Shown one piece after another: positions 1 through 36,448 of a DNA stretch of 36,448 bases. The DNA comes from Candidatus Omnitrophota bacterium (GTDB lineage Bacteria; Omnitrophota; Gorgyraeia; Duberdicusellales; 4484-171): NCBI GenBank assembly GCA_023135905.1, contig JAGLSE010000070.1:1-36448 (forward strand). Direction: 5' to 3'. A program made the translations under genes and the position numbers. Each line of letters begins with the position of its first letter. Within the stretch, counting starts at the first letter, position 1. A model generated the notes under the pieces. The model worked only from the letters and a program-made list of their open reading frames with translations. It did no database searches and was not told the DNA's origin.

Positions 1-1
1 G

Positions 2-1327
2 CAGGAGCGTAGAGTAGAGCAAGAAAAACGAGAATCATTAGGTAGCGTAGAATTATCAGATTTAACCGGAGACAGCAGATTTGTATTTGATTGCGGTGGT
101 TGGCTTGATTTTCGTTATGCTGATTACGATCAAGAAGATAACGATTCATTGGCAACTGATGCCTATGATTATGATTCATCGCTTGACTTGAGGCTTTGGC
201 TACGAGCAGCATTAGCGATGAAAAGTGATAGTTCTAATCAAAAAAAACACTCCTTTTATTTAAGGTTAAAAGATTTATATTATATTGAACGACAACCAGA
301 CTCTACTGCCGGCGGAGCCGACAATGATGGTCCGCATGTTGACTATGCTCTTATGACTTTAGATTTTAGGCCGTATTGGCTTAAATTTGGTAGACGGTAC
401 TTTAGTGTTGGTAGGGGAATTGCTTATTCGGATGTGCATGATGGAGTAGAGCTGCATGTTTTATATCATACATGGGGCATAAAAAGTTTTGTTTCTCATA
501 CTTTGCCTCACCAGGATAATATTGATACCAGTGTCCCCGGATATACAAAGGAGAGTGATAGATTTTTTTATGGAACTGAATTTAGTTATCAAGGAATTTC
601 TGATCATAATATGTATACTTATTTTGTTGTTCAAAGAGATCATAGTAATCCTAACCCTCAGGATTCGTTGCGTGATTATACATATAATTCACAATATTTT
701 GGAGTTGGATCTCAGGGTGATATTTCGTCTCAGATGAGTTATTGGATAGAGCTTATTCGCGAAACTGGTAACAGTAGAATATATGCTAGTCGGGAGAAAA
801 AAGATATTGATGCCTGGGCATTAGATTGCGGTGCTAGCTATGGTTTTGATGTGTATAGCCATCCGTTTATTAATATTAAATATGCCTTTGCGTCAGGAGA
901 TAAAGATAGAGCAGTTGTTACTGACACTGAAGATGGAAATACTATAGGAGATGATAATAATTTTTTATATTTCGGTTATAATCTTACTGGATATGCTCTT
1001 TCTCCAAGATTGTCCAATATACATATCTATAAGATTGGGATTTGGGCTAATCCATTAGAAAAAGTATCTTTTTTTAGAGAGTTCTTGTTTGAGCTGGATT
1101 ATTACCGCTACTATAAAGATAAATCTTCAGGTGGCATTAGTGCTCTTGAGGCGACTGAAGATAACAATGATATTGGCAGCGAAATAGATTTTAGTATTAG
1201 TTGGCAAGTGTTTTCTGATTTACGTTGTGTAATTCAATATGGATATTTTTTACCCGGAAAAGCCTACCCTAGTTCGACAAATAACAATCAACAGTATTTT
1301 TCTGTAAATACAACGCTTACTTTTTAG
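2..1327 (+). CDS. Alginate-export-type outer-membrane beta-barrel porin, 5' truncated by window edge
   Basis: The reading frame is open from base 2 to the stop at 1325-1327, so the gene begins before the window; the TTG at 149 is not a credible start because clear barrel-like sequence (GGWLDFRYADYD) precedes it. The protein is rich in alternating aromatic/polar strands, such as FRPYWLKFGRRYFSVGRG and WANPLEKVSFFREFLFELDY, and ends in a C-terminal Phe as outer-membrane barrels do. The pattern resembles the alginate_exp (PF13372) family of porins, which export or take up anionic polysaccharide across the outer membrane. The substrate is unknown; a different 18-stranded porin is possible. No partner genes for polysaccharide secretion are visible to the right, where the cassette array begins. 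Confidence 0.7.
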   Translation, partial: QERRVEQEKRESLGSVELSDLTGDSRFVFDCGGWLDFRYADYDQEDNDSLATDAYDYDSSLDLRLWLRAALAMKSDSSNQKKHSFYLRLKDLYYIERQPDSTAGGADNDGPHVDYALMTLDFRPYWLKFGRRYFSVGRGIAYSDVHDGVELHVLYHTWGIKSFVSHTLPHQDNIDTSVPGYTKESDRFFYGTEFSYQGISDHNMYTYFVVQRDHSNPNPQDSLRDYTYNSQYFGVGSQGDISSQMSYWIELIRETGNSRIYASREKKDIDAWALDCGASYGFDVYSHPFINIKYAFASGDKDRAVVTDTEDGNTIGDDNNFLYFGYNLTGYALSPRLSNIHIYKIGIWANPLEKVSFFREFLFELDYYRYYKDKSSGGISALEATEDNNDIGSEIDFSISWQVFSDLRCVIQYGYFLPGKAYPSSTNNNQQYFSVNTTLTF

Positions 1328-1676
1328 CAAGGATGTCGCGAGTTTAAATTTCGTCATCTACCCTACTTTATCGGAGGGACGAGAGGATTTATAAGTTCAT
1401 AAGTTTGTTGACATTGAAAGGTATTTCTAACCATAACGGATACAATCCCAGCCTGCCGCGGATTCAGTACTTAATTGTACTACATGTCTATCATGAATTT
1501 ATAGTTACAAAATAAAAAATACCTGTGGAATATTTTTCTGAGATATATATTTCATCTTTTTTATCCTTTCATAAAATCCCTTTATAGAAGATTTAAGGCG
1601 TTTCATTGACTTTTTTTTTGAAAATGATAAAATTTAGGTAACTTTATAAGATAAAAGGAATAGGTGTATATTAATT
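1328..1676. other. Gap between porin and cassette array
   Basis: About 350 bases without a gene. It is A+T-rich, with a small inverted repeat AGTAC/GTACT at 1466-1481 and a promoter-like pair at 1606-1633. I see no attC-type hairpin, no integrase gene on either strand and no clear attI. The right edge is the GTTAGGTG core at 1677-1684 that begins cassette 1. Confidence 0.5.
1606..1633 (+). promoter_or_regulatory. Sigma70-type promoter facing the cassette array
   Basis: TTGACT at 1606-1611 and TAAAAT at 1628-1633 are separated by 16 bases, mostly a T tract. Predicted transcription start is near 1640, about 37 bases before the first cassette junction. By position it could act as the array promoter (Pc-like) driving the cassette genes. 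Confidence 0.5.
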
Positions 1677-1698
1677 GTTAGGTGTAGGAAATAAAAAC

Positions 1699-2097
1699 AT
1701 GAAAACTCAAGTAGAATTTCGATCAAGCATATTTCCACCATATGATGATGAAGAAGAAATAATAAATCCTGGCCGCTATGGAAAGAGATTAGCCGAATAT
1801 ATCCATGTACATTTACCAAAATATGGTTTTGAAGTTGAAGATATTTACTCAGAAGATTGGGGCTGGGGTGTTCCAATTAAAAATGATAAATTCTCTCTTT
1901 GGGTCGGTTGTGGAAACCAAGATGAATTTGAGGATGGCTTTTTGTGCTTTATTGAGCCTAGCAAACTATACATCAAAAAGTTATTCAAAAAAATAGACAT
2001 CTCTGAAATTGTTACAAAATTAGTTGAAGCTCTTGAAAGTATATTTTTATCTGAAAAAGATATCACTGGTATTAATTGGTTAGAAACAAACACCTAA
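1699..2097 (+). CDS. Cassette 1 protein of unknown function (132 aa)
   Basis: The ATG at 1699 lies 22 bases into the cassette, after a weak GGAA-type ribosome site; the open frame also extends back to a TTG at 1675, but that would start outside the cassette. The protein is acidic and soluble, without signal peptide or membrane segment. Its recognisable stretches are FPPYDDEEEIINPGRYGKRL, EDWGWGVPI and FLCFIEPSK. I recall similar sequences as hypothetical proteins in other bacteria, but no named function. The TAA stop at 2095-2097 is part of the attC core. A host-interaction or antitoxin-type role would be a guess. Confidence 0.75.
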   Translation: MKTQVEFRSSIFPPYDDEEEIINPGRYGKRLAEYIHVHLPKYGFEVEDIYSEDWGWGVPIKNDKFSLWVGCGNQDEFEDGFLCFIEPSKLYIKKLFKKIDISEIVTKLVEALESIFLSEKDITGINWLETNT

Positions 2098-2181
2098 TAA
2101 AATATTCCAGTGGACTGCCAAAACGTAAGCATTTTGGCATGGCTTCGCCGCTCTTTGGGGCCACTGAACTCAACGTTATGC
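2091..2181 (+). repeat. attC site of cassette 1 (91 bp)
   Basis: Starts CACCTAAT (2091-2098, R'' core) and ends GTTATGC (2175-2181, R' core of the next junction). Inside, CCAGTG (2107-2112) pairs with CACTG near 2162-2166, and a perfect 8-bp hairpin TGCCAAAA/TTTTGGCA spans 2116-2139 around an 8-base loop. Length and imperfect dyad fit the longer attC class. Confidence 0.75.
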
Positions 2182-2199
2182 ACAAAAAATAAAACAAAC

Positions 2200-2592
2200 A
2201 TGAGAAAATTAATTGTAATTTCAATGTTTATAATCGTTGGCTGTGGATCATCAAATAATGAATCCATGTTTAGAGGCAATGTTATAAATCCAATACCTAA
2301 TTCAATAAAAAATATAAATATGGCAAAGGATCGTTCAGCAATACACGGAGCTTTATTCTTCGATTTTGAATCAAGCGGAAAAGACTTAAATCTTATAATT
2401 CAAAAAAACAATTTAAATCAGAAAAAAGAAATTCCAAACATTATTGAATCTATTGCCTCTAATTCTCCATGGGTAAATGAAATAAAATCAAAAAATATTA
2501 AAATATACGGTAAAATATTAGAAGAAAAATACGAATGGCATGCATTATATATTTTTATAGCAGAGAAGAAAGTCTACTGCATAAAAAATTAA
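2200..2592 (+). CDS. Cassette 2 small lipoprotein of unknown function (130 aa)
   Basis: Start chosen at ATG 2200 because it gives a lipoprotein signal peptide MRKLIVISMFIIVGC with lipobox I-V-G-C at residues 12-15; the frame is open further upstream, but that part is the attC of cassette 1. The mature part is Lys/Asn-rich with no family I recognise (for example IIQKNNLNQKKEIPNIIESI and a C-terminal YIFIAEKKVYCIKN). It is probably anchored to a membrane after Cys lipidation. The TAA stop at 2590-2592 directly abuts the attC core of this cassette. Confidence 0.7.
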   Translation: MRKLIVISMFIIVGCGSSNNESMFRGNVINPIPNSIKNINMAKDRSAIHGALFFDFESSGKDLNLIIQKNNLNQKKEIPNIIESIASNSPWVNEIKSKNIKIYGKILEEKYEWHALYIFIAEKKVYCIKN

Positions 2593-2593
2593 T

Positions 2594-2666
2594 GCATAAC
2601 AAATCGCTTCACACTGACTTTTTCCCGCCACTTCGCTTTGTGAAAAAGCAGTTGATTTTAGTGTTA
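2594..2666 (+). repeat. attC site of cassette 2, interrupted at its right core by a group II intron
   Basis: R'' core GCATAAC at 2594-2600 complements the start of its own cassette (GTTATGC at 2175). ACTG-A-CTTTTTC (2613-2624) pairs with GAAAAAG-CAGT (2642-2652) over 11 bp with one unpaired A at 2617, like the extrahelical bases that orient attC recombination. AAATC (2601) and GATTT (2654) can pair further out. The right core begins GTTA at 2663-2666 and is then cut by the intron. Confidence 0.8.
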
Positions 2667-3364
2667 GTGCGCCAAGTGCAGCTTGGTGCTTCTTATAAGG
2701 TGACCTGCTATAGAGCAGGGAGTCCATATCGAGTAAGGCTTAGCCAGCCGCTTGTACCGAGTGTTGCGGGTATGTAGGATAGCGAATAGTACTTTGTGTT
2801 TACAGATGATGCAAATACGCGAACGAAGTACCCGAAGCGTACACAGGGAATACTGTAGGCCGCAAGGGAAACGTGCTTCCCTAAAGCAATACAGCTTCGT
2901 TAAGAAAATCAAAGCAGATGGCGACGGCGTTAACGTACCGGAAGCCAAAACAGAGGAATCGTTAAGGCGAGATTCCCGAGGGTCTGCCGGAGTCCAAGAG
3001 CGTGGCATGCAGTAAGAGAAGTATTGAGAACTTGGGAGACCCTGTTATCTCCTCTGAGAAGGTAGGAGGACTCAACGAAAAGAAGATAATCCGAAGGGTA
3101 TCAGGGAGTCTTATCATTTCATAGTACTCAGAGACGGTAACGCCGGTCACATGGGGAAGGGAATGACGGTATTTCGCAACCCGAAAAGGAAACATGTACG
3201 GATAAGAAAGGCCGAGTAATACATGCAAACCTCACTGCGGGAAATAGCAAATAAAGCTAGCTAAATTTAGCACGAAGCGAGAAATATCGGGGAACCTTGC
3301 GCGGGAAAATCGCACACAGGGTTCTGAAAGGGGACGGCCAAGCAATTGGCCGTTCTACCTTACA
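2667..3364 (+). mobile_element. ORF-deleted group II intron inserted at an attC junction
   Basis: The 5' end GTGCGCC matches the group II consensus GUGYG. A block near 3120-3175 (GTACTC, then AGACGGTAACGCCGGT and ACATGGGGAAGG) resembles the conserved intron segment just before the reverse transcriptase gene in other bacterial group II introns. Domain V is at 3292-3324: an 8-bp lower stem GAACCTTG/CAGGGTTC, an unpaired region and a short GC upper stem with a GAAA-type loop. Domain VI is at about 3331-3359, with stem ACGGCC/GGCCGT and candidate branch-point A at 3357, seven or eight bases from the 3' end. The right boundary is 3363 or 3364; base A is repeated at both ends, so 2666-3363 is equally possible. 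No full reverse transcriptase is present. Confidence 0.8.
3223..3264 (+). pseudogene. N-terminal stub of the intron-encoded reverse transcriptase/maturase
   Basis: ATG at 3223 opens a 13-codon frame, MQTSLREIANKAS, ending in TAA at 3262. This resembles the first residues of many group II intron reverse transcriptases, and it lies where the intron protein would start, after the conserved pre-ORF block and before domain V. The rest of the protein is missing, which implies an internal deletion inside domain IV. Too short to prove by itself; position and sequence together support it. Confidence 0.6.
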
Positions 3365-3375
3365 GAAATAAATAA

Positions 3376-3732
3376 ATGAAAAAAATAAGCAAAATTATTT
3401 TGATTGTTTCGCTTTTTCTGTCATTTGGGATATTAGTTTTAGTAGTCGCATCAATGACTCAGATCGGGAATTCATATGGGGGAAAATATGCAATAGGGAG
3501 AGATACATATAAAAAATTTGGGGATGGACATATTCAGATAATATGGGCTAACTCTAACTCAAAATATCTTTGGGATTGTGAAAATAAAAAGACACTTTTA
3601 AATCCCGTTCATTTATGGGTAAAAAAGAAAAACATAGTATTTTTTGAAGGATTATGGGATAAGAAACCGCTTATTGTAAAATACGCATTAGATGACAATA
3701 AAATATATTTATATGAAAGAATAAAGTTCTAA
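3376..3732 (+). CDS. Cassette 3 membrane-anchored protein of unknown function (118 aa)
   Basis: ATG at 3376 lies 12 bases after the intron's 3' end. The first ~30 residues (MKKISKIILIVSLFLSFGIL and on) form one hydrophobic N-terminal segment, either an uncleaved anchor or a signal peptide. The remaining ~85 residues are Lys/Trp-rich, with strand-like stretches such as HIQIIWANSNSKYLWDCE and KKNIVFFEGLWDKKPLIV, and no family I recognise. The stop TAA (3730-3732) is inside the attC core TTCTAAC. With the intron present, the transcript leader of this gene is the intron itself, so expression may depend on splicing or on a start after domain VI. Confidence 0.65.
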   Translation: MKKISKIILIVSLFLSFGILVLVVASMTQIGNSYGGKYAIGRDTYKKFGDGHIQIIWANSNSKYLWDCENKKTLLNPVHLWVKKKNIVFFEGLWDKKPLIVKYALDDNKIYLYERIKF

Positions 3733-3781
3733 CGAAGCAATGCACCTGATCTTCCTACGCGTCTTCGCCGCTCCGTTAGGC
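3727..3781 (+). repeat. attC site of cassette 3 (55 bp), end of array
   Basis: R'' core TTCTAAC at 3727-3733 and R' core GTTAGGC at 3775-3781 match the canonical RYYYAAC/GTTRRRY pattern closely. CTAACGAAGC (3729-3738) pairs with GCTCCGTTAG (3770-3779) at 9 of 10 positions. This is the short attC class and marks the right end of the array. Confidence 0.8.
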
Positions 3782-3921
3782 AGGTTTTTTTTGTGGTCGC
3801 GGATGATTTTAAGCGTACGAAAAAAATAAATTTAATATTTAAGGATTTTGGATTTATTTAGTATTTGTATTTTTTTTGTCTTTAGTCCATAGACGTATGT
3901 CTTTTTGAACTAGGTTTAATA

Positions 3922-4521
3922 ATGAATAATCGAATTAATAAGTTGCAACAGGAAATATTAAATTGTAAAAAATGCGGGCTCTCTCGAGAAAGGCTTAATC
4001 CTGTAATAGGGGAGGGTAACTTAAATGCTGAGATAATGTTTATTGGTGAAGCTCCCGGAGCTAATGAAGATAAAACAGGTAAACCTTTTTGCGGCCGATC
4101 AGGGGACATTTTAGATGAGCTTTTAATGAGTTCAGGGATGAATAGACAGGATATTTATATTGCTAATACAGTAAAATGCCGTCCTCCAAAGAATAGAAAT
4201 CCTAAGGAAGAAGAAATAAGGTTGTGTGCTGTTTTTTTAGATCTTCAGATTAACTTAATTAAGCCGAAAATAATTTGTTGTTTGGGGAATTTTTCAACAT
4301 CTTATGTGATGAAAAAGTATAATTTAAACGATAAAATTCAAGGGATTAGTAATATACATGGCCAAGTTTTTTTTGCGGAATCGTCTTATGGCAAAATAAA
4401 AGTTATTCCTTTTTATCATCCGGCAGTTGTTGTTTATAATATGAATAAGAAAAAAGTATTGGAAAAAGACTTTTGTATGCTAAAAAAATATATCTCAATA
4501 AGTGGAGGCAAAAAATGTTAG
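3922..4521 (+). CDS. Type 4 uracil-DNA glycosylase
   Basis: Removes uracil from DNA as the first step of base-excision repair. The 199-residue length and motifs fit the iron-sulfur family 4 enzymes: GEAPGANEDKTGKPFCGRSG at 42-61 (active-site and uracil-binding region), C15 and C18 (CKKC), C86 (KCRPP) and C102 as [4Fe-4S] ligands, and a C-terminal HP pair at 166-167 in the DNA-intercalating segment. The ATG at 3922 follows an AGG-type ribosome site. The 140 bases before it, from the end of the cassette array, contain no recognisable element. Its 3' end overlaps the next gene by seven bases, suggesting co-translation. Confidence 0.93.
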   Translation: MNNRINKLQQEILNCKKCGLSRERLNPVIGEGNLNAEIMFIGEAPGANEDKTGKPFCGRSGDILDELLMSSGMNRQDIYIANTVKCRPPKNRNPKEEEIRLCAVFLDLQINLIKPKIICCLGNFSTSYVMKKYNLNDKIQGISNIHGQVFFAESSYGKIKVIPFYHPAVVVYNMNKKKVLEKDFCMLKKYISISGGKKC

Positions 4522-5675
4522 ATTTTGATTATTATATACCTACAGAAGTTTTTTTTGGAAGAAACAAAATTCAAAGAATTGCTAAAAAAATTAAGAAATA
4601 TGGGAATAGAATCTTATTTGTCTATGGACAAGGGAGTATTAACAGAATTGGTTTGTACGATGAAATTGTAAAAATATTAAATGATAACGGTATAGTTTAT
4701 AAAGAGTTGTCAGGTGTAAAACCAAATCCTCGAATAGATAGCGTTATAAAAGGTGTAGAACTTTGCAGGCAAAACAATTTAGAATTTATATTAGCTGTAG
4801 GTGGAGGTAGTGTTATAGATTGCGCTAAAGCTATCTCCGCAGGATTTTATTATAAAGGTGATCCTTGGGACCTTTTTTTACGTAAGGCTCATGTCTTAGA
4901 CGGTCTTCCTTTAGGAAGCGTATTGACTTTAGCAGCTACAGGTTCAGAAATGAATGGGAATTCTGTTGTGAGTAATGCTGATACAAAAGAAAAATTGGTT
5001 ATAAGTAGTGATTTATTACGGCCTAGATTTTCAGTATTAGATCCTACCTATACTTTTTCAGTTCCTCAGAATCAGACAGCTGCCGGAGTTGTTGATATAT
5101 TCAGTCATGTCCTCGAACAGTATTTTAGTCCGATTAAAGAAGCTTTTTTGCAGGATAGGCTTGCGGAAGCTATTCTTAAAACATGTATAAAATATGGACC
5201 TATAGCTTTAAAGGAACCTGAGAATTATGAGTCTCGAGCAACCTTATTGTGGGTCAGCAGTCTAGCCTTAAATGGGCTTTTGTCTTACGGGAAGATAGGT
5301 GATTGGGCCACTCATTATATTGAACATGAAGTTAGCGCGATATATGATGTGACTCATGGGGTAGGGCTCGCTATATTAACTCCTCATTGGATGGAGTATG
5401 TCTTGAAAGAATCAACCACCAATAAATTCTATGAATATGCTAAGAATGTTTGGGGGGTCGAAGGTAGTAACTTAAATAAGGTCTCTCAAGAGGGTATAAT
5501 TAAAACAAAAGAATTTTTTTATTCGCTGGGTATGCCTTCTACTTTACAAGAAATTGGGGTTAAACAAGATTCTTTAGAAGAAATAGCAAAGAAAGCGATA
5601 ATTTTTGGTGATTTAGGGTCTTTTCAGAAATTAAATAAAGATGATATTTTGAATATTTTAAAGAATTCTTTTTGA
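4515..5675 (+). CDS. Iron-containing alcohol dehydrogenase, BdhA/YqhD type
   Basis: Group III alcohol dehydrogenase that reduces aldehydes with NAD(P)H in the cytosol. Start at ATG 4515 is preferred over an upstream in-frame ATG at 4473 because GGAGG sits eight bases before it and the resulting 386 residues match the E. coli YqhD length. Seen: the nucleotide-binding GGGSVIDCAKAI, TLAATGSEMNGNSVVSN, and metal-binding DIFSHVLEQYF plus a later His-rich stretch (HYIEHEVSA, THGVGLAILTPHW). The N-terminus DYYIPTEVFFGRNKI is typical. It overlaps the glycosylase gene; the pairing has no obvious biochemical meaning. Substrate range cannot be read from sequence. Confidence 0.92.
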   Translation: MLDFDYYIPTEVFFGRNKIQRIAKKIKKYGNRILFVYGQGSINRIGLYDEIVKILNDNGIVYKELSGVKPNPRIDSVIKGVELCRQNNLEFILAVGGGSVIDCAKAISAGFYYKGDPWDLFLRKAHVLDGLPLGSVLTLAATGSEMNGNSVVSNADTKEKLVISSDLLRPRFSVLDPTYTFSVPQNQTAAGVVDIFSHVLEQYFSPIKEAFLQDRLAEAILKTCIKYGPIALKEPENYESRATLLWVSSLALNGLLSYGKIGDWATHYIEHEVSAIYDVTHGVGLAILTPHWMEYVLKESTTNKFYEYAKNVWGVEGSNLNKVSQEGIIKTKEFFYSLGMPSTLQEIGVKQDSLEEIAKKAIIFGDLGSFQKLNKDDILNILKNSF

Positions 5676-5874
5676 TATTTTATATATTCGAAAATAGGAT
5701 ATATAAATATTAGAATCCTTCAATAGCCAGTTGCATTTTTCAATCGGTCTGTAAATAATCCCGCCTAATTGTATTGGTAGAGAATGTACGATTTGTTAGC
5801 CTATAAAATTTAAAAAGGTTACCAAAAAGTAATTTTTTTTACTTGTATATATGTGTAAGTTTGTTAGTTTACCG

Positions 5875-5945
5875 GCACAACGTTAGTGCAATTTAAACGA
5901 AGACGTTTTTTACTTTAAAGATAAGTAGAAGGCGTCTTTTTTTTT
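5875..5945 (+). terminator. Leader hairpin plus strong intrinsic terminator upstream of the first ANTAR gene
   Basis: Bases 5900-5915 pair with 5923-5938 in a continuous 16-bp stem (AAGACG/CGTCTT at the base, three G-U pairs) around a 7-base loop TAAAGAT, followed by a T run to 5945. Just before it, GCAC (5875-5878) and GTGC (5886-5889) enclose loop AACGTTA. A loop beginning A and with G at the fourth position is the ANTAR-recognition signature, though here the loop has seven bases rather than six. The rest of the 5676-6192 gap holds an A+T-rich inverted repeat after the dehydrogenase and the small reading frame at 5964. It could be a plain terminator or a regulated attenuator. Confidence 0.65.
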
Positions 5946-5963
5946 ATAAGAAGGGAAATATAA

Positions 5964-6140
5964 ATGACTATAGGCATGAAAATAGAAATTAAACTTAGAG
6001 AAGAACTTATGGATATAAAGAATAAGATAAAATTGAATTCTTTGGAGTCAGAGAAGTCTTTATTATGCATAAATAAGAAAAGAATAACTAAACTTTCAGA
6101 TAATTCTGGTTTAAAAAATATTAATAGTAAAGATTTTTAA
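5964..6140 (+). CDS. Possible 58-residue Lys-rich small protein
   Basis: ATG at 5964 is preceded by AAGGG at 5951-5955 with eight bases of spacing, directly after the terminator T run. The predicted product, MTIGMKIEIKLREELMDIKN and on to NINSKDF, is basic, probably helical, and matches no family I know. It lies 52 bases before the GAF-ANTAR gene, so it could be a leader peptide or a small partner. Coding status is uncertain: base composition in this A+T-rich gap is not decisive. Confidence 0.4.
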   Translation: MTIGMKIEIKLREELMDIKNKIKLNSLESEKSLLCINKKRITKLSDNSGLKNINSKDF

Positions 6141-6192
6141 GGTTTTTTTTTAACTATAAAGTGCCTAAAAATTAAGCAAAAGGAAGGTTAAA

Positions 6193-6900
6193 ATGGAAAA
6201 TTTAAATATTTCTTATGAAGAGCATATTAAAGGGTTAACTAAAATAAGCAATGCTATTGCTTCAGATTTGTATTTAGAAGACATCCTTCGTTTAATTGTA
6301 ACTGTTACGGCACAGGTCATGGGTTCGAACATTTGTTCTTTAATGCTTATAGATAAACGGACGAATAATTTAGTTATTAGAGCTACTCAAAGCATAAGTG
6401 AAGATTATAATAAAAAACCGCCTCTAAAAGTCGGGGAGGGTATTACCGGTAAGGTTATAAATAATAATAAGGCAGTTTTTGTTGAAGATGTAACTAAAGA
6501 AAAAGAATTTAAATACGGCAATATTGCAAAGAGTGAGGGTTTATGTTCCTTATTATGTGTACCTTTAGCTGTAAAGGGAAATGTTATCGGTGTCTTAAAT
6601 TGTTATACCTCAAAATCTCATAAATTTACTAATACTGAAGTAAATATTATCACCTCTATCGCAAATCAGGCTGCGGTTGCTATTGAAAATACAGAATTAA
6701 TGGTAAAAAGCCGGGTTATTCAGGAAGAATTAGAAACTCGTAAAAAGACTGAAAGGGCAAAAGGGATATTGATGAATCAAGAAGGTATTACTGAAGAACA
6801 AGCCTATTTAAAGTTAAGAAAATATAGCATGGATAATAGAAAATCTATGAGAGAAGTTTCGGAGGCTGTTATTTTGACGGCTGATATGAAAAAATTGTAA
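6193..6900 (+). CDS. GAF-ANTAR RNA-binding antiterminator, paralogue 1
   Basis: A predicted one-component sensor: GAF domain at about 20-165 (ASDLYLEDILRLIVTVTAQV, LLCVPLAVKGNVIGVLNCYT, NIITSIANQAAVAIENTEL) joined by a short helix (EELETRKKTERAKG) to an ANTAR domain at about 175-230 (AKGILMNQEGITEEQAYLKL then SMDNRKSMREV). ANTAR domains bind paired hairpins in nascent RNA and prevent termination. The ATG at 6193 follows AAGGAAGG. The terminator hairpin at 5900-5945 in its own leader suggests autoregulation. A second full-length paralogue lies at 18900, at the far end of the glutamine-amidotransferase genes. The GAF ligand is unknown. Confidence 0.9.
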   Translation: MENLNISYEEHIKGLTKISNAIASDLYLEDILRLIVTVTAQVMGSNICSLMLIDKRTNNLVIRATQSISEDYNKKPPLKVGEGITGKVINNNKAVFVEDVTKEKEFKYGNIAKSEGLCSLLCVPLAVKGNVIGVLNCYTSKSHKFTNTEVNIITSIANQAAVAIENTELMVKSRVIQEELETRKKTERAKGILMNQEGITEEQAYLKLRKYSMDNRKSMREVSEAVILTADMKKL

Positions 6901-6907
6901 AGATATT

Positions 6908-7219
6908 ATGATACAAAAAAAAATATTTATTAAAAATATTCAGGAAAAAGATAATGATATTGATAAAGAAAAAGAAAACAAATCACTTGAATTGGTTCGG
7001 GCAATAGAAGAATTGGAGTATATCTTTTTTAGAGAAAAAGAAGGTGATCTTTATAAGTTTTTAATGACTATTATAGAAAAACCAATAATTGAAAGTGTTT
7101 TATATAAGACAGAAGGGAATCAATTAAAAGCAGCAAAAATTTTAGGGATTAATCGTAATACTTTACATAAGAAACTTATAAAGTTAAAAATTAGCGCAAA
7201 AGATTTTAAGACTACTTGA
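6908..7219 (+). CDS. Small Fis-family helix-turn-helix protein
   Basis: 103 residues starting seven bases after the ANTAR gene, so almost certainly co-transcribed. The C-terminal half (about 60-98) is a Fis-type HTH (HTH_8): IIESVLYKTEGNQLKAAKIL then GINRNTLHKKLIKLKI, as found at the end of NtrC-type activators. The N-terminal half is charged, with no AAA+ or receiver domain. It is likely a DNA-binding dimer like Fis. Next to an ANTAR gene and nitrogen enzymes, it may add DNA-level control, but its targets are unknown. The start lacks a strong ribosome site and may rely on coupling. Confidence 0.75.
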   Translation: MIQKKIFIKNIQEKDNDIDKEKENKSLELVRAIEELEYIFFREKEGDLYKFLMTIIEKPIIESVLYKTEGNQLKAAKILGINRNTLHKKLIKLKISAKDFKTT

Positions 7220-7270
7220 AAATGGGGTTAAATATTTTATGGGAATGGGTAAGAAAAAGGGGAAAGAGAT

Positions 7271-8860
7271 ATGAATTTAGGATGTCCGGGTGGTAATGAT
7301 GCTAGCAGAACTTTTAATCGTTCTAAAAATGTAGTTCCGTCTTCAGGTTTATGTTCAAGGTGTCTTGATACTTGTAAGGGGAATTGTGAGGTTTTTAAAT
7401 CATCAATGAGAGGACGGGAAGTTATATATCCGGGTCCTTATGGTGACGTTACTGCCGGTGGGGATAAAGATTATCCGGTAGATTATTCTCACTTAAATAT
7501 TCAAGGATATGCTTTAGGGGCTAAGGGATTACCAAAAGGTGTAGAGGCTGGTCCTGATACAGCAACTTTTCCTGTTGTAGATGTTGAGACTGAATATGGT
7601 TGGGACAAAAAAGTTAAGATGAAAGTTCCGATTTTTACCGGAGCTTTAGGTTCAACTGAAATAGCCAGGAAGAATTGGGAACATTTTGCTATAGGTGCTG
7701 CTATTTCAGGGGTTACTTTAGTTTGCGGTGAGAACGTTTGCGGTATAGATCCAAAGTTAGAACTGGATTCGAAAGGTAAAGTGATAAGTGCTCCTGATAT
7801 GGACAGGCGTATTGAGTTGTATAAGAAATTTCATGATGGTTATGGTGAGATTCTTGTTCAGATGAATGTGGAAGATACTCGGCTTGGTGTGGCTGAATAT
7901 ATAATAAAAAAACATAAATTAGATACTATTGAATTAAAGTGGGGACAGGGGGCTAAATGTATTGGTGGTGAGATTAAGGTTAATAGCTTAGAAAGAGCAC
8001 TTGAACTTAAGAAACGAGGATATATTGTTACACCTGATCCGCAAAATCCGGCAATTAAAGAAGCTTTTAAGATAGGAGAAATTAAAGAATTTGAACGGCA
8101 TTCGCGTCTTGGATTTGTTTCGGAAGAAGGTTTTTTAGCAGAGGTTAAACGTTTGAGAGATTTAGGTTATTCAAGAATAACTTTAAAAACAGGTGCTTAC
8201 TCGATGAGAGAGTTAGCTATGGCTATTAAATACTCTTCATTAGCAAAAATAGATTTACTTACTATTGATGGATCTCCCGGCGGAACAGGAATGAGCCCTT
8301 GGAGAATGATGCAGGAATGGGGGATACCTACTTTTTATATTCAATCTTTGGCTTATGAATTTTGTCAGAAGTTAGAAAAGAAAGGTATGCGTATACCAGA
8401 TATAGCAATTGCCGGGGGATTCTCATTAGAAGATCATGTTTACAAGGCTATTGCAATGGGTGCACCGTATGTTAAAGCTGTTTGTATGGGAAGAGCTTTG
8501 ATGATACCGGGATTTGTGGGGAAGAATATAGAACAATGGAGTAAAGATAAGACTCTTCCTAAAACTGTATCAGAATTTGGGATAAAACCAGAAGAAATCT
8601 TTGTTACTTATGAAGAGCTTTTAGCTAAATATGGCAAAGATATGAAAGATATTCCTCTTGGAGCGATTGGAATTTATACTTTCTCACAGAGAATAAAGGT
8701 TGGGCTGCAACAGCTAATGGCAGGAAGTAGAAACTTTAAATTAAATACAATTTCAAGAAAGGATTTAATGAGTTTAACCGAAGATGCAGCTAAAATTTCC
8801 GGAATTCCTTATGTAATGGATGCTTATCGCGAAGAAGCAGAGGAAGTATTGAACGGTTAA
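7271..8860 (+). CDS. FMN-dependent glutamate synthase-domain protein (GltB-like), stand-alone
   Basis: 529 residues containing the FMN and 2-oxoglutarate-binding barrel of glutamate synthase (PF01645): DGSPGGTGMSPWRMMQEWG, IAIAGGFSLEDHVYKAI and MGAPYVKAVCMGRALM are the phosphate-binding and FMN-site stretches. It lacks the N-terminal glutamine amidotransferase domain of bacterial GltB. The N-terminus carries clustered Cys, C5 and C28-x2-C31-x3-C35-x3-C39, which could hold an Fe-S cluster. It probably forms glutamate with ammonia or a separate amidotransferase, or acts as a related FMN oxidoreductase. ATG 7271 follows a GGGGAAAGAG ribosome site. Upstream are the ANTAR and Fis-like genes; downstream is a tiny Cys-rich protein and carA. 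Confidence 0.85.
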   Translation: MNLGCPGGNDASRTFNRSKNVVPSSGLCSRCLDTCKGNCEVFKSSMRGREVIYPGPYGDVTAGGDKDYPVDYSHLNIQGYALGAKGLPKGVEAGPDTATFPVVDVETEYGWDKKVKMKVPIFTGALGSTEIARKNWEHFAIGAAISGVTLVCGENVCGIDPKLELDSKGKVISAPDMDRRIELYKKFHDGYGEILVQMNVEDTRLGVAEYIIKKHKLDTIELKWGQGAKCIGGEIKVNSLERALELKKRGYIVTPDPQNPAIKEAFKIGEIKEFERHSRLGFVSEEGFLAEVKRLRDLGYSRITLKTGAYSMRELAMAIKYSSLAKIDLLTIDGSPGGTGMSPWRMMQEWGIPTFYIQSLAYEFCQKLEKKGMRIPDIAIAGGFSLEDHVYKAIAMGAPYVKAVCMGRALMIPGFVGKNIEQWSKDKTLPKTVSEFGIKPEEIFVTYEELLAKYGKDMKDIPLGAIGIYTFSQRIKVGLQQLMAGSRNFKLNTISRKDLMSLTEDAAKISGIPYVMDAYREEAEEVLNG

Positions 8861-8899
8861 TTTGTATCTATTTTAGCTGTCCTAAAAAGGAGGCTTCTT

Positions 8900-9058
8900 A
8901 TGAATGAAGAAAAAGGTATTTGCATTACTTGTGAAAATGACCTAAAATGTAGTTTCCCAAGAAAGAATCCGGTCTGGCACTGTGAAGAGTTTAAGGTAGT
9001 TGATGTAAAAGTTTGTAAAGGAGAAGTACAAAATACTGAATTGAAACAAACAAAATAA
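8900..9058 (+). CDS. 52-residue Cys-rich protein, probable metal or Fe-S binding
   Basis: ATG at 8900 is preceded by AAAGGAGG with good spacing, one of the best ribosome sites in the locus. The product contains CITCENDLKC (C8, C11, C17) and PVWHCEEF (H27, C28), a C-x2-C-x5-C-x10-C pattern seen in small uncharacterised proteins of anaerobes. It sits between the GltB-like gene and carA, both oriented the same way, and carA has no ribosome site of its own, so translation may be coupled. It could be a small electron carrier for the FMN enzyme or a zinc-binding regulator; neither is shown. Confidence 0.75.
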   Translation: MNEEKGICITCENDLKCSFPRKNPVWHCEEFKVVDVKVCKGEVQNTELKQTK

Positions 9059-9068
9059 TTTGACATTA

Positions 9069-10154
9069 ATGGATAAATTGGTTAAAGCAAAAATTGTTTT
9101 AGAAGACGGATCGGTATTTAAAGGATATTCGTTTGGTTCAAACGGCTATGGGGTTGGTGAAGTAGTTTTTAATACCAGTATGGCAGGGTATCAAGAAATA
9201 CTCACTGACCCTTCATATAGCGGTCAGATTGTCACTATGACTTATCCTCATATCGGTAATTACGGGATAAATTTTGATGATGTTGAATCAAGTAAACCGT
9301 TTGTTAATGGTTTGGTTGTAAAGGAATGCAGCCGTATTACCAGCAATTGGCGGTCTAAAAAAGGATTAAGTGAATATTTAAAAGAAAACAATATAATTGG
9401 TATAGAAGGTATAGACACCCGAGCTCTTACCCGGCATATACGTTTAAAAGGAGAAATGCGAGCGGTTATTTCAACAGATGAATTAGATGACGAACAGTTA
9501 ATTTTAAAAGCCAGAAACTCTTTGAGTCTTATTGGCAGAGATTTGGTGAGTGAAGTTACTTCAAAAGAAATTTATTGTTTTAGTGAACAGGGAAGATATA
9601 AGATAGTAGTCATTGATTGTGGGGTTAAAGCAAATATTTTAAGGGAACTTAAAGGTCATGATTGTAATGTTTTAGTTGTTCCGGCAAATATTGATTATGC
9701 AGAGATTTTAAAGTTAAATCCTGACGGGATATTGATTTCTAATGGACCGGGAGATCCTTCGGCGGTGCCATATGTTGTTGATACTGTACGGAAATTGTTA
9801 GGGAAATTACCGGTTTTTGGTATTTGTTTCGGGCATCAGATTTTAGCACAAGCTTTGGGAGGTAAAACATACAAACTTAAGTTTGGACATCATGGAGGAA
9901 ATCATCCGGTTAAAGATTTAAGAGATGGTAAAGTTTATATCACTTCTCAAAATCATGGATTTTGTGTAGATATAGAATCTTTAAATAAATCAGATATTGA
10001 GTTGACTCATATAAATCTGAATGATAATACTTTGGAGGGGTTGCGGCATAAAAATCTGCAGATATTCTCAGTTCAATTTCATCCTGAGGCTAAGCCTGGA
10101 CCGAATGACGCGAAATATTTGTTTAAAGAGTTCATATTGATGATGAATAAGTAA
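9069..10154 (+). CDS. carA: Carbamoyl-phosphate synthase small (glutaminase) subunit
   Basis: Supplies ammonia from glutamine to CarB for carbamoyl phosphate, the precursor of pyrimidines and arginine. Start taken at ATG 9069 (MDKLVKAKIVLEDG) rather than the TTG at 9060; no clear ribosome site precedes either, and the upstream small gene ends 10 bases before. The 361-residue protein has the N-terminal CPSase small-chain domain (FNTSMAGYQEILTDPSYSGQ) and the class I amidotransferase domain with nucleophile C253 in GICFGHQ and H338/E340 in VQFHPEAKPGP. carB follows after 33 bases, giving the complete enzyme. Confidence 0.96.
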   Translation: MDKLVKAKIVLEDGSVFKGYSFGSNGYGVGEVVFNTSMAGYQEILTDPSYSGQIVTMTYPHIGNYGINFDDVESSKPFVNGLVVKECSRITSNWRSKKGLSEYLKENNIIGIEGIDTRALTRHIRLKGEMRAVISTDELDDEQLILKARNSLSLIGRDLVSEVTSKEIYCFSEQGRYKIVVIDCGVKANILRELKGHDCNVLVVPANIDYAEILKLNPDGILISNGPGDPSAVPYVVDTVRKLLGKLPVFGICFGHQILAQALGGKTYKLKFGHHGGNHPVKDLRDGKVYITSQNHGFCVDIESLNKSDIELTHINLNDNTLEGLRHKNLQIFSVQFHPEAKPGPNDAKYLFKEFILMMNK

Positions 10155-10187
10155 AATCATTTTAATTTGTAAATAATAAATTTAGAT

Positions 10188-13100
10188 ATGCCTAAACGTG
10201 AAGATATAAAAAAGATTTTAATTATAGGTTCCGGTCCTATTGTAATAAGTCAAGGTTGCGAGTTTGACTATTCCGGAACTCAGGCCTGTAAAGCGTTAAT
10301 GGATGAAGGGTTTAGTGTGGTTCTCGTTAATTCCAATCCTGCGACCATTATGACTGATCCTGAGATGGCTGATGCTACTTATATTGAACCTATAACAGCG
10401 GGTGTTGTAGAAAAGATAATAATAAAAGAAAAACCTGATGCAATTTTACCTACATTAGGCGGTCAAACTGGTCTTAATACAGCTATGGAGTTAGTTGAAA
10501 AAGGCGTCCTTAAAAAATATAATGTAAAGATGATAGGGGCTGATTATTTAACAATAAAAAAAGCAGAGAATAGGGAAGACTTTAAAGATGCTATGCTTAA
10601 AATTGGTATTGATTTACCAGAAAGTAAACTTGCTCATAATATGGAAGAAGCAAAGGAGGCTATAAAAACTATAAGGTTACCGGCAATAATAAGGCCGAGT
10701 TTTACTCTTGGCGGAACAGGTGGGGGAATTGCTAGAACTGAAGATGAATTTGAAAGAATGGCAATTATTGGATTGAATAATAGTATGACTACTGAAATTC
10801 TTGTTGAAGAGTCTATAATTGGTTGGAAAGAGTATGAACTTGAGGTTATGCGTGATAAAAATGATAACGTAGTTATTGTCTGCTCAATTGAGAATTTTGA
10901 TGCTATGGGAGTCCATACCGGGGATTCGATAACGGTTGCTCCGGCACAGACTTTAACTGATTTTGAATATCAGAAAATGAGAGATGCTTCTCTTAAAATA
11001 ATTAGGGAAATAGGTGTGGAAACAGGGGGCTCTAATATCCAATTTGCTGTAAACCCTAAAGATGGTCGGATGGTAGTTATTGAAATGAATCCGCGGGTAT
11101 CAAGGAGTTCAGCATTAGCTTCAAAAGCTACAGGATTCCCTATAGCTAAATTTGCCGCTAAACTTGCTGTAGGGTATACTCTTGATGAAATCAGCAATGA
11201 TATTACTAAAGAAACTCCGGCATGTTTTGAGCCGTCTATAGATTATTGTGTAGTGAAAATACCAAGGTTTACATTTGAAAAGTTTCCTGAAGCTGAAGAT
11301 ATTTTAGGAATATCTATGAAATCAATAGGTGAAACTATGGCCATAGGAAGAACTTTTAAAGAAGCACTACAAAAGGGGTTAAGAGGTCTTGAAATTGGTC
11401 ATACCGGTTTGGATAACAAATTAGATTATCGGGAAGTGTCAGATGAAAAGATAAAATATCGTCTTTTAGAACCCAATGCTTCCCGTATATTTTACATTAA
11501 ATACGCTTTGTTAAAAGGTTATGCAATTGATAGTATAGTTGAGCTTACAGGTATAGACCCTTGGTTTATGGATAACTTAAAACAAATAGTGGAGTTGGAG
11601 CAGGATATAATAAATTATTTTAAATTAAACCAATTAAATGAAATTTTTTTATCAAAAGAATTATTATTCAGAGCAAAACAATTCGGGTTTAGTGATTGTC
11701 AAATTGCTGAATTGTTGAATACTAAAGAAGGATTAATTAGAGATTACCGGAAGAGATTAAATGTTGAGGCTGTTTTTAAGTGTGTAGATACTTGCGCCGC
11801 GGAATTTGAAGCGTATACTCCTTATTATTATTCTACCTATGAAAATGAAGATGAGACCAAAAGATCTGACAAGAAAAAAATTGTTATATTAGGCAGCGGT
11901 CCGAATAGAATAGGCCAAGGTATAGAATTTGATTATTGTTGTTGTCATGCTTCATTTGCACTTAAGGAAATAGGATATGAGACAATTATGGTTAATTCCA
12001 ATCCTGAAACAGTTTCTACGGATTATGATACTTCAGATAAACTTTATTTTGAACCGCTTACTTTGGAAGATGTAATGAATATTCTTGACAAGGAAAAACC
12101 AGATGGAGTTATTGTTCAGTTTGGCGGTCAGACTCCCCTTAAATTAGCCAGAGAATTAGCAGATTTAGGGGTACCTATAATTGGAACAAGTGTTGAATCA
12201 ATAGATAGAGCAGAAAATAGAGATGAGTTCTCTAAGTTAATTAAAAAATTAAATATACTTCAACCTGAGAACGGATCTGTTTATTCAATAGAAGAGGCAG
12301 TTAATGTTGCATCAAGAATCGGATATCCGGTTTTAGTACGGCCTTCTTATGTTCTTGGCGGAAGGGCAATGCGAATAGTTTATGATAAAGAATCTTTGAT
12401 AGAATTTATGGATGAAGCTAAGGATGTTTCAGGTAATCATCCGATTTTGATTGATAAATTCTTAGAAGACGCAATTGAAGTAGATGTTGATGCTGTATCT
12501 GACGGTAAGCTTACAGTTATAGGCGGAATAATGGAACATATTGAAGAAGCAGGTGTTCATTCGGGAGATTCGGCATCTGTTCTTCCTCCTCATACATTAG
12601 GAGATGATATTTTAGATAGAATAAGAAAATACACGTTCTTATTAGCGAAAGAATTAAATGTTAAAGGGCTAATAAATATTCAATATGCAGTTAAAAAAGG
12701 ATTAGTTTATGTTTTAGAAGTTAATCCTCGAGCCTCAAGAACAGTTCCTTTTGTTAGCAAAGTTACCGGGATTCCTTTAGCAAAAATAGCAGCTAAAATT
12801 ATGGTAGGTAAAACATTAGAAGAACTTGAATTTACTAAAGAGATAATTGTTAAGCATGTAGCTGTAAAAGAGTCGGTATTGCCGTTTTCAAGATTTTCCG
12901 GAGTTGATATATTACTCGGTCCGGAGATGAAATCAACAGGCGAGGTTATGGGGGTAGATAGTTCGTTTGGTAATGCTTTTTATAAATCACAAATAGCTTC
13001 TGGCCAAAGTTTACCTTTAAAAGGTACAGTTTTTATTAGTGTTAAAGATGATGATAAACGTAATATTGTTTTTATAGCTAAGAAACTTTATGATATGGGA

Positions 13101-13439
13101 TTTAGAATATTGGCTACAAAAGGCACTCATAAAGCTCTTATTTCAAATAATATACCTTCATCTATTGTTGGAAAGATAGCTGATGGAGACAACCATATCT
13201 TAGATATGATTAAAACGGGTAAAATTAATTTAATCATAAATACTCCTTCAGGAAAAAAAGGTCATTCTGATATGAAACCAATGAGAAATTTTTCTGTCAT
13301 GCAGGGAGTTCCTTGCGTAACAACAATTCAAGGAGCTCAGGCTACAGTTAATGGTATTGAATCGATAAAAAAAGAAGATTTTGATGTTGCACCGATACAA
13401 GATTATGTAAAAAATTTATTAGGTGTAAAAATTAAATAA
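10188..13439 (+). CDS. carB: Carbamoyl-phosphate synthase large subunit
   Basis: 1083 residues, the normal full length, with two homologous ATP-grasp halves: first half begins [20 protein letters not shown], second half [20 protein letters not shown]. Each half has the ATP-grasp core ([28 protein letters not shown]) and a metal/ATP motif ending in [16 protein letters not shown] or [16 protein letters not shown]. The C-terminal MGS-like allosteric domain is present ([24 protein letters not shown]). It works in the cytosol with CarA from the adjacent gene. After it comes a 248-base gap with purine-rich repeats before purF. Confidence 0.97.
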
Positions 13440-13516
13440 TGTTGTGTTAAATTTCTATTTAGATGATAAAAATTGGTTAAAATCTAGATACATACTGATA
13501 GAAGATGGATGTTCAT

Positions 13517-13596
13517 TGAGAGAAGAAGTTAGAAGTCGGAGGACAGAAGTCAGAGATCAGAAAAATGGAGAAGGGAGACTGAAAACAGGAGACCAG
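13517..13596 (+). repeat. Purine-rich degenerate repeat tract between carB and purF
   Basis: Units such as AGAAGT, AGTCGGAGG and ACAGAAGTCAGA recur with small changes over about 80 bases. The 12-mer ACAGAAGTCAGA (13543-13554) occurs again exactly at 21178-21189. It has no coding potential I would trust. It looks like a dispersed simple repeat rather than a regulatory leader. Confidence 0.55.
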
Positions 13597-13687
13597 GTGA
13601 AGAAATTGATAGATATTGGATAATGGGTGATGGTTATTAGGGTAAACTGCAATATTCATTTGAATTAACAGGATAAACTTAAAAGAT

Positions 13688-15061
13688 ATGTGTGGAATAT
13701 TTGGAATGATAGGTTGCGAAAACGCAGCTAAGTTGGTATATTTAGGGTTGTATTCTCTTCAGCATCGGGGTGAAGAAAGTGCTGGCATAGTGAGTTATGA
13801 TGGAGAAAAAATTATTTATCATAAATCAATGGGATTGGTGAGCGAAACTTTTAATGAAGAAAATCTTAATTCTTTGAAGGGCGATACTGCAATAGGCCAT
13901 GTTCGTTATTCTACTACAGGATTAAGTCATTCAAAAAATATTCAGCCATTTTTTGCTAAACATAAGAAAGGGAATATAGTAATTGCTCATAATGGCAATC
14001 TTACTAATACTGTAGATTTACAGAATGAAATGGAAGATAAAGGGTCTATATTTCAAACGACTATGGATTCCGAAACCATAACTCATCTTATTGCCAGAGC
14101 TTCAAATAATGATTTTAAAAATAATATAATCGAAGCTTTATCTCGGCTTGAAGGAGCATATTCATTGATTTTGATGACTGATCACTTATTAGTCGGAGCA
14201 CGAGACCCCCATGGTTTTAGGCCCCTTTGCCTTGGTGAATTGGATGGATCCTATATTTTAGCAAGTGAGACCTGCTCTTTAGATTTGATTGACGCTAGGT
14301 ATGTTCGAGATATTGAACCTGGTGAAATAGTTTTTATTGAAAAAGGTAAATTGGAATCTGTTAAACCCTTTCCCAAGAAGAAACATTCATCATGTATATT
14401 TGAATATATATATTTTTCTCGGCCTGATAGTAATATATTTGGAGAAAGTGTGTATATAACCAGGAAAAACTTAGGTAAACAACTTGCCAAAGAATATCCG
14501 GTCGAGGCTGACTTTGTTATGCCTATTCCTGATTCCGGTAATTCTGCGGCCGTAGGATATGCTCAAGAATCAGGCATACCTTTTGAGATTGGGATGATAA
14601 GAAATCATTATATCGGCAGGACTTTTATTCAGCCATCTCAGATGGTAAGAGACTTTAGAGTGAAGATAAAACTTAACCCTATAAAAGATGTTTTAAAAGG
14701 TAAAAGAGTAATTATTGTAGAAGATTCCATTGTTAGAGGTACTACCAGCCGTAGCAGAGTTAGAACATTGAGAAAATCCGGAGTAAAAGAAATTCATATG
14801 AGGGTAAGTTGTCCTCCTATTATTTCGCCTTGTTATTATGGTATTGATTTTCCTAATAAAGAAGAATTGATAGCGAATAGACACAGTATTGAATGGATTA
14901 AAGATTTTATTGGGGTAGATAGTTTGGAATATTTAAGTATTGATGGTATGCTTAATTCTATGCCTTTTAAAAAAACTGAGTTTTGTACGGCTTGTTTTAA
15001 TGGGGAATATCCTACAAAATTGCCAAAGGCTTTTAGTAAGGATATGTTAGAAAAAGTTTAG
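13688..15061 (+). CDS. purF: Amidophosphoribosyltransferase
   Basis: First committed enzyme of purine synthesis: PRPP plus glutamine to phosphoribosylamine. 457 residues. The N-terminal Ntn-hydrolase glutaminase starts MCGIFGMIG, with Cys2 exposed after Met removal, so there is no propeptide as in Bacillus. The C-terminal phosphoribosyltransferase domain has the PRPP loop VIIVEDSIVRGTTSR. Cys at SSCIFEYIYF, RVSCPP and TEFCTACF match the four ligands of the Fe-S form of the enzyme. The ribosome site is weak. glmS starts 21 bases downstream, so the two are likely co-transcribed. Confidence 0.96.
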   Translation: MCGIFGMIGCENAAKLVYLGLYSLQHRGEESAGIVSYDGEKIIYHKSMGLVSETFNEENLNSLKGDTAIGHVRYSTTGLSHSKNIQPFFAKHKKGNIVIAHNGNLTNTVDLQNEMEDKGSIFQTTMDSETITHLIARASNNDFKNNIIEALSRLEGAYSLILMTDHLLVGARDPHGFRPLCLGELDGSYILASETCSLDLIDARYVRDIEPGEIVFIEKGKLESVKPFPKKKHSSCIFEYIYFSRPDSNIFGESVYITRKNLGKQLAKEYPVEADFVMPIPDSGNSAAVGYAQESGIPFEIGMIRNHYIGRTFIQPSQMVRDFRVKIKLNPIKDVLKGKRVIIVEDSIVRGTTSRSRVRTLRKSGVKEIHMRVSCPPIISPCYYGIDFPNKEELIANRHSIEWIKDFIGVDSLEYLSIDGMLNSMPFKKTEFCTACFNGEYPTKLPKAFSKDMLEKV

Positions 15062-15082
15062 CTTTAAAAGGAGTTAGAGATT

Positions 15083-16915
15083 ATGTGCGGAATAATCGGA
15101 TATATTGGGAACAAAAGTAGCGCGCCTATTATAATTGAAGGCCTTAAAAAATTAGAGTATAGAGGTTATGACTCTGCTGGTTTGGCAGTAATTCATGATA
15201 GTAAAATATCTATACTTAAATATAAAGGAAAAGTAAGTGAATTGAAAGAGAGACTCGGAAAACAGACTCTTTTAGGTTCAGTAGGTATTGGGCATACCCG
15301 ATGGGCTACACACGGAAAACCTTCTCAATCTAATTCTCACCCTCATTCTAATTGTTCCGGTAAAATTGTAGTAGTTCATAATGGCATAATAGAAAATTTT
15401 ATTGAACTTAAAGCTGAGTTATTAAAACAAGGCTGTAAATTCAAGTCTGAAACTGACACTGAAGTAATTGTTCATCTTATTGGTAAATATTATTCTAAAG
15501 ATTTAGGAATAGTTCCCGCGGTAAGAAAAGCTTTAAAAGAATTAAAGGGTTCATATGCTTTGGGAGTTCTTTGCATTGATGAACCGGAAAAAATAGTAGC
15601 TGTTCGGCAAGATTCTCCATTGATCATTGGTGTAGGTAAAAAAGAAAATTTTATAGTTTCTGATGTGTCGGGTATTCTAGAGCATACTAAAAGGGTCATC
15701 TATCTTGATGACGGCCAGATAGCTGTGGTTAGAAAAGATGATATTGAAATATCGGATATAACGGGTAATAAAGTGATTAATAAGATAGATAAAGTTACAC
15801 ATAAGGCAGAGCATGTAACTAAAGGTAAGTTTGCTCATTTTATGTTAAAAGAGATTTACGAACAACCCCAAATATTATCTAAAATAATTTCTTTATATAC
15901 TAAATCAAAGAGTACGATTGATTTTTCTAATTGCAGTTTAAATAAAGAGTTTTTATTAAAAGTTCAAAATGTTATCATTGTTGCTTGCGGGACATCCTAT
16001 CATGTGGGTATGGTAGCTAAATATGCTTTGGAATCATTTATTAGGATACCTGTTTCTGTAGATTTAGGCAGTGAATTTAGGTATAGAGATCCTGTGATTA
16101 GTGATAATACTTTGGTTATATCCATTAGCCAGTCTGGGGAAACAGCAGATACTTTGGCCGCTGTAAGAGAAGTTAAGAAAAGAGGGGTTAAAGTTTTATC
16201 AATTTGTAATGTTTTAGGGTCATCTTTAGTAAGAGAGTCGGATTATGTTATACCTATACAAGCTGGGCCTGAAATAAGTGTTGCTTCTACAAAAGCTTTT
16301 ACTGCTCAAATGATTGTATTATATCTTTTAGGTATTTATTGGGGGGGGATTAGAGGTGTTTTATCTAAAAATTATGTAAAAAATGCTATCGAAATCCTTA
16401 GGAGTATCCCGGAAAAGCAGAAGGAAATTTTTAATGACGAAAAAAATATAAAATTTATAGCCAAAAGACATCTTCATTTTGGAGCTTTTCTTTATTTAGG
16501 CAGGAATATTAATTATCCGATAGCTTTAGAGGGCGCATTGAAATTAAAAGAGATTTCTTATATTCCGACAGAAGGATATGCTTCTGGAGAAATGAAGCAT
16601 GGACCAATTGCTCTTATTGATGAATATAGGGCAGTTGTCTGTATAGCAAATGATTCATTTATTTTTGATAAAATGATTTCCAATATACAAGAAATATTAG
16701 CAAGAAAGGCGAAAATAATAATTATTGCAACTAAAGGAAAGGTGCAATTAAAGGATTACACAAAAGAAATAGTCTTTATACCAGAAATAGAAGAAACTTT
16801 TTCACCGTTGCTTACAATTATACCTTTACAGCTATTAGCTTATCATATTGCAGTTTTGAAAGGGTATGATGTAGATAAACCTCGAAATCTTGCTAAGAGT
16901 GTAACTGTTGAATAA
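15083..16915 (+). CDS. glmS: Glutamine-fructose-6-phosphate aminotransferase (isomerizing)
   Basis: Makes glucosamine-6-phosphate for peptidoglycan and lipid A. 610 residues, normal length: Ntn glutaminase domain starting MCGIIGYIG with nucleophile Cys2 (GIGHTRWATHG, VVHNGIIEN), then two SIS sugar-isomerase domains (VIIVACGTSYHVG; SISQSGETADTLAA; LGRNINYPIALEGALKLKEI) and the conserved C-terminus DKPRNLAKSVTVE. Good ribosome site AAAAGGAG. Only 21 bases separate it from purF, so there is no room for a glmS ribozyme here. It is the third glutamine amidotransferase of the locus. Confidence 0.97.
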   Translation: MCGIIGYIGNKSSAPIIIEGLKKLEYRGYDSAGLAVIHDSKISILKYKGKVSELKERLGKQTLLGSVGIGHTRWATHGKPSQSNSHPHSNCSGKIVVVHNGIIENFIELKAELLKQGCKFKSETDTEVIVHLIGKYYSKDLGIVPAVRKALKELKGSYALGVLCIDEPEKIVAVRQDSPLIIGVGKKENFIVSDVSGILEHTKRVIYLDDGQIAVVRKDDIEISDITGNKVINKIDKVTHKAEHVTKGKFAHFMLKEIYEQPQILSKIISLYTKSKSTIDFSNCSLNKEFLLKVQNVIIVACGTSYHVGMVAKYALESFIRIPVSVDLGSEFRYRDPVISDNTLVISISQSGETADTLAAVREVKKRGVKVLSICNVLGSSLVRESDYVIPIQAGPEISVASTKAFTAQMIVLYLLGIYWGGIRGVLSKNYVKNAIEILRSIPEKQKEIFNDEKNIKFIAKRHLHFGAFLYLGRNINYPIALEGALKLKEISYIPTEGYASGEMKHGPIALIDEYRAVVCIANDSFIFDKMISNIQEILARKAKIIIIATKGKVQLKDYTKEIVFIPEIEETFSPLLTIIPLQLLAYHIAVLKGYDVDKPRNLAKSVTVE

Positions 16916-16946
16916 ATATAATTGTTAATTTAATAGGGGAGAAAAT

Positions 16947-18554
16947 ATGCCGAAATACATTTTTGTTACTGGTGGTGTTGTATCAAGCTTAGGTAAAGGT
17001 ATAGCTTCCGCTTCTATCGGTAAACTTTTGGAATCAATGGGGCTTAAGGTTAATATAATAAAATGTGATCCGTATATAAATGTTGATCCCGGAACAATGA
17101 ATCCTTTTCAGCATGGTGAGGTTTATGTCACTGAAGACGGGGCTGAAACAGATTTAGACTTGGGACATTATGAGCGTTATACTAATGCTGTTTTGACTAA
17201 AGATAATAATATTACAACTGGAAAAATATATTACTCGGTTATTACTAAAGAGAGAAAAGGCGAGTATTTAGGTAAGACGGTTCAAATAATCCCTCATATA
17301 ACGGATGAAATAAAAACTAATATAAAAAAAGTTGCCGAGAATAAAAGAGTTGATATTATTATTGTGGAAATTGGAGGTACTGTTGGAGATATCGAAAGTT
17401 TACCATTTGTAGAAGCAATAAGACAGTTGAAATTAGAGTTAGGTCGAGGGTATGCAATAAATATACATTTGACTTTAGTGCCTTATATTAAATCAGCGGG
17501 AGAGATTAAAACAAAACCTACTCAGCATAGTGTAGGAAGATTGAGAGAAATAGGTATAAGCCCGGATATAATTTTATGTAGAACAGAAAAAAAATTGACT
17601 AAAGAAGCACGAGATAAAATAGCCCTTTTTTGTAATGTGGATAAAGAAGCCGTCATACAAGCATTAGATGTTAAGAGTATTTATGAAGTGCCTATTGCTT
17701 TACGAAAAGAAGGTTTAGATAGATTGATTGTTCGTTTATTTAATTTAAAATGTGATGATAGTGATTTGTCCGGTTGGGAAAATAAAGTTTTAAAAAAAAT
17801 TAATCATTTTTCAAAAGAGGTTAAGATAGCTGTGGTTGGTAAATATATTGCTCTTCAAGATGCTTATAAATCGATATATGAAGCTTTATCTCATGCGGCA
17901 ATAGCGAATGACTCAAAACTTGTTATAAAAAAAATTGATTCTGAAGATATTGAGAAACATGGAGTTTTGAAATATTTGAAAGATGTCCAAGGTATATTAG
18001 TCCCAGGAGGTTTTGGAGATAGAGGTATTGAAGGTAAAATTAAAGCAATACAATATGCAAGAGAAAACAAAATACCATTTTTTGGTATTTGCTTAGGGAT
18101 GCAGACTGCTGTAATTGAATTTTTTAGAAATGTTTGCGGGTTTAAGAATGCAAATTCTACAGAGTTTAATAAAAAAACTAAATATCCAGTAATAAGTTTA
18201 CTTGAAGAACAGGAAAAAGTCATTGATAAAGGTGCCACTATGAGGTTAGGCGCTTATGAATGTAAAATTAAAAAGGATACCAATGCTTATAATGCATACC
18301 GTCGGGAATTAGTTTTTGAGAGACATAGACACAGGTATGAATTTAATGATGACTATAAGTCTATTATGGAAAAGAATAATTTGATTTTTTCAGGATTTTG
18401 TCCTAAAGGTGATTTAGTTGAGATAGTAGAGTTAAAAGATCATCCTTGGTTTGTTGCCTGCCAGTTTCATCCGGAATTTAAATCAAAACCGGATAAACCC
18501 CACCCTTTATTTAAAAATTTTATGAAATCAGCAATAGTAAATAAATTAAAATAA
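16947..18554 (+). CDS. pyrG: CTP synthase
   Basis: Converts UTP to CTP with glutamine and ATP. 535 residues: N-terminal synthetase ([47 protein letters not shown]) and C-terminal class I amidotransferase with nucleophile C382 in GICLGMQ and the closing stretch [11 protein letters not shown]. The internal [19 protein letters not shown] links the domains. Ribosome site AGGGGAG precedes ATG 16947, 31 bases after glmS. It ends the nitrogen-enzyme series; a 345-base gap with a long hairpin separates it from the second ANTAR gene. Confidence 0.97.
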
Positions 18555-18698
18555 TAAAGATCTTTAAAGAATAATTCAAAAGACTTAACAATACTTGCCT
18601 GTTGATTTATAAAATATCTTTGATACAATGTTTTGGTAAAAAAATACCGCATTGTTGTTATGCCTAAATAATTTCAGTTAGCATTATTTGCCTAAAGG

Positions 18699-18737
18699 CT
18701 CGACTCCAAAAATTTTACTGGAAAATTTAGAGTCGAG
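18699..18737 (+). other. Long stem-loop in the gap between pyrG and the second ANTAR gene
   Basis: CTCGACTC (18699-18706) pairs perfectly with GAGTCGAG (18730-18737), and inside it AAATTTT pairs with AAAATTT around loop ACTGG. No T run follows, so it is not a standard terminator. The remainder of the 18555-18899 gap holds two TGCCTAAA direct repeats (18661 and about 18689) and a possible hexaloop hairpin near 18760-18775 (GCA-ATTTTG-TGC). It may be RNA structure serving transcript ends or regulation by the adjacent ANTAR protein. Confidence 0.55.
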
Positions 18738-18899
18738 GCTACCTAAGAAAAATGTAAAGGTGCAATTTTGTGCGTCGCGATTTTTAAATAATTGTTTCGT
18801 TTGTTTTTCATTACATATATAAGGGGTTTGAAACGTGTTTTTTGGGTTAAATGGATATTTAATAAAGAATTTTGAAAAATAATAAAAGGAGATTTTAGT

Positions 18900-19598
18900 A
18901 TGCCTAAGTTACCGTATAAAGAATATATGTCAGCTTTGAACAAAATTAGTAAGGCGATAACTTCAGATCTTTATTTAGGCGATATTTTAAAACTTATTGT
19001 AACTTTGACCGCTAATGTAATGAATGCTAAAACCTGTGCTCTTTGGCTTTTAGACTATGAGAGTAAAGAACTTAAAATAAGAGCTACTCAATCTTTGAGT
19101 AAAGAATACTTAAAAGAAAGAAATATTAAAATTGGTGAAGGAATAGTTGGTTTAGTGGCAAAAGAGAAAAAACCGTTAGTAATTTCTAATGTTTTGAAAA
19201 ATGAAATTTATAAAGAGAAAGAGCTTGCAAAAAAAGAAGGTTTTGTTTCTATGTTGAGTGTTCCTATGATGGTTAAAAAAAAGGTTATCGGAGTTATTAA
19301 TTGTTATACTAGTGTAGACTATAAATTCACTAAGAGCGATATAGACCTTTTAACTACAGTTGCTAATCAGGCGGCAGTAACAATTGAAAATACTGAGCTT
19401 ATAGTAAAAACTAAAGTAGTTCGGGAGGAATTGGAAACACGGAAAAAAGTTGAGAAAGCTAAAGGTATATTAATGAAAGAACAGAAATTAACTGAAGATC
19501 AAGCATATAATTTAATTAGAAAAACTAGTATGGATAAACGAGTTTTAATGAGAGATATTGCGGAAGCGATAATTCTTTCATTTGATATAAAACAATAA
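18900..19598 (+). CDS. GAF-ANTAR RNA-binding antiterminator, paralogue 2
   Basis: 232 residues, the same architecture as the gene at 6193 and clearly paralogous over its whole length: GAF domain at about 15-160 (ITSDLYLGDILKLIVTLTAN, LLTTVANQAAVTIENTEL) and ANTAR domain at about 172-228 (AKGILMKEQKLTEDQAYNLI then SMDKRVLMRDIAEAII). No receiver domain. ATG 18900 follows AAAAGGAGA. The GAF domains differ more than the ANTAR domains: the first has Cys-rich SNICSLMLIDKR where this one has AKTCALWLLDYE. This suggests similar RNA targets but possibly different signals. Likely cytosolic dimer. Confidence 0.9.
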   Translation: MPKLPYKEYMSALNKISKAITSDLYLGDILKLIVTLTANVMNAKTCALWLLDYESKELKIRATQSLSKEYLKERNIKIGEGIVGLVAKEKKPLVISNVLKNEIYKEKELAKKEGFVSMLSVPMMVKKKVIGVINCYTSVDYKFTKSDIDLLTTVANQAAVTIENTELIVKTKVVREELETRKKVEKAKGILMKEQKLTEDQAYNLIRKTSMDKRVLMRDIAEAIILSFDIKQ

Positions 19599-19727
19599 TA
19601 CCTTAAATAACTATTTATCCAATCGTAGGAGATTGTGAGTAAATGAAGTTATTTTATTTTTTAGAATTTAAGTCTAATAGTTTTAAGGTTTAAAACAGTT
19701 TTAATAGGTAATTAATCCTGCCAAAAT

Positions 19728-19756
19728 TTGAAAAACAATCAGACAGCTGTTATAAT
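19728..19756 (+). promoter_or_regulatory. Sigma70-type promoter with extended -10 before the glycosidase gene
   Basis: TTGAAA at 19728-19733, 17-base spacer, TATAAT at 19751-19756 preceded by TG at 19748-19749. Predicted start near 19763, about 64 bases before the ATG. AAAAACAAT (19731-19739) and ATTGTTTTT (19755-19763) can also form a 9-bp hairpin with a T tail, so the same bases may terminate the preceding ANTAR transcript. Confidence 0.65.
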
Positions 19757-19826
19757 TGTTTTTTAAAAGTAAGAGATATCTTTTGGATGTAATTAGTTTT
19801 TTCATTAGAAATGTTAGAGGAGGCAT

Positions 19827-21221
19827 ATGGGTTATAGTAAATTTTTTTTTGTAATATTAATTTGTTTTATTTTAATTGAGAATGTTTGGGCGGATAATGA
19901 GATTTGGAACAAAAGGAATTTACATCTTGTTCCAGATAAAAAAGAATTAAACGCTATTTTAGAACTTGATTTTGATAATGATAATGTTAAAAATGTTAAC
20001 GATTTTAATATAGACGGCGATGGTTTAAGAAATGAATTAGATCCTGATATAGATAATGATGGAATCGAAAATGATATTGATCCTTCTCCATATGATTGGA
20101 GAGAAATTGGTTATAATCCTTTTGGTATGCACGCATTCTTATCCTGGAATCATCCTTGGAATAAATATAAATATAGTAACGAAGAATTAAGAATGACTGT
20201 AAAGGCTTTAAAAGAAGCTGGATGCTCAATGGTTAGGATGGATTTTTATTGGAATGATATTGAACCTAGAAAAGGTAAATTTAATTTTGATAGATATGAT
20301 TTTATAGTGAATCTTTTATCCCAGAATAATATTCGTATCTTAGCTATTTTAGGTTATTCTTCGGAGTGGGCTTCTAAAAAATGGAATATGCCTCCTACCA
20401 ACGATAAAGATTTTGCTAATTATTCAAAAAAAGTTGTTACAAGATATAAAAATAAAGTAAAATACTGGGAGATATGGAATGAACCAGATAGCGAAACTTA
20501 TTGGCAGCCGCAAGATGGTATGAAAAGGTACGGTCAGTTGTTAAAAACAACATATATAGCTATTAAAGAAGTTGATCCTTCGGCTAAAGTTGTTTTGGGC
20601 GGTTTAACAGTCAGGGGATATTTCTCTTTAAAGAATTTGTATAGAGAAATAGGAAGAGATTATTTTGATATAGTAAACATACATCCATTTGTTGATCCGT
20701 TAGCAAATAATTATATGAAACAGATAAAAATATTGTATAAAAATATAAAAAAGCTTATGGTAAGCTATGGAGATGTAGATAAAAAAATATGGTTTACAGA
20801 AATTGGCTGCCCTGGTGTTTCAACTTTTTCTAAGGGAAGTAATAGTTGGTGGTTAGGATCAAGTCCTTCTGATTATAAGCAATCTGTTTTTTTAAGAGAT
20901 GTTTATCAAGAAATAGTAAAGTTAGAGGATGTAGATAAAATATTTTGGGCTTTTTTTAGAGATAATAAAGAACATTTTTATTCAGGAGTAGATGACTTTG
21001 GCCTGATAAGATGGGACTTTTCAAAAAAAATATCGTTTCATGTATATAAGAAAATTTCAAAGATGTGGTTAAAAAATTTCAATGTGCAATATTCAGGAGA
21101 TAAACTTCATCCGGTAAGAGACAAGATGAAGGCTTTAGGAAACAGAGGTCAGAAGCTAGAGGTTAGAAGGCGGGATTACAGAAGTCAGATAACCAAGGAC
21201 GTAAAAAAAATAGTGAATTAG
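19827..21221 (+). CDS. Secreted clan-A-type glycoside hydrolase with Asp-rich calcium-binding segment
   Basis: Signal peptide MGYSKFFFVILICFILIENV-WA at 1-22. Residues 47-90 hold Asp/Asn-rich repeats (LDFDNDNVKNVNDFNIDGDG, LDPDIDNDGIENDIDPSPYD) like thrombospondin type 3 calcium-binding repeats. From about 95 on, a TIM-barrel: RMDFYWNDIEPRKGKFNFDR, probable acid/base E219 in EIWNEPD and nucleophile E325 in WFTEIGCPG, as in GH5/GH39-type enzymes. Substrate unknown; plant or microbial polysaccharide is likely. ATG 19827 follows GAGGAGG. The last ~25 residues (from GNRGQKLEVRRRDYRSQ) are translated from the purine-rich dispersed repeat and look like an acquired tail. Confidence 0.82.
   Translation: MGYSKFFFVILICFILIENVWADNEIWNKRNLHLVPDKKELNAILELDFDNDNVKNVNDFNIDGDGLRNELDPDIDNDGIENDIDPSPYDWREIGYNPFGMHAFLSWNHPWNKYKYSNEELRMTVKALKEAGCSMVRMDFYWNDIEPRKGKFNFDRYDFIVNLLSQNNIRILAILGYSSEWASKKWNMPPTNDKDFANYSKKVVTRYKNKVKYWEIWNEPDSETYWQPQDGMKRYGQLLKTTYIAIKEVDPSAKVVLGGLTVRGYFSLKNLYREIGRDYFDIVNIHPFVDPLANNYMKQIKILYKNIKKLMVSYGDVDKKIWFTEIGCPGVSTFSKGSNSWWLGSSPSDYKQSVFLRDVYQEIVKLEDVDKIFWAFFRDNKEHFYSGVDDFGLIRWDFSKKISFHVYKKISKMWLKNFNVQYSGDKLHPVRDKMKALGNRGQKLEVRRRDYRSQITKDVKKIVN
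21139..21198 (+). repeat. Purine-rich dispersed repeat within the 3' end of the glycosidase gene
   Basis: AGGTCAGAAG, AGAGGTTAGAAGG and ACAGAAGTCAGA (21178-21189) recur here as in the carB-purF gap, including an identical 12-mer. Here the repeat is in frame and forms the C-terminal tail of the glycosidase. Confidence 0.55.
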
Positions 21222-21224
21222 GGG

Positions 21225-21450
21225 AAATGTCATATGCTCGCTTCGTTCGCGTCATAAATTCTGCTAACGCAGAATGTCATATTATTGTAAAAAAAATAAA
21301 GGATAAAAGACGTAGTAGCGTCGTTTGCCTGCGGCCGTAATAAAAATATTATAAGAGAAAGAAGTAAAAGAAAGGAAAAGGATATGTTCCACTATCGCGG
21401 AACGAAAGTAATAAAAATGTGCTTGCTGCGTTTACGAAATTAATTGTAAA
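21225..21450. repeat. Hairpin-rich intergenic element A
   Basis: In the 367-base gap after the glycosidase gene, several short inverted repeats lie in series. GTCAT occurs at 21229, 21251 and 21276, separating a CGC/GCG hairpin from a perfect 7-bp hairpin ATTCTGC-TAAC-GCAGAAT (21258-21275). Then GACG/CGTC at 21309-21322, and GTTCCAC-TATC-GCGGAAC at 21386-21403 followed by GAAAGTAATAAAAATGTG. The last part matches element B at 30657. The remaining bases to 21588 are A+T-rich. No coding frame of note. Confidence 0.6.
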
Positions 21451-21539
21451 AAGAAAAATGCGGGATTAAATATAAAAAAATAAAATATAGTAAGGATAGG
21501 CGCAATATAGAATTATTAATTGTTATGAAAACGTTTTAT

Positions 21540-21568
21540 TTGAATTAATTGTAGTTTTCTTGTAGTAT
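21540..21568 (+). promoter_or_regulatory. Possible promoter for the HD-domain gene
   Basis: TTGAAT at 21540-21545 and TAGTAT at 21563-21568 with a 17-base spacer, ending 20 bases before the ATG at 21589. Each box matches the consensus at four of six positions, so this is a modest candidate. Confidence 0.35.
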
Positions 21569-21588
21569 TAAATAACAATGAGGATAAT

Positions 21589-22185
21589 ATGGATGACATA
21601 AAAGAAAATTTAGATACAAAAAGTTTATTGAATTTTATATCCGAAGCCGGTATGTTGAAACGTGTGCCCCGTTCTGGTTGGTCAGTGTTAGGGATAAAAG
21701 ATGCTGAATCCGTTGCAGACCATTGTTTTAGATGCGCTGTGATAGGGTATGTCTTAGCCTCAATGGAAAATGTAGCCCCTTACAAAATATTGTTAATGAC
21801 ATTATTTAATGATATTCATGAAGCCAGAATTACTGATTTGCATAAAATGGCGCAAAGGTATTTTAATATAACTGAGGGGGAAAAAAAATCATTTGAGGAT
21901 CAAATCGAATTTCTGCCTGATAGTATTAATAAAGAATTGAGTGAGGTTCGTAAAGATTATAACATCCAAGAAAGCCAAGAGAGCCGAATTGCCAGAGACG
22001 CGGATATCCTTGAATGTTTACTGCAGGCAAAGGATTATAGTGAACACGGATATCCTGAGGCAGTAAAGTTTATGGAAAAAGCTCCTGATTTTCTAATTAC
22101 TAACAGTGCAAAAAGACTTTGGAATACAGCAAAAAATATGAATTTAAATGATTGGTGGGTACATCTTACACAGTTTACCCGTTGA
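21589..22185 (+). CDS. HD-domain protein, YfbR/HDDC2-like (5'-deoxynucleotidase-type)
   Basis: 198 residues resembling HD-superfamily nucleotidases that remove phosphate from deoxynucleoside monophosphates. Seen: H45 in AESVADHCFRCA, the second metal motif at 70-90 (MTLFNDIHEARITDLHK) and D137 in RIARDADILECLLQAK. In the family the second motif is normally HD; here it reads N74-D75, with H77 and E78 just after, so one expected metal ligand is replaced by Asn. The C-terminus WWVHLTQF is typical of the archaeal-like subgroup. Activity and substrate are therefore uncertain. The ATG follows a GAGGA ribosome site. Confidence 0.8.
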   Translation: MDDIKENLDTKSLLNFISEAGMLKRVPRSGWSVLGIKDAESVADHCFRCAVIGYVLASMENVAPYKILLMTLFNDIHEARITDLHKMAQRYFNITEGEKKSFEDQIEFLPDSINKELSEVRKDYNIQESQESRIARDADILECLLQAKDYSEHGYPEAVKFMEKAPDFLITNSAKRLWNTAKNMNLNDWWVHLTQFTR

Positions 22186-22276
22186 GTGATATTTTATCAA
22201 TAAATGTTATTTTGGATTGTTTTATTTGAGATATAGATAGTTTATTTAATAAAGAATGGATGTTTATGTATAAAAT

Positions 22277-22317
22277 AAAGGCGTTTTGTCCATAAAGGGA
22301 TAGGGTGCCTTTTTTTA
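22277..22317 (+). terminator. Terminator hairpin between the HD gene and the DUF1846 gene
   Basis: AAAGGCGTTTTGTCC (22277-22291) pairs with GGATAGGGTGCCTTT (22298-22312) in a 15-bp stem with several G-U pairs and loop ATAAAG, followed by T residues. Stem start, TAAAG-containing loop and T tail resemble the hairpin at 5900-5945. It may end the HD transcript or act as an attenuator 47 bases before the DUF1846 start. Confidence 0.65.
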
Positions 22318-22363
22318 TTGAATTAACAATTAAGGTTAGATTGTATTAATTTAAGGAGATACA

Positions 22364-23881
22364 ATGGTAAAAAAAATTGGTTTTGATAATGAAAAATACA
22401 TAGAGGAGCAAACACAAGCTATTTTAAAAAGAGTTGAAATGTTTAATAATAAATTATATCTTGAATTTGGAGGTAAAATAATCTTTGATTATCATGCGTC
22501 AAGAGTTTTGCCGGGATTTGACCCAAATGTTAAAATGAAGCTTTTGCAGCAATTAAAGGATAAAGCTGATTTGATTTTATGTATTTATGCCGGAGATATC
22601 GAAAGAAGAAAAGTAAGAGCTGATTTTGGAATTACTTATGATGTTGATGCTTTTAAATTGATAGATGATTTGCGTGAGTGGGGAATCAATATTGCCGCAG
22701 TTGTAATAACCAGATTTGATAATCAACCGGCAGCAAAAATTTTTAAAAATAAACTTGAGCGTAGAGATATAAAAGTTTTTACGCACAGCTTTACTAAAGG
22801 CTATCCCACAGATGTTGAGGCTATTGTTAGTGATGATGGGTATGGTGCTAATCAGTATATTAAAACAGAAAATCCTTTGGTGGTTGTTACAGGGCCTGGT
22901 CCTGGAAGCGGCAAATTAGCTACATGTCTTTCTCAGCTTTACCATGAATATAAGAGAGGAATAAAAGCAGGATATGCTAAATTTGAAACATTTCCTATCT
23001 GGAGTATACCTCTTAAACATCCGGTAAATGTAGCATATGAATCTGCTACGGCTGATATTAGAGATTTTAACTTAATAGATCCGTATCATTTAGAAGCATA
23101 TCAAAAACTTTCAATTAATTATAATAGGGATGTAGAAGCTTTTCCTTTGGTTAAAAGAATTTTAGAAAAAATAACTGATTCTGAGTCTGTATATAAATCG
23201 CCTACAGATATGGGAGTTAATAGAGCCGGTTTTGGAATTATAGATGATGATGTGGTAAAAGAAGCCGCCAGACAAGAAATAATCAGGAGATTTTTTAGAT
23301 ATAGTTGTGAGTACGTCATAGGATTGGTTGATAAAGGAACGGTTGAAAGAGCAGAACTTATAATGGAAGAACTTAATATAAAAATTAGTGAAAGAAAGGT
23401 AGTTGAACCGGCATGGGGTGCTAGTCAAGAAGCTATGAAGAATGAGAAGGGCAATGAAGGTGTTTATTGCGGAGCAGCTATAGAATTAAAGGATGGCACA
23501 ATTATTACCGGCAAAAATTCTTCTTTAATGCATGCCACGTCCAGCCTAATTTTTAATGCGATAAAAGAAATTGCCGGTATTCCGGACAAAATACATTTAC
23601 TGTCACCAAGCATAATAGAATCTATAGCTAATTTAAAAAGAATAATTTCAGGGTCAAAAGCTATAAGTTTAGATTTAGAAGAAGCTTTAATAGCTATGAG
23701 TATTAGTGCAACGACGAATCCGGCAGCCCAATTAGCTATGGATAAATTGAAAGAGTTACAAGGGTGTGAAGTTCATACTACGCATATAACAACATCTGGG
23801 GATCAGTCCGGATTAAGACGATTAGGCGTTAATTTTACGAGTGATTCGAATTTTTCTAGTAAAAGTTTATTTGTTGTGTAA
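22364..23881 (+). CDS. DUF1846 family protein
   Basis: 505 residues, typical length for this family of cytosolic proteins of unknown function found mainly in Firmicutes and anaerobes. Recognisable stretches: [20 protein letters not shown] at the N-terminus, a glycine-rich nucleotide-loop-like [20 protein letters not shown] (GPGPGSGK at 177-184), [20 protein letters not shown] and [11 protein letters not shown]. Strong ribosome site AAGGAGA before ATG 22364. The terminator-like hairpin in its leader suggests attenuation. The P-loop-like motif is not proof of ATP binding. Confidence 0.88.
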
Positions 23882-23951
23882 AATAAACATATTTATATTT
23901 AAAATAATACAAAAATCAGTTTGAGATTAGTAAATCAATTATGGAGGTAAT

Positions 23952-24422
23952 ATGGAAAGGATTTATTTAACAAATCAGGGATATGAAAAATTAGCTGATG
24001 AATTGGAGTTTTTAAAAAATGTAAAGAGAAAAGAAATAACAGAGGCTTTAGAACATGCTCGATCGCTTGGAGATTTAAAAGAAAATGCTGAATACCATGC
24101 TGCTAAAGATGCAATATCTCAAAATGAACGAAAAATTAGAGAACTGGAGGATAAATTAAGTAGAGTCGAAATCCTTGATGATAGTAAAATAAATAAAAAT
24201 AAAGCATATATAGGCGCAAAGTTAACAATTTTTGATTTAGATACAGAAGAAGAGATTGAATACAAACTTGTAAGCCAGGATGAAGCGAACGCTTTAGAAG
24301 GTTTGATTTCGGTAACTTCTCCGGTTGGACAATCTCTTCTTGGTCATAAAAAAAATGATATAATTGAGGTTGAGGTGCCTGCCGGTAAATTAAGTTATAA
24401 GATTCTTAAGATTAGTCATTGA
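23952..24422 (+). CDS. greA: Transcription elongation factor GreA
   Basis: 156 residues, normal length. Rescues backtracked RNA polymerase by stimulating transcript cleavage. N-terminal coiled coil with the acidic tip region (EHARSLGDLKENAEYHAAKD) and C-terminal FKBP-like domain (LEGLISVTSPVGQSLLGHKK, IEVEVPAGKLSYKILKI). ATG 23952 follows TATGGAGG. Its own transcription unit is plausible: 70 bases upstream, and a 20-bp palindrome just downstream. Confidence 0.96.
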   Translation: MERIYLTNQGYEKLADELEFLKNVKRKEITEALEHARSLGDLKENAEYHAAKDAISQNERKIRELEDKLSRVEILDDSKINKNKAYIGAKLTIFDLDTEEEIEYKLVSQDEANALEGLISVTSPVGQSLLGHKKNDIIEVEVPAGKLSYKILKISH

Positions 24423-24439
24423 TTCTAGGTAGTATAATT

Positions 24440-24459
24440 ACAAAAAATATATTTTTTGT
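24440..24459. repeat. Perfect 20-bp A/T palindrome after greA
   Basis: ACAAAAAATA followed by its exact reverse complement TATTTTTTGT, 17 bases after the greA stop. As RNA it would form a weak A-U hairpin ending in U residues, so it could terminate greA transcription in both directions; an operator is another possibility. Confidence 0.45.
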
Positions 24460-24646
24460 TTGGAAAATATGGTTTAAGGGTATTAACTTTTTAGAAGTTA
24501 ATGGGACTATCGCGAAATACAATATTTTCCTAATAGGTTTGAGAGATTAGCGAGTTGATGGGAAACTGTTGATTAAAGGTTTACTCTAACTGCAAAAAGA
24601 TGTTTTAATTCCTTCAGATTGACTATTTTATATAAAAAGAAATATT

Positions 24647-25894
24647 ATGGGGAATACGAATATTAAAAAACCAGAATTAGTTTCTCCGGCAGGTAATTGG
24701 AGTGCTTTGTATAGTGCTATAGAATCAGGAGCAGACAGTATTTATTTTGGAGTTAAGGGTATTAATATGCGCAATTTAGCTTCAAATTTTGATATTTTTG
24801 AGATAAAAAAAGTTATGCATACTTTGCATAATAAGCATAAAAAGGGATATCTGGCGTTAAATGTAATTGCTTATAATCAGGAAGTAGATAAAATCACAAA
24901 TATTTTAGAAGAAGCTAAAAAATGGGAAGTTGATGCGGTAATCCTTTGGGATATGGGCATTTTTCATTTAGCAAAAAAAATAGGATTAAAAATTCATTTA
25001 TCAACTCAGGCCAGTGTGTCAAATTTTTTGTCTGTAAAAGAGTATAATTCTCTTGGAGTTAAACGTATCGTTTTAGCTCGAGAGTGCGAACTTGGGGATA
25101 TAAAACATATAATTTCTCAAATTAATAGTCAAGATATTGATTGTGAAGTAGAGGCTTTTATTCATGGAGCAATGTGCATTAGTCTTTCAGGAAGATGTCT
25201 TTTGTCTGAGTATACATTTTTGAAATCAGCTAATAGAGGTGAATGTCTGCAACCTTGCAGAAGAGAATTTGTTATCATGGATAAAGATCAAGAATCTGAA
25301 TATATTTTAGGGGAGGATTATGTTTTGAGTCCTAAAGATTTATGTAGTATAGAGTTTATTGATAAGTTAATTGAATCCGGAATATCGGCATTTAAGATAG
25401 AAGGAAGAAATCGTTCTCAAGAATATACAAGGGTTGTTACTTCTGTATATAGAAAAGCTATAGATAGCTATTTTAATGGTAATTTTAATGAGGAATTAAA
25501 ACAAGAGTTAAAAGAACAGTTATATTCTGTATATAATAGAGGGTTTTCTGATGGTTTTTATTTTGGTATACAGGAAAAAGCTATAAGTAGAAAATTAGAA
25601 AACAGTTATGAAAAGATTTTTCTTGGTGAGGTTGTAAAATTTTATAAAAAGATAGGAGTTGCTGAAATCAGAATTAGAAATGGCGAGTTAAAAAAAGGTG
25701 ATACAGTGTTATGTATAGGAAAAAAAACACCAGCTTTTTTTACTATTGCTAAAGATATTCAAATAAATCACGCATTTGTAAATATCTTAAGCCGCGGAGA
25801 TGTTGGAGGGGTTAAGCTTTCATCATTCGCTAAACCAAAAGATAAAGTTTTTATCTGGAGAAAAAAATATATAAAAGCATTTGACAACCTTTGA
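24647..25894 (+). CDS. U32 family protein, TrhP/YegQ-like tRNA hydroxylation factor
   Basis: 415 residues of the peptidase U32 family, several members of which are now known to hydroxylate tRNA (U34) or rRNA using prephenate rather than to cleave proteins. Seen: N-terminal LVSPAGNWSALYSAIESGAD, U32 signature EAFIHGAMCISLSGRCLLSE, and SPKDLCSIEFIDKLIESGIS with FKIEGRNRSQEY. Four Cys at 177, 184, 200 and 204 (CLQPC) fit an Fe-S ligand set. The C-terminal ~80 residues form a beta-barrel-like tail (LGEVVKFYKKIGVAEIRI). There is no clear ribosome site before ATG 24647. It stands next to an Fe-S biogenesis operon. Confidence 0.85.
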   Translation: MGNTNIKKPELVSPAGNWSALYSAIESGADSIYFGVKGINMRNLASNFDIFEIKKVMHTLHNKHKKGYLALNVIAYNQEVDKITNILEEAKKWEVDAVILWDMGIFHLAKKIGLKIHLSTQASVSNFLSVKEYNSLGVKRIVLARECELGDIKHIISQINSQDIDCEVEAFIHGAMCISLSGRCLLSEYTFLKSANRGECLQPCRREFVIMDKDQESEYILGEDYVLSPKDLCSIEFIDKLIESGISAFKIEGRNRSQEYTRVVTSVYRKAIDSYFNGNFNEELKQELKEQLYSVYNRGFSDGFYFGIQEKAISRKLENSYEKIFLGEVVKFYKKIGVAEIRIRNGELKKGDTVLCIGKKTPAFFTIAKDIQINHAFVNILSRGDVGGVKLSSFAKPKDKVFIWRKKYIKAFDNL

Positions 25895-25909
25895 TTTAAG
25901 ACTGATAAT
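25881..25909 (+). promoter_or_regulatory. Promoter of the Rrf2-isc operon
   Basis: TTGACA at 25881-25886, a 17-base spacer, and GATAAT at 25904-25909: eleven of twelve consensus bases. The predicted start, near 25916, falls inside the palindrome at 25908-25932. The promoter overlaps the last codons of the U32 gene. Confidence 0.8.
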
Positions 25910-25932
25910 AGTGCACTTAAAAGGTGTACTAT
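25908..25932. promoter_or_regulatory. 25-bp palindromic operator, IscR type 1-like
   Basis: ATAGTGCACTT-AAA-AGGTGTACTAT: an imperfect dyad starting ATAG and ending CTAT with the 25-base length of IscR type 1 sites (ATASYY..RRSTAT). It overlaps the -10 box, the predicted +1 and the start codon of the Rrf2 gene at 25931, an ideal place for autorepression. The inner bases CACT/GGTG differ from the E. coli GACT/AGTC. Confidence 0.6.
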
Positions 25933-26341
25933 GATTAATTTTACAACCAATCTTAGATATAGTTTAAGACTATTAATAAATCTTGCATTAGGAGAAAAAA
26001 TCCCGCGAAAACTAAAAACAATAGCTGGGGAAGAGAATATTTCTTTGTCCTATCTACGGAAGCTTATAATTCCTTTAGATAAAGCAGGTATCGTTAAAAG
26101 TTCAAGAGGACCTGGTGGGGGTTTTACGCTTAATCGTGAAGCTTCAGACCTTCCTTTATCGGAATTAATTGATATTCTTGAACGTACGAGTAAAGTGCTA
26201 GGGTGTGTTAAAGGACTTTCTGATTGTCGGCGTTATGAAGATTGTATTGTGAAAGATTTATTGGAAGAGGTTTATGATAAAGTTCAAGCAGTTTTTGAGA
26301 AAAGGACTTTAGCTACTTTGATAAATAGGAAAAATAAATGA
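25931..26341 (+). CDS. Rrf2 family regulator, IscR-like
   Basis: 136 residues with an N-terminal winged helix (LRYSLRLLINLAL, YLRKLIIPLDKAGIVKSSRG, PGGGFTLNRE) and the three Cys that bind [2Fe-2S] in IscR: C92, C99, C105 (spacing x6, x5; E. coli IscR has x5, x5). It would sense Fe-S status and control this operon. Start codon ATG 25931 lies inside the palindromic operator and follows AAAAGGTG. Its last bases overlap iscS (ATGA), as expected for a coupled operon. Calling it iscR is plausible, but other Rrf2 members (CymR, NsrR) share the fold. Confidence 0.88.
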   Translation: MINFTTNLRYSLRLLINLALGEKIPRKLKTIAGEENISLSYLRKLIIPLDKAGIVKSSRGPGGGFTLNREASDLPLSELIDILERTSKVLGCVKGLSDCRRYEDCIVKDLLEEVYDKVQAVFEKRTLATLINRKNK

Positions 26342-27501
26342 TTTATTTAGATTATAACGCGACAACACCCATAGATAAGCTAGTATTAGAAAAAATGACA
26401 CCTTATTTAAAAGATTTTTATAGTAATCCTTCATCTGTTTATCGGTTTGCTCAAGAATCAAAACGTGCTATTGAAAATGCTAGATCTTATGTAGCTGATT
26501 TAATTTCTGCTGATCCAGAAGAAGTAATTTTTACTTCAGGAGGGACAGAAGCTGATAATTTTGCTATAAAAGGGAGAGCTTTTTTTTATCAAGATAAAGG
26601 TAATCATATTATAACTTCAAAGATTGAGCATCATGCTGTATTAAAATCTTGCGAGTTTTTAAAAAAAATAGGTTTTGAAATAACATATTTAGATGTAGAT
26701 AAATATGGAATAATTGATTTAAACCAATTGGAAGAGAGTATTAGGAATGATACAGTTCTTGTAAGTATTATGTATGCTAACAATGAAGTTGGATCAATTC
26801 AGCCGATTAAGAATATAAGTAAAATTTGTAATAAAAATGGAATTATTTTTCATACTGACGCGGTTCAGGCTTTGGGTAAGATTGATATATCTGTTAAGGA
26901 TTTAAATGTTGATTTGCTTTCTATTTCATCACATAAAATTTATGGTCCTAAAGGAGTAGGCGCTTTATATGTTAAAAAAGGTGTCAAATTGATTCCGCTT
27001 CATCATGGAGGAGGCCAAGAAAGAAATATGAGAGCAGGTACAGAAAATGTTCCTGGTATCGTTGGGTTTGGAGAAGCTTGTCGGATATCTAAAGAAGAAT
27101 TAAAAGAACAAGAAAAAAAGATTAGGTTATTGAGAGATAAATTAGAGGAGGGGATAAAACAAAAAATTCCTGATATAAAAGTCAATGGACATCACGATAA
27201 AAGGTTATATAATACTTTAAACATTTGTTTTAAATATATAGAAGGAGAAAGTATTTTGATAAATTTGGATTTTGAAGGGATTTGTACATCAAGCGGTTCG
27301 GCTTGTACTTCTGGTTCATTAGAGCCATCACATGTACTCTTATCAATGGGGATTCCTCATGAGTTGTCTCATGGATCTTTAAGGTTTAGTTTAGGAAAAT
27401 TTAATACTATGCGGGATATAGATAGGGTATTAGAGGTATTACCTTTAATAATAGAAAAATTAAGGAAGATATCGCCTTTTTGGCAAAAAAAATACGGTTA
27501 A
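26338..27501 (+). CDS. iscS: Cysteine desulfurase (IscS/NifS)
   Basis: PLP enzyme that takes sulfur from cysteine for Fe-S assembly and tRNA thiolation. 387 residues; N-terminus MIYLDYNATTPIDK; PLP-binding K200 in SISSHKIYGPKGVGALYV; catalytic C323 in SSGSACTSGSLEPSH on the mobile loop, group I style. Start overlaps the regulator stop by four bases. It is followed directly by nadA, iscU and mnmA, so its sulfur can go both to the IscU scaffold and to MnmA. Confidence 0.95.
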   Translation: MIYLDYNATTPIDKLVLEKMTPYLKDFYSNPSSVYRFAQESKRAIENARSYVADLISADPEEVIFTSGGTEADNFAIKGRAFFYQDKGNHIITSKIEHHAVLKSCEFLKKIGFEITYLDVDKYGIIDLNQLEESIRNDTVLVSIMYANNEVGSIQPIKNISKICNKNGIIFHTDAVQALGKIDISVKDLNVDLLSISSHKIYGPKGVGALYVKKGVKLIPLHHGGGQERNMRAGTENVPGIVGFGEACRISKEELKEQEKKIRLLRDKLEEGIKQKIPDIKVNGHHDKRLYNTLNICFKYIEGESILINLDFEGICTSSGSACTSGSLEPSHVLLSMGIPHELSHGSLRFSLGKFNTMRDIDRVLEVLPLIIEKLRKISPFWQKKYG

Positions 27502-27515
27502 ATATGGAAGTAGAT

Positions 27516-28421
27516 ATGCAAGATTTAAAAAGTAAAATATTAGAGTTAAGAAAAGAACAGAATGCGGTTTTATTGGCTCATAATTATCAGATACCAGAAA
27601 TACAGAATATTGCTGATTATCTTGGAGATTCTTTAGAATTATCAAAAATATCTAAAGATTTGAAAGAGAATACAATAGTTTTTTGTGGGGTTAAGTTTAT
27701 GGCTGAAACAGCGAAAATACTTTCACCTAAAAAGAAAGTTTTGTTGCCGGTTATGGAGGCTGGGTGTCCGTTAGCGGATATGATTAATGTTGAGGATTTA
27801 ATAGAGCTTAAAGGAAATCATCCAGATGCTTGGGTCGTGAGTTATGTTAATAGTTCCGCGGAAATAAAGGCTTTAAGTGATGTTTGCTGCACTTCCGCGA
27901 ATGCTATAAATGTGGTTAGGAATGTTCCGGTGAAGAAAATTATATTTGTACCTGATAAAAATCTTGGTTGGTGGGTTCAGAAGAATGTTCCTGAAAAAGA
28001 AATAATTTTATGGCAAGGATATTGTTTGGTTCATGAGCAATTCTCGATTGACGATTTAATGTTAGTGAGAAAATTCCATCCAACTGCTGAGGTCATTACT
28101 CATCCTGAATGTCCTCATGACGTTTTAGAAAAATCGGATTTTGTTCTTTCTACTGCGGGTATGTTAAAAAGAGTCAAAGATTCAACATCTAAGAAATTTG
28201 TAATAGGTACAGAAGAAGGCTTGATTTATCGACTCAAAAAGGAAAATCCCGAGAAATATTTTTATTCCTTAGGTAGTGCTAGGACCTGTTTAAATATGAA
28301 AAAAACTAAATTGGAAGACGTATATAATGCCTTAGCTAAGGGCCAATATGTTGTAGAATTGAATCTAGAAATTATGGAAAAAGCAAAACTTGCTTTGGAA
28401 AGAATGGTTAGTTATGTCTAG
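27516..28421 (+). CDS. nadA: Quinolinate synthase
   Basis: Condenses iminoaspartate with dihydroxyacetone phosphate to quinolinate in NAD synthesis; an oxygen-sensitive [4Fe-4S] enzyme. Start set at ATG 27516 because GGAAG lies five bases before it and the 301-residue product aligns with family N-termini; an ATG at 27504 is also in frame, and a TTG at 27480 would overlap iscS. Cluster ligands C84 (AGCPLAD), C170 (GYCLVHEQF) and C258 (RTCLNMKK) are present, with the substrate motifs LLAHNYQIPE and CTSANAINVV. No nadB or nadC is in the window. Its place between iscS and iscU is sensible because it needs a cluster. Confidence 0.94.
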   Translation: MQDLKSKILELRKEQNAVLLAHNYQIPEIQNIADYLGDSLELSKISKDLKENTIVFCGVKFMAETAKILSPKKKVLLPVMEAGCPLADMINVEDLIELKGNHPDAWVVSYVNSSAEIKALSDVCCTSANAINVVRNVPVKKIIFVPDKNLGWWVQKNVPEKEIILWQGYCLVHEQFSIDDLMLVRKFHPTAEVITHPECPHDVLEKSDFVLSTAGMLKRVKDSTSKKFVIGTEEGLIYRLKKENPEKYFYSLGSARTCLNMKKTKLEDVYNALAKGQYVVELNLEIMEKAKLALERMVSYV

Positions 28422-28800
28422 TGTTTATACTGATAAAGTTTTAGATTATTTTCGTAATCCGCGAAATATGGGCAAGATGGAAAATCCCAATGGTGTAGGT
28501 AAAGTCGGTAATGCTGTGTGTGGGGATGTTATGTTTATATATGTAAAAATTGAGGGCAATGTTATTACTGATTGCACATTTGAAACTTTTGGTTGTGTAG
28601 CGGCAATAGCAACTTCTTCAGCCTTAACCGAAATGGCAAAAGGTAGAACCCTGGATGATGCTTTAACTATATCAAATAAAGATGTCGCGGATAAATTAGA
28701 TGGTCTACCGCCATTAAAAATGCATTGTTCCTTATTAGCTGAAGAAGGTTTGAAATCCGCAGTAGAAGATTACCACAAGAATAATTCTCAAACAAAATAA
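28414..28800 (+). CDS. iscU: Fe-S cluster scaffold protein (IscU/NifU N-terminal type)
   Basis: 128 residues. Assembles Fe-S clusters with sulfur from IscS. The three ligand Cys are present, C36 (NAVCGD, with D38), C61 (FGCVAAIATSS) and C105 (MHCSLLAEEGL). N-terminus YTDKVLDYFRNPRNMGKMEN is typical. Start at ATG 28414 gives the family N-terminus; the frame is open back to 28390, but that lies inside nadA. It overlaps nadA by eight bases. Stand-alone scaffold, with no C-terminal NifU domain. Confidence 0.94.
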   Translation: MSSVYTDKVLDYFRNPRNMGKMENPNGVGKVGNAVCGDVMFIYVKIEGNVITDCTFETFGCVAAIATSSALTEMAKGRTLDDALTISNKDVADKLDGLPPLKMHCSLLAEEGLKSAVEDYHKNNSQTK

Positions 28801-28860
28801 TAATAAAGGCATTGTTTCAGAATAACGTAAGCGCCTATATTATGGATAATTAAATTATTT

Positions 28861-29907
28861 ATGAACAATAAAATTGCTGTTGGAATGAGTGGGGGAGTAG
28901 ATTCTTGTGTAGCCGCTTATCTTTTGAAGAAAAAAGGATGGGATGTTGTTGGGTTTACTTTGAAATTTTACACTGATAAAAATCGTTGCTGTGATTTAGA
29001 TAGCCTATATCAAGCTCAGAGGTTATGTCATGAACTAAAGATCCCTCATTATGTGTTAGATGTTGGGGATATGTTTAAGAAAAAAATTATAAATTATTTT
29101 ATTGAGAGCTATCTTAAAGGATTTACACCTAATCCTTGTGTTTATTGCAATCGTTTAGTAAAATTTGGTATATTTTTAGAAAAAATAAAATCGTTAGGAA
29201 TAGATAAGTTAGCAACAGGACATTATGTCAGTTTAATAACGGATGGTGATATTAATTATCTTAAGGCCAATAAAGATAATATAAAATCTCAAGAATATTT
29301 TCTTTCATTAATAAAACCTGAAGTCTTAAAATATTTAATATTTCCACTTAGTGACTATAATAAAACACAGGTTAAAGAAATAGCTAAAAATAAAAGAATT
29401 ATGTTTATGATACGAAAAGAAAGTCAGGATGTATGTTTTGTAAAAGATAAAAATTATTCTAAATTTATAGAAGAAAATGTTTATGATTATTCTAAGTATT
29501 CTGGTGAAATAAAGTATATTGATGGTAATGTTTTAGGTAAACATAAAGGAATCTATAATTATACTTATGGTCAGAGAGGAGGATTAGGTGTATCTTGGAA
29601 AACTCCGCTTTATGTTACTAATATTGATAGTGATACTAATTCAATAATTGTAGGAGAAAAAGATAGCTTATTAAGGAATAAATTTTATGTAAATGGATTA
29701 AATTGGTTTCTACCTCCTAAAAAATATAAGAATATAAAAGTTCGTATAAGATATAATTCATTTTTAATCGGATGCGGTTTGCAATTTATGGGGGATAGAG
29801 TGTTAGTTACTCTTGATGAAAAAACAGATAAACTCAGCCCGGGACAAATAGCCGCTTTTTATTATAAAGATATATTACTCGGTGGTGGAGTTATAGAGAA
29901 AGAATAA
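28861..29907 (+). CDS. mnmA: tRNA-specific 2-thiouridylase
   Basis: Thiolates U34 of Lys, Glu and Gln tRNAs using sulfur passed from IscS. 348 residues. PP-loop ATP motif GMSGGVDS at 8-15; the catalytic Cys pair C93 (NPCVYCNRLVKFG) and C192 (ESQDVCFV); C-terminal beta-barrel (GQRGGLGVSWKTPLYV, LSPGQIAAFYYKDILLGGG). No clear ribosome site before ATG 28861, which is 60 bases after iscU. The sequence is rather A/K/N-rich but complete. It closes the Rrf2-iscS-nadA-iscU-mnmA series. Confidence 0.93.
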   Translation: MNNKIAVGMSGGVDSCVAAYLLKKKGWDVVGFTLKFYTDKNRCCDLDSLYQAQRLCHELKIPHYVLDVGDMFKKKIINYFIESYLKGFTPNPCVYCNRLVKFGIFLEKIKSLGIDKLATGHYVSLITDGDINYLKANKDNIKSQEYFLSLIKPEVLKYLIFPLSDYNKTQVKEIAKNKRIMFMIRKESQDVCFVKDKNYSKFIEENVYDYSKYSGEIKYIDGNVLGKHKGIYNYTYGQRGGLGVSWKTPLYVTNIDSDTNSIIVGEKDSLLRNKFYVNGLNWFLPPKKYKNIKVRIRYNSFLIGCGLQFMGDRVLVTLDEKTDKLSPGQIAAFYYKDILLGGGVIEKE

Positions 29908-30062
29908 AGAGAGAGAAAACGAAGGACGAATCGTTTCTCTTGGACGAAAGAAGCAAGAATTAAGATACAGGATGAAGGATTCAGGATGGAAAAGAAGAGG
30001 TAATTTGTTAATTAGGATTAGGACGATTGGATGAAACCCTTTGGGTTTTGGATGATTAGGAT
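29908..30062 (+). repeat. Degenerate GGAT-rich repeat tract before the PilZ gene
   Basis: Units such as ACAGGATGAAGGATTCAGGATG and TTAGGATTAGGACGATTGG, broken by an inverted repeat GAGAAAACGA/TCGTTTCTC (from 29914) and a hairpin AAACCC-TTT-GGGTTT near 30035. It resembles the other purine-rich tracts in style, but not in unit. No gene seen in it. Confidence 0.45.
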
Positions 30063-30131
30063 GGGATTCCGCTTGTTTTATAATTATAGAAGCGTTAAAC
30101 TAAAAATGTTGGAATATTAAATATAAATTTG

Positions 30132-30581
30132 ATGGTTAATGGCGGAGAGAATTATTTTTTGGGATATTTAAAGAATATGCAAAATGAAAATGGATTCGAT
30201 GATAGGAGAAGATCTAAAAGAGTAAAAGCAGAGTTTATTGTTACTTACAAAGTAGATAGACCTATTGAGTTATTTATGCGTGTAGGAGGTAAAGAACTTA
30301 ACGCTTTAATGCTTAATTTGAGTGATACGGGAATGGCTGTTTTAACGAAATATAAGATACCTGCCTTTACTTTTGTTTTGATTAAATTTACATTGATTGA
30401 TTTAAATGCAAATGGAGAAGATAGATCGAAATCTATGGATGTCTTAGGTGAAGTTCGTCATAATGTTCTTTTAGAGCGTGATGAGTATCAACTCGGTATT
30501 TCTTTTTTTCAGATTTCTAAGAAAGATAAAAATGCTCTAGCTGCTTTTGTTGATAATAAAAAGGATAGCGATTTTTTTTGA
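30132..30581 (+). CDS. PilZ domain protein
   Basis: About 149 residues with a single PilZ domain: the c-di-GMP-binding arginine motif DDRRRSKRVKAEF at about 23-35 and the second motif NLSDTGMAVL (N-x-S-x-x-G). Likely a cyclic-di-GMP receptor controlling motility, adhesion or polysaccharide export; no partner is visible nearby. The start is uncertain. ATG 30132 has no ribosome site; a TTG at 30159 follows GGAGAG, and an ATG at 30177 directly precedes the PilZ motif. The gene is flanked on both sides by repeat-rich gaps. Confidence 0.8.
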   Translation: MVNGGENYFLGYLKNMQNENGFDDRRRSKRVKAEFIVTYKVDRPIELFMRVGGKELNALMLNLSDTGMAVLTKYKIPAFTFVLIKFTLIDLNANGEDRSKSMDVLGEVRHNVLLERDEYQLGISFFQISKKDKNALAAFVDNKKDSDFF

Positions 30582-30656
30582 TATGTTCCATTTTGTGATT
30601 TAAAATAAGTTTTGCTATGCAGAAGGAAAATAAACTGTAAATGAAAGAAAAAAGAA

Positions 30657-30760
30657 ATATGTTTTGCTGTAGTAAAACGAAATTAATAAAAATGTGATTA
30701 CTAAGTTCGCGTAATTTGTTGGGAAATATCGTAGAGGCGAATGGCTGTTCGCCTGAAAAA
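30657..30760. repeat. Hairpin-rich intergenic element B, related to element A
   Basis: In the 444-base gap after the PilZ gene. Bases 30657-30696 match 21382-21421 in 31 of 40 positions, and similarity continues more weakly for 25 more. The hairpin is GTTTTGC-TGTA-GTAAAAC (30661-30678), with two C-G pairs of copy A replaced by T-A pairs. A perfect 7-bp hairpin AGGCGAA/TTCGCCT follows at 30735-30754. A second CGTAATAAA-type segment lies near 30798. The rest of the gap to 30960 is A+T-rich, without a gene. Confidence 0.6.
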
Positions 30761-30968
30761 ATAGTATTGAGCCTGCAGACATAGATTTTACTTTTCCGTA
30801 ATAAAGATTTTACAAGAAAAAGAAAAAATATTGAGGATAAATATAATAAAAATTTAGGGGCGGGGCGTGCTTCCTAAATATATATAATTTTTAATTATTG
30901 GGCGCAGATAAGCAAGTGCTTTACTTATTGAAATACGAGAACTTTGTATTTTTAGAAATATAAGTTTA

Positions 30969-30977
30969 TGTTATAAT
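30969..30977 (+). promoter_or_regulatory. Extended -10 promoter for the lipoprotein operon
   Basis: TGTTATAAT, an exact TATAAT with the TG extension, 49 bases before the ATG at 31026. No good -35 box is seen at 17 bases (TTTTTA), which extended -10 promoters can tolerate. Confidence 0.5.
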
Positions 30978-31025
30978 TTAGCTATATATGAATATTTATA
31001 AAAAGAAATTAAGGAGGAATTTGGT

Positions 31026-31634
31026 ATGAAAAAATTAGGTTATTTTCCATTAAGTCTAATTGTATTATTTTTAGTTGGGTGTTCTCAAAGTCCTAAAGAG
31101 GTTTTATTGGATAGCTTTGAAGGCGAATTGAATAAAGAAACTGTTGATTTTGGTTCCGCGGAAGGTTCTTCAGTACAAGTTTTTGCCGATAGAGATAAAA
31201 AAGTTTGTGGTGACCAATCTTTGAAAATAGAATATAATTTAAAGCCCACAGGCTACATGTGGGTATCAAGAGGGTATAATTTGGATGTTAAAGGCGCTGC
31301 TAAGTGGCAAGTTCATCCAAAAGATGTAGAGTGGTCTAAATATAATTCTGTTAGTGTGCAGATGTATGGAAGTAATTCTAATGGGGTTATAGCCTTGGAT
31401 CTTAAAGATAAGGGTGGAGAAATCTGGAGGTTTTTAATTGATGATGATTTTTCGGGTTGGAAAGAAATTATATGCCCTATAATTGAGTTTTTTCCAAGAA
31501 GTGATTGGCAGCCGGATATAGCAGAAAAAAATGAGATTTTAGATTTTCCATTAATGAGTTTTCAGTTTGAGCCCAGAATTTTTGGTGTAAACGAATTTTA
31601 TTTTGATTGTTTTAAATTAGTGAATTTAAAATAA
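31026..31634 (+). CDS. Lipoprotein, possibly carbohydrate-binding (CBM11/CIA30-like)
   Basis: 202 residues. Lipoprotein signal peptide MKKLGYFPLSLIVLFLVGC with lipobox L-V-G-C ending at C19, then a Ser-rich linker. The mature part (DSFEGELNKETVDFGSAEGS, YNSVSVQMYGSNSNGVIALD, DDFSGWKEIICPI, FYFDCFKLV) has the beta-sandwich pattern of galactose-binding-like carbohydrate modules. Strong AAGGAGGA ribosome site. It precedes the metallopeptidase-ligase pair by 11 bases and may share the extended -10 promoter. Function not established. Confidence 0.72.
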   Translation: MKKLGYFPLSLIVLFLVGCSQSPKEVLLDSFEGELNKETVDFGSAEGSSVQVFADRDKKVCGDQSLKIEYNLKPTGYMWVSRGYNLDVKGAAKWQVHPKDVEWSKYNSVSVQMYGSNSNGVIALDLKDKGGEIWRFLIDDDFSGWKEIICPIIEFFPRSDWQPDIAEKNEILDFPLMSFQFEPRIFGVNEFYFDCFKLVNLK

Positions 31635-31645
31635 TTAATTGAACA

Positions 31646-32713
31646 ATGAAAAACAAAAAAATTGATTTAAATTGTTTATCTGAAGAAGAACTTTTAAATA
31701 CTAGAATTTGTGATTTATCTATAAAAATTCAAGGTACTTGGTTAGAGAGTTGTATCCAAGAGTTATATTCCGAAATTGATGAAAAGGGATTAAATTTTAG
31801 ACCTATTTGTTATTTAGCCGATGAATGGTTAACTCCAGATGGAGAGCCTGTTGTCGGAATACCATTTTTTTTAGCTCATCCTGCACTTATCAAGTTAGAG
31901 AAAAAGATGATGTTGGAAGTGGAAGGAAGTACTCATAGCTGGTGTATGATGCTTCTTAGGCATGAAACTGGGCATGCATTAAATTACGCATATAAATTGT
32001 ATAGGAGAAAAAAGTGGCAGAATCTCTTTGGTAAAATGTCTAAGGAATATGCTGATACATACAGGTTTCGGCCTTATAGTAAAAATTTTGTAAGACATTT
32101 GGAGGATTATTATGCCCAGTATCATCCGGATGAGGATTTTGCTGAAACTTTTGCGGTATGGCTAAATAATAAATTGGATTGGAGAGAAAAATATAAAGGG
32201 TGGAAAGCAATTAATAAGCTTAATTATGTTGATACCTTAATGGATGAAATAAAAACTAAGGAGCCGATAGTAAAAAATGGGGAAAAATACTGGGTAGCTT
32301 CTGATATAAAAAAGACGCTTAAAAGTTTTTATAATAAAAAAAAACATTATTATGCTGAGGATTTTCCTGATTTTCATGATCAGAATTTAAAGAAAATGTT
32401 TAAAGAGTTAGACGATCTAGAATATAAAAAAAATAGAGTTTATAAATCCGTAGAAAATAAAAATTTAATTATTGTTTATCAGATAATAAAAAAGAATAAA
32501 AGAGATATGTTAATAAATGTTGCAAAATGGACAGGAGAAAAGAAATATATTATAGATAACCTTTTAGAAATAATAGAACAAAGGTGCAAGCTCCTTAAAT
32601 TAGTAGCTGTACAATCTGAAGTGTTGGTAGTTCTAGAAATATCGGTTTATATTACGGCATTAGTTATGAATTATATATATACTGGAAGATTTAGAAAAAT
32701 AATTAATAAATGA
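31646..32713 (+). CDS. Putative zinc-binding metallopeptidase
   Basis: 355 residues. HExxH zinc motif as HETGH at 106-110 and probable third ligand E167 in DEDFAETFAVWL, a gluzincin arrangement. The conserved surroundings (FRPICYLADEWLTPDGEPVV, SWCMMLLRHETGHALNYAY, FRHLEDYYAQYHPDEDF-like) fit the 'putative zinc-binding metallo-peptidase' family. No signal peptide, so cytosolic. The C-terminal third (from about 260) has helical, Lys-rich sequence. Its stop overlaps the start of the ATP-grasp ligase by four bases (ATGA), so the two proteins are translationally coupled and probably act together on a peptide or amino-acid conjugate. Confidence 0.78.
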   Translation: MKNKKIDLNCLSEEELLNTRICDLSIKIQGTWLESCIQELYSEIDEKGLNFRPICYLADEWLTPDGEPVVGIPFFLAHPALIKLEKKMMLEVEGSTHSWCMMLLRHETGHALNYAYKLYRRKKWQNLFGKMSKEYADTYRFRPYSKNFVRHLEDYYAQYHPDEDFAETFAVWLNNKLDWREKYKGWKAINKLNYVDTLMDEIKTKEPIVKNGEKYWVASDIKKTLKSFYNKKKHYYAEDFPDFHDQNLKKMFKELDDLEYKKNRVYKSVENKNLIIVYQIIKKNKRDMLINVAKWTGEKKYIIDNLLEIIEQRCKLLKLVAVQSEVLVVLEISVYITALVMNYIYTGRFRKIINK

Positions 32714-33723
32714 AAAAATTAAAAGTTCTTTTAATTTTTGACAGCCCTTATTCAGTAAAAAGAGGCTATAGTTTTGAAGAAGAATTTAAAGATATTAATT
32801 GGGCTACTGAAAAATTTGTATTAAAGGCTTTGGTTGCAAACGGGCATAAAGTGAATTTATTAGGACTATATGACGATATCAACCTTCTTTTCCAAGAAGT
32901 CAAAGAAAATAAACCTGATGTAATATTTAATTTAGTTGAAGTGTTTAATAAGAAAACTCATTTGGATAAAAATGTGGTAGGAGTTTTAGAATTATTAGGT
33001 GTTCCATATACAGGAGCTTCGCTTACCAGTATTGTTATTTGCGGAAATAAGGCTTTGAATAAGCAAATATTAAATTTTCATAAGATTAAGGTGCCTTGTT
33101 TTCATACTTTTTATAGGAGCCATCGTGTATGGCTGCCTAAGCGATTGAAAACACCCCTTATCGTAAAGCCTCTCAGAGAAGAAGCTTCTAGAGGTATATC
33201 TCAAGCATCTATTGTGGATTGTTATGATTCATTGGTTGAGAGGGTCAAATTTATTCATAATAATATGAATAGAGATGCTATAGTAGAGGAATATATTGAC
33301 GGCAGAGAATTATATGTAAGTGTTCTTGGGAATAAAAAAATTAGTGTTTTGTCTTTTAGAGAGATGAAATTTGGTGAATTACCTGAGGATGAACCTAGAA
33401 TTGCAACCTATAAGGCAAAGTGGGATTTGGATTATAGAAATAAATGGGGGATTAAAAATGTATATGCCGGAAGATTATCTAATGGTTTAATTGAGAGAAT
33501 TAGTGAAATTTGTAAACGGGCATATAGAGCTCTTGATATGCATAGTTACGCGCGTTTTGATATAAGGGTAAATCTTGATTCTAAAATTTTTATAATAGAG
33601 TCAAATGCTAATCCATCCCTAGATATAGAAGATGAATTAGGCCAATCAGCTGAACGTGCTGGTATTACTTATAATAAGTTAATTCAAGTTATTTTAGAAC
33701 TAGCATTTAAGAGGATAAATTAA
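32710..33723 (+). CDS. ATP-grasp ligase related to D-alanine--D-alanine ligase
   Basis: 337 residues. N-terminal Rossmann-like part (VLLIFDSPYSVKRGYSFEEE, VIFNLVEVFNKKTHLDKNVV, LELLGVPYTGASLTSIVICG) and ATP-grasp core (PLIVKPLREEASRGISQASI, VEEYIDGRELYVSVLG, FDIRVNLDSKIFIIESNANP). It resembles Ddl but lacks some substrate-binding segments, and a neighbouring metallopeptidase replaces the usual mur cluster, so the substrate may be another peptide. It would form an amide bond through an acyl-phosphate. Followed by a small EF-Tu-domain-2-like gene. Confidence 0.82.
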   Translation: MKKLKVLLIFDSPYSVKRGYSFEEEFKDINWATEKFVLKALVANGHKVNLLGLYDDINLLFQEVKENKPDVIFNLVEVFNKKTHLDKNVVGVLELLGVPYTGASLTSIVICGNKALNKQILNFHKIKVPCFHTFYRSHRVWLPKRLKTPLIVKPLREEASRGISQASIVDCYDSLVERVKFIHNNMNRDAIVEEYIDGRELYVSVLGNKKISVLSFREMKFGELPEDEPRIATYKAKWDLDYRNKWGIKNVYAGRLSNGLIERISEICKRAYRALDMHSYARFDIRVNLDSKIFIIESNANPSLDIEDELGQSAERAGITYNKLIQVILELAFKRIN

Positions 33724-33737
33724 ATAAGGAGAAAATT

Positions 33738-33995
33738 ATTAAAGGGAATTTTTATGTTTATCAATGTTACAATTTGGGCAGCACAGGGGTTATGGTTTTT
33801 GGGCAAGTTAAACATGGCGAGATAAAAGAGGGGGCATCTGGTCTGATTGCTAAAGGTAAGAGATGTACGTTATTTAAAATTGAAAAGCACGGTAAAAAAA
33901 TATCTAAAGCTTGTAATAAAGATGAAGTTAAATTTTCTTTAAAGCATGTTAAATTTGAAGATATTAAGTCGGGAGAAGCTATTGTTTTTGAATGA
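33738..33995 (+). CDS. Small EF-Tu domain 2-like beta-barrel protein, apparent AUU start
   Basis: The frame that encodes the recognisable barrel (NFYVYQCYNLGSTGVMVFG, QVKHGEIKEGASGLIAKGKR, LFKIEKHGKKIS, VKFEDIKSGEAIVF) has no ATG, GTG or TTG before the first strand. A good ribosome site AAGGAG (33726-33731) stands seven bases before ATT at 33738, suggesting an AUU start (about 85 residues). The only ATG with a good site, at 33754, is out of frame and reads into a stop after 17 codons. TTG 33774 or ATG 33792 would lose the first strand. Function unknown; relatives resemble domain 2 of translation GTPases. Confidence 0.6.
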   Translation: MKGNFYVYQCYNLGSTGVMVFGQVKHGEIKEGASGLIAKGKRCTLFKIEKHGKKISKACNKDEVKFSLKHVKFEDIKSGEAIVFE

Positions 33996-34017
33996 ATTTA
34001 AAATAAGGTAGTGTTTA

Positions 34018-35490
34018 ATGTCTAAATTTTTAAGTACTTTAATTTTTCTTTTTATTTTTTTAAATAATGTTTACTGTCAAGATATTAAAAATGTTGACTT
34101 GGCAGGTACATGGTATTCTTCAAATCCGGATAAGCTGAAAAAACAGTTAGACGATTATTTTATTGAGGCAACCCCAACTGAGATTAAAGGTGAAATTATA
34201 GGGATTATTTCTCCTCATGCTGGAATGATTTATTCTGGAGAAGTGGCTGCTTATGGTTTCAAAGCAGTAAAAAACAAAAAAATTAATCTAGTTGTAGTTA
34301 TAGGATTCAGTCATAAAAAAGAATATGATGGTATTGCTGTTTTTGATGAAAAAGGTGTAAAAACTCCGTTAGGTATTCTGTTGACAGATAAGGAGTTGAC
34401 TAATAAGATTTTATCTATGAATGAAAAATTTTTCTCTGATTCATCAGTTTTTGATAAAGAAAATTCAGTTGAACTTATTTTACCATTTATCCAATATGCT
34501 ATGAAAGATCCAAAGGTTATATTGTTAGCGATAGGCAACCAAAGTTTTGAAAACTCGCGAATATTGGGAGATGCTCTTTATGAATTACTTAAAAATAGAA
34601 AAGACTATCTTTTAGTAGCAAGTACTGATATGAGTCATTATCTTTCTGCTGCCGAAGCAGAACAATCAGATAAAATAACGTCGGATCGAATACTTAAGAT
34701 GCATCCGGAAGAATTGCATTCTAAAAGTTATAGACAAAATAAAATGTGTGGTACTGGCGCAGTTGTAGCAACAATGATTGCTGCTAAAAAATTAGGTGCA
34801 AACAAAAGCTATATTTTAGATGTTTCTAATTCGTCTAAGATTTCCGGAGACTATAATAGAGTTGTAGGTTATTTGAGTGCTGCTTTTGTTAAGGAAGATA
34901 TAAAAAGTATAAAGGGAGAATTAAAGATGGATGATCTTGTAACGGTCGAACAAAAAACTAAACTTCTTAAAATAGCTAGAGATACAATAAGTTACCACTT
35001 AAAAACCAAAAAAATTTTAAAGACAGAGATTGATGATACAGAATTAGAGAAAGTTATGGGGGTTTTTGTTACTTTGCATAAGAATGGACAATTAAGGGGG
35101 TGTATTGGCAATATTATTGGTAGACAGCCTTTATATTTAGGAGTTATTGATATGGCTATTGCTTCAGCCACTCAAGACCCTAGGTTTTCATCAGTGACTT
35201 TGGAAGAGTTAAAGGGTATAGATATAGAAATATCAGTATTATCTTCATTGGAAAAAATAGATAATGCGGATAAAATAATTCTAGGAAAACATGGAGTTTT
35301 AGTAAAAGATCATTTTAGATCAGGAGTTTACCTTCCTCAAGTTGCGATTGAAACCGGATGGACAAAAGAAGAATTTATGAATAGTCTTTGTGGTCAGAAA
35401 GCAGGTATGGATACTGATGCATGGAAAAAAGGTAAGTGTCAAATTTATATATATACTGCGGAAGTGTTTGATGAAAGTTTAATTAAATAG
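34018..35490 (+). CDS. Exported MEMO-AMMECR1 fusion (AmmeMemoRadiSam proteins B and A)
   Basis: 490 residues: signal peptide MSKFLSTLIFLFIFLNNVYC (1-20), MEMO domain at about 25-295 (ISPHAGMIYSGEVAAYGF, VVIGFSHKKEYDG, STDMSHY, KMCGTGAVV) and AMMECR1 domain at about 305-488 (LHKNGQLRGCIGNIIGRQPL, DPRFSSVTLEELKGIDIEIS). Metal-site candidates are H67, H99 and C244. The usual EHS motif reads E148-N149-S150, so one conserved His is Asn. The radical-SAM partner of the system is not in the window. Both domains usually sit in the cytosol, so export is unexpected. Preceded by the small EF-Tu-like gene with 22 bases between. Confidence 0.85.
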   Translation: MSKFLSTLIFLFIFLNNVYCQDIKNVDLAGTWYSSNPDKLKKQLDDYFIEATPTEIKGEIIGIISPHAGMIYSGEVAAYGFKAVKNKKINLVVVIGFSHKKEYDGIAVFDEKGVKTPLGILLTDKELTNKILSMNEKFFSDSSVFDKENSVELILPFIQYAMKDPKVILLAIGNQSFENSRILGDALYELLKNRKDYLLVASTDMSHYLSAAEAEQSDKITSDRILKMHPEELHSKSYRQNKMCGTGAVVATMIAAKKLGANKSYILDVSNSSKISGDYNRVVGYLSAAFVKEDIKSIKGELKMDDLVTVEQKTKLLKIARDTISYHLKTKKILKTEIDDTELEKVMGVFVTLHKNGQLRGCIGNIIGRQPLYLGVIDMAIASATQDPRFSSVTLEELKGIDIEISVLSSLEKIDNADKIILGKHGVLVKDHFRSGVYLPQVAIETGWTKEEFMNSLCGQKAGMDTDAWKKGKCQIYIYTAEVFDESLIK

Positions 35491-35563
35491 CGCACATATT
35501 TATTATGAATACACAGTTTTAAATATAAAGTGAAAGAATAGATACTTTAAAGGTAGGGATTAT

Positions 35564-36379
35564 ATGGCGAATTATAAATGGAAAGATTCATATTCATATT
35601 CAAATTCAAATTTGAAGTTTCAGATGTCAAGAACTGTTAAACAATTGATTATTCTAAATATTTGTGTATTTGGAATTACAAATATATTTAAATCAATACC
35701 TTGGTTTTCAGTTTTTGGATTTGTGCCTAGTTTATTCCTTTCTAAATTTATGGTTTGGCAGGCATTTACCTATATGTTTTTACATGCGGGTTTGTTACAT
35801 CTTGTTTTAAATATGTTAATGTTATGGTTTTTTGGACCGGAAATAGAAGCAGCATGGGGTAGAAAAAATTTTTTATTTTATTATTTTTTTACGGGATTTG
35901 GCGCAGCCATATTCAGTTTTATAGTTTCATTTAATTCATCTATTCCTATTGTTGGTGCCTCAGGGGCATTATTTGGGATATTGGTCGCTTATGCGATGAT
36001 GTTTCCAGAAAATATTATAATAGTTTTAATTTTTCCAATGAAATGTAAGCATGCTGTGGTTATATTAACGGTTATAAATTTATTGGCGGCAGTATCATCC
36101 GTAAATAATGGGATAGCTTATGTTGCTCATTTAGGTGGAGCATTGTTTGGTTATATGTATTTAAAAAATGAAAAAATCAAAAGGCATTTATTGGGTTTTA
36201 AATTTAAAAAAATTAATACTAAATGGATAGATAAGAATATTCGAAGACGAGAGCTAAAAGAGAAGGATCTTAATATAAAGGTAGATGATGTTTTAGACAA
36301 AATATCGAAACATGGTATGAAAAGTTTAACCATGAATGAAAGAGACATCTTGAATAGAAAAAGCAAAGGTAATATTTGA
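35564..36379 (+). CDS. Rhomboid family intramembrane serine protease
   Basis: 271 residues with about six membrane segments between 25 and 200. Catalytic Ser133 in IVGASGALFG and His189 in VAHLGGALFG; the supporting HLVLNM at 79-84 includes N83. FTYMFLHAG at 68-75 is the conserved L1 entry. The C-terminal ~60 residues are cytosolic, charged, with VDDVLDKISKHGMKSLTMNE as a small helical motif also found on other long rhomboids. It would cleave transmembrane helices; substrates unknown. Ribosome site AGGTAGGGA precedes ATG 35564. Downstream, 36380-36448 contains nothing I can assign. Confidence 0.92.
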   Translation: MANYKWKDSYSYSNSNLKFQMSRTVKQLIILNICVFGITNIFKSIPWFSVFGFVPSLFLSKFMVWQAFTYMFLHAGLLHLVLNMLMLWFFGPEIEAAWGRKNFLFYYFFTGFGAAIFSFIVSFNSSIPIVGASGALFGILVAYAMMFPENIIIVLIFPMKCKHAVVILTVINLLAAVSSVNNGIAYVAHLGGALFGYMYLKNEKIKRHLLGFKFKKINTKWIDKNIRRRELKEKDLNIKVDDVLDKISKHGMKSLTMNERDILNRKSKGNI

Positions 36380-36448
36380 GAACAATAATTTTATATTTTA
36401 ATCAATGAGACTTAGATTTTTCAGAGAAAAATCTGTAGTCGAATTGAT

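Follow-up and report, generated by a model that had tools for sequence, protein, structure and literature searches.

Targeting of integron attC sites has been assigned in a review to class C group II introns, and the same review describes introns without an ORF as uncommon in bacteria (PMC4424553). Like the introns described here, group IIC-attC introns (e.g. S.ma.I2) insert into attC (PMC4424553, PMC7923331). They do so in the bottom strand, in the R'' box at TTGT/T and in the orientation opposite to the cassettes, with stem-loop recognition, an EBS1 pairing of 3-4 bp and a CGC triad (PMC7923331). One group IIC intron that is not of the IIC-attC type was found in the top strand in Enterobacter cloacae (cited in PMC7923331). 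Non-IIC introns in integron or CALIN arrays are represented by UHB.I2 (IIB1/CL1) and H.ha.F1/F2 (class E) (Sonbol and Siam 2021, PMC7923331). They were described as individual cases, either with an ORF or truncated at the 5' end; their exons are poorly conserved, and neither homing to the R' core through EBS1 nor ORF-less forms were reported for them. UHB.I2 lies just after an attC and, like the intron analyzed here, in the cassettes' orientation, but has different boundaries (UUGCG..GU). Among ORF-less introns, the TeI3 introns of Thermosynechococcus elongatus have their ORF deleted within domain IV, with the ORF ends kept, and were demonstrated by experiment to be mobilised in trans by the protein of an ORF-bearing relative (PMC2882425); they are confined to one genome and have other targets, with no integron involved. 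C.te.I1 of Clostridium tetani is also ORF-less, without related maturase in its genome (cited in PMC4424553), but it occupies an unrelated site, is alternatively spliced and falls outside any attC-homing lineage.

Cassette array and intron boundaries

The window, i.e. the whole stretch of 36,448 nt that was analyzed, is an entire contig of an Omnitrophota genome (1.66 Mb, 92.5% complete). Three integron cassettes are flanked by an unrelated ORF upstream (2-1327) and by the next chromosomal ORF beyond (3922-4521); the cassettes and the intron features are all on the forward strand. Cassette 1 (1678-2175) carries an ORF without Pfam match (1699-2097), and its TTAGGTG start complements its own R'' CACCTAA. 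Cassette 2 (2176-2663) carries a lipoprotein-like ORF (2200-2592), and its TTATGCA start complements the R'' TGCATAAC of its own attC (attC2, from 2593). The remainder of cassette 3 found 3' of the intron (3365-3775) contains an ORF (3376-3732) and the R'' TTCTAAC (3727-3733), and is followed by the R' GTTAGGC of attC3 (3775-3781). The array is considered real because cassettes 1 and 2 show the same complementarity between start and R''. No integron integrase reaching the family cut-off was found anywhere in the genome, and the array is therefore a CALIN. The first cassette core (GTTAGGT, within 1660-1677) has no obvious upstream palindrome or nearby integrase, and is possibly an orphan attI or an ectopic cassette insertion site.

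An ORF-less group II intron of 698 nt (2667-3364, GTGCG...CTACCTTACA) interrupts the second attC of this integrase-less array within its R' core, dividing the start of cassette 3 (TTA-GAA, against R'' TTCTAAC). The initial annotation placed it at the attC core after GTTA, with ends at 2666/2667 and 3363/3364. The position and the 5' boundary are confirmed, GTGCG at 2667 matching the GUGYG of group II introns, but the 3' boundary had to be moved one base further, to 3364/3365. Indeed, only the removal of 2667-3364 restores GTTAGAA, the exact complement of the R'' of cassette 3, so that this earlier observation is true only with the new end. The terminal segment then counts 10 nt as in relatives (CTACCTCGAT / CTACCTTACA); its last base, A, is paired with U3111 of J2/3, which keeps the gamma-gamma' interaction as U-A; elsewhere in the lineage a J2/3 A goes with a terminal U, and a G with a terminal C (L119). 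With an end at 3363 (AC), neither the R' core nor the length shared with relatives would be preserved. The intron terminates in CA at 3364 instead of AY, which is offset by the gamma U3111; the 3' AY of group II introns is a common consensus and not an absolute requirement. The earlier view that the insertion is later than the cassette is supported.

Structure and class of the intron

Group II membership is indicated by domains I to VI, including D5 and the bulged A of D6. The domain I region (2719-3002) matches RF02005 with 125.2 bits (E 2.4e-35, whole window searched). Domain V (3292-3324, triad AAC at 3293-3295) and domain VI (3328-3361, bulged branch-site A3357) are covered by a match to RF00029 (domains V-VI) at 3290-3363, with 38.6 bits (E 9.7e-06). 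The covariance-model check proposed earlier for 3292-3360 thus yields a match, but one just under the curated cut-off of 40. The retention of both domains is nevertheless upheld by helix covariation: 14 of the 27 D5-D6 pairs show a compensatory change among 15 relatives, and none of 500 shuffles was as high. The folded 698-nt RNA beats 20 of 20 dinucleotide shuffles (z -3.0). D5 contains one mismatch (C3300-A3316), and in D6 an A-U replaces a G-C, i.e. a compensated change. In J2/3 (3111-3112), U3111 is the gamma base and U3112 covaries with the triad base A3294. In the lineage, the second base of J2/3 covaries with the middle base of the D5 triad (G/AGC in ten members, U/AAC in eight), with no exception where both bases are readable. 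The members with an AAC triad and a J2/3 U are L049, L051, L060, L106, L127, L162, L184 and the window intron (3293-3295). According to the tree this switch arose at least twice, once in the branch of the window intron. Since the gamma-gamma' and J2/3-triad changes are matched, the window intron seems to have been selected as a ribozyme after diverging, rather than drifting.

The intron was initially regarded as a possible deletion derivative of a group IIC-attC intron. Such an origin is in line with the site, which is an attC, and with the presence of a IIC intron elsewhere in the genome. It is contradicted by strand, box, EBS1 length, triad and maturase type (PMC7923331): the window intron lies in the attC top strand, in R' (GTTR/, here GTTA/) and in the cassettes' orientation, its EBS1-IBS1 pairing spans 6 bp as in IIB introns, and its triad is AAC (AGC or AAC in relatives). 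Maturase type was judged on a relative, the window intron having no maturase: this protein scores 107-126 bits with IIC proteins, against 131 with LtrA and 127 with TeI4h. Judged against maturases of solved structure, the relatives' maturases are not IIC-like, and the protein scored here stands about equally near LtrA and TeI4h. We therefore hold the IIC-attC derivation to be barely credible and describe the intron as IIB-like. A scan of alignment columns for EBS3 revealed no clear EBS3 column in the lineage.

Distribution of the lineage and target recognition

A set of 84,980 genomes, one per species, was scanned with the first 22-24 bases of the intron, the flank being left unconstrained. 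The scan returned 99 stretches, which were reduced to 93 distinct insertions after removing chance matches and duplicates (10 of the 103 pattern matches were due to chance, without intron continuation). GTTA (43 cases) or GTTG (12 cases) precedes 55 of the 93 sites, compared to about 0.8% expected by composition. An upstream hairpin is apparent at these GTTR sites (z -1.8 vs -0.2 in control stretches, P 7e-07). Many of the upstream stretches are visibly attC, and all recognized attC cases are in the top strand, in R'; a clear attC hairpin is missing at some GTTR sites. Among about 16 GTTR sites, 4 (window, L049, L051 and L107) have an exact R'' in the next cassette, where 0.1-0.2 is expected for each. 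Hosts include Desulfobacterota, Fermentibacteria/Aegiribacteria, Omnitrophota, Lentisphaerae, Spirochaetes, Firmicutes, Planctomycetota and others. The window intron is only 64-77% identical to its relatives, so that an argument made at the level of the lineage may not carry over to this copy. A DNA search of plasmid and E. coli collections gave no match, and viral contigs gave pattern matches by chance only. RF02005 matches in other Omnitrophota correspond to other introns at unrelated sites.

Several members have a complex organization. Consecutive intron 5' ends are found in a single array in L064 (JACQWU010000094.1; 3865, 4426 and 6035) and in L051 (3394 and 3571); some of them are only 60-90 nt long. 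We read them as introns that inserted into one another or one after the other, with truncation, at neighbouring attC. In L088 (129-4514) and L185 (2679-5913) the maturase gene is separated from domain V by an unrelated insertion that adds kilobases of sequence. The genome of L133 (G459, contigs C20, C33, C44, C63, C66, C69, C70, C98 and C109) contains twelve pieces of the intron, many of them located where a contig ends, which suggests an intron of high copy number collapsed in the assembly.

In the window, the last six bases of the 5' exon (IBS1, GTGTTA, 2661-2666) overlap the R' core of attC2 and form six of six pairs, two of them G-U, with EBS1 (UAACGU, 2931-2936). Most attC members have UAACGU in the domain I loop before GGAAGC, and in non-attC members the same loop is the complement of their own 5' exon. 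The pairing between EBS1 and 5' exon is above all 2000 permutations, a few misplaced EBS1 strings (GGCCGC, L168) having been kept in, which lowers the observed mean. Retargeted members changed both sides (ATTTTG/CAAAAT, GGTCTT/AAGACC, CTTTTG/CAAAAG, CGATTC/GAATTG and TTGTTA/TAACAA). As the loop complements the 5' exon of each member, EBS1 sets the target and attC is its commonest setting. The recognition thus predicted is of the homing type, unlike the stem-loop recognition of class C. In a branch of the lineage from Planctomycetota NORP49 (L078, L080, L115, L116, L123, L135, L139 and L146), every copy comes after ..ATG, where a repeated coding motif (W-Y-x-N) ends; this branch appears to home to a gene-family repeat instead of attC.

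Loss of the ORF and supply of maturase

In the window intron, alignment with ORF-bearing and ORF-less relatives delimits a shortened domain IV (3221-3286), in which a relic of the ORF start (ATG at 3223, MQTSLREIANKAS at 3223-3261) is closed by a short hairpin and the body of the ORF is gone. The initial annotation was right that no reverse transcriptase sequence is left in the intron beyond this relic. Its description as a deletion derivative also holds: close relatives encode at the corresponding position a maturase starting with MQTSLRGIAK or similar. These ORF-bearing members measure 1.85-2.1 kb and their maturase-reverse transcriptase 420-437 aa, with a reverse transcriptase domain and a weak maturase domain match, below cut-off. 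In ORF-less members (0.70-0.83 kb) the ORF ends after about 12 codons and resumes just 5' of D5, with the closed hairpin kept. Nine complete ORF-less elements from seven genomes all keep AACCTCACTGCGGGGAATAGCA, and in several of them the start codon or the frame is lost yet the surrounding 22 nt are conserved. Domain IVa serves for protein binding in other group II introns. By analogy, the retained segment is likely conserved for binding of the intron-encoded protein (IEP). In the tree, ORF-less members do not group together but are interspersed with ORF-bearing ones, and ORF loss therefore recurred; some nodes of this tree are weak, and the 3' parts of the truncated L110 and L136 are not homologous in the alignment.

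Both forms coexist in Desulfonema magnum. Three ORF-less copies occupy different sites with a common domain IV deletion signature (pairwise identity 92%, 83% and 82%), an ORF-bearing copy with intact ORF lies about 5 kb from one of them, and L049 is an intermediate with decayed ORF. This coexistence and the shared deletion are the strongest sign of mobility in trans, which they suggest at the sequence level; the movement is not recent, since the two closest ORF-less copies differ by 8%. G452 likewise holds both forms, and L063 and L082, from different genomes, have in common an inserted GCAA and the same deletion. The maturase ORF of close relatives and the two forms in D. magnum agree with the earlier proposal that the window intron probably needs a maturase from elsewhere.

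A related IEP in the same genome, as for TeI3, is thus found in D. magnum and G452, but no cognate maturase was detected in this 92.5%-complete genome. The search for a full-length copy in the genome, as advocated initially, found none. A IIC maturase on contig C4 (392 bits with GsI-IIC) is the sole reverse transcriptase that was detected in the genome. It belongs to another group II intron, of class IIC and with a different ribozyme (G000:C4, 36.8-38.5 kb; L004 2895-4490), and is split by an in-frame TAG (L004 3293-3295). Lacking a cognate maturase, the window intron is probably stranded, and this copy would at best be spliced, not mobile. An intron 5' end located on an attC, together with a cognate maturase that is damaged, occurs in G268 (JAHITE010000026.1), an Omnitrophota genome of the same class; G187 contains two intron 3' ends and a maturase relic.

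Origin of the window intron

The window intron is probably a non-autonomous element from a IIB-like lineage that homes to attC, and would depend on a maturase acting in trans. Its position, its boundaries, its lineage, the EBS1/exon covariation and the coexistence of the two forms in relatives are shown by the sequences. The homing site of the lineage would be the R' core of integron attC sites, where EBS1 UAACGU of the intron RNA would pair with ACGTTA or GTGTTA, the bases with which the attC top strand ends. The maturase-reverse transcriptase of an ORF-bearing relative would bind the retained start of domain IV, and the lariat would reverse-splice between GTTA and GAA and then be copied into DNA. 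At the DNA level, the inserted copy disrupts the R' box, which should prevent cassette 3 from being excised; being oriented like the cassettes, the intron could be removed by splicing from the cassette transcript. Action in trans, splicing and blocked recombination are what we infer from these sequences.

Alternatively, the intron may have been ORF-bearing on arrival and lost the maturase gene at this site, never having moved as an ORF-less element, and would then be a splicing-only or decaying remnant. The single copy in a genome where no cognate maturase was detected, the repeated losses that the scattered ORF-less members imply and the decayed ORF of L049 all fit such a history. The other ORF-less copies, however, have one deletion in common at several sites, L063 and L082 share theirs together with GCAA in different genomes, and the retained segment is conserved without coding; we consider loss in place unlikely. 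Much less probable still is catalytically dead debris whose outline was preserved by chance: a D5 score just under the Rfam cut-off, the C3300-A3316 mismatch, the terminal CA and the missing maturase could be read in this way, but the oddities of the intron are matched by changes in their partners (gamma U with terminal A, J2/3 U with triad A, A-U for G-C in D6).

Significance

Extended to the whole lineage, the preferred reading of trans-dependent homing would describe a widespread system dedicated to integrons. Autonomous IIB-like introns and ORF-less ones arising repeatedly would home by RNA pairing to the top-strand R' of attC and spread with cassettes across several phyla, freezing cassette junctions in the DNA while splicing leaves cassette expression intact, with a rewired catalytic triplex (AAC triad/J2/3 U); we rate this broader proposal about as likely as not. 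In the open literature searched, non-class-C introns at attC are found only as isolated cases (PMC7923331). The lineage appears to be undescribed in these papers, and its novelty is provisional.

The lineage would represent a second, mechanistically different route to attC, by base pairing with the top strand. It offers maturase donors naturally paired with ORF-less recipients, and may serve as a ready model for the interaction between introns and integrons, because EBS1 UAACGU provides a natural guide to a recombination core that is widely shared. The matched changes in gamma-gamma' and in the J2/3-triad contact may be viewed as natural experiments on the active site of group II introns, and of the spliceosome.
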